The translations under genes were made by a program, and so were the position numbers. A DNA stretch of 64,000 nucleotides, from NCBI GenBank assembly GCA_002011165.2, contig MTMI02000007.1, positions 1-64,000 on the forward strand. The letters are read 5' to 3'. This stretch comes from Candidatus Mnemosynella biddleae. Its GTDB lineage: Archaea > Halobacteriota > Archaeoglobi > Mnemosynellales > Mnemosynellaceae. Shown here one piece after another: positions 1-64,000 of this stretch. How positions within the stretch are numbered: position 1 is the first letter of the stretch; each line of letters starts with the position of its first letter. The notes under the pieces were generated by a model. That model searched no databases, was not told the origin of the DNA, and worked only from the letters and a program-made list of their open reading frames with translations.

Positions 1-1631
<1,631 letters not shown>

Positions 1632-1671
1632 CTGGATTACTCGGCGCAGATTCTGGGCGAAAATCGGTACC

Positions 1672-1762
1672 CTCCTATAGATGCCAAGGTGGCGGAGAGG
1701 CTACGCGGGGGACTGCAGATCCCCTTTACGCCGGTTCAAATCCGGCCCTTGGCTTATAGGAG
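1672..1762 (+). other. Outer helix around tRNA-Cys competing with the 5S stem
   Basis: CTCCTATA (1672-1679) and TATAGGAG (1755-1762) are perfect inverted repeats that flank the tRNA-Cys and would extend its acceptor stem by 8 bp across a small internal loop. Bases 1759-1762 (GGAG) are also the outermost strand of the extended 5S helix, pairing with 1894-1897. Both helices cannot form fully at once. A role in ordering precursor processing is inference. Confidence 0.6.
1683..1754 (+). tRNA. tRNA-Cys (GCA)
   Basis: Acceptor stem GCCAAGG (1683-1689) pairs with CCTTGGC (1747-1753), followed by U73, the discriminator typical of tRNA-Cys. The anticodon arm GGGGA-CTGCAGA-TCCCC carries anticodon GCA. 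The T arm contains GGTTCAAATCC. There is no intron and no encoded CCA. It sits between the 23S and 5S genes, so it is probably cut out of the rRNA precursor. An 8-bp outer helix (1672-1679 with 1755-1762) extends the acceptor stem and shares bases with the 5S terminal helix. Confidence 0.97.
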
Positions 1763-1766
1763 ATGG

Positions 1767-1889
1767 GTTTAGCGGCCAAAGCGGTGGGGAAACTCCTGGT
1801 CCCACTCCGAACCCAGAAGATAAGCCCACCGGCGTTCCGGGTTGTACTGAGGTGCGCGAGCCCTCGGGAAGCCCGGAAAGCTGCTAAGC
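1767..1889 (+). rRNA. 5S ribosomal RNA
   Basis: The 5S core is clear: CGGCCAAAGCGG near the 5' end, the loop region with CCCACTCCGAACC, and the 3' arm GGTGCGCGAGCC. Helix I (1769-1775 with 1881-1887) continues outward without a break to give about 17 consecutive pairs, 1759-1775 with 1881-1897. The mature ends therefore cannot be fixed from sequence; the extra pairs may be a processing stem. The tRNA-Cys 3' end is only 4 nt before this long helix. Confidence 0.93.
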
Positions 1890-1905
1890 CCATCTCCCTT
1901 CATTC

Positions 1906-2661
1906 TTATTTCTCACTCAAAATAAGCTGAGAGACAACTTTTTTAACTCTCTCATAAGCTTTTGAATTTTCTGGGATTTCTAATAGACTTCTTCCTTTCG
2001 AGTTATATTCTGCGATAATTTCATCATAAGGAATAAATCCAAGATAATGCATTTCAGCTCTTTCTGTTACACTCTTCAATTCTTCTTCGAAGTCCTTGTT
2101 TATTTTATTTCCAAGAACATGAAATCTTCTTATCTCTTTCTTTACATTTTCTGCAACTTCTTTAATCTTCTCAATAGTCCTCAAAGAGGTCTTTGAAGAG
2201 TCTGAAACCACTATAAGATCTTCAAGAGCTCCAGAAGTTTTTCTTGATATGTGCTCCAATCCTGCTTCGCAATCCATAAGAATTACATCGTATGAATATT
2301 TTTTCAGTATTATCTCCTCAAAAGCTCTTCTGAGATAGTTGTTGATTGCGCAATAACACCCTTCTTTTTCGCCTCTCCCCATTACGAGCAGATCAAATCC
2401 ATCTTGTTCGTTCTCAAAAATAAGCGTCTCGAAATCTGCTATGAACTTCTCAGGATTTATAGATCCCCCAGTATGTCTTTCAACTACGTCTGCGAGTGTC
2501 GAGTATCTATCTATTCCCAGAACTTCTGGCAGACATTCATTTGGGTCAGCATCCACCACGAGAATTTCGAGATCCTCTTTTAACAATCTTTTCAACATTA
2601 AAGCGACAACAGAAGTTTTTCCCACACCCCCTTTTCCAGCTACTCCAATGCTTTTTGTCAT
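1906..2661 (-). CDS. cooC: CooC-like P-loop ATPase (nickel insertion accessory protein)
   Basis: 251 aa. The deviant Walker A GKGGVGKT is at residues 9-16 and a CYC pair at 102-104. Those two cysteines are the metal- and dimer-binding cysteines of CooC proteins, which use ATP to load nickel into the C cluster of CO dehydrogenase. DADPN (about 38-41) and VILMDCEAG follow the MinD/SIMIBI fold. It is the last gene of a minus-strand unit and overlaps the upstream cyclophilin-like gene by 4 bp (ATGA). It ends 9 bp from the 5S helix, convergent with the rRNA genes. No CO dehydrogenase gene is in the window, so its client is inferred from family only. Confidence 0.85.
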   Translation of the reverse strand: MTKSIGVAGKGGVGKTSVVALMLKRLLKEDLEILVVDADPNECLPEVLGIDRYSTLADVVERHTGGSINPEKFIADFETLIFENEQDGFDLLVMGRGEKEGCYCAINNYLRRAFEEIILKKYSYDVILMDCEAGLEHISRKTSGALEDLIVVSDSSKTSLRTIEKIKEVAENVKKEIRRFHVLGNKINKDFEEELKSVTERAEMHYLGFIPYDEIIAEYNSKGRSLLEIPENSKAYERVKKVVSQLILSEK

Positions 2662-3035
2662 TCCTCAACCCTCTCCACGATAACTTCATCTCCATCTTTG
2701 CATCTCTTCAATTCTCTGAAATCTCCCACAATCTTTCCGAAGACGTTCACAGCAGAAGCTGCTCTTATCTCCCCTTCTCTGCTTATCGGAGTAGGTCCAA
2801 AAAAGAGGCATATCGCCTTTCCCGGGGGCCAGTAAGCTATGTCTCCGAACTCCACAACTTCATCTGCACCCTCTTCAAGCTCAGCAGTTACTTCAGTAGA
2901 GAAGTAGATCTCATCACCCCATCTCTCCGCTTTTGATGTTATTGGAAGAGCTTCCCAGATTTTTCTTGCAGTTTCAGTCTCTCTAAGCTCCCCTTCGACA
3001 GATACATCACCAACTTTAATTTTTATCTTCTTCAT
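2658..3035 (-). CDS. Cyclophilin-like fold protein
   Basis: 125 aa. It matches the small archaeal/bacterial family with a cyclophilin-like beta barrel (the TM1367 type as I remember it). Marks are ARKIWEALPI near residue 23, the GDIAYWPPGKAICLFFGPTP stretch at about 83-102, and the FGKIVGD turn near 119 bp from the end. The family has no proven reaction. The gene overlaps the dehydrogenase before it by 20 bp and cooC after it by 4 bp, so all three are likely translated from one message. No signal peptide or membrane segment is seen, so it should be cytoplasmic. Confidence 0.75.
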   Translation of the reverse strand: MKKIKIKVGDVSVEGELRETETARKIWEALPITSKAERWGDEIYFSTEVTAELEEGADEVVEFGDIAYWPPGKAICLFFGPTPISREGEIRAASAVNVFGKIVGDFRELKRCKDGDEVIVERVEE

Positions 3036-3975
3036 CTTTTATCACCTCTCTGTTCACGATATTTGGGGGAGTCATTCCTTTTAAACCTATCAGAAGATTT
3101 TCGACAGCACATCTTGCCATCTCTCTTTCTGCTTTTTCAGATGCGGTTCCTATATGTGGTGTTATGACAACATTGTCCATTTCCTTCAACTCCTCACTGA
3201 TCTCGGGTTCAAATTCAAAGACGTCGAGTGCAGCACCTCCAATCCTCCTCTTCTTCAGTGCTTCTACAAGAGCCCTCTCGTCCACAACCTTTCCTCTTGA
3301 AGTATTTACAAAAATTGCATCACTCTTCATTTTTTCGAACTCTTTTCTTGAGAACATGTGGTAAGTCTCCTTGGTAAGAGGAACATGGACGCTGATGAAA
3401 TCTGAAATCTCAAGAAGTTCGTCGAATTCAACAAATCCACTCTCATCACTCCTTCTCGAATAATGGATAACTTTCATGTTGAATCCCTTGGCTCTTCTAG
3501 CAACCGCTCTTCCTATTCTCCCAAATCCCACAATTCCTAGAGTTGAACCGTAGATATCTTTCCCCATAAAAATATCTTCTTGCCAAGCCTCTTCTCTCCC
3601 TTCTCTTAGATATCGGTCACCTATTGCGATTTTCCTTGCACACGCTATCATCAATCCAAATGTCAGATCTGCTGTTGCTTCGGTTGGAGTGTCAGGAGTA
3701 TTTGTTACCATGATTCCACGTCTCGTTGCGAATTCAACATCAATGTTATCATAACCAGTTGCTTTTTGAGCTATGATTTTCAGGTTTTCAGCCTTTTCGA
3801 GAACCTCTTTCCTGAGGTTATCTGCAGGAACGCTGAGGACAGCATGAGCATCTTTTATTCTCTCGACAAGTTCATCTCTGTCCAGTGGTCTCCCACTGTC
3901 ATTGTAATCTACTTCAAAACCCTTTAGGAGTTTCAGAGCACCTTCATCTATTTTTTTCGTTATGAGAATCTTCAT
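3016..3975 (-). CDS. D-2-hydroxyacid dehydrogenase (glyoxylate/hydroxypyruvate reductase type)
   Basis: 319 aa, a normal length for the D-isomer-specific 2-hydroxyacid dehydrogenases, which reduce 2-oxoacids with NAD(P)H. The Rossmann motif GIVGFGRIGRAVARR is in the middle. The catalytic Arg is in VNTSRGKVVDE, the Glu in FEFEPEI and the His in ITPHIGTAS. The substrate cannot be read from sequence; glyoxylate, hydroxypyruvate or another 2-oxoacid are possible. It overlaps the ACT-domain gene upstream by 4 bp and the cyclophilin-like gene downstream by 20 bp. A class V aminotransferase at 36.5 kb could supply hydroxypyruvate or glyoxylate, but that link is inference. Confidence 0.85.
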   Translation of the reverse strand: MKILITKKIDEGALKLLKGFEVDYNDSGRPLDRDELVERIKDAHAVLSVPADNLRKEVLEKAENLKIIAQKATGYDNIDVEFATRRGIMVTNTPDTPTEATADLTFGLMIACARKIAIGDRYLREGREEAWQEDIFMGKDIYGSTLGIVGFGRIGRAVARRAKGFNMKVIHYSRRSDESGFVEFDELLEISDFISVHVPLTKETYHMFSRKEFEKMKSDAIFVNTSRGKVVDERALVEALKKRRIGGAALDVFEFEPEISEELKEMDNVVITPHIGTASEKAEREMARCAVENLLIGLKGMTPPNIVNREVIKDEEDKN

Positions 3976-4406
3976 ATTCTGCTGATTTCATCTTCGGTGA
4001 CTACCTTTATTCCGTTCTTTTCGAGAAGTTCCACAGCTCTTTCCGTGTCATCCACTCTTATAATTAAGATTGCTTTTTCATGCGGAGTCAAAAATGAATA
4101 AGCGTAATCTATATTCACATCGTTGTCTCCAAGAACTCCTGCAATTTTGTAAAGTTCTCCTGGAACATCTCTTATCTCCGCCCCTATAACTCCTGTGACG
4201 GAGACGGTAAAACCTTTTTCACTGAGAACTTCATAAGCTTTCTGAGTATCATCAACAACCATTCTGATAACACCAAAATCTCCTGCTTCAGCTATGGTTA
4301 AAGCTCTTATATTTACTTTTGCCTCTCCAAGGACTCTCGCAACAGTTGCAAGCTTCCCGGGTTTATTCTCTGCAAAGAGAGAGATCTGTCTTATAACCTT
4401 TTCCAT
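3972..4406 (-). CDS. Tandem ACT-domain amino-acid-binding protein
   Basis: 144 aa from the chosen ATG. Two ACT repeats: ISLFAENKPGKLATVARVLG at the N terminus and VTGVIGAEIRDVPGELYKIA in the middle. Proteins of this kind often sit beside phenylacetate-CoA ligase genes in archaea, as here beside the decayed paaK. ACT domains bind amino acids and regulate partner enzymes. The ATG at 4406 is chosen because AGGTGAG lies 4-5 nt upstream; an in-frame GTG at 4415 falls inside that ribosome site. With paaK dead, the protein has probably lost its usual neighbour but remains open and intact. Confidence 0.85.
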   Translation of the reverse strand: MEKVIRQISLFAENKPGKLATVARVLGEAKVNIRALTIAEAGDFGVIRMVVDDTQKAYEVLSEKGFTVSVTGVIGAEIRDVPGELYKIAGVLGDNDVNIDYAYSFLTPHEKAILIIRVDDTERAVELLEKNGIKVVTEDEISRI

Positions 4407-4417
4407 TAATCTCACCT

Positions 4418-5687
4418 ATATCTCTCTTCTGTCAATCACCTTCTTAGCCTTTCCGTTTGTTCTTGGAATTGTTCTATGCTCAACAAGCTCAGCGTCAACT
4501 CAGAAGTTCAGAGCATTTCTCAAAGCCTCCTCTACTTTTTCTTTGATATTCATGAGATCCAAGACTCTATCACTAAAATACTCCTTTTTCACCTCAACCA
4601 TCACTGCTATCTCATCCAGAAAACCTCTACGATCAAGTATTATCTGAAAATGCTCTCCAACTTCAGGAGTCTGCATAAGAACGTGTTCTATCTGACTCGG
4701 AAAGAGATTTAGTCCTCCTGATAATCAGCATATCATCGGTTCTTCCCAAATATCCTCATGATCCTCAATGAGTTCTTCCACATTCGCACTTATCCTCTTC
4801 CAGAACAGTCACATCTCAGTTCTGTATCTGATTAGAGGAATAGCTTCTTTTGTTAGAGTTGTGATAACAAGTCTCTCCCCTTTCTCCAACAGGTTCTCCC
4901 TCTTCATTAACGACCTCCACAAGAAAATGATCTACCCAGATGTGAGGCCGTTTTTGAACTCGCATTCTGTGAAAAGCAGTCCACTCAACTTAGAGTTCCG
5001 TAAATATCGTATACATCTATTCCAGTTGAATCTTCAATTCTCTTCTCCTCTACTCGCTCCAAGGTTCAGCTCCGAGTATTCCAATTCTGAGTTGAGCGTC
5101 CTCTTTTATTGAGACCTCCATTTTTTCCAGCAACTTCAGCTATATAGAGCATATAAGAAGGAATGCATGCAATTGCAGTACTTCCAAGATCCATCATGGA
5201 GTTCAATTTGCCTTTCAGCACTTCCTGTTCCAGTTGGAAGAACAGTTGTTCCAACTATTTCAGCTCCGAATGGAGTCCGAGACCTCCGCAAAAGATCCTA
5301 CCCATAGGAAACCTGAACTAACATCGTCTTTCCCTATCTCTATGGATGTTAAAGCTCTCGCAAGTGATTCGCTCCAGTTCTCTATGTTGTCATCAGTATA
5401 TGCTACAACACTTGGCCTCCCAGAGGTTCCTGAGGAAGCGTGGAATCTAACCACAGCACTCTTAGGAGCTGAAAGCATTCCAAGAGGATATGTATCTTTC
5501 AGATCACTCTTCTTCGTGAACGGAAGCATCGCAACATCCCCTCTCCTCCTTATATCATCAGGTGTAATTCCATGCTCTTTGAATCTCTTTCTGTAGAATA
5601 GAGAGTTTCGATAAGCATGTTCCAAACTCTATCTCAGTCTCTTCATCTGAAGTCTCTCGAGTTCATCTCTGGAAAATTCCAGAACAT
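4418..5687 (-). pseudogene. Phenylacetate-CoA ligase (paaK family), multiply frameshifted
   Basis: Pieces of one adenylate-forming ligase lie in order on the minus strand but in changing frames. They run from an N-terminal SRDELERLQMKRLR followed by TAG, through LEHAYRNSLFYRKRF, the SSGTSGRPSVVAYTDDN P-loop, STAIACIPSYMLYIAEVAGK, AQLRIGILGAEPWSE, LHIWVDHF-like, GERGELVITTL and GRTDDMLI-like, to the C-terminal ELVEHRTIPRTNGKAKKVID. I count roughly eight or more single-base shifts plus stops. The total span (1.27 kb, about 423 codons) equals a full-length gene. It heads the minus-strand unit leading to the ACT protein and cooC. Confidence 0.9.
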
Positions 5688-5812
5688 TAAATCACTGTAA
5701 AGATTCTGTGTGTTATTGCCTGGCAAACTTTTTTTATGTTTTTCGTTCTTCTCGCACTTGAAAAAACAGCGAAAATAACCCCTCATCTCATAACTTAAAA
5801 AGTTTGACAACG

Positions 5813-5820
5813 TTTTTTAA
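5813..5820 (+). promoter_or_regulatory. TATA box, leaderless-type promoter
   Basis: TTTTTTAA lies about 28 nt before the ATG at 5845, so transcription should start at or next to the start codon. No ribosome binding site precedes that ATG. Confidence 0.5.
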
Positions 5821-5844
5821 GATCGAGTATTTTAAATTAACCAC

Positions 5845-6696
5845 ATGGTAATTCCACTTCTGCTCACTCTCATGCTCATCACCTCTCCAATTGGAATCGA
5901 AGAATTCACCTCTTATTCCATTCATCTTCTGGAAAGCGGAGACGCTCTTTTCGTCATCACAGAAAGAATACCTCTTCAGACCAGTGAGGAACTGAAGGCG
6001 TGGGAAGTATTCTCATCAAACTATTCGGTGAGCGATGAGTATGAGAAAATCATATCTCGGGTGGTCCAGGAAGCATCCAATGAGCTTGGAAGAAATATGA
6101 GCGTCTCCGCTTTCAATTCAAGTCTTTACATCTCTCCGGGAATCGGGAAGTCTTATGGGGTCATCGAGTATTCCTTCCTCTGGAGAAACTTCTCCGTGGT
6201 TGAGGGGAATAAACTTTTGTGTGGAGATGTTTTTATCGGAGGACTCTACATATCATCCTCAGAAACACTCACAATATATCTTCCAGATGGATTCTCTCTT
6301 TTAAGTGTATCTCCACCTCCAGATGTGGTGAGTGAAGAAAAAATATCTTGGTATGGTCCCAAGGAGTTTCAGAGTGGAAGTCCTGCAGTAGTTTTGGAGA
6401 AAAACGAAGAATTTTCAGCAATTTTTGCATTGCCCTTAATAGCTGTATTTCTCGCTCTTTTAATCTTGAAAAAATGGAGGATGAGAAACAAAAAACCTCA
6501 AACTCACTCTGACGAGGATTTGATCATGGAACTCCTAAAGGAGAGTGGAGGAGAGATGCTTCAATCTGATATCGTCAGAAGGACGGGATTTTCAAAATCA
6601 AAGGTTAGTATGATGATATCGAAGTTGCAAAAAGAGGGAAAGATCGAAAAAGTGATGAAAGGAAGGGAGAACCTCATAAGATTGAAAAAGTTATGA
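5845..6696 (+). CDS. Membrane-anchored winged-helix regulator with an outside domain
   Basis: 283 aa. A hydrophobic N terminus (about 1-17) looks like a signal peptide. Residues 18-190 form an extracytoplasmic domain with several N-x-S/T sites and no recognised motif. About 191-209 is a transmembrane segment ending in KKWRMRNKK. Residues 224-283 form a winged helix: SDIVRRTGFSKSKVSMMISK then the wing GKIEKVMKG. The topology is that of an archaeal one-component membrane sensor with a cytoplasmic DNA-binding tail. The target and ligand are unknown. It is divergent from the decayed paaK unit and overlaps the 3' end of the Nre gene by 6 bp, tail to tail. Confidence 0.7.
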   Translation: MVIPLLLTLMLITSPIGIEEFTSYSIHLLESGDALFVITERIPLQTSEELKAWEVFSSNYSVSDEYEKIISRVVQEASNELGRNMSVSAFNSSLYISPGIGKSYGVIEYSFLWRNFSVVEGNKLLCGDVFIGGLYISSSETLTIYLPDGFSLLSVSPPPDVVSEEKISWYGPKEFQSGSPAVVLEKNEEFSAIFALPLIAVFLALLILKKWRMRNKKPQTHSDEDLIMELLKESGGEMLQSDIVRRTGFSKSKVSMMISKLQKEGKIEKVMKGRENLIRLKKL

Positions 6697-7860
6697 AAAG
6701 TCGAAAAGAGTTCTTCGTTTGAGAAATTTGATTTTATCTCTCCAGAGACTTTCTGGGGTCTTCAATCTACTTTTCAAATCCTCTAAAGCATCTTCAATCC
6801 TCTCAAACCTTTTACCTCTTTCTTTCATCGTTTTTCTGACCGCTTCTCGAACAACCCACACACCGAGAGGTGCCCAGTACGATGGTCTAATCTCCCTTAT
6901 TGCAATAACACTAGCGCACCTCTTTTGACTCTCTAAATATTCTAAAACAGGCAACCTCGCTGCATAATAGCCTCCTGAGAGCTTTGAATACTCCTTTTTC
7001 CCCCTCTCATTTTCTCTATCTATTTCTATGACCGTAGCGGATAACCAATCTCTCGGCATCCAGATCTCCATAAGCTCAAAGTAAAATCTTCCTGGAATGA
7101 GAACGATTTCGAAGTGATTTCCCATAAGCTCTCCTGAGAATACTCTTATTTCATTGATTTCTGGGTATCTTCGTATTTTATTTATCAGAAATCTTCCGAG
7201 AACATCATCAGTTGCGGTTATTGCCCATCTTGTGGGAACCAGCCTTCTCCTTCTTTCAGATCCCGCAACTCCTGAACTCAGGAGTTGTTCTATATAATAA
7301 TTTGAAAATCCACTTTCATAAAGCTCTTTTATCCACTCTTCAGATCTGAAATCATCTGAAAGAAGATTTTCGACTTTTTTCGGTATCTTTGGATTATCGA
7401 TGAGTCTTAATCTTTTGACATCTCCTGCAATCCCTACGGGTGCAATCACCTCATCAAAGATCTCTCTGATCCGTGGTTCTTTTTCAAACTCCATTTCCAC
7501 ATCGCTCGGTTTTATAGACATTGCAACCTCCTGAATACTTTCAAGAATTCGATCTCTCGCTTTCACATCTCTAAAAGTCCTTCCATGAATCATTGAGAGT
7601 CGGTTTGCTAAAAAATCTGGAATGTCGAGAGATCCCCACTTTTCAGGAGGTTCGAGCATCATGCTCTCCTCTCTAACTCCAAGAGGTCCAATCGAAACTT
7701 TCGGATATCCGAACCTTCCAACAAAAATCGAAGGAGGGGTGATTGCCTCTATCACTCTTTCAAACCTAAGATTTCTCATCGTTCTGAATACATTTCTGAA
7801 AGGACAGTTCTCGCGATGGCAGAGCTCTCTACCCTTGCATCTAATGCAGTTTAACCTCAT
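6691..7860 (-). CDS. nreA: Nre family DNA repair protein
   Basis: 389 aa. The N terminus carries a four-cysteine zinc motif (C5, C8, C14, C19). Typical Nre stretches follow, such as IFVGRFGYPKVSIGP and the C-terminal part with SYWAPLGVWVVREAVRK. The last residues RRTLFDFS resemble a PCNA-interacting PIP box, although the usual first Gln is Arg. Nre proteins are an archaeal family tied to DNA-damage repair through PCNA, and their activity is poorly defined. The start overlaps the stop of the winged-helix gene upstream by 4 bp, which puts it at the end of the btu unit. Confidence 0.87.
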   Translation of the reverse strand: MRLNCIRCKGRELCHRENCPFRNVFRTMRNLRFERVIEAITPPSIFVGRFGYPKVSIGPLGVREESMMLEPPEKWGSLDIPDFLANRLSMIHGRTFRDVKARDRILESIQEVAMSIKPSDVEMEFEKEPRIREIFDEVIAPVGIAGDVKRLRLIDNPKIPKKVENLLSDDFRSEEWIKELYESGFSNYYIEQLLSSGVAGSERRRRLVPTRWAITATDDVLGRFLINKIRRYPEINEIRVFSGELMGNHFEIVLIPGRFYFELMEIWMPRDWLSATVIEIDRENERGKKEYSKLSGGYYAARLPVLEYLESQKRCASVIAIREIRPSYWAPLGVWVVREAVRKTMKERGKRFERIEDALEDLKSRLKTPESLWRDKIKFLKRRTLFDFS

Positions 7861-8465
7861 TCATCTCTCCACCTCTTGATGATAGTGTAAGATGCTGCCC
7901 ACGCTGATTTTTCTGCAGTCTTGAGATCATCTGCAGTTCCAATTAGCAGAACATCTCCATCATCTGCATCAATTTTTTCCACAAGTCCCTTCATTTTCTC
8001 TTTCTCAAAATCTACTCCGGCTATCTCTGCAGAACCATCTTTAAAAACAATTGTTGTTGCACCTTTTCCTCCAGAGAATACTGCTGCATCTCTTTGTTCA
8101 AGTCCATTTGTAACGAGATCCGAAGACTCCTTAAGAAGAATTCCAACATTCTCTTTTCCAAGAGTCAGATCTCCACATTCCAGCCCTCTGTAAATTTTTA
8201 ATCTTTTTCTCACTCTTTTCCACATCTCTTCTCCTTTCTGAGATAACGCGACACCTCTTGGTGTTATTTCAACGATTCCTATTTCAAGAAGCTTTTTGAG
8301 AAGAGTCCTCACAGAACCCTCGCCTATAAGAAGGTGATTGCTAATCTCTCTTCTCGAAAGTCTTCCTTTTTCTTCGAGAAGAGTCATAAGCATGAGCACA
8401 TCATGTTCTCTGAAATACGGCTCAGCTTTCCCCTCTCTCCTTATAATTCTTTCAATCCACTTCAT
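7857..8465 (-). CDS. Winged-helix protein with DUF4443-like C-terminal domain
   Basis: 202 aa. Residues 15-75 form a winged helix (LSRREISNHLLIGEGSVRTL, then a GIVEITPRG wing). The second half contains GLEQRDAAVFSGGKGATTIV and DDGDVLLIGTADDLKTAEKSAWAA-like sequence (the latter near the C terminus) and looks like a small ligand-sensing domain. I recall such archaeal proteins as DUF4443 or similar, with no known ligand. Its start overlaps the btuD stop by 4 bp and its stop overlaps the nre start by 4 bp. A role in controlling the transporter operon is plausible but inferred from position alone. Confidence 0.65.
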   Translation of the reverse strand: MKWIERIIRREGKAEPYFREHDVLMLMTLLEEKGRLSRREISNHLLIGEGSVRTLLKKLLEIGIVEITPRGVALSQKGEEMWKRVRKRLKIYRGLECGDLTLGKENVGILLKESSDLVTNGLEQRDAAVFSGGKGATTIVFKDGSAEIAGVDFEKEKMKGLVEKIDADDGDVLLIGTADDLKTAEKSAWAASYTIIKRWRDE

Positions 8466-9691
8466 TCTTCCCCCTCAAGAATTTTAATAATCTCCTCAAC
8501 TCCTCTCACTCTTAAAGCACCTTCTCGAATCTTCTCCCAGAGCTTTTTACCCTCTCCTCCGGTGAAATCCCTCTCCTCTATCGGAGGGCCATCCATCACT
8601 ATAATTCTTTTCTTTCCCACAAATTTAAGTGTGCTCTTGAGGTTTTCTAGATTCCCCTTTCCGAGAGCAAAAGGTGCCACCACTATCACATCTGCATCTT
8701 CCATCATCTCTTCGTTCATTTTGGCTCTTTCTCTGCTTATTGGAGAAAAAGGAGCTTCTTCGATGATCTCTATATTTAAATTTCTTGCGAATTCGTGATC
8801 ACTATCCAAAACGTTGAGAACTCCCACACTCACATCAACTCCTTCTTCCCAGAGTTTTCGAATGATCTCAATTCCACTTCCCCCTCCGCAAATCACATGG
8901 ACTCTCTTCTCTACTCTCTTACTTCTTTTTGGAATTCTTGAGACAAAGATCCTTCCGGTGAACGGGTTTTTACTCACCTTCGCGTCAATTTTGAAAACTC
9001 TTTTTATGTTCTCCTCAGTAAGAACCTCTTCTGGAGAACCCTCTGCGAGAATCCTTCCATCTCTCATCATCAGAATTCTGTCTGCAAACTCCGAAGCAAG
9101 GTTCACATCATGAATACTGCAAAGAATTCCAGTGGACTTTCTCAGTTTTTTCGTCAGAGAGAAGATTTCGATCTGATAGTTTATATCCAGATGAGCAGTT
9201 GGTTCGTCCATCAGTAGAAACTCTGGATCTTGAGCAAGAGCTCTTGCAATGATGACTCTTTGTCTCTCTCCTCCACTCAGCTCATCAATTTTTCTCTCTC
9301 TTAGATTATACGTTTCAGTCATCTCCATAGCTCTCCTTACCATCTCTCTGTCTTCCTCACTCTCTCTCCGGAATCTCGAAAGATAGGGCAATCTTCCCAT
9401 CATCACGATGTCATAAGCTCTGTATGAGAACTCCACATATGTGTTCTGAGGAACGACTGCTATCTTTTTTGCCCTTTCCTTAAAACTCATTTCGAGCAAA
9501 GGTTTGCCATTGAGTAGAATTCTCCCCTTAAATACATCCGCAAATCCTCCTATCGCTCTTATCAGTGTTGTTTTTCCGCTTCCGTTCGGTCCGAGGAGAC
9601 ACACGAGTTCCCCCTTTTCAATTGATAGTGAAACATCTCTAAGAACAATTTTGTTACCATAGCCAGCAACAAGTCCATTTATTTCTAGCAC
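8462..9691 (-). CDS. btuD: Cobalamin/iron-siderophore ABC transporter ATPase with C-terminal extension
   Basis: 409 aa. ATPase domain (1-about 255): Walker A GPNGSGKT at 34-41, signature LSGGERQR, Walker B FLLMDEPTAHLD. Import ATPases of the FecE/BtuD family are usually about 250-270 aa. Here a further 150 residues follow, starting HVICGGGSGIEIIRKL and containing DADVIVVAPFALGKGNLENL and IVMDGPPIEE. The extra part looks like a separate alpha/beta domain; I recall similar long ATPases in other euryarchaea but know no function for it. Substrate is either a corrinoid or an iron chelate. The neighbouring B12-dependent reductase favours a corrinoid. It follows btuC with no gap. Confidence 0.85.
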   Translation of the reverse strand: MLEINGLVAGYGNKIVLRDVSLSIEKGELVCLLGPNGSGKTTLIRAIGGFADVFKGRILLNGKPLLEMSFKERAKKIAVVPQNTYVEFSYRAYDIVMMGRLPYLSRFRRESEEDREMVRRAMEMTETYNLRERKIDELSGGERQRVIIARALAQDPEFLLMDEPTAHLDINYQIEIFSLTKKLRKSTGILCSIHDVNLASEFADRILMMRDGRILAEGSPEEVLTEENIKRVFKIDAKVSKNPFTGRIFVSRIPKRSKRVEKRVHVICGGGSGIEIIRKLWEEGVDVSVGVLNVLDSDHEFARNLNIEIIEEAPFSPISRERAKMNEEMMEDADVIVVAPFALGKGNLENLKSTLKFVGKKRIIVMDGPPIEERDFTGGEGKKLWEKIREGALRVRGVEEIIKILEGEE

Positions 9692-10654
9692 TCAGAATCT
9701 CCCCCTCTTGAGGAGATATATGAAGAATGGGGCTCCGAACATTGCCGTGATAACACCTATTGGAATCTCCGCTTCTATGATATTCCTTGCAAGTAAATCG
9801 GAAAGAACCATGAGAGTGGATCCAAAGAGAAGGGATGATGGTAGTAGGATTGTATGATCTGGTCCCACAACTCTTCTCATCATATGAGGAACAACAAGAC
9901 CAACAAACCCGATGATTCCAGTGAAGGAAACCGAAATGGCTGTTAGAAGGGCTACAAGCCCCATTATCAGCTTCTTCAATTTCTCTGGATCAATCCCGAC
10001 GTAAACAGCAGTCTCCTCTCCTAAAAGCATGGCATTGAGTTCTCGAGAAAAGAAGTAGATTGATAGACTTCCAAAAAGAGAGACAAATAACATCACTGTA
10101 ACATCGCTCCATGAAGGATTCCTTAAACTTCCCAGAAGCCAAGAAATTGCGTTGTGATAGTTACCAGTGAGATACATTATCACTGAGGTGATGGCGCTGA
10201 GAAAAGATCCAACCGCTATTCCTGAAAGAAGTAAGGTGTCAATCGGAACTCTTCCATTTGTTTTTGCTATTTCATAGACGATAAAAACTGCAAGAAGACC
10301 TCCAAGAAAGGCGAAAAGCGATATGCTGAGAAGACCAGGAAACAGAGCCAGCGCTAGAACTGCTCCAACAGCTGCTCCAGAGGAGATTCCAAGAATATAT
10401 GGATCTCCCATCGGGTTCCTGAATATTGCCTGAACAACCGCACCGGAGATTGAAAGCGAAGCCCCAACAAACACTCCCATCAGAATTCTTGGAAGCCTAA
10501 CTTCTACTATAATTCTCCTGTAGTTGTCATTAGTTGAAGCTCCGAAAAGGACTTTTAAGATCTCTTCTGGAGGTATTCTCACGGATCCTATAAGGAGGGA
10601 GAGGATGATTACTCCAAGAAGTATTGCTAGAAGAAATAGAATAATTTTCCTCAT
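9692..10654 (-). CDS. btuC: FecCD/BtuC-type ABC permease
   Basis: 320 aa and almost wholly hydrophobic, with about nine or ten membrane segments. Family marks include RLPRILMGVFVGASLSISGA, GDPYILGISSGAAVGAVLAL and GFVGLVVPHMMRRVVGPDH, the last being the segment that contacts the ATPase. It forms the membrane channel of a type II importer with the ATPase just downstream and the binding lipoprotein just upstream (4-bp overlap with the latter). Corrinoid versus iron-chelate specificity cannot be told from the permease alone. Confidence 0.9.
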   Translation of the reverse strand: MRKIILFLLAILLGVIILSLLIGSVRIPPEEILKVLFGASTNDNYRRIIVEVRLPRILMGVFVGASLSISGAVVQAIFRNPMGDPYILGISSGAAVGAVLALALFPGLLSISLFAFLGGLLAVFIVYEIAKTNGRVPIDTLLLSGIAVGSFLSAITSVIMYLTGNYHNAISWLLGSLRNPSWSDVTVMLFVSLFGSLSIYFFSRELNAMLLGEETAVYVGIDPEKLKKLIMGLVALLTAISVSFTGIIGFVGLVVPHMMRRVVGPDHTILLPSSLLFGSTLMVLSDLLARNIIEAEIPIGVITAMFGAPFFIYLLKRGRF

Positions 10655-11565
10655 TTTTCCTCCTGAATTATCTTAAAAATCTCTTCCAGTCCAATTATCA
10701 CTCTCGGAGATGGTCTCGAAATGACATCTGCGTTAACCATGTACACTCTTCCGTTTTTAATGGCTGAAACTGAAGACAACCTTTTATCATTTAAAATTGC
10801 CTTATAGGAGATTTCTCCTCCAGTTTCATGTTCTGCCATCACGATTATGACCTTTGGATCTCTGCTGATGATTTTCTCGTATCCCACTATCTGATAACCC
10901 TTCACGTCTTCAAAAATGTTCACACCCCCGGAAATTTTTATCATATCATCTATGAACGTCTCACCCCCTGCAATCCAGATTGGATCGTGCCACACAACAA
11001 CCATGACTCTAACTCCTTTCTTCTTCACACTTTTGTTGATCTCATCTATTCTCTCTTTTATCTCGGAAACGATTCTCGTTGCATTTTTCTCGTATCCAGT
11101 GATTTTTCCTATTAGCATAATGCTTGTCATTATATCTTCAAGACTCTTCTCATCAAGAGCTATCACCGGAATTCCAAGCTCTTCAAGCTTCTCAATTACA
11201 CTGAGATCATTCAGTCTATGGGCTATCACGAGATCCGGTGAGAGATCAAGGATTTTTTCGATATCTGGATGCGCTATATCTCCTACTTTCGTAATATTTT
11301 TCGCCTCTGGCGGATAATCGCAGTAAATGGTGTTTCCCACTACTTTTCCTCCTGCACCTATTGCGAAAAGAATCTCAGTCACGCTTGGAGCAAGTGAAAC
11401 AATCCTCTTAGGAGGCTCCTCAAGTATAACAGTTCGGTTGAGAGCATCTGTTACGATGATTGAACCGGGACTCTCTTCTCTCTCTTTTTCAATACATCCG
11501 CTCAAGGAGAATGAGAGGATGAGAATGACTAAGATGAGGGAGCAAGCTCTCTTCATTTTCATCAT
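10651..11565 (-). CDS. btuF: BtuF/FepB-type substrate-binding lipoprotein
   Basis: 304 aa. Signal peptide with a lipobox ending LSGC (Cys about residue 27), so the mature protein should be lipid-anchored outside the membrane. The solute-binding fold is clear: PKRIVSLAPSVTEILFAIGA, DLVIAHRLNDLSVIEKL, PKVIIVMAEHETGG. The long rigid helix between the lobes is typical of the cluster that binds cobalamin, haem or siderophores. It is the first gene of btuF-btuC-btuD and is preceded by a TATA box and a palindrome that covers the presumed transcription start. The gene is divergent from the B12-dependent ribonucleotide reductase. Confidence 0.88.
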   Translation of the reverse strand: MMKMKRACSLILVILILSFSLSGCIEKEREESPGSIIVTDALNRTVILEEPPKRIVSLAPSVTEILFAIGAGGKVVGNTIYCDYPPEAKNITKVGDIAHPDIEKILDLSPDLVIAHRLNDLSVIEKLEELGIPVIALDEKSLEDIMTSIMLIGKITGYEKNATRIVSEIKERIDEINKSVKKKGVRVMVVVWHDPIWIAGGETFIDDMIKISGGVNIFEDVKGYQIVGYEKIISRDPKVIIVMAEHETGGEISYKAILNDKRLSSVSAIKNGRVYMVNADVISRPSPRVIIGLEEIFKIIQEEK

Positions 11566-11569
11566 TGTC

Positions 11570-11584
11570 TGGATATGTTATCCA
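11570..11584. promoter_or_regulatory. Operator-like palindrome between btuF TATA box and start
   Basis: TGGATA-TGT-TATCCA is a perfect 6-bp inverted repeat with a 3-nt centre. It lies 5 bp before the btuF start codon and just downstream of its TATA box, so a bound protein would cover the transcription start. Repressor identity is unknown. Confidence 0.5.
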
Positions 11585-11588
11585 AAAC

Positions 11589-11596
11589 TATAAAAA
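11589..11596 (-). promoter_or_regulatory. TATA box of btuF
   Basis: Reading on the minus strand, TTTTTATA lies about 27 nt before the btuF ATG at 11565, giving a nearly leaderless message. Confidence 0.55.
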
Positions 11597-11728
11597 TGGT
11601 TTGATAATGTTTCCGATATTAAAGGTGCTCTCGAGAGTTAACAGTTGAAATTCCTCTCAAAAAACATCCCATAGAAAGCGGAAAGTTTGTGATGGATTCA
11701 AAGAAGAATCCAGTATTTAAGACAGAGG

Positions 11729-11737
11729 TTTTATTAA
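11729..11737 (+). promoter_or_regulatory. TATA box of the ribonucleotide reductase gene
   Basis: TTTTATTAA is about 30 nt before the ATG at 11764. This spacing supports a leaderless start there instead of the upstream GTG/ATG at 11689-11694. Confidence 0.45.
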
Positions 11738-11763
11738 CGTCTCTTCTCAAAAATTCAATTAGC

Positions 11764-13809
11764 ATGATAAAACATGTGAAGAAGCGAGATGGATCGCTCC
11801 AACCTTTCGATATCAGAAGAATTGAGAATGCAGTTGAGAAAGCCTTTAAATCTCTTGGAGTTCGAGGAAACGCAAAAGAGATTGCAGAAGAGGTGAAAAG
11901 AAGAATTGAAGATCACGAAGTTATTTCAGTTGAGGAAATTCAGGATGTGGTGGAAAAAGTCCTCATAGAGAGGGAATATGCAGAGGTTGCAAAAGCTTAT
12001 ATTCTTTATCGCAAAGAGCGGGAGAGAGTCAGAGAACTTAAAAAGACAATCGGCGTCAGAGATGACCTCAAGCTCTCAGTAAATGCTGTAAAGGTGCTCG
12101 AAAGGAGATATCTTTTGAAGGATGAGAATGGAAGAGTTATAGAAACTCCTTCTCAGATGTTTCAGAGAGTTGCAAATCATGTTGCAAGATCGGAGAAACT
12201 TTACGGAGAGGATGAGGAGAAGTTTGCAAAAATCTTCAAAAGTATGATGACCTCTCTGAGGTTTCTTCCCAATTCTCCTACTCTCATGAACGCTGGAACA
12301 CCACTCGGTCAGTTATCTGCTTGTTTCGTCCTTCCTGTGGAGGACTCAATAGAGAAAATCTTCGAGACTCTAAAACACATGGCGATAATTCACAAGAGCG
12401 GAGGCGGAACAGGATTTTCATTTTCGAAGATCAGACCGAGAGGAGATATCGTACGCTCAACTTCCGGAGTTGCCTCTGGGCCTCTCTCCTTTATGAGGGT
12501 TTTTGACGTGACGACTGATGTGATAAAACAGGGAGGTAGAAGAAGAGGAGCAAATATGGGCATCCTTGATGTCACTCATCCCGATATTCTCGAATTCATA
12601 GTCGCGAAGGAGAGGGAGGGCATTCTAACAAATTTCAATATATCCGTAATGGTCTCAAATGAGTTTATGGAGAAAGCCATTGCGAATGAGGATTACGAGC
12701 TCGTTAATCCAAGAAATGGAGAAACTGTGAGAAAACTAAATGCTGGAGACGTCTTCAGATTAATTGCGAGAAGTGCATGGCTGAGCGGAGATCCGGGATT
12801 ACTCTTCATGGACAGAATAAATGAAGATAATCCAACTCCCTCCCTCGGGAAAATTGAAGCTACAAATCCATGCGGGGAACAACCGCTTTTACCCTATGAG
12901 AGTTGTAATCTTGGAGCGATAAATCTCGCAAAATTCGTGAAAAATGGTGAAATTGATTGGGAAAGTCTTTCTGAGATCATTCCGCTTGCGGTGAGATTTC
13001 TTGATGATGTAATTGATGTTAATGTCTTTCCTCTTAAGAAAATTGAGGAAATGACGAAAGCGAACAGAAAGATTGGTCTCGGAGTGATGGGATTTGCAGA
13101 TATGCTCATTCAAATGGAAATTCCCTATGAGTCTGAAGACGCTTTGAGAATTGCAGAAAGGCTCATGAAGTTCATCAGTGAAAGAGCAAGAGAGGCCTCA
13201 AGAAAGCTTGCGGATGAGCGAGGATCCTTTCCAAACTTTGAGATTAGCACCCTTAAAAAATATGGAGCAATGAGAAATGCCACTCTAACCACAATTGCCC
13301 CAACAGGAAGCATAAGCATCATTGCAGGGTGTTCAAGCGGAATAGAGCCTCTTTTCGCTGTTTCTTATATCAGACATGTGATGGATGGAGTCACTCTCTT
13401 TGAAACGAATCAGTATTTCGAAGAAGAAATGAAAAGAAGAGGAATATCAAAAGACATCCTTGTGAAGATTGCAAAAAGTGGATCAATTCAAAATATTCCT
13501 GAAATTTCCGAGGATCTCAAGAGGATATATCTCACCGCTTTTGACATCTCTCCAGAGTTCCACGTAAAGATGCAGGCAGCATTTCAAAAATATACTGATA
13601 ACGCTGTATCGAAGACTGTAAATCTCCCTCAGACCGCTACAATCTCAGATGTAGAGAAGATCTTCATCGAGGCTTATCGGAGGAGATGCAAGGGAATTAC
13701 AGTTTACCGATACGGAAGTAGATCTCAACAGGTTCTTAGATTCGGGGAAGCAGAGGATTATCTCATTGCAGATTCTGAATACTCAGGAGGTTGTCTTTAT
13801 GTCTGTTGA
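11764..13809 (+). CDS. nrdJ: Adenosylcobalamin-dependent (class II) ribonucleotide reductase
   Basis: 681 aa from the chosen ATG. It reduces ribonucleotides to deoxyribonucleotides with an adenosylcobalamin radical. The N-terminal ATP cone (about 1-95) starts IKHVKKRDGSLQPFD. The barrel holds LPNSPTLMNAG, LSACFVLPVEDS, the active-site NPCGEQPLLPYESCNLG, and IAPTGSISIIAG. The C-terminal tail ends GGCLYVC, a cysteine pair expected to relay electrons. In-frame GTG and ATG codons at 11689 and 11692 would add 25 residues. I prefer 11764 because the TATA box is in place and the ATP cone begins at once. The last 11 nt overlap the next gene. Confidence 0.92.
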   Translation: MIKHVKKRDGSLQPFDIRRIENAVEKAFKSLGVRGNAKEIAEEVKRRIEDHEVISVEEIQDVVEKVLIEREYAEVAKAYILYRKERERVRELKKTIGVRDDLKLSVNAVKVLERRYLLKDENGRVIETPSQMFQRVANHVARSEKLYGEDEEKFAKIFKSMMTSLRFLPNSPTLMNAGTPLGQLSACFVLPVEDSIEKIFETLKHMAIIHKSGGGTGFSFSKIRPRGDIVRSTSGVASGPLSFMRVFDVTTDVIKQGGRRRGANMGILDVTHPDILEFIVAKEREGILTNFNISVMVSNEFMEKAIANEDYELVNPRNGETVRKLNAGDVFRLIARSAWLSGDPGLLFMDRINEDNPTPSLGKIEATNPCGEQPLLPYESCNLGAINLAKFVKNGEIDWESLSEIIPLAVRFLDDVIDVNVFPLKKIEEMTKANRKIGLGVMGFADMLIQMEIPYESEDALRIAERLMKFISERAREASRKLADERGSFPNFEISTLKKYGAMRNATLTTIAPTGSISIIAGCSSGIEPLFAVSYIRHVMDGVTLFETNQYFEEEMKRRGISKDILVKIAKSGSIQNIPEISEDLKRIYLTAFDISPEFHVKMQAAFQKYTDNAVSKTVNLPQTATISDVEKIFIEAYRRRCKGITVYRYGSRSQQVLRFGEAEDYLIADSEYSGGCLYVC

Positions 13810-15130
13810 GAAGAAAGATGAGTATTACTTCGCAAAGAAGTTTGGAATCTCCCCCTCTGAGTTTTTAGATTTTTCATCTTACGTGAATCCTAATCCTCCA
13901 CCGGATTTCACGTGGGTGATAATAGAAGCCTCTTCCGAACTCTTCAGAAATCCAGATGCTACTTGCGAGGAGTTGAAGAGAAGAATTTCAAATTATTGGG
14001 GAATTAAAGAAGGAAATTTACTCCTCAGCAATAGTTTTTCGGGGATTATACGATTAGCTATTAACGCAATGGATTTGAGAAAAGTGATTGTGGCTGAAAT
14101 TCACGCAGATTACGTTCCAGATTTTAAAATTTCTGGATGCGAAATCATAAAGTGGAGTGGTGAGATCTCAGAACTTCCTTTAAATAATCTCGAAGAATTT
14201 CAAGCAGTGATTTTATCAAATCCTTCAATCGAGAGTGGTAGATTGAAGAATAGAGATGAACTCTCAGAACTATTGAACAAGCTTTTTGATATCGGGGCTT
14301 ACCTTATTGTAGATGAAAGGTTAATCGAACTGTCTAATCCCTCCCAAAGCCTCTCTTCCAAAGTCTCTAAATTCGAAAACCTCTTGGTTCTGAATTCTCT
14401 TTCCAATTCTTTTGGAATTCTTGGATTACCTCTCGGCTATGCAATAGCCAGTGAAGAACTCATCGAAGAATTAGAGAAAATTAAGCCAATAGAGCTCATC
14501 GATGTACTGACTCAGGCTATTGCGAGATATTTGTTCGAAAATCCGTCAGAGTATTTTGAGGAATCCAGAAGAATTATAGAAGAAGAAAAAAGGTGGTTGA
14601 AATTCAGTTTGGAGTCTCTCTCAATAAAAGTCTTTGATTCGGATGCAAATTTCCTTTTGTTAGATCCATCCTCTCTCGGCCTATCTCCATCTGAACTCAC
14701 GGAAGCTTTAGCAAGAGAGGGCATTTTGGTGAGAGAGTCGGGAGATCTCATCGGACTCGGAGTCAGGAAAAGGGAAGAAAATACAAAACTGATCACATCT
14801 TTGGAAAAAATAGTGAATAGACCCGAGAATCTCTCTAATAAATGGTTTAGAGATCTTGAGAGAAGAGAGGAACCAATAGGCCCAAGAACATCCTGTCCTT
14901 ATTATCCATGTCATTTCGAATCTCAGGATTGTACCTTCTGTTTTTGTCCATTCTATCCGTGCGAAAACGAAGCTTTTGGAGATTATCTGGAGAAAGAAAA
15001 TCGAAAGATTTGGTCCTGTTTGAGATGCAGTGTGGTTCATGAGTCTGAGGTTGCAAAAGAGCTTTTCAGGATGATGAAAGAGGGAAAAACAAAAGAGGAA
15101 ATGTGGGAGTGGTTACTCTCCCAAACTTGA
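13799..15130 (+). CDS. CobD-like threonine-phosphate decarboxylase homologue lacking the PLP lysine, fused to a Cys-rich domain
   Basis: 443 aa. Residues 1-350 follow the aminotransferase-fold CobD family, which makes aminopropanol phosphate for cobamides. The segment that should carry the PLP lysine (SLTK-FxxPGLRLGY in CobD) reads SLSNSFGILGLPLGY, with Asn at 203, so the Schiff-base lysine is absent. The usual GNG phosphate loop is also altered (LLLSNSFSG). Residues 361-443 hold eight cysteines, including TSCPYYPC, CTFCFCPFYPC and SCLRC. This Cys-rich domain is found fused to CobD in Methanosarcina. Start ATG 13799 has AGGAGGT at 13786-13792 inside the reductase gene, so the two are translationally coupled. 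Confidence 0.75.
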   Translation: MSVEKKDEYYFAKKFGISPSEFLDFSSYVNPNPPPDFTWVIIEASSELFRNPDATCEELKRRISNYWGIKEGNLLLSNSFSGIIRLAINAMDLRKVIVAEIHADYVPDFKISGCEIIKWSGEISELPLNNLEEFQAVILSNPSIESGRLKNRDELSELLNKLFDIGAYLIVDERLIELSNPSQSLSSKVSKFENLLVLNSLSNSFGILGLPLGYAIASEELIEELEKIKPIELIDVLTQAIARYLFENPSEYFEESRRIIEEEKRWLKFSLESLSIKVFDSDANFLLLDPSSLGLSPSELTEALAREGILVRESGDLIGLGVRKREENTKLITSLEKIVNRPENLSNKWFRDLERREEPIGPRTSCPYYPCHFESQDCTFCFCPFYPCENEAFGDYLEKENRKIWSCLRCSVVHESEVAKELFRMMKEGKTKEEMWEWLLSQT

Positions 15131-15143
15131 GGGCATCATAACA

Positions 15144-15152
15144 TTTATTTAT
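15144..15152 (+). promoter_or_regulatory. TATA box of tRNA-Trp
   Basis: TTTATTTAT is centred about 28 nt before the first base of the tRNA, the expected archaeal spacing. Confidence 0.5.
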
Positions 15153-15175
15153 CTCCATTCCTACTTCTTCATCGT

Positions 15176-15325
15176 GGGGCTGTGGCCTAGCCAGGAAGGG
15201 CGGCGGGCTCCAGCGGTTTATGATGATTAACGGGTCTGCTGAGACTTTGTTCGAGGAGGACCCGTTGGAGCTCTGATAGAATCGAAGAGACCCGCCGGTC
15301 GTGCGTTCAAATCGCACCAGCCCCA
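15176..15325 (+). tRNA. tRNA-Trp (CCA) with a 76-nt intron
   Basis: Acceptor GGGGCTG (15176-15182) pairs with CAGCCCC (15318-15324), then discriminator A. Anticodon CCA is at 15210-15212. The anticodon stem GCGGG pairs with CCCGC across an intron placed after base 37 (intron 15214-15289). The T arm holds GTTCAAATC. CCA is not encoded. The intron holds box C/D elements and guides that match this same tRNA. It stands alone between the CobD-like gene and a TauE-like gene. Confidence 0.95.
15214..15289 (+). ncRNA. Box C/D guide RNA inside the tRNA-Trp intron
   Basis: Box C ATGATGA at 15220-15226, D' CTGA at 15239-15242, D CTGA at 15273-15276; box C' is degenerate (15248-15260). The D guide pairs with GCTCCA of the anticodon loop and puts C34 opposite the fifth base upstream of box D. 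The D' guide CGGGTCTG matches CAGACCCG in the spliced anticodon arm and puts C39 at the same fifth position. This is the arrangement known for tRNA-Trp introns of other euryarchaea, which direct 2'-O-methylation of bases 34 and 39. The D' target spans the exon junction, so it exists as a continuous sequence only in spliced tRNA. Confidence 0.88.
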
Positions 15326-15336
15326 CTTCACAATAA

Positions 15337-15347
15337 ATTTTTTAAAG
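15337..15347 (+). promoter_or_regulatory. TATA box before the TauE-like gene
   Basis: ATTTTTTAAAG is centred about 28 nt before the ATG at 15370. The T-rich run may also end tRNA-Trp transcription. Confidence 0.4.
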
Positions 15348-15369
15348 GATTTTTTCCATCTCATGGAGG

Positions 15370-16197
15370 ATGATTGAACTGCTGAGCTTTCTTTCAATCG
15401 CCTTCGCAGCAATTCTCATAGGCTTCTTTGCCTCTATGATGGGAGTTGGTGGAGGAATCTTCATAGTTCCCATGCTTACACTCATTTTCTCGTTCTCTGC
15501 TGAGAGTGCAGTAGGAACAAGTATAACTGCAGTTGTCTTCACATCCATTTCTTCGAGCATAGTTTACTTTAGAAAAAGATTAATTGATTATAGACTTGGG
15601 GCCATTCTTATCATAACATCTCTCATCGGCGTTCGCTTAGGTGCTCTTGCAACTGCAAAAGTTCACTCCGAAGTCATTCTTCTTGCGTTTGGCCTCCTTC
15701 TCCTTTATCCCTCCATTATGATGATAAGAGGGAAGAAACCTTCTGAGATTGTAAATATCTTCAAGAACTCCAGTAGAGCATCGAGCTCGGGATATACAAG
15801 AAGAGTCGAACTTGGGGGAGAGGTTTTTGAATATGGATACAGCTCACTTTCAGCCCTTATTCTGGGTCTCGGAGCTGGATTCGCTTCTGGCTTCCTCGGT
15901 ATTGGTGGAGGAACAGTTATGGTTCCTTCTATGGTCCTCCTCCTCGGAATTCCTATGATCGTTGCGGTTGCAACATCTCTCTTTGTGATGATTCCAACAA
16001 GCATTCTCGGAGCCTACACTCATTTCACTCTCGGAAACGTGAATTTCGGCTATGCAATTCCCCTTATTCTCGGTGTTTTCATCGGTGCACAAGTAGGAGC
16101 GAGAACAGCTCAAAAACTTCCCGCAATCAGATTAAGGCAAATATTTGGTATTCTCCTACTTTATGCAAGTTTGAGAATGATCTGGTCTGCGGTGTGA
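15370..16197 (+). CDS. TauE/SafE family membrane exporter
   Basis: 275 aa with about eight hydrophobic segments. The two halves repeat the family glycine motif: MMGVGGGIFIVPML near residue 20 and FLGIGGGTVMVPSMVLLLG near residue 178. The family moves small anions such as sulfite, sulfoacetate or organosulfonates across the membrane, usually outward; the substrate here is unknown. It is read as the first gene of a run with the riboflavin reductase (3-bp gap) and the RNA methyltransferase. The start is set by the TATA spacing; no ribosome site is in the normal place. Confidence 0.83.
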   Translation: MIELLSFLSIAFAAILIGFFASMMGVGGGIFIVPMLTLIFSFSAESAVGTSITAVVFTSISSSIVYFRKRLIDYRLGAILIITSLIGVRLGALATAKVHSEVILLAFGLLLLYPSIMMIRGKKPSEIVNIFKNSSRASSSGYTRRVELGGEVFEYGYSSLSALILGLGAGFASGFLGIGGGTVMVPSMVLLLGIPMIVAVATSLFVMIPTSILGAYTHFTLGNVNFGYAIPLILGVFIGAQVGARTAQKLPAIRLRQIFGILLLYASLRMIWSAV

Positions 16198-16200
16198 GTC

Positions 16201-16869
16201 ATGAAGCCATACGTCCTCGTGAACACTGCAATGAGTCTTGATGGGAAGATCTCGACATCTCTCAGAAGACAGACTAGAATCTCTTCGGAATGGGATAGGA
16301 GGAGAGTAGACTTCCTGAGAGCATCGTGTGATGCAATTATGGTTGGAATAGGCACGGTTTTGAGTGACAATCCCAGTTTGACAGTTAAATCAGAGGAGCT
16401 GAGGAGAAAGAGAAGAGATGAGGGAAAAGAAGAAAATCCCTTGAGAGTCATTGTGGACAGCAGTTTAAGAATTCCGAAGAATGCGGAAGTTCTTCACAAA
16501 GGAGAGGGAAAGAGATTGATCTTCTCAACATTTCGAGCACCGGAAGAGAGGATAAAAGAGCTTCAGAACTTTGCTGAAGTCGTTCTGGTTGGTGAGGAGA
16601 GAGTTAACCTAAAAGAGGCAATGAAGGAGCTTCACAAGAGAGAGGTTAAACGTATTTTAGTTGAGGGAGGAGGAACTTTGATATTTTCCCTTCTCAAAGA
16701 AGGTCTTGTGGATGAAATTTGTGTTTACATTAAGAATATTGTGATTGGTGGAGAAAGAGCTCCAACTCTTGTGGATGGAGAGGGCTTTATCGAGAACTTT
16801 CCCGAGTTTCATCTCTCCTCTCTCCTCACAGATGAGAATGGGGTTCTGTTGAGATGGAAACGAAGGTAA
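16201..16869 (+). CDS. 2,5-diamino-6-ribosylamino-pyrimidinone 5'-phosphate reductase (riboflavin/F420 pathway)
   Basis: 222 aa, a RibD C-terminal (RIB7-like) reductase standing alone, as in archaea and fungi. It reduces the ribosyl chain of the GTP-derived pyrimidine with NAD(P)H early in riboflavin synthesis. Visible marks: VNTAMSLDGKIST at the N terminus, CDAIMVGIGTVLSDNPSLTV, PLRVIVDSSLRIP, and LVEGGGTLIFSLLKEGLVDEI. The next riboflavin steps (ribH, ribC, ribL) lie at 33.6-36.5 kb. The gene overlaps the next one by 16 bp. Confidence 0.92.
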   Translation: MKPYVLVNTAMSLDGKISTSLRRQTRISSEWDRRRVDFLRASCDAIMVGIGTVLSDNPSLTVKSEELRRKRRDEGKEENPLRVIVDSSLRIPKNAEVLHKGEGKRLIFSTFRAPEERIKELQNFAEVVLVGEERVNLKEAMKELHKREVKRILVEGGGTLIFSLLKEGLVDEICVYIKNIVIGGERAPTLVDGEGFIENFPEFHLSSLLTDENGVLLRWKRR

Positions 16870-17816
16870 TAGATTTTCCCTCTGAAGAGAGATCAAGAAG
16901 GATTGCAGAGAAATACGGGTACAATGAATTTGTAGTCAGGAGATTCCTCAATCTGTTTCCAGATGCAGAGAGGATGATAGAAGTCATGGAACATCCTCTT
17001 CCGAATTACATAAGGGTAAACACACTAAGAATTTCTGAGGAAGAACTTCTCTGGAGACTTCAAAAGAGGGGATTTGTACTCGAGGAAACTGACTTTAAAT
17101 GGTGCTACAGAGTTAAAGATGAACCATTCTCGATAAGTGCAACACCTGAGCATCTGTTGGGTTATTTCTACATTCAGGATGCCTCTTCCTGCGTTCCACC
17201 TCTCATTCTCTCTCCCTCCAAAAACGATATCGTTCTCGATGCTTGTGCATCACCGGGAGGAAAGACAACTCTTCTGGCTCAAATAATGGAAAATGAGGGA
17301 ACAATCGTCGCATTGGAGGTAAAGGAAGAGAGAATACTCCCACTGATTTACAACCTCAACAGATGTGGTGTGGAGAATACTCTGTGTTTTCACATGGATG
17401 CGATTGAGGTGTCTTCCCTAAATTTGACCTTTGATAAGATTCTTCTTGATGCCCCTTGTACAGGAGAGGGAATCATACCTAAAGATCCAACTCGAAAGGT
17501 CTCAAGAGGTAAAGAAGATATCATTTCATGCTCTTTGCTTCAGAAAAAGCTCATAGATAGTTGTGTCAAGGTTTTGAAGAGTGGAGGAATTTTGGTTTAC
17601 TCAACCTGTTCGCTCGCTCCCGAGGAAAACGAGCTCGTTGTTCAATATGCTCTTGAGAAGCACAGTTTGAGACTTGAGAAGATTGAGTATGGATTTCCTG
17701 CTCTCAAAAAAGCTGGGGAGATTGAGTTCTCTGACGAGTTAAAAAAGGCAAGAAGATTTTATCCTCATATTCATCAAACTCAGGGCTTTTTCGTTGCAAA
17801 GATGGTGAAACCATGA
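16854..17816 (+). CDS. RsmB/NOL1/NOP2/Sun family RNA m5C methyltransferase
   Basis: 320 aa. An N-terminal RNA-binding part has PNYIRVNTLRISEEEL. The SAM domain shows DACASPGGKTTLLAQIM. The two catalytic cysteines of this family are in LLDAPCTGEG and YSTCSLAPEENE. It methylates cytosine C5 in tRNA or rRNA; the target site cannot be read from sequence. It overlaps the reductase gene upstream by 16 bp and the PUA protein downstream by 4 bp. The coupled PUA protein could help bind the RNA substrate (inference). Confidence 0.92.
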   Translation: METKVIDFPSEERSRRIAEKYGYNEFVVRRFLNLFPDAERMIEVMEHPLPNYIRVNTLRISEEELLWRLQKRGFVLEETDFKWCYRVKDEPFSISATPEHLLGYFYIQDASSCVPPLILSPSKNDIVLDACASPGGKTTLLAQIMENEGTIVALEVKEERILPLIYNLNRCGVENTLCFHMDAIEVSSLNLTFDKILLDAPCTGEGIIPKDPTRKVSRGKEDIISCSLLQKKLIDSCVKVLKSGGILVYSTCSLAPEENELVVQYALEKHSLRLEKIEYGFPALKKAGEIEFSDELKKARRFYPHIHQTQGFFVAKMVKP

Positions 17817-18313
17817 GAACTCCAGAGAAAAAAGAGATGAAGGTGATAATCGCAGGTCTCAGATATTGGGGTGGTTTGCAGATTCTGAAAGGCCGAAGTA
17901 TACTTCTCAGAGAAAGAGAAGTTCTTCTGATTCCTTCAAGGCTCACAGATACTGCACTTTCGTTGAAACCATATTTCTGCGGAGTAAAGATCGGAGATCT
18001 GAGCTCGAGGAGATTTCACATCTCTCTTGAGGGAGCCTATCTGATCTCGAAGTTTTCTAACAGGAAAAAAGTCTTTGTAAATGAAAAAGCAGAAATGCTC
18101 GTGCTCTATGGCAGAGATGTTTTTGGAACTTCTGTGATTGATTCAACAAAGGACATCAGAGAAAACGATGAGGTGATGATATGTAACTCTCTTGGAGAAG
18201 CAATTGCAATAGGGAGAGCTAGAGTCTCTTGGGATAGAATTAAAGAGGATAGAGTAGTTGTCACTAATCTGAGAGACAGGGGATGGTATACCAGAGAGTG
18301 CGGAACGAGATGA
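17813..18313 (+). CDS. PUA-domain RNA-binding protein
   Basis: 166 aa. The C-terminal half is a PUA domain: RKKVFVNEKAEMLVLYGRDVFG, split here as RKKVFVNEKAEMLVLYG near residue 85, then ENDEVMICNSLGEAIAIGRAR. The N-terminal half resembles NIP7-type preceding domains (RYWGGLQILKGRSILLRERE). Such proteins bind structured RNA in ribosome assembly or tRNA modification. The ATG overlaps the stop of the m5C methyltransferase gene, so the two are probably partners. Exact family membership is uncertain. Confidence 0.75.
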   Translation: MRTPEKKEMKVIIAGLRYWGGLQILKGRSILLREREVLLIPSRLTDTALSLKPYFCGVKIGDLSSRRFHISLEGAYLISKFSNRKKVFVNEKAEMLVLYGRDVFGTSVIDSTKDIRENDEVMICNSLGEAIAIGRARVSWDRIKEDRVVVTNLRDRGWYTRECGTR

Positions 18314-18499
18314 GAGTTCTCATTGCCTCTGTGGAAAGTTTAATAATGGTGGAGAACCAAAAAACAACGGGTTGCAGGAAGAGAAAATTTTAAATTCAAT
18401 GGATATATTGAGGAGATATTGCTTTAAGGTATGGTGTCCCTTTGAAAAGAGATGAAATTACTTCAAGAATCATGAGGTTCGTAGGCAATCTCTTAGGTT
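18314..18499 (+). other. Spacer before tRNA-Lys with no supported gene
   Basis: No convincing gene. An ATG overlapping the previous stop (18310) opens only 28 codons. Further on, a frame near 18418-18490 reads GVPLKRDEITSRIMRFVG, which looks protein-like but has no proper start and runs into the tRNA, so a gene remnant is possible. An AT-rich TTTTAAATT at 18388-18396 could be a TATA box for the tRNA-Lys/rpo unit. Confidence 0.4.
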
Positions 18500-18587
18500 G
18501 GGCTCGTAGCTCAGTCAGGCAGAGCACCTGGCTTTTAACCTCGGGGAAGAAACCAGGTGGTCAAGGGTTCAAATCCCTTCGAGCCCG
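18500..18587 (+). tRNA. tRNA-Lys (TTT) with a 14-nt intron
   Basis: Acceptor GGGCTCG (18500-18506) pairs with CGAGCCC (18580-18586), discriminator G. Anticodon stem CCTGG pairs with CCAGG; anticodon TTT at 18534-18536. The extra sequence ACCTCGGGGAAGAA (18538-18551) after base 37 is an intron; a short repeat at the junctions makes its exact ends ambiguous by a few bases without changing the spliced product. The spliced tRNA is 74 nt. The gene directly precedes rpoH. Confidence 0.93.
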
Positions 18588-18623
18588 TAATTTTTCCTCA
18601 TTTTCTTTTGAGGTGATGAAGAG

Positions 18624-18860
18624 ATGAAAAAATTTAAATTAATGGAACACGAACTCGTGCCCCTGCATATCGTGTTGAGCGAAGAGGAGAAAGAGGAAGT
18701 GTTGAAAAGATTTGGAGTCAGAGAGCATCAACTTCCAAAGATAAAGGTAACTGATCCTGTGATAAAGGAGATCGGAGCCAAAAAAGGCGATGTTGTGATG
18801 ATAATAAGGAAAAGTCCAACTGCAGGAGAGTCTGTGACTTATAGATATGTTATTGAATGA
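18624..18860 (+). CDS. rpoH: RNA polymerase subunit H
   Basis: 78 aa, the normal size of archaeal RpoH (the RPB5 C-terminal domain). Marks: EHELVPLHIVLSEEE, LKRFGVREHQLPKI, DPVIKEIGAKKGDVVMIIRKS and a final YRYVI. It binds the A' subunit near the jaw of RNA polymerase. GGTGATGAAGAG supplies the ribosome site. It opens the long rpo-ribosomal unit, and its stop is followed 11 nt later by the rpoB2 start. Confidence 0.97.
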   Translation: MKKFKLMEHELVPLHIVLSEEEKEEVLKRFGVREHQLPKIKVTDPVIKEIGAKKGDVVMIIRKSPTAGESVTYRYVIE

Positions 18861-18871
18861 GGTGGTTAATC

Positions 18872-20377
18872 GTGCTTGATAGGAGAGCTCTCTCAAAAGC
18901 TTATTTTACCAAGGAAAAGATAGCACAGCATCATATCGAATCTTTTAACGAATTCCTTGAGAGAGGTCTTCAGAAGGTCATAGATGAACAGAAAAGAATC
19001 GAAACTGACATTCCCGATACCTATGTAGAACTTGGGAAAATTTACGTTGGAAATCCGACGGTTGTTGAAGCAGATGGACTGGAAGCTCCGATATATCCAA
19101 ATGAGGCAAGATTGAGAAATCTCACTTATAAGTCCTTCCTTTATCTGGAGATGGCGATAATTCAGAATGACGAGGAAATTGACAGAAAAGTTGCCAACAT
19201 AGGTCAGCTTCCCATAATGGTGAAGAGCAAAAAGTGCAATCTTTACGGTCTGAGCGATGAGGAGCTGATTGAAAAAGGCGAGGATCCGACAGATCCGGGA
19301 GGATATTTCATAATAAATGGGTCTGAAAGAGTTCTCATGACTCTTGAGGATCTCGCTCCCAACAAGATCTTCGTGGAATATGAGGAAAGATACGGAGATA
19401 AAATAGAGGTTGCTAAGGTCTTCTCTCAGAGAAGAGGGTATAGAGCTCTTGTTGTTGTTGAGAGGAACAAAAACTCAATCTTGGAGGTCTCGTTCCCGTC
19501 TGTGAACAAAGTGAATTATGTCACTCTTGTTAGAGCTCTCGGACTTGAGTATGATCAGGAGATTGTCGAGAGCGTATCAGATGATCCTGAGATTGTGAAG
19601 TTTATGTTGGAAAATCTTGAAGAAGCTGAGGTTGAGACTACTGAAGAGGCGATAGATGAAATAGGGAAGAAAGTTGCAGCGGGGCAGGCGAAGGAGTACA
19701 GAAGGAAAAGAGCTCTTTATGTTCTTGATAAATATCTTCTTCCTCATCTCGGGGACGAAGAAGAGGATAGACTCGCGAAAGCTCACTTCCTTGGTAGAAT
19801 GGCAGAAGCTTGCTTTGAGCTTGCTCTTGGAAGAAGGGGAGAAGATGATAAAGATCATTACGCTAACAAGAGACTCAAACTTGCAGGAGATCTTATGGAA
19901 GATCTATTCAGAGTTGCATTTTCCAGGTTGGCAAGAGACATAAAGTATCAGCTCGAGAGAGCTAGCATGAGACACAGGGAGCTAAATATAAATACTGCAA
20001 TTCGTTCAGATGTTCTCACAGAGAGAATAATTCATCCCCTCGCCACTGGAAATTGGGTAGGAGGAAGAACTGGAGTCTCTCAGCTTCTCGATACAACTGA
20101 TTACGTCTCCACTCTCTCACATCTCAGGAGAGTTATCTCTCCGCTCTCGAGATCTCAACCACATTTCGAGGCTAGAGATCTTCATGCAACTCAGTGGGGA
20201 AGAATCTGTCCTTCTGAGACCCCAGAAGGTCCAAATTGCGGTCTCGTGAAGAATCTTGCTCAAATGGTAGAGCTATCAATAGGTCTCGAGGAAAATGAAG
20301 TTGAGAATATAAGAAGAGAGCTTTTGAATCTTGGAATGAATCCTATAAGGGGTGGTGCAATTGGATGGAAGCTCTAG
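18872..20377 (+). CDS. rpoB2: RNA polymerase subunit B'' (N-terminal half of B)
   Basis: 501 aa from the chosen GTG. It is the upstream half of the second-largest RNA polymerase subunit: [34 protein letters not shown], and near the end [20 protein letters not shown] with [12 protein letters not shown]. The GTG at 18872 is chosen because GAGGTGG sits 6 nt upstream and homologues begin with LDRR. An in-frame ATG at 18857 lies in the rpoH stop. The 3' end overlaps rpoB1 by about 17 bp in another frame, the point where B is split in methanogens, Archaeoglobales and halophiles. Confidence 0.96.
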
Positions 20378-22187
20378 AAGAGCAAGAGTTTTCATAGATG
20401 GTGCTCTCGTTGGTTATCATCCCGATCCTGAGTACCTCGTCAGAGAACTCAAAAGAATGAGAAGAGAAGGAAAATTGCCAAATCAGGTGAACATTGCTTA
20501 TCACGAGCACAGGAATGAGGTGGTGATAAATACCGACAGGGGAAGAGCCAGAAGACCTCTGATAGTTGTGGAGAAAGGAAAACCTCTCTTAACCGAGGAG
20601 CACATCGAAAAGGTGAGAAGAGGTGAGTGGAAGTTTGAAGATCTTGTTAAAAGAGGTATCATTGAATATCTTGATGCGGAAGAGGAAGAGGATGCCTATA
20701 TTGCTGTTAGCGAGGATGAGCTTACGGAGGAGCACACACATCTTGAGATGGATCCCTCTCTTATTCTCGGGGTCTCTGCGGGTTTGATTCCATATCCCGA
20801 GCATAATGCATCTCCGAGGAATACCATGGGTGCGGGAATGATGAAACAGTCTCTTGGACTTCCCTCCGCGAATTTCAAGATGAGAGCTGATACGAGAGCT
20901 CATTTACTTCACTACCCCCAGAAACCGATAGTTAGAACTCAAACTGCAGAGACAATAAATTTCGACTCCCGTCCCGCAGGTCAGAATTTTATTGTGGCAA
21001 TTCTCTCTTATGAAGGGTACAACATAGAAGATGCTTTGATAATGAATAAATCCTCTATTGAGAGAGGTCTTGCGAGGAGTCACTTTTTCAGAATCTATGA
21101 GGCGGAAGAGAGAAGATATCCTGGAGGAGAGTACGATTCTATAGAGATTCCGAGTCCCGATATTTTCGGTGCGAGATCGGAGGAAGCCTACGCTCATCTT
21201 GATGAGGATGGAATTGTCTCACCCGAAGTGAAGGTTGGACCAAATGATGTTCTTGTTGCAAAAACGAGTCCTCCAAGATTCTTAGAAGAACCAACTGAAT
21301 TTGGATTGGCACCTCCGCAGAGAAGGGAGAGTTCTCTGACGGTGAGATCGAATGAAAAAGGAATAGTTGATACTGTAATCATTACAAGGAGCGAGAATGA
21401 CTCTACTCTCGTGAAGGTGAGAGTTAGAGATGAGAAGATTCCGGAGCTCGGTGATAAATTTGCCTCTCGTCATGGTCAGAAAGGAGTTCTCGGACTCATA
21501 GTCTCTCAGGAGGACATGCCATTTACAGCAAGTGGAATTGTCCCGGATCTCATAATTAACCCACATGCGATCCCTTCGAGAATGACCGTCGGTCATGTTC
21601 TCGAAATGATCGGAGGTAAAGTTGGATCTCTTGATGGCAGGTTTATAGATGGAACCGCCTTTTCAGGTGAGAATGAGGAGTCTCTGAGAGAAGCTCTGAG
21701 GAAATACGGGTTCTCGCACACCGGAAGAGAGGTCATGTATAATGGAGTGACTGGAGAGAGATTCGAGGCTGATATCTTCATCGGTGTAATTCTCTATCAG
21801 AAACTTTACCATCTCGTATCTTCAAAGCTTCATGCGAGATCTCGAGGCCCTGTTCAGGTTCTCACGAGACAGCCCACTGAAGGAAGGGCCAGAGAAGGAG
21901 GTCTTAGATTCGGGGAGATGGAAAGAGATGTCCTCATAGGACATGGTGCAGCTCTTGCTCTGAAAGAAAGACTTCTAGATGAGTCGGACAAAGTTATAGA
22001 GCTAGTCTGCAACAAATGCGGAATGATTGCAACTTATGACAGGAGAAGGGATTATGCATACTGTCCGAATTGTGGATCAGAAACTGAAATCTATAAAGTG
22101 GAAATGAGTTACGCTTTTAAACTCCTCCTCGATGAGATGAAAGCAATGGGTATTGCTCCGAGATTGAGACTCGGAGATGCGGTGTGA
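20361..22187 (+). CDS. rpoB1: RNA polymerase subunit B' (C-terminal half of B)
   Basis: 608 aa from TTG 20361. It carries the catalytic-side half of [71 protein letters not shown], and [21 protein letters not shown]-terminal zinc site has [11 protein letters not shown] and [18 protein letters not shown] at 20348-20356 is 4-5 nt before the TTG, mirroring the site of rpoB2. An earlier GTG (20352) overlaps that site, so TTG is preferred, with moderate certainty. The protein end is followed 12 nt later by the rpoA1 start with its own GAGGTGGT. Confidence 0.95.
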
Positions 22188-22199
22188 GGTGGTTTTAAA

Positions 22200-26284
<4,085 letters not shown>

Positions 26285-26292
<8 letters not shown>

Positions 26293-26716
26293 GCTAAGGA
26301 TAACAGCCGAGGAGATGAGATACATAAGTCTTTTCGAAACTCTTACGGGAGTAACACCAAAGGATTGCTTTGTAGATGAGGAGAACGGAAGGCTAATCTA
26401 TGTGGTGAGAAAGGGAATGGCAGGGCTTGCGATAGGAAGAGGAGGATCTACTGTGGAGCGAGTGAGGAAAGCTACGGGCATGAACGTTGAGATAGTGGAG
26501 CATTCTGATAATATGGGGGAGTTCATCCAGAATCTCTTCATGCCCGTGAAGCTAAAGAAAATAAGGGATGTAAAGAGAGGGAGCAAACGAATTATTTATG
26601 TAGAGGTATCCCCAACAGATAAGGGAATCGCAATAGGTAAGAATGGTCGAAACATTCAAAAGGTGAAACACATATTGAGAAGACACTATCCCGTTGATGA
26701 TGTTGTAGTGGTGTGA
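26285..26716 (+). CDS. nusA: NusA-like KH-domain transcription factor
   Basis: 143 aa, the short archaeal NusA with two KH domains and no S1 or N-terminal polymerase-binding domain. KH1 shows GMAGLAIGRGGSTVERVRKA and KH2 shows DKGIAIGKNGRNIQKVKHIL. It binds RNA and is thought to act in transcription termination or antitermination. The GTG start (26285) has GAGGTG 7 nt upstream and overlaps the L30e stop. Confidence 0.95.
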
Positions 26717-26726
26717 GGGATGAAAT

Positions 26727-27155
26727 ATGGCGAGAGGATTGTTTGCAGCTAGAAAGTTGATGAAGGATAGAAAGAAGTTTAGATGGAGTGACAGAGATTA
26801 CAGTAGAAGAGTTCTCGGATTGAATGTTAAGGCTGATCCTATCGAAGGAGCACCTCAGGCCAGAGGAATCGTTCTTGAGAAGGTTGGAATAGAAGCTAGA
26901 CAGCCCAATTCAGCCATCAGAAAGTGTGTCAGAGTTCAGTTAATCAAAAATGGAAAGCAGGTAACTGCATTTTGTCCGGGAGATGGTGCTATAAACTTCA
27001 TAAATGAGCATGATGAGGTACTAATAGAGCGAATAGGCGGTAGAATGGGAAGATCTATGGGAGATATCCCCGGAGTTAGATTCAAAGTCATTGCTGTTAA
27101 CAATGTATCTCTTCAGGAGCTCGTTCTGGGCAGAAAGGAGAAACCAATGAGGTGA
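26727..27155 (+). CDS. rps12: Ribosomal protein S12 (uS12)
   Basis: 142 aa, the archaeal/eukaryotic S23 type. Marks: [20 protein letters not shown], the decoding-centre loop [20 protein letters not shown], and [19 protein letters not shown]. It helps monitor codon-anticodon pairing in the small subunit. It is first of the S12-S7-EF2-EF1A-S10 order. Confidence 0.97.
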
Positions 27156-27164
27156 GGTGATTTG

Positions 27165-27740
27165 GTGAGGTTAATCGCTTCTGAGAAGGTCTTCGGTAAA
27201 TGGGACGTCTCTGAGATTGAGGTTGAAGATTCTGCAATAAGAATGTTTCTTTCCTTAACTCCGAGATATGCTCTTCATTCTCATGGGAGACATGCGAAAC
27301 AGAAGTTTGCGAAGGTGAACACTTTCATCGTGGAGAGGCTCATTAATAAGATGATGAGAACCGAGCATAACACAGGGAAGAAGCATCAGGCGTATAACAT
27401 CGTGAAGGAGGCTTTTGAGATAATCCATAAAAGGACAAAGAAAAATCCATTGCAAGTTCTCGTTAAAGCGATTGAAAATGCAGGACCGAGAGAGGAAATT
27501 GTGAGATTGAAATACGGAGGAATTGCTGTTCCAAAAGCTGTTGACACTTCAACAGTTAGAAGAATCGATCAAGCTCTCATGAACATCGCTAAAGGTGCGA
27601 GACAGGCGTCTTTCAAGAGTAAGAAGTCCATAGAAGAGTCTCTCGCATCCGAGATTATAGCAGCTGCGAATAATGATGCAAAATGCTATTCCATAAGCAA
27701 GAAGGAAGAAGTGGAGAGAATAGCAAAGGCTGCAAGGTGA
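27165..27740 (+). CDS. rps7: Ribosomal protein S7 (uS7)
   Basis: 191 aa from the chosen GTG. Marks: RMFLSLTPRYALHSHGRHAK, NKMMRTEHNTGKKHQAYNIV, ENAGPREEIVRLKYGGI and ALMNIAKGARQASFKSKKSI. It nucleates assembly of the 30S head. GAGGTGA (27154-27160) is 4 nt before the GTG at 27165; the TTG just upstream (27162) is less well spaced. It ends 5 nt before the EF-2 start. Confidence 0.97.
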   Translation: MRLIASEKVFGKWDVSEIEVEDSAIRMFLSLTPRYALHSHGRHAKQKFAKVNTFIVERLINKMMRTEHNTGKKHQAYNIVKEAFEIIHKRTKKNPLQVLVKAIENAGPREEIVRLKYGGIAVPKAVDTSTVRRIDQALMNIAKGARQASFKSKKSIEESLASEIIAAANNDAKCYSISKKEEVERIAKAAR

Positions 27741-27745
27741 GGTAA

Positions 27746-29938
27746 ATGGGAAGAAGGAAAAAAATGGTTGAAAAGGTAAAAACACTGATGTACAAGCCCG
27801 AAAGGATAAGGAACATCGGAATAGTTGCTCATATTGATCATGGAAAGACAACACTCTCCGATAATCTCCTTGCAGGCGCGGGGATGATAAGCGAAGAACT
27901 TGCTGGCAAACAGCTTTTCCTGGATTTTTATGAGCTTGAGCAGATAAGAGGTATAACGATTAATGCTGCGAACGTTTCGATGGTTCACGAGTTCGAAGGC
28001 GAGGAATATCTAATAAACCTCATTGATACTCCCGGGCATGTGGATTTTGGAGGAGATGTAACAAGAGCGATGAGAGCTGTTGATGGGGCTATTGTCGTTG
28101 TTGATGCTGTTGAAGGTGTTATGCCTCAGACGGAAACAGTTCTCAGACAAGCTCTAAGAGAGAACGTTAAGCCCGTTCTCTTCATAAATAAGATTGACAG
28201 AATGATCAATGAGCTCAAAGTGGATAAGGAAGAGATGCAGAAGAGGTTAGCTAAGGTCATAGCGAGTGTGAACAATCTCATTAGAAGCATGAATAAAGAA
28301 AAGTATGAAGCTGGATGGAGAGTTGATCCCACAAATGGTTCTGTTGCTTTTGGCTCCGCTCTCTACAACTGGGCGATCAGTGTCCCTTGGATGCAGAAGA
28401 GTGGAATAGGTTTCAATGAGGTTTATAACTACTGTCAGAAAAACAATATGAAGGAACTCGCTAAACTCTGTCCTCTCCATAAAGTTGTTTTGAATATGGT
28501 TGTTAAGCATCTTCCGAATCCGATTGAAGCTCAGAGAGATAGACTAAAGGTAATCTGGAAGGGAGATTTCGAGAGTGATGTTGCGAAAAGCATGATGAGT
28601 TGTGATCCAGAAGGTCCCGTTGCTTTCATGATCACCGATATAGATGTGGATCCTCACGCAGGAGAAGTTGCAACAGGAAGGCTGTTTTCCGGGACACTCA
28701 GAAGAGGAATGGAACTCTACATCTTGGGAACAAACAAAGTAAATAGAGTTCAGCAAGTTGGAGTCTACATGGGTCCTGAGAGAATAGAAGTCGAGGAGAT
28801 TCCTGCTGGTAACATTGCCGCTGTTGTTGGTCTTAGAGATGCTATAGTCGGAACAACTGCAACAACTGAGCCGGAGATGACACCGTTTGAGGAGATCAGA
28901 CATACAAGTGAACCTGTCGTGACGATTGCAGTGGAGGCAGAGAATACAAAAGATCTTCCAAGACTTATAGAGGTTTTGAGGCAGATTTCTAAGGAAGATC
29001 CAACCGTGAAAGTGGAAATAAATGAAGAAACGGGAGAACATCTGATCTCAGGTATGGGTGAACTTCATCTTGAGATCATCACTCATAAGATCAGAGTGGA
29101 TAAAGGAATTCCGATCACAACTTCACCTCCAATTGTGGTTTACAGGGAAACGGTGATGGGTCAGGCTGGTCCAGTTGAAGGAAAATCTCCAAACAGACAC
29201 AACAGATTTTACATTACAGTGGAGCCTCTTGAAAATAAGGTAGTCGAACTCATAAGAAGCGGTGAAATATCAATGAAAACTCCAGAGGGTGAGAGGAGAA
29301 GAATACTTGAAGAGGCTGGAATGGATAAAGAAGAGGCAAGAAACGTTGTTGACCTTTATGAGGGGAACGCCTTTTTGAATATGACGAAGGGTATTCAACA
29401 TCTTCAGGAGGCCATGGAGCTCATACTTGAAGGATTTCATGAAGCAGTCAGAGGAGGGCCTTTAGCACGAGAACCAGTCATCGGAATGAAAGTGAAGCTT
29501 GTGGATGTGAAACTTCACGAAGATGCGGTTCATAGAGGACCAGCTCAAGTGATTCCAGCGGTCAGATCTGCAATATTTGCAGCGATGCTAAGTGATAAAC
29601 CAACGATACTTGAACCTCTTCAGAAGCTCTTTATAACTGTGCCTCAGCAGTATCTCGGAGCTGTGACAAGAGAGATACAATCCAGAAGAGGTCAAATACT
29701 TGAGATGGAGCAGGAGGGAGAAATGATCACAGTTAAAGCTCTTGCACCAGTAGCTGAGATGTTTGGATTTGCGGGAGACATAAGATCTGCTACTGAAGGA
29801 AGAGCTCTCTGGGCAACCGAACACGGAGGGTTTGCTCCAGTTCCTCAGAATATGCAGGATGAGGTCGTCCTTAAGATCCGTGAGCGAAAAGGTTTAAAGC
29901 TCGAAATACCAAAAGCAAGTGATTATATGAGTCTATAA
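27746..29938 (+). CDS. fusA: Translation elongation factor EF-2
   Basis: 730 aa, full length. The GTPase shows G1 [10 protein letters not shown]3 [16 protein letters not shown] and G4 NKIDRM. The domain IV tip has [18 protein letters not shown], whose His is the residue converted to diphthamide in archaea and eukaryotes. The C-terminal [13 protein letters not shown] is typical. It drives GTP-dependent ribosome translocation. GGTGAGGTAA precedes the ATG. Confidence 0.98.
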
Positions 29939-29967
29939 ATAAATAAGTTAAATAAGGAGGAATGAAA

Positions 29968-31242
29968 ATGGCAGAGAGAAAGAAACCTCATATAAATCTG
30001 GCAGTTATCGGACATGTGGATCACGGAAAGAGCACATTGGTTGGAAGATTGCTTTATGAGACAGGAAATATTCCAGCGCACATTATAGAGCAGTATAGGA
30101 AGGAAGCGGAAGCGAAAGGTAAAGGAACCTTCGAATTTGCTTGGGTGATGGACAATCTGAAGGAGGAAAGAGAGAGAGGCCTCACTATAGACGTCTCCCA
30201 TCAGAAGTTCGAGACAGATAAGTACTATTTCACCATAGTGGACTGTCCTGGGCACAGAGACTTCGTTAAGAACATGATCACAGGAGCTTCTCAAGCTGAT
30301 GCAGCAATCCTCGTAGTTGCCGCTCCAGATGGAGTTATGGCCCAGACAAAAGAACACGTTTTCCTTGCGAGAACGCTTGGTATCAATCAACTCATTGTGG
30401 CGATAAACAAGATGGATGCTGCGAATTATGATGAAAAGAGATTTAATGAAGTGAAAGAGGACGTCTCCAAGCTTCTGCAGATGGTCGGATATAAGCCAGC
30501 AGAAATTCCGTTCATCCCGATTTCGGCTTACTATGGAGTTAACATAGTGAAACTCAGTGATGAGACTCCTTGGTATAAGGGACCGACAATTATGGAATCT
30601 CTCGATCTGCTTAAAGAGCCTGAGAAACCAGTTAATCTCCCACTCAGGATTCCGGTTCAGGACGTCTACTCCATCTCTGGAGTTGGAACTGTTCCAGTCG
30701 GAAGAGTTGAAACTGGAGTGCTGAAGAAGGGAGATAAAGTTGTTTTCGAACCTGCTGGAGTGAGTGGAGAAGTTAAGAGCATAGAAATGCATCATGAGGA
30801 GATTCCAGAGGCATATCCTGGAGATAACATAGGATTCAACGTCAGAGGTGTGAGCAAGAACGATTTGAGAAGAGGTGACGTCTGCGGTCATCTGGATACT
30901 CCTCCAACAGTTGCGGATGAGTTCATAGCTCAAATAGTTGTCCTCCAGCATCCAACTGCAATAACGGTTGGATACACTCCTGTTGTTCACTGCCACACCG
31001 CACAGGTTGCCTGCAGGTTCTTGGAGCTTCAGAAGAAACTTGATCCGAGAACCGGTCAGGTAAAGGAAGAGAATCCGCAGTTCCTGAAGACTGGAGACGC
31101 TGCTATTGTGAAGCTTAAGCCAACAAGACCTATGGTTATAGAAAAGGTCAGAGAAATCCCACAGCTCGGAAGATTTGCAATCAGAGATATGGGTCAGACA
31201 ATCGCAGCGGGAATGTGCATAGATATAAAGCCGAAGAAGTGA
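29968..31242 (+). CDS. tuf: Translation elongation factor EF-1 alpha
   Basis: 424 aa from ATG 29968. GTPase motifs: [35 protein letters not shown] and [13 protein letters not shown]. Beta-barrel marks include [20 protein letters not shown] and the C-terminal [17 protein letters not shown]. It delivers aminoacyl-tRNA to the ribosome. AAGGAGG (29954-29960) is 7 nt before this ATG; the ATG at 29962 is too close to the site. A long antisense ORF covers this gene but is a codon-bias shadow. Confidence 0.98.
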
Positions 31243-31285
31243 GGGGATAAACCCCCTTACCTCTATTTCATTTAAGGAGGTATTT
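31243..31285 (+). promoter_or_regulatory. Two hairpins in the EF-1A/S10 spacer, one hiding the S10 ribosome site
   Basis: GGGG (31243-31246) can pair with CCCC (31252-31255) right after the EF-1A stop. TACCTC (31258-31263) is a perfect complement of GAGGTA (31277-31282), which contains the rps10 ribosome binding site. Such a structure could dampen S10 translation until opened. Pairing is seen in sequence; function is inferred. Confidence 0.4.
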
Positions 31286-31287
31286 CT

Positions 31288-31599
31288 ATGGCTCAAAAGG
31301 CAAGAATCAGACTTTCGAGTGTTGATCCGAAAAAGTTAGATGAAATTTGCCAGCAGATAAAGCAAATTGCAGAAATGACAAAAGTCAAGATGTCTGGACC
31401 AGTACCACTTCCAACAGTGAAACTCAGAGTTCCGTGTAGAAAGAGTCCTGATGGAGAAGGAAGCGAAACGTGGGATCATTGGGAGATGAGAATTCATAAG
31501 AGGTTAATAGATATAGATGCGGATGAAAGAGCTCTTAGACAACTCATGAGAATTCAGGTTCCGAAAGATGTGAATATAGAGATAGTTCTTGAAAGTTGA
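31288..31599 (+). CDS. rps10: Ribosomal protein S10 (uS10)
   Basis: 103 aa, archaeal S20e/S10 type. Marks: [40 protein letters not shown] and [20 protein letters not shown]. It is the last gene of the rpo-str unit, 45 nt after EF-1A. AAGGAGGT is 6-7 nt before its ATG and can be masked by an upstream complementary run. Confidence 0.97.
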
Positions 31600-31604
31600 A
31601 TTTC

Positions 31605-32522
31605 ATGAAACGCATCATCTCGCATCCTCGCATAACTTATGGAACATCCCTTAAAGAATTTATAGATTTTTATCGTGGATGCGCTTTTGGAGCTGCAAGA
31701 GTCTCGGAAGCGATAGAAATTTATTTCGAAGCGGTTAAAAATCACTCTTTAATCTCCTTTGGTTTGGCAGGAGCAATGGTTCCAGCCGGGTTGAGAACAG
31801 TTATTTCTGATTTAATTCGTGATGGATTTATACATAACATCGTTCTCACGGGAGCGAATGTTGTTCACGACATCCTTGAGTCTCTTGGGCTACATCATTA
31901 CTACGGAATTGAAGGGAATGATGAAGAACTCAGAGATGAGGGTTTAAATAGAATTTTCGATGTTTATGTTCCGGATTCTCATTTTGAGAAGTTGGAAGAA
32001 TTTCTTTTGGAGGTATTTTCGGATCTTCCCGAGAAGACCGATTTTATCTCGGTTCTTCGAGCTATTGGCGAGAGGATTAGGGACAGAAATTCCATTTTAA
32101 AATCAGCCTATGATTCTGAAGCTCTTCTCCTTTGCCCAGGTTTTATGGATTCAATGCTCGGCATTCACTTCTGGTTATCAGCTCAGAGAAGATATGTTGA
32201 TGTAACCGCAGAGCTCAGAACTCTCAGTGAGAGAATTCACGAAGCTGAGAAAAACGCTGCTATTTTCATTGGAGGAGGTTTGCCAAAGAATTTCATTCTT
32301 CAATCCATGCTAATCTCCACGAAAGAAGGGTTCGACTATGCGATTCAAATAACTTCGGATTCTCCTCAGTGGGGTGGCCTCTCCGGTGCAACTCTTAGCG
32401 AGGCAAAGTCATGGGGAAAAGTGAAAAAAGATGCAAGATTCACAACTGTTTATGGGGATGCAACAATAATATTTCCGCTAATTGTTGCAGGTTTGAGAAT
32501 CTCTCTGGAGGATAGGAAATGA
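31605..32522 (+). CDS. dys: Deoxyhypusine synthase
   Basis: 305 aa from ATG 31605. It moves the aminobutyl group of spermidine onto a lysine of aIF5A, using NAD. Marks: GLAGAMVPAGLRTVISDLI, VLTGANVVHDILESLGLHHY, the NAD/active-site IFIGGGLPKNFILQ, ITSDSPQWGGLSGATLSEA, and the catalytic-lysine segment SWGKVKKDA. An in-frame TTG at 31596 overlaps the S10 stop; neither start has a good ribosome site. Its stop overlaps pyrF by 4 bp. Confidence 0.94.
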   Translation: MKRIISHPRITYGTSLKEFIDFYRGCAFGAARVSEAIEIYFEAVKNHSLISFGLAGAMVPAGLRTVISDLIRDGFIHNIVLTGANVVHDILESLGLHHYYGIEGNDEELRDEGLNRIFDVYVPDSHFEKLEEFLLEVFSDLPEKTDFISVLRAIGERIRDRNSILKSAYDSEALLLCPGFMDSMLGIHFWLSAQRRYVDVTAELRTLSERIHEAEKNAAIFIGGGLPKNFILQSMLISTKEGFDYAIQITSDSPQWGGLSGATLSEAKSWGKVKKDARFTTVYGDATIIFPLIVAGLRISLEDRK

Positions 32523-33181
32523 GATTTGAAAAAGGTATTATTGTCGCTTTAGATTCACCGAGATTTGAGATCATTGAAGATCTAAAGAATGAAGTGGATG
32601 CGGTTAAAATAGGTTATCCTCTTCTCCTTCCTAGGGGATTGAAAGTAATCCAAGAAATAAGCGAAGTCCTTCCTGTAATCGTAGATATAAAAATTGCTGA
32701 TGTACCTTATGTAAATGAAAAAATCTGCGAAATTCTATGTGAGAGTGGAGTCTCTGGAATTATAGCTCACGGGTTTACAGGAAGTGACTCTATAAGAGCA
32801 TGTGTAAGAGCCTCTTCCAACTTCAAAGTTTCTGTTTTCGTTGTTGCGGAGATGTCGCATCCCGGAGCTCTTGAGTTTATGAGCTCTCATTCAGATGAGA
32901 TCGCAAGAATCGCAATGCTGTGCGGTGCAGAAGGAATAGTTGCCCCTGCTACGAGACCTGAGTCTATAAAAAGACTTCACAACATCGTTCCAGAACTCAA
33001 GATAATTTCTCCAGGTGTTGGAACTCAAGGCGGATCTGCATATGAGGCAATCCTCTCAGGAGCCGATGCAGTTATAATAGGTCGTAGCGTATATGAAACT
33101 GAAGATGTAAAGGAAATCCTCTCAGAATTTCAGGAAGAAGTTGAGAGGGCCCGTGAGGAAAGAAGAAAGCTGAGGGGATGA
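32519..33181 (+). CDS. pyrF: Orotidine 5'-phosphate decarboxylase
   Basis: 220 aa TIM barrel that makes UMP from OMP. The catalytic D-x-K-x-x-D motif is VDIKIADVPY. Other marks: IIVALDSPRFEII at the start, IIAHGFTGSDSI, ISPGVGTQGGSAYEAILSGA and the phosphate-binding DAVIIGRSVYE. It overlaps dys by 4 bp. A T-rich run (33208-33214) after the stop may end some transcripts. Confidence 0.95.
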   Translation: MRFEKGIIVALDSPRFEIIEDLKNEVDAVKIGYPLLLPRGLKVIQEISEVLPVIVDIKIADVPYVNEKICEILCESGVSGIIAHGFTGSDSIRACVRASSNFKVSVFVVAEMSHPGALEFMSSHSDEIARIAMLCGAEGIVAPATRPESIKRLHNIVPELKIISPGVGTQGGSAYEAILSGADAVIIGRSVYETEDVKEILSEFQEEVERAREERRKLRG

Positions 33182-33227
33182 GGAGCCCTATGAGTTCTGA
33201 GGCCCTCTTTTTAAAAAGGTGGGTGGA

Positions 33228-33608
33228 ATGAGGGTTAGAGGAATTCTTAGAGAAACTCTCGAGTTCATTTTAAGTGTTGCAAACTCTTCTCATCCGAATG
33301 AGTTTATAGCTCTTCTTGAGGCTGAGGAAGAAGTCATAAAAGATTTGATCTTTCTTCCCGGAACTGCAACTTCTGACTCTCTTGCTCTTATGAGACTTGA
33401 GATGATGCCTCTTGGTATGAAAGTTGCCGGAACAGTTCACAGTCACCCATCTCCACCTCCTGTTCCATCGGATGAAGATCTCTTTACTTTCTCGAAGATT
33501 GGAGGAGTTCACATAATAGTTGCACATCCTTACGATATGAAAAGTTGGAGATGCTATAATTCTTCTGGAAAGGAAATCCCGTTAAAAGTCTTGGAGGAGG
33601 AGCCATGA
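33228..33608 (+). CDS. JAMM/MPN+ metalloprotease
   Basis: 126 aa, a single JAMM domain. The zinc motif H-x-H-x7-S-x2-D is complete: TVHSHPSPPPVPSDEDLF, with the general-base Glu probably in EFIALLEAEEE. The order and sequence closely resemble the Archaeoglobus JAMM protein I remember (AF2198). In archaea such enzymes remove ubiquitin-like SAMP modifiers or process sulfur carriers. ATG 33228 is chosen because AAAGGTGGG precedes it; a GTG at 33219 lies in that site. It overlaps ribL by 4 bp. Confidence 0.88.
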   Translation: MRVRGILRETLEFILSVANSSHPNEFIALLEAEEEVIKDLIFLPGTATSDSLALMRLEMMPLGMKVAGTVHSHPSPPPVPSDEDLFTFSKIGGVHIIVAHPYDMKSWRCYNSSGKEIPLKVLEEEP

Positions 33609-34021
33609 AGAAAGTTCTTGCGACTGGAACTTTTGACATATTGCATCCTGGCCACCTTTATTTCCTCAGGGAGGCCAAAAAGTTCGGGGACATCCTCTAT
33701 GTTATAGTTGCACGTGATAAGATGATCAGACATAAACCAAAGCCAGTGATACCTGAAGAACAACGTCTTGAGATGGTGAAAGCCCTTAAACCCGTAGATC
33801 ATGCTATCCTCGGGAGTGAAGAAGACATCTTCGAACCGGTTGAACAGATTAATCCTGATGTGATTGTTCTGGGATATGATCAAAAGTTTTCGGAAGAAGA
33901 ACTCAAAAAAGAACTTGAAAAAAGAGGGATAAAAGTAGAAATCGTCAGAATAGGAAAATATGAAGGTTGCAAACTCTGTTCTTCAGCTTCAATTATCGAG
34001 AAAATTAAGAAAGAGAGGTAA
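33605..34021 (+). CDS. ribL: FAD synthetase (archaeal FMN adenylyltransferase)
   Basis: 138 aa. A nucleotidyltransferase with GTFDILHPGHLYFLREAKKFG (HPGH at about 15-18; shown here only in part as GTFDILHPGHLYFL) and VIPEEQRLEMVKALKPVDHA. The C-terminal EGCKLCSSASIIEKIKKE has the conserved cysteines of RibL and the ISTTKI-like helix replaced by SSASII. RibL makes FAD from FMN and ATP. GGAGGAGGAG gives a strong ribosome site. The 3' end overlaps the convergent DUF371 gene by 17 bp. Confidence 0.92.
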   Translation: MKKVLATGTFDILHPGHLYFLREAKKFGDILYVIVARDKMIRHKPKPVIPEEQRLEMVKALKPVDHAILGSEEDIFEPVEQINPDVIVLGYDQKFSEEELKKELEKRGIKVEIVRIGKYEGCKLCSSASIIEKIKKER

Positions 34022-34409
34022 TGGTAATTTCAAGATCAATCTCTTTTCGAAGTTCCCTCACGAAGTCTCTTGATAGATCTCTCGCTGCTTTATCACTCTT
34101 TATCATCAGAGTTCTCCCACAGACGAAGTTACTCTTTCTGATGACAATATCCTCGTTATGAGTCAGTTCATGACCCGGGTAAAAACCCTTTATCTCTTCT
34201 TTAGCTCCCGAAGGTAATCTAATCTCCATTTTAAGCCACTGAGCTTCTCTTCGAAGCTTATCGTTGAGATCTCTCGCTGATTTATCAGAGGAGACCGCAA
34301 CAATACAATCTCCCCTAAGAGAGCACTCTGTCTCTCTCGTTATCTCCAGTGTTGTTCTATGCTTTGCGGTTATATTTCTGTGACCCCTTGCTCTTATAAT
34401 GACTTTCAT
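34005..34409 (-). CDS. DUF371 protein
   Basis: 134 aa. It matches an archaeal family of unknown function (DUF371): an N-terminal RARGHRNITAKHRTTLEIT, the repeat-like CIVAVSSDKSARDLNDKLR and LMIKSDKAARDLSRDFVREL, and PGHELTHNEDIVIRKSNFV between them. The two SDKxARDL segments suggest an internal duplication. No membrane segment or cofactor motif is seen. It is coupled to the aminotransferase upstream by a 4-bp overlap. Confidence 0.85.
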   Translation of the reverse strand: MKVIIRARGHRNITAKHRTTLEITRETECSLRGDCIVAVSSDKSARDLNDKLRREAQWLKMEIRLPSGAKEEIKGFYPGHELTHNEDIVIRKSNFVCGRTLMIKSDKAARDLSRDFVRELRKEIDLEITITSLS

Positions 34410-35560
34410 GAGCTCTCTGTGAGAACCTTTTTGATCCTCTCCAGTGCCCTCTTTATATCCTCTATGGAGGCTGCATAAGAAATTCTTATGTAATCTTTGT
34501 TGCCCGGTCCAAAAGCACTTCCCGGAGTCGTTGCAACATAGGCCTCGCTTAGAAGTCTCTCAACAACCTCCTCTCCGCTTCCAAAATCTCCGACATATGG
34601 AAAGACATAAAAAGCACCTTTAGGTATCTCTGTTTTGAATCCGATCTCTCTCAGTCCCTCTACGATCACCTTTCTTCTTCTGTTAAACTCTTCTCTCATC
34701 TCTTCTACGAAATCTTGAGGCTGACGAAGAGCCTCCAAAGCAGCATACATAACAAAAGTCGTGGGATGCGAGACGCTATGAGACTGAACTTTCATGAGTC
34801 CCTTCATGATTTTCTTCGGAGCTGCAAGATAACCAATTCTCCATCCCGTCATTGCATATGATTTTGAGAAACCATTCACAGTAATCGTTCTATCCTCCAT
34901 TCCATCAAAAGAGCCTATGGAGAAGTGTTTGACATCATCATAGATAAGCTTCTCATAGATTTCATCGCTTAACACATAGAAATCATGATCAATCGCTAAA
35001 TCTGCTATTTCCTTCAGTTCTCTCTCTCCAAGAACAGCTCCAGATGGATTGGAAGGCGAATTCAAGATGAGGAGCTTGGTTTTGTCACTCACATATTCAG
35101 CAAGATTCACTGGTTTAAACCCATTCTCCCTGTCTGTTGGAACCCAGACGGTTCTCCCTCCGCTTATTTTCACACAGGCATCGTACGTGACCCAAGAAGG
35201 ATCAAAAAGTATGACCTCATCTCCGTCATCGACGAGAGTCTGAGCCACCTCAAAAATTGCGTGCTTTGCTCCTGGAGTTACGAGAATATTCTCAGCAGTT
35301 ACATCCAGTCCATTTTCTTCTCTAAGTTTCTTCGCTATCTCCTCCCTGAGTTCAGGAATTCCTTGAGCAGGAGCATAATGAGTGTCTCCTCTCATCAAAG
35401 ACTTCACTGCAGCCTCTTTTATGTGCATCGGAGTATCAAAATCCGGTTCTCCAAGGGAGAGACTTATAACGTCTTTGCCCTCTCTCTTTAGCTTCTTCGC
35501 AAGATCCGTAATTCTGAATGTTGCGGATTCTTCTATTCTTTCAACTCTCCTAGCGAGCAT
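34406..35560 (-). CDS. Class I aspartate/aromatic aminotransferase
   Basis: 384 aa PLP enzyme. Marks: KLKREGKDVISLSLGEPDFD, PSNPSGAVLGERELKEIA, the Asp that holds PLP in YVLSDEIYEKLIYD, and the PLP lysine in VNGFSKSYAMTGWRIGYLAA. C-terminal Arg is in YIRISYAAS. It moves amino groups between aspartate (or aromatic amino acids) and 2-oxoglutarate; substrate preference is not readable. AGAGGTGA lies 6 nt before the ATG. It follows ribH by 1 nt, so an amino-acid gene sits within the riboflavin run. Confidence 0.93.
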   Translation of the reverse strand: MLARRVERIEESATFRITDLAKKLKREGKDVISLSLGEPDFDTPMHIKEAAVKSLMRGDTHYAPAQGIPELREEIAKKLREENGLDVTAENILVTPGAKHAIFEVAQTLVDDGDEVILFDPSWVTYDACVKISGGRTVWVPTDRENGFKPVNLAEYVSDKTKLLILNSPSNPSGAVLGERELKEIADLAIDHDFYVLSDEIYEKLIYDDVKHFSIGSFDGMEDRTITVNGFSKSYAMTGWRIGYLAAPKKIMKGLMKVQSHSVSHPTTFVMYAALEALRQPQDFVEEMREEFNRRRKVIVEGLREIGFKTEIPKGAFYVFPYVGDFGSGEEVVERLLSEAYVATTPGSAFGPGNKDYIRISYAASIEDIKRALERIKKVLTESS

Positions 35561-35561
35561 A

Positions 35562-35981
35562 TTATCTCACCTCTCTCAATCTCTTTACCATCTTCACCGC
35601 AGCCTCAACCGCTCTCTTAGCGTAATCAACTCTTTCATGAGCCTCCATTCTACTCATTCCCGGTCCAGAGATTCCAAGAGTCACGGGTTTTCCGTATTCG
35701 ATCGAAAGATCTGCAATTTTTCTTGCCGTATGTTGAGCAACAATCTCATCATGTTCGGTTGCACCCTCTATCACGCATCCAATTGCAACCACCGCATCCA
35801 CATCGATCTTCTCCAGCATCGTTTTTATTGCTAAAGGCATATCAAAGACACCGGGAACATAAATTGTTGAAACAACTTCTGCTCCGAGAAATGTGGCATG
35901 CTCTCTTCCAAGTATCTCCATCTGGTACGTTATATCTCTGTTGAATTCGGAGACAACAAATCCGAGTTTAATTTTCTCCAC
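35562..35981 (-). CDS. ribH: 6,7-dimethyl-8-ribityllumazine synthase
   Basis: 139 aa from GTG 35981. It condenses the aminopyrimidine with dihydroxybutanone phosphate. Marks: [34 protein letters not shown], and [20 protein letters not shown], whose His is catalytic. GAGGTGA is 5 nt before the chosen GTG; the earlier GTG (35990) overlaps that site. Riboflavin synthase is 13 nt upstream in the same unit. Confidence 0.95.
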
Positions 35982-35994
35982 AAATCTCACCTCT

Positions 35995-37592
<1,598 letters not shown>

Positions 37593-37656
37593 CTCATCAC
37601 CTTTTCCCCAAGAATCTTGAATTTTTCACTATATTACACTTTTTAAAATTTACCCA

Positions 37657-38918
37657 TCATAGATAATGAAGAGTAAGTGGAAGAAAAAGAGAACCCCTAC
37701 AGTTTATCCTTCTGACTCCAACCAGCGGTGGGATCAATCCTATGATTGTTGAGGTGATGAAGAGAAGAAACGAGAAAATACCTCCGCTTAGAAGAACAAG
37801 TGCTGTGAGAGAGAATAGAATTGCGATGCAAAGCCCGGTAGTTCACTTTTCAATTTTCTTTGCGAAGATTTTCCCCATAAGAATTGTTACGTGATACGAA
37901 AGAATAGAGACACCAATGATAAGAAGAAGGAAAGAAACGAGTATCTCGAAAGTCATTTCTGGGAGTATCTCTCTTATATAAACCATTGCTCCAGTTCTTG
38001 CTCTTCCAATCGAGTGGAGGGCTATGAAACTGAGAATAGCATTTGACGTATTAACACCGCTTACCGAGATGTAAATTCCTCTGAGGCATAAGAGCTCCTC
38101 GGAAAGAAAATTCTTGAAAGAACTGTTGGCAGTTGATGAAACTCCGGGAATCTAGGCGACAAGAGAACCAGCAAGGGGTCTGGTGATGATACCTCTTATC
38201 ATAACTTTTGTTGGTATCTTTGGTCCATCATCTTTTTGCTCTAGGATCTGTGGCGAGGATATTATGGTTGTAAGCAAAAAAGAAGTACCGAAAAAAACCC
38301 AGTTAACATTGGAAAAAGTACTGAAGACGGAAAGATCGAGGATGACATCCAGAACTCTCTCTTGAGAGCAGTGTATCCCAAAAATCCAGAAAGAAGAAAG
38401 ATAAAAAGAGCTTTTACCTTAGGAAGAAACTTTCTTAACTTTCCTCCTCCTTCTATCGTCTCTTTACTTTCACTAAAAATCAAAAGGGACAAAAGAATAA
38501 TGAGAAGAAAGCCCATGTTGTGCTCCATCTCTCTATAAAATCTCATAAAGAAGGGAGCAAAAGGAAGCATTAGGAGGAAGGAGAGAAAAACAGAGGCAAG
38601 CAATCCAAAAGCAGAGAGCTTAACAGCCTCGATTCCTCTTCCATCCATCATCATTTCGTGAGATGGAAGGACTGTAAGCACAATCTCTGGATCTAGACCT
38701 CCTATAAAGATTGAGGGTATGATGTCTAAGAATGTGTTGGTTATTGAAGATGAGAGAATTATTACGGCTCCGTAAAGAGGATTGAGATCAGAAAGAAGAA
38801 CGAAAGACGCTACAATCAGTGCAAAAGTATTGGGATGCAATTCAGGAATCAATCTAGAAAGCACTCCAAGAACGACTCCAAATGATAAAGATAGGAGGAT
38901 TGCGAGGAAATCTCCCAT
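37657..38918 (-). pseudogene. TctA-family (DUF112-like) transporter, inactivated
   Basis: An intact N-terminal 218-codon frame (38918 to 38262) has LNPLYGAVIILSSSITNTFL and FIGGLDPEIVLTVLPSHEMM. It breaks at a run of seven T (minus strand, near 38296), and the next frame continues with LLTTIISSPQILEQKDDG. A TAG replaces a residue before IPGVSS; VSGVNTSNAILSFIALHSIG follows, then a TGA after AKKIEK. The C terminus ends LHYL and a stop at 37657. One frameshift and two stops break a gene of about 420 codons. The family transports carboxylates or unknown anions through many membrane segments. Confidence 0.85.
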
Positions 38919-38928
38919 AATTCACTCT

Positions 38929-39363
38929 TCAGACTCTTCTCACAACTAATACTGGTATTTTCGCATGTCTTACGACTTTATCAGAAACGCTTCCTACCAG
39001 AAATTCGCTCAAAGGACTCTTTCCGTGAGCTCCTATAACTATAATATCCGCTCCTATCTCCTGTGAGAGTTCTAGGATTCTTTTCGCCTCATCTCCTGTC
39101 TCGATCCTCCTCCTCACTTTAATTCCATTCTCCTCACCCAATTTACTGATTTCTTCAAGTATTCTCTCTCCTTTTTCTCGGAGTTTGTTTATAAGCTCTT
39201 CAGAATATGTTCCTGTGAGAAATTCCTCATCGATATCGATTACGTGAAGGACAGTAACTTCCGCATTAAAAGCCTTTGCTATACTGAAAGCATGAAGAGC
39301 AGCTCTTTTTGAACACTCAGAACCATCAACCGGAAGAAGAATTTTCAAGTATTCGGGTAACAT
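38929..39363 (-). CDS. Universal stress protein (UspA family)
   Basis: 144 aa single Usp domain. It opens KILLPVDGSECSKRAALHAF. The ATP-binding motif G-2x-G-9x-G-S is present as GAHGKSPLSEFLVGSVSDKV, followed by KIPVLVVR. Such proteins bind ATP and are tied to stress survival; the partner is unknown. It lies 10 nt upstream of the decayed transporter on the same strand, a common Usp-transporter pairing. Confidence 0.93.
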   Translation of the reverse strand: MLPEYLKILLPVDGSECSKRAALHAFSIAKAFNAEVTVLHVIDIDEEFLTGTYSEELINKLREKGERILEEISKLGEENGIKVRRRIETGDEAKRILELSQEIGADIIVIGAHGKSPLSEFLVGSVSDKVVRHAKIPVLVVRRV

Positions 39364-39376
39364 ATAAAAACACCCT

Positions 39377-40048
39377 CTACACTCTCTCTTTCTTCATAGT
39401 TAAAAAATTTGCGATACTCGTTGAGTAGACCGTTATTCCAAGTTCTTCGCACAAAATTCTAGGGATATCTACAAATCCTTCCACTGCATCTATAACTGTT
39501 CCGTCACTCGTTGCCACAAATCTTTTACTTTTCAGCTCCCTATCCACACTTTTGGATGTCATCGTCTTAATCTCTGTAAGCTCCCCAATTTTTTTAGCTA
39601 TCTCTCCACTTTTGCTGACTTGGGAGTCCAGTAAAATAATTGAGTTTTTTGATATCTCCTGCAGTTTACTCTTGATCAATTCAACTGCCATCTCACTCCT
39701 TTCATTCCACTTATACTTTCCGAAAACACCTCTAACATCCCTCAAAACATCATCATCGCAGAGTATCAGAGTCTCATCGCTTAAAATGGCTTCAACAGTT
39801 ATAAGAACGTTGAAACCGTCTATCCAGAGTTCTTCTACTCGTCTTACTCTTTTTCTTCTCCTCCTCTCGGAGACGTTCTTTGGATAAACACTCCTTAGGA
39901 GAACATGACGCATTTCTTTGTTCAGTCTGTATCTTGAGGTCACGAAATTTAGAGCTGAATCTCTTTGATATCCCCGATTTAGAAGAAATCGAAAGTCGAA
40001 AATTGCGTCTCTCCATTCAGAGTTTTTTAACCATGTAGGGGCCTTCAA
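39377..40048 (-). CDS. DUF434 family protein
   Basis: 223 aa. It matches archaeal proteins annotated DUF434 with a DUF5616-like second part: FLLNRGYQRDSALNFVTSRY near the N terminus, then LWIDGFNVLITVEAILSD, LILCDDDVLRDVRGVFGKY, IILLDSQVSKSGEIAK and FVATSDGTVIDAVEGFVDIP. The second part looks like a PIN- or NYN-type nuclease fold (a run of Asp residues), but that is my inference. The start is a TTG at 40048 inside elp3, a 32-bp overlap with no clear ribosome site. Confidence 0.78.
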   Translation of the reverse strand: MKAPTWLKNSEWRDAIFDFRFLLNRGYQRDSALNFVTSRYRLNKEMRHVLLRSVYPKNVSERRRRKRVRRVEELWIDGFNVLITVEAILSDETLILCDDDVLRDVRGVFGKYKWNERSEMAVELIKSKLQEISKNSIILLDSQVSKSGEIAKKIGELTEIKTMTSKSVDRELKSKRFVATSDGTVIDAVEGFVDIPRILCEELGITVYSTSIANFLTMKKERV

Positions 40049-41570
40049 GTTCGTATCCCCTTCTTCTGTAATACTCTCTTACTCCGATTCCTGAAAGTAC
40101 AGCGATTCTTTCAAATCCGTGCTCTTTTGAGATCTCTTCCGCTCTTTCAAGGAGCCTCTCTCCAAAGCCTCTATGTTGACAGACTCTTCCATCTCCTCTC
40201 CTTCCAAAGGGCACAAGAGGACCATAGATGTGAAGCTCTCTTACAAGGGAAGCATTGATGAGCTCACTTCTCCGAACCTTATACGGAAATCTGAGCCTTA
40301 TATATCCCGCGAGTACGTCATTTTCTTCGAATGAGATGAAATATTCTTTTCCTCCACAGCAGGAGTATTTCCTCTCTACAATTTCAAAATCTATTTCTGA
40401 GAGATCTTTATGAACATGTCCGGCCTCTCTACACCTTATACATCTACATTTCCATCCTCTCTCTTCCATAAGTTCCTTTGCGAGCTCCCTTATGTTGCTC
40501 TTTTTGATTCCTGCCTCAATTTTGTGAATTGGAATATCTCTCTGAACTCGTTGAAGTCTGACCCACTCCGGAAGTCCTCTTTTTATCTCCGCAATTATTT
40601 CAACTGCTTCTTCGGTAGTCATCGGTTTGTAGTCTCCTCTTTTCCACATCTCATACAACTCGGTTCCCTTAACAACAAGAGTGGGATAGATCTTGAGGAA
40701 ATCAGGTTTAAATCTCTCATCCGAGAAGAGAATTTTGAACATCTTAGTATCTCTGTCTTTGTCAGATCCCGGCAATCCCGGCATCATATGAAATCCTACT
40801 TTAAAGCCAGAGTCTCTGAGCAATCTGTTGGCCTTTTCAACTTCTTTTACTCCATGTCCTCGTTTGATTTTTTTCAATACGTCATCGTAAATGCTCTGAA
40901 CACCAATCTCAACTTTTGTTCCTCCAAGTTCCAGCATAAGGTCTATTCTCCTCTCATCCACGCAGTCTGGTCTCGTCTCAAAGGTTATTCCAACGTTTCT
41001 CACATTCGCTCTTTCATTGATTCTCTTCTCTTCTTCCAGACTCCTCTCAACTGTTCTCTCTCCGGGGAAGTCGTTCATGGCATGAAAAGCCTCTTTCACG
41101 AACCATCGCTGGTAGTTCTCATCTCTTGCAGTGAAGGTTCCACCCATAACTATAAGCTCACATTTGTCAGTATGATGTCCTATTTCACTCAACTGTTTTA
41201 ATCTAGATCTTACTTGTTCATAGGGATCGTAGTTGTTCTGAATAGCTCTCAGTGCTGCGGGTTCGTGACCAACATAGCTCTGAGGAGAGTTGAAAGGAGA
41301 ATCCGGCCCTCCGGGACAGGGAACACACCTTCCATGAGGGCATTTCGCGGGTGAGCTCATGATTGCAACTACACAAACTCCAGAACTTGTTCTGACAGGT
41401 TTCTTCTTCAGAAGAGGTAGCAGAAGCTCTCTCTTCTCTCCTGCATGCTTCAAAATCTCACTGTTTTTCGGCATGCTAACTTTGTATTTCTTCGAAAATT
41501 CAAGCTTTGCTCTGTGAACGTTCTTTCCAGAGAGGATCTCTTCTATGAGTTCTCCAAAGTTCATCACCAT
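40017..41570 (-). CDS. elp3: Elp3, tRNA uridine-34 carboxymethyl-forming radical SAM/acetyltransferase
   Basis: 517 aa. The radical SAM cluster is C77-x4-C82-x2-C85 in KCPHGRCVPCPGG. The central part has MGGTFTARDENYQRWFVKEA and VGITFETRPDCVDERRID. The C-terminal GNAT domain has QHRGFGERLLERAEEISKEH and YYRRRGYELEGPYMV. Archaeal Elp3 works alone to modify the wobble uridine of tRNAs. It overlaps the nitroreductase gene upstream by 7 bp and DUF434 downstream by 32 bp. Confidence 0.96.
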   Translation of the reverse strand: MVMNFGELIEEILSGKNVHRAKLEFSKKYKVSMPKNSEILKHAGEKRELLLPLLKKKPVRTSSGVCVVAIMSSPAKCPHGRCVPCPGGPDSPFNSPQSYVGHEPAALRAIQNNYDPYEQVRSRLKQLSEIGHHTDKCELIVMGGTFTARDENYQRWFVKEAFHAMNDFPGERTVERSLEEEKRINERANVRNVGITFETRPDCVDERRIDLMLELGGTKVEIGVQSIYDDVLKKIKRGHGVKEVEKANRLLRDSGFKVGFHMMPGLPGSDKDRDTKMFKILFSDERFKPDFLKIYPTLVVKGTELYEMWKRGDYKPMTTEEAVEIIAEIKRGLPEWVRLQRVQRDIPIHKIEAGIKKSNIRELAKELMEERGWKCRCIRCREAGHVHKDLSEIDFEIVERKYSCCGGKEYFISFEENDVLAGYIRLRFPYKVRRSELINASLVRELHIYGPLVPFGRRGDGRVCQHRGFGERLLERAEEISKEHGFERIAVLSGIGVREYYRRRGYELEGPYMVKKL

Positions 41571-42082
41571 TTACCCCAGTGAATTAGCTTCTCCACTTCA
41601 ATTCTCCCGGGATTTGGAGGGATAGTTTTGGGATATCCAATAGCAATCATAGCAATAGGAATGACTCCGTCTGGTAGTTCAAGAATTTCCGAAACTCTTC
41701 TCTCATCAAAGGCTCCAACCCAACAGGCTCCAAGACCAAGAGTATGAGTTGCAAGCAAGATATTCTGAACCGCTGCGGTAGCGTCCTGAATTGCATAGAG
41801 CGTCCCCCTCTTTCCGTATTTCCTAGAACTCCTCGGAATGTTTGCGCATACAACAATCACAACGGGTGCATCTTTTATAACCTTCTGTCCAAGAGCTGCA
41901 TCTGCAAGTTCATCTTTTTTTGTTGTTACAACCACGAAATCGCGAGCTTGAAGATTTCCCGCGGAAGGAGCATAATTTCCATATTCTATGAGCTTTCGTA
42001 TTATTATAGGATCAATTTTTTTGTCAAGGAAATCTCTTACCGATCTTCTTTCCCTTATCACATTAAGGCAGTCCTTCTGCAT
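41564..42082 (-). CDS. Nitroreductase-family flavoprotein
   Basis: 172 aa. Marks: VIRERRSVRDFLDKKID at the N terminus, NYAPSAGNLQARDFVVVTTK, the mid region DATAAVQNILLATHTLGLGA with WVGAF, and a C-terminal IGYPKTIPP. These FMN enzymes reduce nitro groups, quinones or enones with NAD(P)H, or act in cofactor maturation. A strong TATA box lies 29 nt upstream. It is the first gene of the elp3 unit. Confidence 0.9.
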   Translation of the reverse strand: MQKDCLNVIRERRSVRDFLDKKIDPIIIRKLIEYGNYAPSAGNLQARDFVVVTTKKDELADAALGQKVIKDAPVVIVVCANIPRSSRKYGKRGTLYAIQDATAAVQNILLATHTLGLGACWVGAFDERRVSEILELPDGVIPIAMIAIGYPKTIPPNPGRIEVEKLIHWGKW

Positions 42083-42106
42083 TGCTTAAATCTCGGAGTC
42101 CAAACT

Positions 42107-42115
42107 TTATATATC
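42107..42115 (-). promoter_or_regulatory. TATA box of the nitroreductase-elp3 unit
   Basis: ATATATAAA on the minus strand, centred about 29 nt before the ATG at 42082. Confidence 0.55.
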
Positions 42116-42202
42116 TTTCATTTTCTGAAATCGGAGATCAGGAAGCTCCGTTCATTTACCCTTTCTGAGTTTCACATCGTTCACTTAAAATTTTGGGCAT
42201 AA

Positions 42203-42211
42203 CTTATTTAT
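42203..42211 (+). promoter_or_regulatory. TATA box of the ACT-hom-cgi121 unit
   Basis: CTTATTTAT-like sequence centred about 29 nt before the ATG at 42236, with a pyrimidine-rich stretch between; leaderless type. Confidence 0.5.
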
Positions 42212-42235
42212 TTCATCTTTTCTTTCTCTCTTTCG

Positions 42236-42739
42236 ATGATTCGCATATCGATGGATCTCGAACTCAAAGATGTTCCCGGTCAGTTGGTCTCAGTTCTCCG
42301 TCCAATTTCGGAGAAAGGAGGAAACATAGTAAGTGTGGTTCATCATAGAGATAAGAAAACGCCTACCGGGGCAATTCCTGTCCAAATAACATTCGAAATT
42401 GAGGAAAAAAAGGTTAAAGAAGTCCTCAAAGAGCTTGAGGCACACGGAATAAGGATAGTTCGGGCAGGAGAGGACAGGTTGAGAGAGACAACTTCAGTCA
42501 TCCTCGTAGGTCATGTGGTGCACACGGACATCAGAGATACCATAGATGCTATTGACAAAACCGGTTTTGCTGAGGTCATAGATCTCTCTTTAAAGATGCC
42601 TGGAGTCGAGAAGCCGTCTGCAGCCTTCATGACGATAAGTGCAACAAGCGAAGAAGGATTGAGAAAAGCTCTTCAGATCCTTAGAGAAATCTCCGAAAGA
42701 AAAAATCTTCTCTTAATTGAACCTGTGAGGTGGTTGTAG
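42236..42739 (+). CDS. ACT-domain regulator paired with homoserine dehydrogenase
   Basis: 167 aa. N-terminal ACT domain: MDLELKDVPGQLVSVLRPIS, then GGNIVSVVHHRDKKTPTGAI. A second part has GHVVHTDIRDTIDAIDKTGF. Proteins of this type are usually encoded just before homoserine dehydrogenase in archaea and probably give amino-acid feedback. Here the stop TAG overlaps the hom GTG by 1 nt. It has a TATA box at leaderless spacing. Confidence 0.9.
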   Translation: MIRISMDLELKDVPGQLVSVLRPISEKGGNIVSVVHHRDKKTPTGAIPVQITFEIEEKKVKEVLKELEAHGIRIVRAGEDRLRETTSVILVGHVVHTDIRDTIDAIDKTGFAEVIDLSLKMPGVEKPSAAFMTISATSEEGLRKALQILREISERKNLLLIEPVRWL

Positions 42740-43758
42740 TGAAACTCAGATTCACGATTGTGGGATTCGGCTCTGTTGGTCAAGGGGTTGCGGAGGTTCT
42801 GGAGAGAAAGAAAGATGAACTCGAGAAAATGGGTTTTGATTTTGAGGTTGTGGGAATAGCAGACTCATCTTCCTCATTTATAGATGAAAACGGAGTAAAT
42901 CTTGTGGAAGCCATTAAAAGAAAGAGAGAGACCGGAACAGTCGGAAAAGAAGAAATAACCGCTATTGAAATGATAAAAGAAATACCCCACGATATTATGA
43001 TTGAAGTCACACCCACGAACGTCGAGAGCGGAGAACCAGGTCTCTCTCACATACTTACTGCCTTCGAGAATGGAAGGCACGTTGTAACATCTAATAAAGG
43101 TCCTCTTGCTCTTCATTTCAGGAAGCTGGTTTCACTGGCTAAGGAAAAAGGACTTCATTTTAGATATGAGGCCTGTGTTGGAGGAGCAATGCCGGTGATA
43201 AACTTAACTAAAGAACTTCTCGCTGGAAATGAAATAAAAGGAATCGTCGGAATTTTCAATGGAACCTGCAATTATATTCTCACTAGGATGGCAAGTGAGC
43301 AACTCCCTTACGAGCATGTTCTTTCTGAGGCTCAGGAGCTCGGAATTGCGGAGATGGATCCGAGTTATGATGTTGAAGGAATTGATACTGCTTTAAAGCT
43401 TACCATTCTTGCAAATACGATCTTCGATCTCAATATCTCATTTAAAGATGTGAATAGGAAGGGTATAACTGAAATAAATCCCGAGGCACTGATTTTGGCT
43501 CAGGAGCATGGATACACGATTAAGCTAGTTGGATATGTTTTGAAGAATGGAGATAAAATTGACATTGGAGTATCTCCTATGCTCGTTCCACTTGGACATC
43601 CTCTTTCGGTAGGAGGAACTCTGAATGCAGCAGCTATCTATACGGATTTGGCTTCAGAGATTACGATCACAGGGAAGGGTGCGGGATCTCTTGAAACTGC
43701 AAGTGCAATTTTAAGCGATTTAATAAGTATTGCAAGGTCGTTGAGGGTTGAAAAATGA
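42739..43758 (+). CDS. hom: Homoserine dehydrogenase
   Basis: 339 aa from GTG 42739. It reduces aspartate semialdehyde to homoserine for threonine and methionine. NAD site IVGFGSVGQGVAEVLERKK; GRHVVTSNKGPLALHFRKLV; the catalytic region FRYEACVGGAMPVINLTKEL and GIFNGTCNYILTRM; and ELGIAEMDPSYDVEGIDTA. No C-terminal ACT domain; that role is probably taken by the separate ACT protein upstream. GAGGTGG is 5 nt before the GTG. It overlaps cgi121 by 4 bp. Confidence 0.96.
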   Translation: MKLRFTIVGFGSVGQGVAEVLERKKDELEKMGFDFEVVGIADSSSSFIDENGVNLVEAIKRKRETGTVGKEEITAIEMIKEIPHDIMIEVTPTNVESGEPGLSHILTAFENGRHVVTSNKGPLALHFRKLVSLAKEKGLHFRYEACVGGAMPVINLTKELLAGNEIKGIVGIFNGTCNYILTRMASEQLPYEHVLSEAQELGIAEMDPSYDVEGIDTALKLTILANTIFDLNISFKDVNRKGITEINPEALILAQEHGYTIKLVGYVLKNGDKIDIGVSPMLVPLGHPLSVGGTLNAAAIYTDLASEITITGKGAGSLETASAILSDLISIARSLRVEK

Positions 43759-44252
43759 GATTAGAAGTTTTAGAAGGAGTTGTTGAGGTCAAGAGTGTGA
43801 GAAACTTTGTGGAGATGTGTAAGAAATTCAGAGCAACTGTTCAGCCGATCTCCTCCCAAGTTGTTGTCTCGATAAGACAAATTGAGGTTGCAGTGAGAAA
43901 AGCGCTTGAAGCCTTTGAAAAGAAGGAAAATGTTTCAAGGGAGCTTGGAATGGAGATTCTCTTGTATACAGTTGCAAAGAGAAACATAAGTAAAGCTCTT
44001 GAATATGGAGTTAAAGAAGGGATTAACGAGCTTGTTTTTGTGATTTTAGGAGAAGATAATGAGGTGGAGGAGGCTTTGAGTTTTTTAAAGAGTTTTGTTA
44101 AAGAGAAGAAAACTTTGAGAATTGACGAAGGGAAAATTAATAAGTTGAAAGAGGTTTTTGAAATAACCGACGAAGAGCTTGGGGCAGTAGGTATAGAAAA
44201 ACTGGAAGATCTTGTAATCGAGAGAATAACTCTTTTTCACGTCTTCAAATAA
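43755..44252 (+). CDS. cgi121: KEOPS complex subunit Cgi121
   Basis: 165 aa. It matches the archaeal Cgi121/TPRKB family: QVVVSIRQIEVAVRKALEAF, LGMEILLYTVAKRNISKALE, and a C-terminal LVIERITLFHVFK. Cgi121 binds Bud32 and the tRNA 3' end in the KEOPS complex, which makes t6A37 on ANN-decoding tRNAs. Other KEOPS genes are not in the window. Coupled to hom by 4 bp and convergent with fdhD (8-bp overlap). Confidence 0.87.
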   Translation: MRLEVLEGVVEVKSVRNFVEMCKKFRATVQPISSQVVVSIRQIEVAVRKALEAFEKKENVSRELGMEILLYTVAKRNISKALEYGVKEGINELVFVILGEDNEVEEALSFLKSFVKEKKTLRIDEGKINKLKEVFEITDEELGAVGIEKLEDLVIERITLFHVFK

Positions 44253-44997
44253 TTCTCTCTGGGTGAGTATAGACAAGAACTTTTTTCTCATCCGCAAAAG
44301 AGCAGAGTGTGATTTTGCAGATATTTGCTAAGTCAATTGCCATCGAGAGACTAGAAGTTTTGGAAATCGCTATAGGTATTCCAGCTCTTGCAATTTTCAT
44401 GATTGTAGAGGCAGAATGTCTTCCGCTTAGGAATATGAACCCATCCTCCATTTTCACCTCATTCAGAAGGCACCATCCGATTATCTTATCAAGTGCATTA
44501 CTTCTTCCGACATCTGAAATTCTTTTCACCAATTCTCCAGAGGTTTTGAAGAAGCATGCTGAGTGAATACCTTTGGACTTTTCGTATTCTTCTGAATTAA
44601 GCTCTTTAACAGCCTCTAAGATCGTATCAACTTTGACCCTGATTTCCGAGGAAACTTCAGGAAGCTCAGAGATTCTGGTTCCGAGACATCCAGAAGAGTC
44701 CAAAAGAAATTCTCTCTCCCTGAAATCCGCCTCAGTTGAAATAAAAATATTCTCTCCTTCAACCAAAATTTTTTTCACATCTTCCTTCTTTAGAAACCCT
44801 TCAGAAAAACAGAAACCGAGAGCAAGCTCTTTTTCGTATCCGGGAGAGGCAATTAACGTTGCAATTCTCAAATCGTTAATGTAAATTCTCCGAAAGACTT
44901 CGAGAGGAATCCACTCTTCCTGAAGATATCTTCTTTTTTTCTCTCTCCTCTCTCCTTTTTGAACTCTTAGAATTTCATTCTTCAATCCTTCTGACAT
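44245..44997 (-). CDS. fdhD: FdhD-type sulfurtransferase, last gene of the fwd operon
   Basis: 250 aa from ATG 44997. FdhD passes sulfur to the bis-MGD molybdenum or tungsten cofactor before it is inserted into its enzyme. Marks: LALGFCFSEGFLKKEDV, the cofactor-binding DVGRSNALDKIIGWCLL and FLSGRHSASTIMKIARAGIP. The cysteine loop reads SSGCLGTR, keeping the first Cys of the CxxC pair of the E. coli protein but not the second. GGAAGGA is 3 nt before the ATG; the start lies 20 bp inside fwdC. Position after fwdC suggests the tungsten/molybdenum Fwd enzyme is its client. Confidence 0.9.
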   Translation of the reverse strand: MSEGLKNEILRVQKGERREKKRRYLQEEWIPLEVFRRIYINDLRIATLIASPGYEKELALGFCFSEGFLKKEDVKKILVEGENIFISTEADFREREFLLDSSGCLGTRISELPEVSSEIRVKVDTILEAVKELNSEEYEKSKGIHSACFFKTSGELVKRISDVGRSNALDKIIGWCLLNEVKMEDGFIFLSGRHSASTIMKIARAGIPIAISKTSSLSMAIDLANICKITLCSFADEKKVLVYTHPERII

Positions 44998-45709
44998 AGA
45001 TCCTTCCTTTTCCATTCACTGCATAATCTCCAGAAAAAACAAAATATCCATCCTCTTCAAACTCGTATTTGAAGCTCGGAAGCATTTCTTTTATCTTTTC
45101 TATCTTCATAATTCCTTCTCTCATTCCTCCTCCGGGAATCGTTGCAACCCCGCCGATTTTTATCTCGCCTCCAATCATGTTACTTCCTGCATGAACTCCA
45201 ACGTCTCCTTTAATCTCAATCACTCCTCCAGACATAAACTCTCCAATGAAATCTCCTGCTGAACCATTAATTAGAATTTCTCCTCCTCTCATTCCACGCT
45301 CGGAGCCTCTGTAGCCAGAGCCTATGTAATCTCCTGCACTTCCTTCGATTACGATTCTTCCACCACCCATCTCACAACCGCACCAAGAGTCTACATTTCC
45401 TCTTATGAGAATCTCCCCTCCTTTCATTTGACATCCTATATGCATTCCTACTCTTCCCTCTACGATAATTCTCCCTCTTCTCATCTTCAATCCCAAATTT
45501 CTAGTTCTGGAGAGGTCTCCCATAAGTATAAGCTCTTCTTCATCATTCTCTTCAACTTCAAAAATCTCTGAGAGGGAAATCTCTGAATTTCCCACCTTGA
45601 GAGGCAAACTTCTCACTTCATTGAGAGTCATGTCTTCAATCTCTTCCGGTCTCAGAGTCTCAAGATCAACAAAAAGCTCTGGAACTTTCTTGAGAATGAG
45701 TCTGAACAT
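44975..45709 (-). CDS. fwdC: Formylmethanofuran dehydrogenase subunit C
   Basis: 244 aa. A right-handed beta helix made of repeats such as GRVGMHIGCQMKGGEILIRG, DSWCGCEMGGGRIVIEGSAG and DFIGEFMSGGVIEIKGDVG. This is the GXGXG fold shared with glutamate synthase alpha domains. FwdC holds the hetero-complex together around FwdA and FwdB. GAGGTGA is placed before the ATG. It follows fwdA by 1 nt and overlaps fdhD. Confidence 0.96.
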   Translation of the reverse strand: MFRLILKKVPELFVDLETLRPEEIEDMTLNEVRSLPLKVGNSEISLSEIFEVEENDEEELILMGDLSRTRNLGLKMRRGRIIVEGRVGMHIGCQMKGGEILIRGNVDSWCGCEMGGGRIVIEGSAGDYIGSGYRGSERGMRGGEILINGSAGDFIGEFMSGGVIEIKGDVGVHAGSNMIGGEIKIGGVATIPGGGMREGIMKIEKIKEMLPSFKYEFEEDGYFVFSGDYAVNGKGRIYVRRIEE

Positions 45710-45710
45710 G

Positions 45711-47402
45711 TTAACTCACCTCTATTCTTATCTCCATAGGGTTTGGAACGTAAGCGTCAAAGACAGGGTAGTTCGATAAGCTTACAGTATAATTCAGATA
45801 GAATTTTCTTTCAATTCTCTTTCTAATTTTCTCAAATTCATCGTTTCTGAGATACGGATTGCACCATATTGTTTTTCCATCCACCGAAGAGAGGATCTCC
45901 CCCCCTCTTGAGACGATCTCCCCTCCTTTTATCGTGCAATGAGTAAGTCTAAAAGCTTTGAGAATCTTGTTGCTCTCCTCTGAGGGGTCAACATCTTTTG
46001 GATCAATATCATAAATTGCAATATCCGCATCAGCTCCAACTCCGAGATGCCCCTTTCCATATTTGTGCAGTCCGAGAGCTCTTGCTGGACCACTTCTGGT
46101 CATTATACAAATATCATTGAAGTCTCTCTCTTTATCTATTGATCCAAGAATTGCTCTCGAATTGACTGCTTGGTGAATTCTGCTTATAGTCCTCTTTCTT
46201 CTCTTCTCGCTCATCAGCCATGAGATAATGTAGGGATAGAAAAGGAAACTTCCGCCATTTGGATGATCAGTTGAGACGAAAATCTTCCAAGGATCCTCTA
46301 TGAGAAGCCCGAGTTCAAGTCCTATTGCCCACTGAATGGAATTCACCGCATTTTTCGAGGAATAAAATACTGGTATGATTCCCGCCCCAGTTTCAATTTC
46401 CACATCATGATTTGACCATTTTCTCCCGCTGAGTTTATACAGAGAGAACTCCATCGGGCCATCTGAAGTCATTGTGGTTGTGTCTCCGAAAATTACTTGA
46501 CCCATGTCTGCTGTTATGTGCTCATGTTTGTTGATGTATTTCGCAATTTCCTCAGATTTTGAGCACATGTCTTTCCACTTCTCTCCTCCGTAAGAATGGA
46601 ATTGTAGGTGGGTTGCATGCATGCTCTGTCTCTCTCCTTTGAGATCTTCCACAAGTTTCATGGATTCGAGAGTTGTTTCGTAGTTTCCAGGATGTCCGAG
46701 ATTGTTGAAGTGTATGTGAATGGAATGCGGAAGCTTCAGTCTGTCATTCACAATTGCAAGACTCCTTATAATTTCGGCGGGTGTAACGTCAAAGTGGAGA
46801 ACCTTAGAATGAATACTGTCAACATCTTTCCCCCATCCCCAGTTCTCTACACCTCCGGGATTCACGAGTTTTACACCAAATCCTTTGGTTGTCCTGAGCA
46901 TCCAAGCGATGAAAGAAGAGAGGGAATCATAGTCTTCATTCCTCACAAGTTCCATTACGTTCCAGTTATTTCCGAAGAGAGTGAGTGCTGCGTTGTCAAT
47001 GATTGGAATGGAGACCATCTCTTCATGTGTGTGTTTCGCCTCAAGCGGGGGCATAGCAGCTTCGATTACTGTTGTGTATCCCATTCGCGCATATCTGTAG
47101 CCTGTAACCCTCGTTGAAGGTATCGAGAATCCAGTTCCGCTGTGAATGCCATTCCATCTTTTTTCAACTCCAATTCTGTGATCTTCTGGTCTGAGGATTC
47201 TCCCAGATGTGACTTTTGGACCTGCAACGTGAGCGTGAATGTCAATTCCACCGGGAAAAACAAGCTTCCCAGACGCATCTATAATTCTCTCAGCCTTACA
47301 CTCTTCTACAATTTTCCCATCCTCTATGAAGATATCCATAACTTCTCCAGAAATCCCATTCAGAGGATCAAAGACAACTCCATTCTTTATTTGAAGTCTC
47401 AC
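45711..47402 (-). CDS. fwdA: Formylmethanofuran dehydrogenase subunit A
   Basis: 563 aa, amidohydrolase fold. It binds two zinc ions and makes formylmethanofuran from formate delivered by FwdB. Metal ligands: H56-A-H58 in GGIDIHAHVAGPKV; the lysine likely carbamylated is K178 in GFGVKLVNPGGVENWG; the catalytic Asp is in FVSTDHPNGGSF. SIHIHFNNLGHPGNYETT is typical of the family. GTG start overlaps the fwdB stop by 4 bp. Confidence 0.97.
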   Translation of the reverse strand: MRLQIKNGVVFDPLNGISGEVMDIFIEDGKIVEECKAERIIDASGKLVFPGGIDIHAHVAGPKVTSGRILRPEDHRIGVEKRWNGIHSGTGFSIPSTRVTGYRYARMGYTTVIEAAMPPLEAKHTHEEMVSIPIIDNAALTLFGNNWNVMELVRNEDYDSLSSFIAWMLRTTKGFGVKLVNPGGVENWGWGKDVDSIHSKVLHFDVTPAEIIRSLAIVNDRLKLPHSIHIHFNNLGHPGNYETTLESMKLVEDLKGERQSMHATHLQFHSYGGEKWKDMCSKSEEIAKYINKHEHITADMGQVIFGDTTTMTSDGPMEFSLYKLSGRKWSNHDVEIETGAGIIPVFYSSKNAVNSIQWAIGLELGLLIEDPWKIFVSTDHPNGGSFLFYPYIISWLMSEKRRKRTISRIHQAVNSRAILGSIDKERDFNDICIMTRSGPARALGLHKYGKGHLGVGADADIAIYDIDPKDVDPSEESNKILKAFRLTHCTIKGGEIVSRGGEILSSVDGKTIWCNPYLRNDEFEKIRKRIERKFYLNYTVSLSNYPVFDAYVPNPMEIRIEVS

Positions 47403-48694
47403 CCTTTCAGCCTCCTTTCAACACTCTCGTAAATCCTCTTCATAATCTCTTCATCACTTAGAAAATCGGTCTCGATAAACTTTCTGAGTCTTATAGGGAC
47501 TGAATCCATTCTGTATGCTGTCCCTTCGGCCTCAACTCCATTTATCGCCGAGGGAACGATGACGTCAGCAAAGGATGAGGTTACGTTTGGGAAGGGATCT
47601 ATTAAGATTACAGGAATTTCAGACATTTTTTTCAGAACTTCTTTCGGGAAGTTTGCTGCGGGATCAGAACCCATAACAAAAAGAGCGTCGAGATCTCCTC
47701 TGAGAAGAACGTCAACTGCAGTCGTCTCTCCCGGATTGTACCATGGATATCCCTTCGAGAAATCCACACCATATGGGTATCCAGTCTCCCAGGCACATAC
47801 AAGATTGAATCCAGTGACATTATAGTGTCCTCTCATCGGAGTTAGCGTAAATTTCGTATATCTGTTTAGATCTTCAACAAGCTTTATTGCATTTTCTATG
47901 TTCTTGTATCTCCCTCTACTCATTGTCAATCCGAGACCAAAGAAAAGCGCTCCGAACTCTGCACTCTTCATTCTCTCAACAAGCTTCACAAGCTCTTCTT
48001 TAGGAACTCCTCCGACCTCGGGAGGAATAACATCTTCATGACCTCTTAAAATAGCTCTCAAAGCATTTATAACTGCGTAGTCACTGTTGGGTCTTACCTT
48101 TATGAATTTATTAGCTATTTTTGCTGTATCAGTCTCTCTCACATCAATAACCACGAGATACCTCTGTTCATAGCCTTTCTGTCTGAAGAAGCCTCGGGGA
48201 TAAGTTGTATATCTTGAGAGATGTCTAGGATGAGCAGCGAGAGGATTACATCCCCAGTAGATTATCAGATTTGCTCTATTCTTCACTTGTCCGAGAGTCG
48301 TTCCGGGATATCCAACGTTGTGAATTGCTAAGACAGATGGACCATGACACACAGAGGTCGTATTATCTATTACACCTCCAGTAAGCTCCGCTAGATGAAT
48401 TCCAATTTTCTGAGCCTCACATGTTGTGTTACTCCATCCATAATAGAGAACTCTTTTCGAACTCGAGAGAATTTCTGCAATTTTTTCAATTGCATCATCA
48501 TAAGAAACCTCTTTTAATTTTCCATTTTCTCTGATCATCGGAGATCTGTATCTTTCCAGATGGTTAACAATTTTGCTGTATCCGAGTTCACAGGCGTTTT
48601 TAACCTCAATTATCTCATTATTTTCGACTTCTACAGCTATATCATCGCATAGGCATCCACAAAAAGGACAAACAACATCGGTGTGAAGAGTCAT
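47399..48694 (-). CDS. fwdB: Formylmethanofuran dehydrogenase subunit B (bis-MGD catalytic subunit)
   Basis: 431 aa. The N-terminal 4Fe-4S site is C9-x2-C12-x3-C16 with C35. C116 in NTTSVCHGPSVL is the ligand to tungsten or molybdenum; it is Cys, not selenocysteine. Cofactor-binding stretches: IIYWGCNPLAAHPRHLSRY and LFVMGSDPAANFPKEVLKK. It reduces CO2 to formate with low-potential ferredoxin electrons, first step of the methyl branch, or runs in reverse. Overlaps fwdD and fwdA by 4 bp each. Confidence 0.97.
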   Translation of the reverse strand: MTLHTDVVCPFCGCLCDDIAVEVENNEIIEVKNACELGYSKIVNHLERYRSPMIRENGKLKEVSYDDAIEKIAEILSSSKRVLYYGWSNTTCEAQKIGIHLAELTGGVIDNTTSVCHGPSVLAIHNVGYPGTTLGQVKNRANLIIYWGCNPLAAHPRHLSRYTTYPRGFFRQKGYEQRYLVVIDVRETDTAKIANKFIKVRPNSDYAVINALRAILRGHEDVIPPEVGGVPKEELVKLVERMKSAEFGALFFGLGLTMSRGRYKNIENAIKLVEDLNRYTKFTLTPMRGHYNVTGFNLVCAWETGYPYGVDFSKGYPWYNPGETTAVDVLLRGDLDALFVMGSDPAANFPKEVLKKMSEIPVILIDPFPNVTSSFADVIVPSAINGVEAEGTAYRMDSVPIRLRKFIETDFLSDEEIMKRIYESVERRLKG

Positions 48695-49083
48695 TTTACA
48701 TCTCCTCCTCCGTATTCTCGGAGAATTTCCATCATGCTCTTGGGTTTTTCCTCTGTTCTCTCCACCGTTGCGTCAACTCCCTTATATCCCGGCATTCCAG
48801 TTCCAGAAGTATGAGGTTCAATCACGAGATTTGCCCACAAACCCATAGGAATAAAAATGACATCTTGCGGATTATCATCATTTCTTTTCGCTCTCACAAC
48901 AACTTCTCCGTATTCCGTCATCACTTTTATTGCATCTCCATCCTGAATTCCAAGTTCTTTCATAAGCTTCTCATTCATCTCACAAAGACATGCGCTCTCA
49001 AAATAACTTTCAAGTGTTTTGGTTTCGAGAGAAGTTCCCTGATCTATCGTTCTACCCGTTATCAGGAACACCTTCCGCTTCAT
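48691..49083 (-). CDS. fwdD: Formylmethanofuran dehydrogenase subunit D
   Basis: 130 aa from ATG 49083. It is the molybdopterin-dinucleotide-binding beta-barrel subunit: LITGRTIDQGTSLETKTLES, LCEMNEKLMKELGIQDGDAI, and VIFIPMGLWANLVIEPHTSG. The open frame continues 54 codons upstream, but the family length of about 130 aa, a GGGGT ribosome site and a TATA box near 49138 favour 49083. First gene of fwdDBAC-fdhD. The iron-sulfur subunits (E, F, G) are not beside it. Confidence 0.94.
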   Translation of the reverse strand: MKRKVFLITGRTIDQGTSLETKTLESYFESACLCEMNEKLMKELGIQDGDAIKVMTEYGEVVVRAKRNDDNPQDVIFIPMGLWANLVIEPHTSGTGMPGYKGVDATVERTEEKPKSMMEILREYGGGDVK

Positions 49084-49134
49084 CGAGACCCCACGCACGA
49101 GTTGAAATATCTGTGATTTTTCATTAATTTTCTC

Positions 49135-49142
49135 GTATATTA
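49135..49142 (-). promoter_or_regulatory. TATA box of the fwd operon
   Basis: TAATATAC on the minus strand. A start about 25 nt downstream would leave a leader of roughly 30 nt before the fwdD ATG. Confidence 0.45.
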
Positions 49143-49168
49143 CTTTTGTGAAATGTGTTTGCGGGAAG

Positions 49169-49176
49169 ATTAATAT
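49169..49176 (+). promoter_or_regulatory. TATA box of marC
   Basis: ATTAATAT centred about 27 nt before the ATG at 49199; leaderless type, divergent from the fwd promoter. Confidence 0.45.
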
Positions 49177-49198
49177 CGTGTGAGGAGATCTCAGTTTT

Positions 49199-49786
49199 AT
49201 GGAATGGGAGATTTTTCTCAGGGGGACAATAGCACTCATCATCATTACCGATCCACTTGGAAATGTCCCTTTCTTCCTTTATCTAACAGAAGGTATGAGT
49301 GCAGAGGAGAGAAGAAAGGAACTAAAGAATGCAGTCATATGGTCTTTTGGAATTCTCCTGATTTTTGCACTTCTTGGGGAGCAGATAATCAGATTCCTCG
49401 ATGTCTCCCTTCCCTCTCTTCGAATTGCAGGAGGTCTTCTACTCCTTCTGATATCCTTTAACATGATGTTTGGTAAGAGGGAACCTGCATCCTCTGAAGT
49501 CTCAGTTGGAGTGGTTCCCTTGGCAACTCCTTTGATAGCCGGACCAGGAGCCATTACCACAGTTCTCGTTTACACCAATCTACTTTCTGGGTTCCATAAG
49601 CTTCTTATGATACTCTCAATCATCATAGCAGTAGCGATAACTTGGGTTGTTTTAAAGGAGAGCGAACGTCTTTTCAGAATTCTTGGAGAAGATGGCTCAC
49701 ACGCTTTAACCCGAATTATGTCAATCCTTTTGGCTGCAATTGCGGTGGAAATGATGATGAAAGGGATAGAAATCCACCTTTCATGA
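49199..49786 (+). CDS. MarC family membrane protein
   Basis: 195 aa with about six hydrophobic segments. Family marks: ALIIITDPLGNVPFFLYLTE, LRIAGGLLLLLISFNMMFG, VPLATPLIAGPGAITTVLVY and a C-terminal RIMSILLAAIAVEMMMKGI. MarC (UPF0056) proteins are inner-membrane proteins of unproven transport role. The gene ends 38 nt before the DNA ligase start. Confidence 0.92.
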   Translation: MEWEIFLRGTIALIIITDPLGNVPFFLYLTEGMSAEERRKELKNAVIWSFGILLIFALLGEQIIRFLDVSLPSLRIAGGLLLLLISFNMMFGKREPASSEVSVGVVPLATPLIAGPGAITTVLVYTNLLSGFHKLLMILSIIIAVAITWVVLKESERLFRILGEDGSHALTRIMSILLAAIAVEMMMKGIEIHLS

Positions 49787-49789
49787 CAA

Positions 49790-49798
49790 ATTTTATTA
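49790..49798 (+). promoter_or_regulatory. TATA box of DNA ligase
   Basis: ATTTTATTA, about 31 nt before the ATG at 49825. It supports that start over the open frame that extends back into marC. Confidence 0.45.
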
Positions 49799-49824
49799 CC
49801 CTTTCTCATAAGATTTTTGATTTG

Positions 49825-51492
49825 ATGAGTATAAGCTTCCGCGAATTCTGCGAACTTTGCGAAAGGGTAGAGTCAATAAGCAGCACTCTTGAAATCACAG
49901 ATGTTATTTCGGAATTTCTGAAGAGACTCGAAGAGGAAGACCTCAAAATCGTTCCCCTCCTTCTCATGGGTTCTGTATTTCCGGAGTGGGATGAGAAGGA
50001 TCTTGGAATTGGACCAAGCAGTATTTTTGAGGCTGTATCTGCAGTTGCGTCAATTTCAAAGGGAGATCTCGAAGAGCTAATACGAGAAACCGGAGATGTT
50101 GGAAAGGCTGTAGAAATTGTTCTTGAAAAGAAACCCAAAGGTTTTCTGACAGTTGAGGATTCTGAAGAACTCTCTCTTCAAGAGGTTTACAGAACTCTTG
50201 TGGAGATCTCAGAGATCTCAGGAAATAGATCGGTTGATAGAAAGATTAACAAATTGAAATATCTCTATTCTACTCTCTCTCCATTTGAAGCTCGTTATCT
50301 TACGAGGATTCTCTTGAAGGAGTTAAGGATTGGAGTTGGAGAAGGGATAATGAGGGATGCAATTTCCAAAAGCTTCGGAATCTCTTCTGAAGAAGTTGAA
50401 AGAGCCTACATGCTCGTGAACGATTTCTCTCAGATATGTGTCGCTCTCAGAAAAGGTGGTGCTGGAGAGCTGAAGAAGTTGAAGATGGTGGTCGGAAGAC
50501 CAGTTAAGATGATGTTGGCTCAGAACGCACCAAATGTGGAGGAAGGTTTGAAAGAACATGGAGTGAGTATAGTTGAAAGGAAATACGATGGAGCAAGGGT
50601 TCAGATCCATAAAGATGGAAATAAATGTTTTATTTTCTCAAGACGACTTGAAAACGTTACGAATTCGTTACCTGATCTAAAAGAAGCAATTCTCAAGCTT
50701 CCTTTTGATTCTGTGATTTTGGATGGGGAGGTCATAGCTCTTCAGAATGGGAAACCTGCTCCATTTCAGATTCTTCTCAGAAGATTCAGAAGAAAATACG
50801 ATGTTGAGGAAATGGAACGGGAAATTCCTATCCACGCTTACATCTTCGACATACTCTATGCAAATGGTGAGGTTCTGATAGATTTGCCACTTAAAGAGAG
50901 GAGAAAGAGATTAAACGAGATTGGAAGCAATGAAATTATTTCCGTCTCTCCAGAGATTCTGAGCGGAGATGCTAAGGAAGTGGAACAGTTTTACAAAAAG
51001 GCTATTGAAGAAGGTCATGAAGGAATAATGCTAAAGAATCCTGAATCTCCCTATACCCCAGGAAAGAGGGGTAAGCATTGGCTCAAAGTGAAGCCCATTA
51101 TGGAAACCCTCGATCTTGCAGTTGTCGGAGGCGAATGGGGTGAAGGGAGAAGAGCAAATCTCATAGGATCATATAAACTCGCTGCAAGGGATGAAAAAGG
51201 AAATCTTGTTCCAGTTGGAAAGGTTGCAACTGGTTTGACAGATGAAATGCTTAAAGAGCTGACCGAGAAGTTGAAGCCACTTATAATCTCGCAAGAAGGT
51301 AAGATAGTTGAATTCAAGCCAGAGGTTGTTTTTGAAGTGGGTTATGAGGAAATTCAGAAAAGTCCAAAATATCCGGCGGGATACGCTCTTAGATTTCCTC
51401 GTCTTATAAGGGTGAGAGAGGATAAGAATGTGGATGAAATCGATACAATAGAGAGGGTACAGGAGCTCTATGAACTTCAGAAAAGGAAATAA
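49825..51492 (+). CDS. lig: ATP-dependent DNA ligase
   Basis: 555 aa, typical for archaeal ligase I. The N-terminal DNA-binding domain includes RILLKELRIGVGEGIMRDAI. The adenylated lysine is in VERKYDGARVQIHKDG; further motifs are FIFSRRLENVTNSLPDL, DSVILDGEVIAL, EGIMLKNPESPYTPGKRGKH and WLKVKP. The C-terminal OB fold ends near RFPRLIRVREDK. It seals nicks in replication and repair. The frame is open 61 codons further upstream but that part overlaps marC and is not ligase-like. It ends directly against the convergent DUF373 stop. Confidence 0.96.
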   Translation: MSISFREFCELCERVESISSTLEITDVISEFLKRLEEEDLKIVPLLLMGSVFPEWDEKDLGIGPSSIFEAVSAVASISKGDLEELIRETGDVGKAVEIVLEKKPKGFLTVEDSEELSLQEVYRTLVEISEISGNRSVDRKINKLKYLYSTLSPFEARYLTRILLKELRIGVGEGIMRDAISKSFGISSEEVERAYMLVNDFSQICVALRKGGAGELKKLKMVVGRPVKMMLAQNAPNVEEGLKEHGVSIVERKYDGARVQIHKDGNKCFIFSRRLENVTNSLPDLKEAILKLPFDSVILDGEVIALQNGKPAPFQILLRRFRRKYDVEEMEREIPIHAYIFDILYANGEVLIDLPLKERRKRLNEIGSNEIISVSPEILSGDAKEVEQFYKKAIEEGHEGIMLKNPESPYTPGKRGKHWLKVKPIMETLDLAVVGGEWGEGRRANLIGSYKLAARDEKGNLVPVGKVATGLTDEMLKELTEKLKPLIISQEGKIVEFKPEVVFEVGYEEIQKSPKYPAGYALRFPRLIRVREDKNVDEIDTIERVQELYELQKRK

Positions 51493-52584
51493 TCATACAC
51501 TTTCTGCTCTCTCTTTTTTCGTCTGACCGGATAGCCAAATTCCCAATATGCTTATGAAGATGGAAATTACAATTGAGAGGGAGAGATACTGAAGTGCCAC
51601 TCTTCGCTCTATTTCGAAGATCTCGTTCAGGGAGAGCATATATGTACTTCCTCCCCAAAGAATTAAAGATGCGGAAATGACAAAAAAAGGCAAAGAAAGC
51701 CCCTTAAGCTCTTTTTTCTCGATAAAGTCATCTATGAGCTTACCGAAAATTGAGAGGAGAACAGCTGCGGTAAACCACCAAATTGAAGAGTTGAGGAAGA
51801 TCATCAGAAGGTTGAAATATCCCACTATTGTCGGGCTCGTGTAGTAATACCACAGTGCTACAAATCCCTGAATTGTTGCGATGATTCCTACTATCACTGC
51901 AGAAATATAAGTGACGAAGGTTACCTTTCCTTCGAAGAAAGATCTTTTTAGGGAGATGTAGAAAGAGTTTAGCGAGTCTGAAAGCCCTAAACCTCTGAGA
52001 AGGAAATAGAGGCCTATGAAGGCAAATATAAGAATAACAGCACCTTCCGGTTTGTTGAAAAGGAGAGAAATGGCATATATGAGGAGTGTAATTCCAATTG
52101 GTATGAAGAAGACCCTCGAAACTCCGGGATCATTTAATAATTGTTTGATTTGATAGTAAGCACTTTCAAGATTCTGAGCTTGCTTTACGACTATTCTTCT
52201 AACAGCATCTATCTTAAGTCTTGAACCAATGATAGGAAGCACCAACTCATCATCTGCTCCGTCTGTAACCACTATAGTTCTCTCAGCAGGAAATATCCTG
52301 AGAATTTCATCAAGCTCTTTAGCAATTTTTTGATCTGCTGAAACTCCTCTGGTGTGATCTCCTGCTATAGTCACTATCTCCACGTCATATCCTCTTAACC
52401 TCATTTCTTCGTAAAGCTTTAATCCTCCAAAAATGGTATTCAGATCAGAATCCTCAGGATCTTTAAGAGCAAGAGCTATTGCAGCTTCTCTATTCTTTTC
52501 AAATCCTATAACTGGAGTTTTAACTCCAGCTTTATACCCGAGATCATCATCTCTGTCAACACAAAGTATGAGGAGTTTTCTCAT
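51493..52584 (-). CDS. DUF373 membrane protein
   Basis: 363 aa from ATG 52584. Residues 1-140 are a soluble alpha/beta domain: LILCVDRDDDLGYKAGVKTP, KDPEDSDLNTIFGGLKLYEE, VTIAGDHTRGVSADQKIAKE and VVTDGADDEL. The rest has about six or seven hydrophobic segments. This archaeal family (DUF373) has no known function; the aspartate-rich first motif suggests metal or nucleotide binding. A TATA box lies 27 nt upstream. It is tail to tail with the ligase gene, with no gap. Confidence 0.88.
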   Translation of the reverse strand: MRKLLILCVDRDDDLGYKAGVKTPVIGFEKNREAAIALALKDPEDSDLNTIFGGLKLYEEMRLRGYDVEIVTIAGDHTRGVSADQKIAKELDEILRIFPAERTIVVTDGADDELVLPIIGSRLKIDAVRRIVVKQAQNLESAYYQIKQLLNDPGVSRVFFIPIGITLLIYAISLLFNKPEGAVILIFAFIGLYFLLRGLGLSDSLNSFYISLKRSFFEGKVTFVTYISAVIVGIIATIQGFVALWYYYTSPTIVGYFNLLMIFLNSSIWWFTAAVLLSIFGKLIDDFIEKKELKGLSLPFFVISASLILWGGSTYMLSLNEIFEIERRVALQYLSLSIVISIFISILGIWLSGQTKKERAESV

Positions 52585-52605
52585 CACATTCTTTTAGGAG
52601 TTGAA

Positions 52606-52615
52606 AATATAAATA
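52606..52615 (-). promoter_or_regulatory. TATA box of the DUF373 gene
   Basis: ATTTATATTT on the minus strand, centred about 27 nt before the ATG at 52584; leaderless type. Confidence 0.5.
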
Positions 52616-52628
52616 TTTGTTTTGTTTG

Positions 52629-53498
52629 TTAGATCAGACCGGAACGCTGAAGAAGTAATATGTCTTCTGTCTCAAGCTTCTCTCCTCTCTTGAACCTCTC
52701 GTAAATCTCTTCTGCAAGTCTCTGGAGTTCACTCTTCCTCTTCCTTTCAACACTCTCCCTCTCTCTCTGTTTGAGCCAAGCTATAACCTTTTCAAAGTCT
52801 CTGACATCTCTTATGGCTTTTAAATACTCTCTGTGATACTCATCTGCCATTTGCTGAGCCTTCAAAAACTCTTCATGAGCTTTGTCAGCCTCTTTTCTCG
52901 TCTCATCCGCTTGTCTGAATAATGAGACCATCTTCTCATGATATTGTTGAGCAAGAGCTGCATACTCATTAACCTTCTTATGAAGCTCGGAGGCCTCCTC
53001 CCTCAGTCTCTGAGCTTTTTGGAGAAGCTCTCTAATCTCTTTGTTTTTCTCCAGTTCCTTCTTCCTTTCCATAAACTCCTTTTTCAACTTTGCTATCCTC
53101 TCTATTAGCGCTCTCTCTCGTTCTATAGTGAGGACTTCAGTCTGCTGTTTAAACTCCAATCTATCAATTTCCCTTCTCAGTTGCAGAAGTGAAGGTCCTT
53201 TCCTGTCCTTTTCCAAACCCTCTCTAAGTTCATCTACTTTTTTGTAAATCTCTGAAGCCTCCTCGTTAAGCTTATTCCTCTTCTCCTTATACTCGCCAAC
53301 AAGAGCGTTATATTCGTCTCTTTTCTCTTTAGCTTCTTGAGCTTCTCTAATAAGTTCTCTCGTTTTTCTGTTCAGTTCATCTCTCTTAGACGCCATCTCG
53401 CTTGCTACAGCATTCCACTTATTTCTCTGCTCTTTATATTCCTCTGCTTCCTTAAGTCTTTTCGCCTTTTTGGTCTCAAGCTCTTCTAACATCTCCAA
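52629..53498 (-). CDS. Coiled-coil protein (COG1340 type)
   Basis: 289 aa from TTG 53498. Nearly all is charged coiled coil, rich in Glu, Lys and Arg, with heptad-like stretches such as LREEASELHKKVNEYAALAQ and DKAHEEFLKAQQMADEYHRE. A compact C-terminal tail (ELQRLAEEIYERFKRGEKLE, then TEDILLLQRSGLI) is conserved in archaeal relatives. Function is unknown. The TTG is chosen because GGAGG lies 6 nt upstream; an upstream frame extension begins outside the likely message. A TATA box at 53573-53581 would give a leader of about 50 nt. Confidence 0.82.
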   Translation of the reverse strand: MEMLEELETKKAKRLKEAEEYKEQRNKWNAVASEMASKRDELNRKTRELIREAQEAKEKRDEYNALVGEYKEKRNKLNEEASEIYKKVDELREGLEKDRKGPSLLQLRREIDRLEFKQQTEVLTIERERALIERIAKLKKEFMERKKELEKNKEIRELLQKAQRLREEASELHKKVNEYAALAQQYHEKMVSLFRQADETRKEADKAHEEFLKAQQMADEYHREYLKAIRDVRDFEKVIAWLKQRERESVERKRKSELQRLAEEIYERFKRGEKLETEDILLLQRSGLI

Positions 53499-53572
53499 GT
53501 TCTTCCTCCGCCTGCGTTCTTTTTGAATAAAAGAGATTCCGAAACGGCATCCTACTCTACGCACCTTCTTTC

Positions 53573-53581
53573 ATATAAACT
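53573..53581 (-). promoter_or_regulatory. TATA box of the coiled-coil gene
   Basis: GTTTATATG on the minus strand, placed to start a leader of about 50 nt that contains the GGAGG ribosome site. Confidence 0.45.
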
Positions 53582-53623
53582 TTTTTGATCTTCTGCTGGG
53601 AGGAAGAAGCTTAAAATAAAAAA

Positions 53624-53631
53624 TTTTATAG
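53624..53631 (+). promoter_or_regulatory. TATA box of mtd
   Basis: TTTTATAG centred about 29 nt before the mtd ATG at 53657; leaderless type. Confidence 0.5.
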
Positions 53632-53656
53632 TCTCTCGGATTTCACATAATCTTTA

Positions 53657-54472
53657 ATGACGCGAATCGGTTTTGTGAAACTTGGGAATATCGGAGTTTC
53701 AACAGTGCTTGATCTGATTCTTGATGAAAGGGCCGATCGAGAAGACATCGAAGTGAGAACAATCTCCAGCGGTTCTAAGATGGGCGAAGAAGTGGTTGAG
53801 GATCTCGTGAGAATAGTGGAGTTCCATCCCGATTTAATCATAGCTGTCAGTCCTAATGCATCTCTTCCCGGGCCGAGAAAAATTAGAGAAGCTATTAAGA
53901 CTCCTTGTATCATTGTCTCCGATTCTCCTGCAAAAAAGACGGTTAAAAAGCTCGAAGAGGGTGGATTTGGCTACATAATCATTACGGGAGATCCGATGAT
54001 CGGTGCGAGAAGGGAGTTCTTAGACCCCACGGAAATGGCACTTTTCAATGCGGAGGTTCTTAAAATGCTCTCAGTCTGCGGAGTCATCAGAATCCTCCAG
54101 GAAGAGCTCGATAAGGCTATCTCATCTTTAAATTCTGATGATCTTTATCTTCCGAGGAGAATTGTAGATATTGATGAAATTATCAGATTAGAGTTCTCGA
54201 ACCCTTACGCTAAAGCTAAGGCAATCGCCTCTTACTCAATAGCTGAGAAGGTTGGAGAGATGAACGTGAAAGCATGTTTCATGGAGAAGGATAAAGAGAA
54301 ATACATTCAGCTGGTTGCAGCTTCTCATGAGCTCATAAGAATAGCAGCTATTCTGGCAGATGAATCGAGAGAACTTGAGAAATCTGTAGACGGAGTCATT
54401 AGAACTCCTCATGGAAAGAGAGGGGAGACATTCTTTAAGAGGGGTCTGATGGAGACACTGGAGAAAAGGTAA
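53657..54472 (+). CDS. mtd: F420-dependent methylene-tetrahydromethanopterin dehydrogenase
   Basis: 271 aa. It oxidises or forms methylene-H4MPT with coenzyme F420 in the C1 pathway. Diagnostic segments: RIGFVKLGNIGVSTVLDLIL, VEFHPDLIIAVSPNASLPGP, IIITGDPMIGARREFLDPTE and FMEKDKEKYIQLVAASHELI. The family is found only in organisms with H4MPT/F420 metabolism. It links functionally to the fwd operon 4.6 kb away. First gene of a unit with the GvpD-like ATPase. Confidence 0.96.
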   Translation: MTRIGFVKLGNIGVSTVLDLILDERADREDIEVRTISSGSKMGEEVVEDLVRIVEFHPDLIIAVSPNASLPGPRKIREAIKTPCIIVSDSPAKKTVKKLEEGGFGYIIITGDPMIGARREFLDPTEMALFNAEVLKMLSVCGVIRILQEELDKAISSLNSDDLYLPRRIVDIDEIIRLEFSNPYAKAKAIASYSIAEKVGEMNVKACFMEKDKEKYIQLVAASHELIRIAAILADESRELEKSVDGVIRTPHGKRGETFFKRGLMETLEKR

Positions 54473-54513
54473 TATGGGTGGAAAGATAAAATAATTTTTT
54501 GGCGGGGAGGGAA

Positions 54514-55872
54514 TTGAAGAAAGAACGCCTACCTCACGAGCTTGTGAATTTTTTTGAAACTCATCAAGGTGCATCTTTACTTATTAGAGGCGATCCTGGA
54601 AGCGGTAAGACAATTCTTTCACTAACCCTCCTTAAAGTTTTCGCATCCCAGAATGGATTTTACATATCCACGCGAGTTGAACCGAAGAAGATTCATCAGT
54701 GGTTTCCATGGACAGAGGAGTTTCTGGAAAGCTCCAGAATAATTGACGCTACTGGAAGTCCTTTGAGCACATTCGAGGATTCGAGGTTCATAGAGCAGAT
54801 TGACAAGATGTCTCTTATAAAGAGTATTTATTCGATGGTAAGAGAAGGCGCGAAATTTATAGTCATAGATTCTTTTAGCTCGTTAGAACTCTTCACAGAT
54901 TCTGAGAGCCTTGCAACCTCTCTTACTGACATTTCAAGAAGGATGGATGTGAAGTTAATTCTCGTCTCCGAAGAGGTGAAACCTTCCAAACTCGATTATC
55001 TTGTGGATGGAATTGTAACACTTACAAAAAGCTATATGGGTGGAAGAATTTATAGGGAGATCTCTCTTGAAAAGTTAAGGAACGTTGAGATTCGACAACC
55101 AAAATATCCTTTCACACTTTTTGAAGGTAAGTTCAGTGTTTTAAAGCCCTCTTTACCTTTGAAATCTCCTCTGAAATTTGAACCAATAATTGAGGGTGAA
55201 GCTATAAAAAGCGGGGATAGTTCGATTGATGAAATTTTGAAACTTTTATCTTTTGGGGATTTCGTACTCTTGGAACTCTCGGACAACACCTCTATGAGAG
55301 ACATCTTTCCCTTCATTGGAGCGGCAATCCATGTTTTCTTGAATAATGAAAAACCTGTGATAATAGTCCCACCCGAGGGAATTGAATCAAAAACCATTTC
55401 GGAGCTTTACGAATCTCTTTGTGGAGAGAAAATAGAAAAACACTCTACAAATCTCAGAATCTTTGAACAAGCAAATCCGGAGATCGATCAGGATAAGCCC
55501 TATATATTCATAGGGATGGGGATTGAAGACGATTTAAGAGAACTTCTGGAAGTTTACTCAGAATTTAAGAAGAAAAATGGAAAAGTTCTCTTGCTTGTAG
55601 GTTTCGACCTTCTTGAGTATCTCTATGGAGAAAGAGAAGTAAGGAGACTTCTCCCCCTATTAAATTCAAGAGTGAAAAGCTCGAAGGATCTACTCATAGC
55701 GATAGGAAGGGATAATTTGAAAGTTGAGGATGCTTTAAGGAATATGGCCGATGTACACGTGAGGATATTGAAGACCCATGGGGGATTGTTTTTCGATGTG
55801 CTGCGTCCGAAGGATGGACTCTGGCACTTTGGAGTTGATGATTCGGGGACAAGAATTATAAGAGTGATTTGA
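54514..55872 (+). CDS. GvpD-like RecA/KaiC-superfamily ATPase
   Basis: 452 aa from TTG 54514. Walker A GDPGSGKT follows FFETHQGASLLIRG near the N terminus; Walker B is KFIVIDSFSSLELF. The C-terminal half has a further alpha/beta domain with IFIGMGIEDDLRELLEVY. It resembles GvpD, the regulator of gas-vesicle genes in halophiles, but no gas-vesicle gene is in view, and the arginine-rich GvpD region is not obvious. Archaea without vesicles carry such homologues with unknown roles. GGGGAGG is 3 nt before the TTG. It lies 41 nt after mtd. Confidence 0.75.
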   Translation: MKKERLPHELVNFFETHQGASLLIRGDPGSGKTILSLTLLKVFASQNGFYISTRVEPKKIHQWFPWTEEFLESSRIIDATGSPLSTFEDSRFIEQIDKMSLIKSIYSMVREGAKFIVIDSFSSLELFTDSESLATSLTDISRRMDVKLILVSEEVKPSKLDYLVDGIVTLTKSYMGGRIYREISLEKLRNVEIRQPKYPFTLFEGKFSVLKPSLPLKSPLKFEPIIEGEAIKSGDSSIDEILKLLSFGDFVLLELSDNTSMRDIFPFIGAAIHVFLNNEKPVIIVPPEGIESKTISELYESLCGEKIEKHSTNLRIFEQANPEIDQDKPYIFIGMGIEDDLRELLEVYSEFKKKNGKVLLLVGFDLLEYLYGEREVRRLLPLLNSRVKSSKDLLIAIGRDNLKVEDALRNMADVHVRILKTHGGLFFDVLRPKDGLWHFGVDDSGTRIIRVI

Positions 55873-55886
55873 AATTTACAAGGCTC

Positions 55887-56741
55887 TTACTCTTTTTTCA
55901 ACAGTTTTAGAAGCTTTTCATATTCTCCCTCTTTCATATGGACAACGTATTCTTCCGACGGATACTTCTTTTCTCTCACGTCTTCGCAGTATCTCTTAAA
56001 TGCATCTAAGATCTGCTCTTTCAAATCGGCATACTGTTTGGCGAATTTTGGTCTTACACCCAAGGTCAATCCAAGTATATCGTGGGAAAGAAGAAGTTGT
56101 CCATGAGTTTCAACTCCACCACCTATGCTGAAAGTTAAGAATGAGGTCTCCTCCGTCACTTCTTTAGCCACTTCTGCAGGAACATTTTCCAGAAGAACGC
56201 CAATGGCTCCGGCCTCTTCAAGCGCTTTAGCATCATCAATTATCCTCTTGGCCGATTCTGCATCTCTTCCCTGAACTGTAAATCCACCTAGCATGGAAGC
56301 TTTCTGAGGTGTCAGTCCCAGATGACCAATGACCGGTATACCGGCATCTACAATCGCACGAACCCTTTCAGCCATTTCAGCCCCTCCCTCCAGCTTAACT
56401 GCGTCACAACCGACGCTCATGAGACGACCTGCATTTCTTATTGCGTCTTCTTCACTTGCTTGATAAGACATGAACGGCATGTCGCCAACGATAAAAGCAT
56501 ATTTAACTCCTCTAACAACAGCTCCAGCATGGCGGAGCATATCATCCATTGTCACTGGGAGTGTACTGGGATATCCAAGTATGGTCATACCCAGTGAATC
56601 TCCAATGAGAATCATATCAACTCCAGCTTGGTCTGCCAATCTTGCAGTAGTCCAGTCATACAAAACTACCCAGACTATTTTTTCACCATTCTCCTTTTTT
56701 CTCATCAGGTCCCGAATAGTAACTTTTTTTCTCTCGCTCAA
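55887..56741 (-). CDS. panB: 3-methyl-2-oxobutanoate hydroxymethyltransferase
   Basis: 284 aa from TTG 56741. It adds a hydroxymethyl group from a methylene-folate-type carrier to ketoisovalerate on the way to coenzyme A. Marks: DWTTARLADQAGVDMILIGD, DAVKLEGGAEMAERVRAIVD, IPVIGHLGLTPQKASMLGGF and ISIGGGVETHGQ-like SIGGGVETHGQLLLSHDILG. GGAGGT lies 7 nt before the TTG. The frame stays open 33 codons upstream but that part is not PanB-like. In archaea with this pathway the C1 donor is likely methylene-H4MPT. Confidence 0.94.
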   Translation of the reverse strand: MSERKKVTIRDLMRKKENGEKIVWVVLYDWTTARLADQAGVDMILIGDSLGMTILGYPSTLPVTMDDMLRHAGAVVRGVKYAFIVGDMPFMSYQASEEDAIRNAGRLMSVGCDAVKLEGGAEMAERVRAIVDAGIPVIGHLGLTPQKASMLGGFTVQGRDAESAKRIIDDAKALEEAGAIGVLLENVPAEVAKEVTEETSFLTFSIGGGVETHGQLLLSHDILGLTLGVRPKFAKQYADLKEQILDAFKRYCEDVREKKYPSEEYVVHMKEGEYEKLLKLLKKE

Positions 56742-56889
56742 TTTTAATACCTCCAGAGTTGTTTTTTGATTTTTACATTTTCTTTTTATGAAAGGTTTTT
56801 CCCTGGTAAAGTGATAAAAGTTTCGCTCTTCGAATTCCACAATGAAATTTTTATCTCAAGGACTCGGTTTAGCGCCTTTTAAGATAACG

Positions 56890-56897
56890 TTTAAAAA
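56890..56897 (+). promoter_or_regulatory. TATA box of the acylphosphatase gene
   Basis: TTTAAAAA centred about 28 nt before the ATG at 56922, followed by a pyrimidine-rich stretch; leaderless type. Confidence 0.5.
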
Positions 56898-56921
56898 CTC
56901 CTTTTCCTCTTTCTTTTTCTG

Positions 56922-57197
56922 ATGAAAGTGAGAGCACATCTGATAATCCATGGAAGAGTTCAGGGAGTCTTCTATCGAAGATGGTGTCTGGAGAATGCGA
57001 GAGAACTTAACCTCATGGGATGGGTGAAGAACAGAGAGGACGGAACAGTTGAAGCGATTTTTGAGGGTGACGAAGAAAAAGTTAAAGAGATGATTGAAAG
57101 ATGCTATGAAGGGCCTCCGAGAGCCATGGTGACAAAGATAGACGTAAAATTCTCAAATTATGGGGGAGAGTTCTCCGATTTTAGAATAGTTTACTGA
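56922..57197 (+). CDS. acyP: Acylphosphatase
   Basis: 91 aa, the standard size. The phosphate loop is HGRVQGVFYRRW, with catalytic Arg in FYRR and Asn in WVKNREDGTVEAIFEG. It hydrolyses acyl phosphates such as carbamoyl or 1,3-bisphosphoglyceryl phosphate. It ends directly against the convergent srp54 stop. Confidence 0.96.
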   Translation: MKVRAHLIIHGRVQGVFYRRWCLENARELNLMGWVKNREDGTVEAIFEGDEEKVKEMIERCYEGPPRAMVTKIDVKFSNYGGEFSDFRIVY

Positions 57198-58514
57198 TCA
57201 AATTCTGAAGTGCTTCATAGCTTTTCTTAAATTCACTCTTCCACCCTTCAAACCTTTTAATGCTTTGCTCATAGTTCTATAATATTTCAAAAGCTCCTTA
57301 ACATCTTCTGGAGTTGTTCCAGAACCTCTTGCAATTCTCTTTATCCTAGAACTGTTTATTATTTTTGGATTTTCGAGTTCTTCTTCAGTCATCGAATCCA
57401 TAATGTATTTGTATTTCCTCAACTTCTCTTCAGTAACCTGCATCATCTCATCCGAAATATCAAAACCCAGTGATCCAAATGGAAGCATCTGTATGATCTG
57501 CTTAAGAGGACCTATTCTATTCATAGCTTCGAGCTGTGCGTAAATATCCTTCAAGGTGAGTCTTCCTTGAATTATTTCTTCTGGTTTTATCTCTTTCTCC
57601 ATCTCAATCTCTTTGAACTTTTCGATAAGTCCTTTCAGATCTCCTATGCCTAAGAGCCTGGAGATGAAGGAATCAGGATCAAATCTTTCGAGATCGTCAA
57701 TTCTCTCTCCAGTCCCAACAAAAGCTACGGGAGCTCCAGTAACTGAAATTGCAGAAAGAGCCCCCCCTCCCTTCGCAGTCCCGTCAAGTTTTGTAACTAT
57801 GATTCCAGTTATCCCAACTGCTTTGTGAAAAGCCTCAGCTTGCTCCTTTGCAAGCTGTCCTATTGCAGCATCAAGAACGAGAAATTTATGATCTGGATTC
57901 ACTACCTTATTTATATTTTTGAGCTCTTCAATCAGCTCCTCTTCAAGAGCGTGTCTTCCTGCAGTATCTATTATCTTCACTTCATATTCCTTCATATTTT
58001 CAAGCGCATTTTTGACGATCTTCACAGCGTTTTTCTCGTTTTTCTCTCCATAGAATGGAATTCCGTGTGTTTCAGCAAGCTGTTTCAGTTGTTCGTATGC
58101 TCCAGGTCTGAAGTTATCAGCGCATATCACCGCAGTTCTTAATCCCCTCTTTTGAAAATATCTTGCGAGTTTTGCAGTTGTAGTCGTCTTTCCAGAACCC
58201 TGAAGACCTACCATTAGAATCTTCTGAGGTTTGAGTTCGATTTGAGCAGGTTTTCCGATGAGATTCACGAGCTCTTGATAGATAACTCTGAGCACGTGCT
58301 CTCTCGCAGTCATCCCTTTCAGAGGTTCTTCTTTGAGAGCTCTCTCTTTTATCCTCTTCGAGAGTTCCATAACCTGCTTCACATTCACATCGGATTGCAG
58401 AAGAGCTCTCTGAATGTCTCTAACAACTTCGTTAACAACCGCTTCGTCTACTCTCCCAGATCTTGCAAGCTTTCTTATTGCTTCTCTCAGAGATTTTCCG
58501 AGTTTTTCGAGCAT
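57198..58514 (-). CDS. srp54: Signal recognition particle protein SRP54
   Basis: 438 aa from ATG 58514. The NG domains have GLQGSGKTTTTAKLARYF, DTAGRHALEEELIEEL and VTKLDGTAKGGGALSAIS. The M domain (about 300-430) includes LPFGSLGFDISDEMMQV and IKRIARGSGTTPEDVKELLK, the RNA-binding helices. It binds signal sequences and 7S RNA and docks on FtsY. AGGTGA is 6 nt before this ATG; the ATG at 58520 lies too close to it. The start overlaps the ftsY stop region by a few bases. Confidence 0.97.
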   Translation of the reverse strand: MLEKLGKSLREAIRKLARSGRVDEAVVNEVVRDIQRALLQSDVNVKQVMELSKRIKERALKEEPLKGMTAREHVLRVIYQELVNLIGKPAQIELKPQKILMVGLQGSGKTTTTAKLARYFQKRGLRTAVICADNFRPGAYEQLKQLAETHGIPFYGEKNEKNAVKIVKNALENMKEYEVKIIDTAGRHALEEELIEELKNINKVVNPDHKFLVLDAAIGQLAKEQAEAFHKAVGITGIIVTKLDGTAKGGGALSAISVTGAPVAFVGTGERIDDLERFDPDSFISRLLGIGDLKGLIEKFKEIEMEKEIKPEEIIQGRLTLKDIYAQLEAMNRIGPLKQIIQMLPFGSLGFDISDEMMQVTEEKLRKYKYIMDSMTEEELENPKIINSSRIKRIARGSGTTPEDVKELLKYYRTMSKALKGLKGGRVNLRKAMKHFRI

Positions 58515-58516
58515 TC

Positions 58517-59425
58517 TCATTCACCTAAAAATTGTTTGAGGAACCAGTCCTTTGAGAACTTCTTAAGATCCTCGTATCTCTGCCCTGTTCCAAAGAAGGC
58601 TATAGGTTTCTTAGTTTCGTAGACAACTGAGAGCGCAGTTCCTCCTTTCGCATCTGCATCCACCTTTGTGAGAATGTGAGCATCTATTCCAACCTCTCTC
58701 TCAAATCTCATCGCTCTCTCCACAGCGTCATTTCCCGCTATGGCCTCGTCAACAAAAATAACGAGATCAGGAGTATTTACTCTACAAATCTTCCTTAGCT
58801 GATCCATGAGGTTTACGTTGGTGTGCATTCTCCCTGAGGTATCAGCAAGCACGACATCAGCTTTTCTCGCTCTTGCATGAGCGACGGCATCGTAAATCAC
58901 AGCAGCAGGATCAGCTCCATATCTGTGAGCAATAACTCTTATTCCGAGTCTTTCGGCATGTTCTCTTAGTTGTTCTTCTGCTCCAGCTCTAAAGGTATCT
59001 CCAGAAGCTAGTATTGGTGTGTAGTCATTATCCAGAAGCCTCTTAGCAATCTTTGCAATCGTCGTCGTCTTTCCGGTTCCATTCACTCCAATAAAAACTA
59101 GGAGGATTGGCTTCTCAGTTTTTTCTATAAACTCATCAAAGTCGAGTGAGTGTATGAAAATCTCATCTACAATCTCTCTGAATGCCTCTCTAACAATCTC
59201 CTCAACGGAAGTTCCTATTTTCCTTTTCTTCCCAATCAATCTTTCTCTGAGCACTTCAGATATTCTCTCCGCAACAGGGAGTGCAACATCGCACTCCATA
59301 AGTTCAATTTGGAACTCCCACAGAGTATCACGAAGCGATGAATCATCGAGAGAAATCTCTCCTTCCGTCAGAACTTCCTTTATCTTGCTCAGGGAGGAGA
59401 TCTTCGATTTCAGAGCTTCAAACAA
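58517..59425 (-). CDS. ftsY: SRP receptor FtsY
   Basis: 302 aa. N domain about 1-100, then the G domain: FIGVNGTGKTTTIAKIAKRL, LASGDTFRAGAEEQLREHAE, VVLADTSGRMHTNVNLMDQL and ILTKVDADAKGGTALSVVYE; the C-terminal GQRYEDLKKFSKDWFLKQFL. There is no long acidic A domain. TTG start at 59425 with GGAGAAGAG just upstream, directly after the prefoldin stop. Forms the membrane-targeting pair with SRP54, encoded next. Confidence 0.96.
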   Translation of the reverse strand: MFEALKSKISSLSKIKEVLTEGEISLDDSSLRDTLWEFQIELMECDVALPVAERISEVLRERLIGKKRKIGTSVEEIVREAFREIVDEIFIHSLDFDEFIEKTEKPILLVFIGVNGTGKTTTIAKIAKRLLDNDYTPILASGDTFRAGAEEQLREHAERLGIRVIAHRYGADPAAVIYDAVAHARARKADVVLADTSGRMHTNVNLMDQLRKICRVNTPDLVIFVDEAIAGNDAVERAMRFEREVGIDAHILTKVDADAKGGTALSVVYETKKPIAFFGTGQRYEDLKKFSKDWFLKQFLGE

Positions 59426-59812
59426 TTATCTCTTCTCCTCCAGTTGCTCTTTAATTTTTTCCACCTCTCCAGCTATCTCATTATATTTGGAGGCGAGCTC
59501 CTCAAGTCTTTTGTTCATTTCCTTTACTCTATCTTCCAGAAGTGATATTGCTCTCTCTTTAGTCCTCTTCACGACAACTCCCGATCCAATGCTCATGAGA
59601 ACCTCATCAACCTCTTTGATTTCCCCTCTGACATAAACCCCAGAGCCTATTGGATAGAGAATTTCGGCTGAACTTTCAAGGCTTTTCAGAGCCTCAATAG
59701 TTTCCGTTGCATCATTAATAGCATTTTGAATGAGATTCATCTGCTGGACTATCGCGTCCGCTTGAGAAGTGAGAAGCTGAAGAGCCCTCACTGCCTCCTC
59801 TCTTTTTTCCAT
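59426..59812 (-). CDS. pfdA: Prefoldin alpha subunit
   Basis: 128 aa. Two coiled-coil arms flank a hairpin region: ALQLLTSQADAIVQQMNLIQ, EILYPIGSGVYVRGEIKEVD with VLMSIGSGVVVKRT, then a second helix rich in Glu and Lys. Prefoldin hands unfolded proteins to the thermosome. It overlaps the LX ribosomal gene by 1 nt and abuts ftsY. Confidence 0.95.
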   Translation of the reverse strand: MEKREEAVRALQLLTSQADAIVQQMNLIQNAINDATETIEALKSLESSAEILYPIGSGVYVRGEIKEVDEVLMSIGSGVVVKRTKERAISLLEDRVKEMNKRLEELASKYNEIAGEVEKIKEQLEEKR

Positions 59813-59988
59813 TATTCTGCCTCCAGAACTTCCTCTATTTCTATGAGATTCCTCTTTACCTTATGTCTGCTACCCATTAATGAATAAATCCACTCTTTCG
59901 CCACTCTCTCGTTTGGAGCGTCAATCTCTTTCGTAAACTTCATCCACTTTTTGTTAACTCTAAATTTCCCCCTCACAATATATTTCAT
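59812..59988 (-). CDS. rpl18a: Ribosomal protein L18Ae (LX)
   Basis: 58 aa from ATG 59988. Marks: KYIVRGKFRVNKKWMKFTKE and ERVAKEWIYSLMGSRHKVKR. It is the short archaeal form of eukaryotic L20/L18a. GGGGTGATGGG precedes the ATG; the frame is open 12 codons further back into the aIF6 gene, but those residues are not family-like. Confidence 0.92.
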   Translation of the reverse strand: MKYIVRGKFRVNKKWMKFTKEIDAPNERVAKEWIYSLMGSRHKVKRNLIEIEEVLEAE

Positions 59989-59992
59989 CCCA

Positions 59993-60667
59993 TCACCCCT
60001 CAAGAAATCCGAGAGCATCCTCAATCCTCCCTATTTCAATCGGGGTTGTATCCTCTCCCGCAATATATCCTTTTGAATTTGCCACGAGTCCAGTTCCGAC
60101 CATAGTGGAGCCCATATTCACGGTGCCTATATCTGCGTGAACCGAAAAGAACTCTTCGAGAAAAACGATATCCTTTTCGTTTGTTTTTGGGTGAACAAGC
60201 ATCCCTTTATTTGTCACTACAGCTGCCATTCCAACCAGATTGACTCCGCTTATTGAACCTCTCTGAACAGGAACTTTCAAGATATTTTTAATCTGGTCAA
60301 CAACCTCTACGCTCACTTCTGGGTGAACTAGAGCAGCATAATCATTAACGAGTATAATGTTTCCCACCGCAGAGAATCTTCCCTTTATCCTCTCAACTGG
60401 AATGTGAACTTCCTCTTCTATCTTTTTAAACTCCTCCTCAGATATATGCTGAGAGACAAGAATTCCATTTGAATTTCCTACTATAAGGCATCCAAGGAGG
60501 GGAAGACCGTTGATCTGGGTTTTTATGGCATGGATTTTGAGACTCTCTTCGATCTTATTTGTTTTATCTCCTCTCATGTTTGGGGGTAGAAACGCAAAGT
60601 CCTCAGTCACTCTGATAAATATTCCTATCTCCGGAACACCTTCGTAGCTGAGAAGCATTTCAATCAC
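59993..60667 (-). CDS. eif6: Translation initiation factor aIF6
   Basis: 224 aa. Five-fold pseudosymmetric repeats: [80 protein letters not shown] and [20 protein letters not shown]. aIF6 binds the 50S subunit and blocks early joining of subunits. It overlaps the L31e gene by 4 bp and LX follows 4 nt later. Confidence 0.96.
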
Positions 60668-60927
60668 TCTTCAACAAGTTCGGCTTCCACAACACCGTCG
60701 TCGAATTTCACTGCACGAACTCTTATCTTTCCGGGAGGCTTTTGCGAGCCTCTCTCCCATATCTTCTCGTTTATACTGGGATCAAGCTTGACTTTATCAA
60801 TCTCAGCTTTCATGTGTTTTGAGAGGAACTCCCTGACGATTTTCACTGCTTTCTCGCTTCTTCTCCATCTCGGAACTGTCTTTATTTTCTTTCTCAATGG
60901 GATTGTGTATATTCTCTCTTCTTCCAT
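60664..60927 (-). CDS. rpl31e: Ribosomal protein L31e
   Basis: 87 aa. Marks: [40 protein letters not shown] and a C-terminal [20 protein letters not shown]. It lines the exit tunnel rim. It lies 6 nt downstream of L39e and overlaps aIF6 by 4 bp. Confidence 0.96.
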
Positions 60928-60933
60928 CTACTC

Positions 60934-61086
60934 TCACTCCTTAAGCTTTGTCCTTCTCCAGTGCCTTCTTTTCGGATGTGTGATAACCCTCCTATTAGTT
61001 CTCACAATTACCCAAAGAGGAACCCTTCTATTCTGCTTATATGCTTTCGCTAATCTCAACTTTCTTCCAAGCATCTTCTTGCCCAT
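60934..61086 (-). CDS. rpl39e: Ribosomal protein L39e
   Basis: 50 aa, short and very basic. Translation from ATG 61086 gives [20 protein letters not shown] at the start, then PLWVIVRTN, and ends [13 protein letters not shown], all typical of L39e, which sits in the exit tunnel. GAGGAAGG is 6 nt before this ATG; an ATG two codons earlier (61092) falls too near it. The first 50 nt overlap the 3' end of the PP-loop gene in another frame. Confidence 0.95.
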
Positions 61087-61669
61087 AACCATCCTTCCTC
61101 GCTCTAACTATTGATTGAACATGATTTTTCGGAAAGACAATTGAGGGGTCAACTCCACGATCCCTCATATAACTGCGCACCTCAAATTCGTAATCCGAAG
61201 TATATAAATTGTTTCCTTCTTCGATTTCAAAATATCTCCGTGTCATCAAATTCACCGTTTTTCTGCTAAATCCCATTAGAGGAGTGATGTAATGAATATC
61301 CAGTCTGCTCTCTAGACTTCTTATTTCATCTAGTGTAAGCTTCGGAGAAATATCATCTCTTCTTATTCCATCAACGATCACGGAAAATCTCTTGGAAACC
61401 TCCTCTATAACCTTCTTATGAATTTCGGTGAAACCCTTTCTCGTGTTCCCATCCCGGATCATCATTTCAACCGCTTCTTCCAGAATCTCTTCATCCATCT
61501 TCAGAACCTCATATGGATATCCGAGAATTCTTGCAACCTCTTTCGCCACTCTCCAGTTTTCCTCAATTCCGAAAGTTGCGGTAACAAGAGTTACCTCAAA
61601 ATGAGGGCTCATTAAAAATGCGGAAAGAGAACTATCTTTCCCACCGCTAAAAAGAACAGCTACTCTCAT
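61037..61669 (-). CDS. PP-loop ATPase of the asparagine-synthase/ExsB-like superfamily
   Basis: 210 aa. The PP motif [17 protein letters not shown] is at the N terminus; then [20 protein letters not shown] and [20 protein letters not shown], a stretch typical of this small archaeal group. PP-loop enzymes adenylate an acid or a tRNA base before amide or thio transfer. The substrate is unknown. The C terminus (about 16 codons) overlaps rpl39e in a different frame. It starts within the PDCD5 stop. Confidence 0.82.
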
Positions 61670-61995
61670 ATCCTCCTGATTCTTATATCTCTCTTTTTCG
61701 AACTAAGCTGTTTGAGAAGTTCTCTGAGCTGTGCATCTGTTATCTGCGAGGTAATTCTTCCTGCCTGAGCTAATGCTATTAACTGAGTCTCTATTGCGCT
61801 TGCGAACTCGGGACGAACCATTTTGATATTTTCCAGTCTTGTTCTTGCCTCTGGAGTCAGAATCCTTCTCAATATCGCAGCTTTCTGGATTTCGAGTTCC
61901 CTTCTCATCTCCTCTTCCTGCATTGCTCTCATTTGCTCTCTCTGGAGTTGTTCAAGCTTTCTTCTTCGTATCTCTTCAAGTTCTTCGTCTTCCAT
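61666..61995 (-). CDS. PDCD5-like DNA-binding protein
   Basis: 109 aa from ATG 61995. A charged N-terminal helix ([20 protein letters not shown]) precedes the three-helix core: [40 protein letters not shown] and [13 protein letters not shown]. Archaeal PDCD5 homologues are small basic nucleic-acid-binding proteins usually encoded next to S19e, as here. GAGGTG is placed 6-7 nt before the ATG. Confidence 0.94.
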
Positions 61996-62005
61996 TTTCA
62001 ACACC

Positions 62006-62437
62006 TCAGTTCTCCTTCTGAATGCTCATTGCAATCTCATGCGCAGTGTTGTCGAGGAAAGACATACCTTTCGGAGTGATTCTTCTTCCTTCTTTCACCC
62101 TCTCTACAAATCCTGCTCTCTCAAGCTGTTGGAGAGCCTTTCTAATGATCGAGCCACTGCCTTTCCTGAATCTCGGTGGTTTGACGCCCCTTCTCTTTCT
62201 ACCTCCGTAGTAGGTTCTCAATCTTGAAACACCCACCGGTCCGTCAATATAGATTCTTCTAAGAATTGATGCACATCTGATGTACCACCAGTTCTCTTGA
62301 GTTGGAGGAAGTTCTTTATGAGCTCCGGTCTTCACATAAATCGCCCACTCTGGTGGCTTTATTTCATCCATTTTCTCTAGTTTTTCTGCAACCTTCTCTA
62401 TCAGTTTATCTGCTGGAACATCATAAACTGTAGTCAT
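62006..62437 (-). CDS. rps19e: Ribosomal protein S19e
   Basis: 143 aa. Marks: [60 protein letters not shown] and [21 protein letters not shown] small-subunit winged-helix protein needed for 30S maturation. It follows the YhbY-like gene by 3 nt. Confidence 0.97.
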
Positions 62438-62440
62438 TTT

Positions 62441-62692
62441 TCAAACCCTCCTTTTGTTCTTCATCTTTCTCAGCACTGCAGTCCTTCCTCTAATATCCTC
62501 CACTTTAGAGTTCGTCTTCATCGCTATCTCCTCGATAAGATCCTTAACATCTCTTTCTTTGGTGATGCTTTTCATGAATCTGATTTTCACGATTTTTCTA
62601 TCTTCTAGCTGACGCTTAACCTCTTCGATGACACCTTCAGTTAATCCAGCTTTTCCAATCTGTACGTGAGCTTTAGAATGGATCACATTCAT
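62441..62692 (-). CDS. YhbY/CRM-domain RNA-binding protein
   Basis: 83 aa single CRM domain: AHVQIGKAGLTEGVIEEVKR, KIVKIRFMKSITKERDVKDL, with the GKAGLT loop in place of the GxxG RNA-binding turn. Bacterial YhbY binds pre-50S particles, so a role in ribosome assembly is likely. First gene of the long minus-strand ribosomal unit, with a TATA box about 26 nt upstream. Confidence 0.92.
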   Translation of the reverse strand: MNVIHSKAHVQIGKAGLTEGVIEEVKRQLEDRKIVKIRFMKSITKERDVKDLIEEIAMKTNSKVEDIRGRTAVLRKMKNKRRV

Positions 62693-62713
62693 GTATTACA
62701 CACTCAGCTATTC

Positions 62714-62722
62714 AATTTAAAT
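62714..62722 (-). promoter_or_regulatory. TATA box of the YhbY-S19e unit
   Basis: ATTTAAATT on the minus strand, centred about 26 nt before the ATG at 62692; leaderless type. Confidence 0.5.
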
Positions 62723-62747
62723 CTTTGCAATGATCACGCCAAAAACA

Positions 62748-62755
62748 TTTATATA
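62748..62755 (+). promoter_or_regulatory. TATA box of the ADP-dependent kinase
   Basis: TTTATATA, preceded by an A-rich stretch like a BRE. A start near 62777 would give a leader of about 40 nt that contains the C-rich run 62781-62796 and the GAGGTGA ribosome site. Confidence 0.6.
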
Positions 62756-62817
62756 TTGCTTTGTTATCAACTTTTCTACGCCCCTCCCCCACCCCCTTTC
62801 TTCTTCGAGGTGAAAGA

Positions 62818-64000
62818 TTGAAGGATATTCGGGAGATTTTCGAGCTTTCGTATTCAAAAATAAAACCTTCAAAAGTAATCTCAGCTTTCTCCGCTAACAT
62901 TGATAAAGTTGTAAGGTTAAAAAAAGAACACGGAAAATTCTTTTCCGAAGTTCCTCAAGAGTTGCCCTCGAGAGAAGTTCTGAATTCGTGCGACGAGCTT
63001 CTTAAAGTTCTGATAGCTCATGTGAAGGAGGGAAGAGGAGCAGAGTGGTTGATAGGGAAAAAGGATGTTTGCGAGAAACTCGAGAAGCTATTCCTATTTT
63101 CGGAGAGACTTGGAGGAAACGCAGCTCACGTTGCGAATATTCTCTCCTCTCTCGGGTTTGAAGTTCTTCTGAATGTTCCAAGGCTCACGGAAAAGCAGTC
63201 ATCTCTCTTTCACGAGAATGTTCGATGCTTTGATTCTGAAGGAAATCTCAGACATCCTATTGAACTTTCTGGAGAAAAAGAGGACATACTTCATTACATC
63301 TTCGAATTTATCGAAGGAGAGTCGCTCGATATTGGAGGATTTGAGTTGAAATTTCCTGCTACTGGAAGATTCATCGCTAGCTACGATGTTCCTTCACCTT
63401 CTCACTACTTGAACGACTTTTTCGTGAAATTTTCGCAGGAGTATGCGAAGAAAGCCAAAGGAGTCTTCCTTTCAGGTTTTCATCTCTTCAGAAGTGATGA
63501 AGGGTTTGAGAAATTCGTTTCTCTGATTGAGTCTTGGGGTTCTCTCAAGATTCACATCGAATTGGGAGATTTTGAAAGCGAGAAAGTTCTCAAAAGAGTT
63601 CTGAATGAGATCGTACCTCTCACCTCCTCTCTCGGAATGAACGAGCTTGAGCTCCAGGAAGTATCTTCGTTTTTTTCAATTTCCTGTGGAGATGATCCGA
63701 AATCAATGGCTTATGCCTCGAAAAAACTTGAAAAGATTCTCAATGTTCCTGTTGTTGTGCATCACCCTTATTTTTCTTTCTCGCTATACGAGGAAGAGAT
63801 CTCTCTTCAGGGACTCGCTCTTGGAACACTATTCGCTTCGATGAAAGCAGAATCAGGCGAATTTTATCCTGAGAATCTAAAGCGCTTCATCTCTTCTGTT
63901 AAGCCACATCCTATTGGTTTGAAAGCAGTTGAAAAGATAGAGAATCTTGTCTCTGCCGTTTTTCCATCAGTTCTCGTGAAAAAATTCGAAAGCTCTGTTG
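62818..64000 (+). CDS. ADP-dependent glucokinase/phosphofructokinase, 5' part
   Basis: About 394 codons are present; the 3' end is outside the window. TTG start with GAGGTGA (62807-62813) 4 nt upstream. Visible marks of the ADP-dependent sugar-kinase family: SAFSANIDKVVRLKKEHG at the N terminus, SERLGGNAAHVANILSSLGF, VFLSGFHLFR, IHIELGDFES and SLGMNELELQEVSSFF. These ribokinase-fold enzymes phosphorylate glucose or fructose 6-phosphate with ADP as donor. The catalytic GxGD motif would lie beyond the edge. Which sugar is used cannot be decided. Confidence 0.9.
   Translation, partial: MKDIREIFELSYSKIKPSKVISAFSANIDKVVRLKKEHGKFFSEVPQELPSREVLNSCDELLKVLIAHVKEGRGAEWLIGKKDVCEKLEKLFLFSERLGGNAAHVANILSSLGFEVLLNVPRLTEKQSSLFHENVRCFDSEGNLRHPIELSGEKEDILHYIFEFIEGESLDIGGFELKFPATGRFIASYDVPSPSHYLNDFFVKFSQEYAKKAKGVFLSGFHLFRSDEGFEKFVSLIESWGSLKIHIELGDFESEKVLKRVLNEIVPLTSSLGMNELELQEVSSFFSISCGDDPKSMAYASKKLEKILNVPVVVHHPYFSFSLYEEEISLQGLALGTLFASMKAESGEFYPENLKRFISSVKPHPIGLKAVEKIENLVSAVFPSVLVKKFESSV

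Follow-up and report, generated by a model that had tools for sequence, protein, structure and literature searches.

The tRNA-Trp gene and its intron

The window, a stretch of 64,000 nucleotides from Candidatus Mnemosynella biddleae, contains a tRNA-Trp(CCA) gene interrupted by an intron at the canonical site, between positions 37 and 38 (Table 1). Boxes C, D', C' and D follow one another in this order within the intron, a guide precedes each of D' and D, and box C' is degenerate. Each guide sets its target at the N+5 distance, position 34 for D and position 39 for D'. The Rfam family RF01133 (sR3, box C/D) matched the C-to-D core of the intron (15216-15278) with 50.1 bits at a cut-off of 41; the score at the intron was 38.6 bits when the whole genome was searched. 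The match in the window scored lower than that of the sister family, a difference for which the altered box C' and the 12-nt loop between D' and C' are plausible causes.

Table 1. Features of the tRNA-Trp gene and its intron (positions of the window)
Feature	Position	Strand	Remarks
tRNA-Trp(CCA) gene	15176-15325	+	Spliced sequence gives the standard cloverleaf fold
Exon 1, positions 1-37	15176-15213	+	C34 = 15210, G37 = 15213; from the fold of the spliced sequence
Bulge-helix-bulge, 5' side	15208-15216	+	C32-C35 helix, bulge A36 G37/intron base 1, intron bases 2-3; almost all sequences retain the helix pairs
Intron, 76 nt	15214-15289	+	Directly after G37 (canonical 37/38); encodes a dual-guide box C/D sRNA
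Box C (TGATGA)	15221-15226	+	Exact 12-nt distance from TGATGA to D' in 81/126 distinct sequences
D' guide, 12 nt (TTAACGGGTCTG)	15227-15238	+	Fifth base opposite C39
Box D' (CTGA)	15239-15242	+	
Box C' (GGAGGA)	15255-15260	+	Degenerate; relatives have TGATGA or a sequence close to it
D guide, 12 nt (CCCGTTGGAGCT)	15261-15272	+	Fifth base opposite C34; pairing extends into intron bases 1-3
Box D (CTGA)	15273-15276	+	
Bulge-helix-bulge, 3' side	15282-15290	+	Last eight intron bases (-8 to -1) plus A38; in the precursor, doubles as the 5' portion of the D' target
Exon 2	15290-15325	+	A38 = 15290, C39 = 15291; from the fold of the spliced sequence

A bulge-helix-bulge motif was present at the splice sites. 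It has one mismatch in its central helix, C34.A (15210, 15285), which is common to 35 of the 37 near relatives, and nearly all other lineages have a C-G pair instead. The genome also encodes the RNP proteins and a splicing endonuclease: fibrillarin adjoining Nop5, two L7Ae-family proteins (one gene in the window, 26008-26271, plus strand, the second elsewhere in the genome) and an endonuclease of 344 aa with two domain matches.

The gene at 15176-15325 was not called by ARAGORN, probably because of the long intron. A tRNA-Lys(UUU) at 18500-18587 (plus strand), which has a 15-nt insert at 37/38, was labeled 'tRNA-Stop (tta)' by the same program. Upstream of the tRNA-Trp gene, the A/T-rich TTTATTTA at ~15143-15152, found by eye, is by its distance a candidate archaeal TATA box.

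We also looked for further targets of both guides in the genome. Matches to the D' guide were no more numerous than those to the reversed pattern, and the D guide gave a mild excess with a 9-base pattern (20 vs 12).

Conservation in relatives

In 80 of the 99 genomes examined, which share genus, class or phylum with Ca. M. biddleae, matches to sR3 with E <= 0.01 were detected, some of the weak ones being other sRNAs. From the sR3-matching genomes, together with an exon pattern run phylum-wide, we collected 146 loci of the same phylum with a tRNA-Trp intron of at least 30 nt, corresponding to 127 distinct exon-intron-exon sequences. The nearest set comprises 37 near relatives that we assign to Archaeoglobi by fit only, and a second set, which has U at base 39 (U39 set), appears haloarchaea-like by intron length and sequence type. 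The counts given below are of distinct sequences, not of independent events.

Both guides were present and paired with their targets in 126 of the 127 sequences. The preliminary description had presented the intron as carrying two guides, one for position 34 and one for position 39, which is borne out by the boxes, the N+5 placement, the sR3 match and this conservation. In the remaining sequence, L135 (genome G259), the intron keeps the splice motif and has lost both guides. The alignment of relatives' introns suggested in the preliminary description revealed guide-target covariation at base 39, intron base 1 and the last intron base. Guide-target pairing was 97-100% at the right register and fell to 17-59% after a slide of 1-3 bases. 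The C'-D spacer was 12 nt in all sequences when a deviation of up to one base from the box C' pattern was allowed; with the pattern as used, 120 of 126 had a C'-like box at exactly this distance from D. The 12-nt C-D' spacer in 81 sequences corresponds to the lineages with a TGATGA box C, and box C differs from TGATGA in the U39 set.

Further reduction was seen in other relatives, including a 23-nt guide-less remnant of the intron in one (G064:C3:9930-10005) and an intronless tRNA-Trp in several (G062, G063, G071 and G089). Such loss of guide or intron fits the report, as cited in PMC7714728, that the tRNA-Trp intron is dispensable in H. volcanii. A separate scan of named genomes for the U39-type guide gave six matches. 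The sole archaeal one (L073) lacked a tRNA-Trp, and the others were bacterial records with no expected link to the guide system, which we take as chance.

Pairing with intron bases and the order of splicing and methylation

In the precursor, the pairing of each guide extends over an exon-intron boundary, for the D guide through positions -9 to -11 and for the D' guide through position -3 (numbered upstream from each box). Positions -3, -5, -6 and -7 of the D guide form Watson-Crick pairs in 126/126 sequences. Beyond them, position -9 varies together with intron base 1 (G/C in 82, U/A in 37, A/U in 6 and G.U in 1), and positions -10 and -11 form Watson-Crick pairs with intron bases 2 and 3 in 99% and 98% of sequences. 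Against the spliced tRNA, the corresponding values for -9, -10 and -11 are 29%, 0% and 2%. Since intron base 1 sits in the splice bulge, its agreement with the D guide is unexplained by splicing. In the window, the D guide at C34 gives a run of 11 bp on the precursor and 8 on the spliced tRNA (here and below, G.U pairs are allowed in the runs).

The D' guide behaves similarly. Positions -4 and -6 form Watson-Crick pairs in 126/126 sequences, and position -7 changes with base 41 (G/C in 88, U/A in 37, G.U in 1). Position -3 changes with the last intron base (C/G in 88, A/U in 37 and one mismatch), a Watson-Crick agreement of 99% compared with 68% for G37; in the U39 set, the A at -3 matches only the last intron base (U) and not G37. 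Dependence of the D guide on intron bases 1-3 and tracking of the last intron base by the D' guide together point to the unspliced precursor as the substrate of both guides. Thus, as judged from sequence comparison, both guides are built for the unspliced precursor, with methylation before splicing. This agrees with the published Haloferax conclusion that both modifications must precede splicing (H. volcanii RNomics 2008, PMC2584109).

The preliminary description had placed the D' target across the splice junction of the tRNA and derived an ordering constraint from it. This was not upheld, as D' -3 follows the last intron base rather than exon 1. The corresponding alternative, in which the spliced tRNA is the D' substrate and splicing comes before C39 methylation, draws on the window itself, where G at D' -1 pairs with C35 of the spliced tRNA and the run at C39 is 8 bp, compared with 7 bp on the unspliced form; this G is present in 33 of the 37 near relatives. 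Both splice junctions of the window read AG|A, i.e., the intron and exon 1 each end in AG, and therefore D' positions -2 to -8 find an equally good match at the unspliced 3' junction, accounting for seven of the eight pairs. Across the 126 sequences, the pair of D' -1 with C35 is formed in 41%, far from the agreement of -3 with the last intron base, and the C34 guide requires intron bases in any case. Together with the published order for both methylations, these data make splicing before C39 methylation very improbable.

Base 39 and its guide

Among the 126 sequences, D' -5 and base 39 are G/C in 89, A/U in 30 and G.U in 7. All 89 sequences of the C39 lineages have the C/G combination, and the U39 set is divided between 30 U/A and 7 U.G cases. 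The preliminary description had regarded base 39 and the guide as having changed together, relative to the Haloferax case; the joint change is seen, but it is not a departure specific to this locus, as C39 is the commonest state and the usual one in the phylum outside the haloarchaea-like set. In the sampled data, the change appears as one lineage-level shift with U.G intermediates: the seven haloarchaea-like sequences with U39 opposite a guide G, i.e., a U.G pair at the methylation site (within L096-L104), mark a possible path between the C39 and U39 states. Base 31 is always A in the U39 set and always G in the C39 sets; as it tracks base 39, the latter also answers to the anticodon stem.

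The C39 variant is present in the literature. A published table lists 'Cm34 and Um39 (or Cm39)' (Hori 2018, PMC6313347), and a C39 target in P. furiosus tRNA-Trp is predicted in snoRNAdb, as cited in PMC7668247. As in the window, C39 is there the predicted D' target, with no apparent difference.

Is the D' guide functional?

When P. furiosus tRNAs were studied by mass spectrometry, the C39 methylation predicted for tRNA-Trp was not detected in the analyzed set (PMC7668247), so C39 may be guided yet not always methylated. This speaks for an alternative in which only the D guide at C34 is functional and the D' guide is a relic or little used. The poor pairing of D' -1, the degenerate box C' of the window and the seven haloarchaea-like sequences with only a U.G pair at the D' target point in the same direction. 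On the other hand, the invariant Watson-Crick pairs at D' -4 and -6 and the changes at base 39, at base 41 and at the last intron base in step with the guide speak against a relic, and we regard this alternative as rather unlikely.

More radically, the intron might be a splicing substrate only, its C/D features having arisen by chance. Single pairing runs do arise readily: a run of at least 8 anywhere in the tRNA was found in 12% of shuffled introns, so that the weight is carried by exact placement and conservation. In 200,000 shuffles of the intron bases, a run of at least 10 at C34 occurred in 29 and a run of at least 8 at C39 in 140, and both jointly are expected by chance at ~1e-7, if independent. 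Along with this dual placement, the Rfam match, the fixed spacer, the covariation and the conservation over many families of the phylum oppose a chance origin; it is refuted by the conservation, and we give it a negligible probability.

Relation to known systems and a proposed account

Self-guiding tRNA-Trp introns were recognized around 2001 and occur widely, with box C/D RNAs described in H. volcanii (Cm34, Um39) and in Pyrococcus as sR50 (Clouet d'Orval 2001; Singh 2004; via PMC2584109 and PMC7994747). The arrangement was reported in at least 29 archaea (PMC2584109). The window resembles these systems in gene, intron position, boxes, two guides, target positions and fit to the precursor. 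It differs in its intron length (76 nt, compared with 103 nt), C at base 39 with G in the guide, and the GGAGGA box C', and in mutually complementary guides, a feature that the haloarchaea-like set lacks. According to the published work, the H. volcanii and Pyrococcus RNAs act in trans in vitro. The locus adds one more ordinary example to the known self-guiding tRNA-Trp introns.

We consider it very likely that a box C/D RNP formed by the intron methylates C34 and C39 of unspliced pre-tRNA-Trp and that splicing follows. The intron RNA, with L7Ae, Nop5 and fibrillarin, would direct 2'-O-methylation of C34 through the D guide and of C39 through the D' guide, probably acting in trans from another precursor or an excised intron. 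In vitro work favors action in trans (PMC2584109), which was also described by Yoshihisa 2014 (PMC4090602). Because each guide duplex would lie across an exon-intron boundary and mask the splice sites, the endonuclease would act after release, cutting the bulge-helix-bulge motif. This account builds on the gene, boxes, guides, spacing, conservation, covariation and RNP and endonuclease genes found at this locus and in its relatives; methylation at 34 and 39, action in trans and circularization would follow the published Haloferax and Pyrococcus work.

In a broad sample, much of the phylum thus retains the intron guide together with both of its targets, and the way the guides covary with the intron's first and last bases provides sequence evidence for precursor action of both guides. 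The comparison supports the conclusion based on Haloferax and leaves the known picture unchanged.

Complementarity between the two guides

The D' and D guides of the window are also complementary to each other, forming 11 bp (15227-15238 with 15259-15272; -16.5 kcal/mol), an energy that lies between those of the target duplexes (-13.4 or -15.1, and -20.6). The complementarity is 8 bp in the C39 lineages: between D' -3 to -10 and D -14 to -7, 97% of cells are paired in the 37 near relatives and 94% in the 52 other C39 sequences, compared with 41% in the U39 set. Overlap of the targets and the GA of box C' explain much of this pairing. Positions D -12 and D' -10, and among the near relatives also D' -9, are unconstrained by the target and mostly pair in the guide-guide helix. 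We therefore treat this complementarity, the sole unexplained extra of the C39 lineages, as a weak lead and not a finding.

The guide-guide hairpin imitates the anticodon stem, and a tentative and rather doubtful idea is that it is selected as an off state in a switch between splicing and methylation. In such an off state, a precursor not yet assembled into the RNP would stay able to fold for splicing, and strands would be exchanged with the anticodon stem at RNP assembly; the U39 set would lack this built-in switch. Taken as a whole, the intron gave a fold mildly more stable than that of shuffled sequences (z = -2.0).
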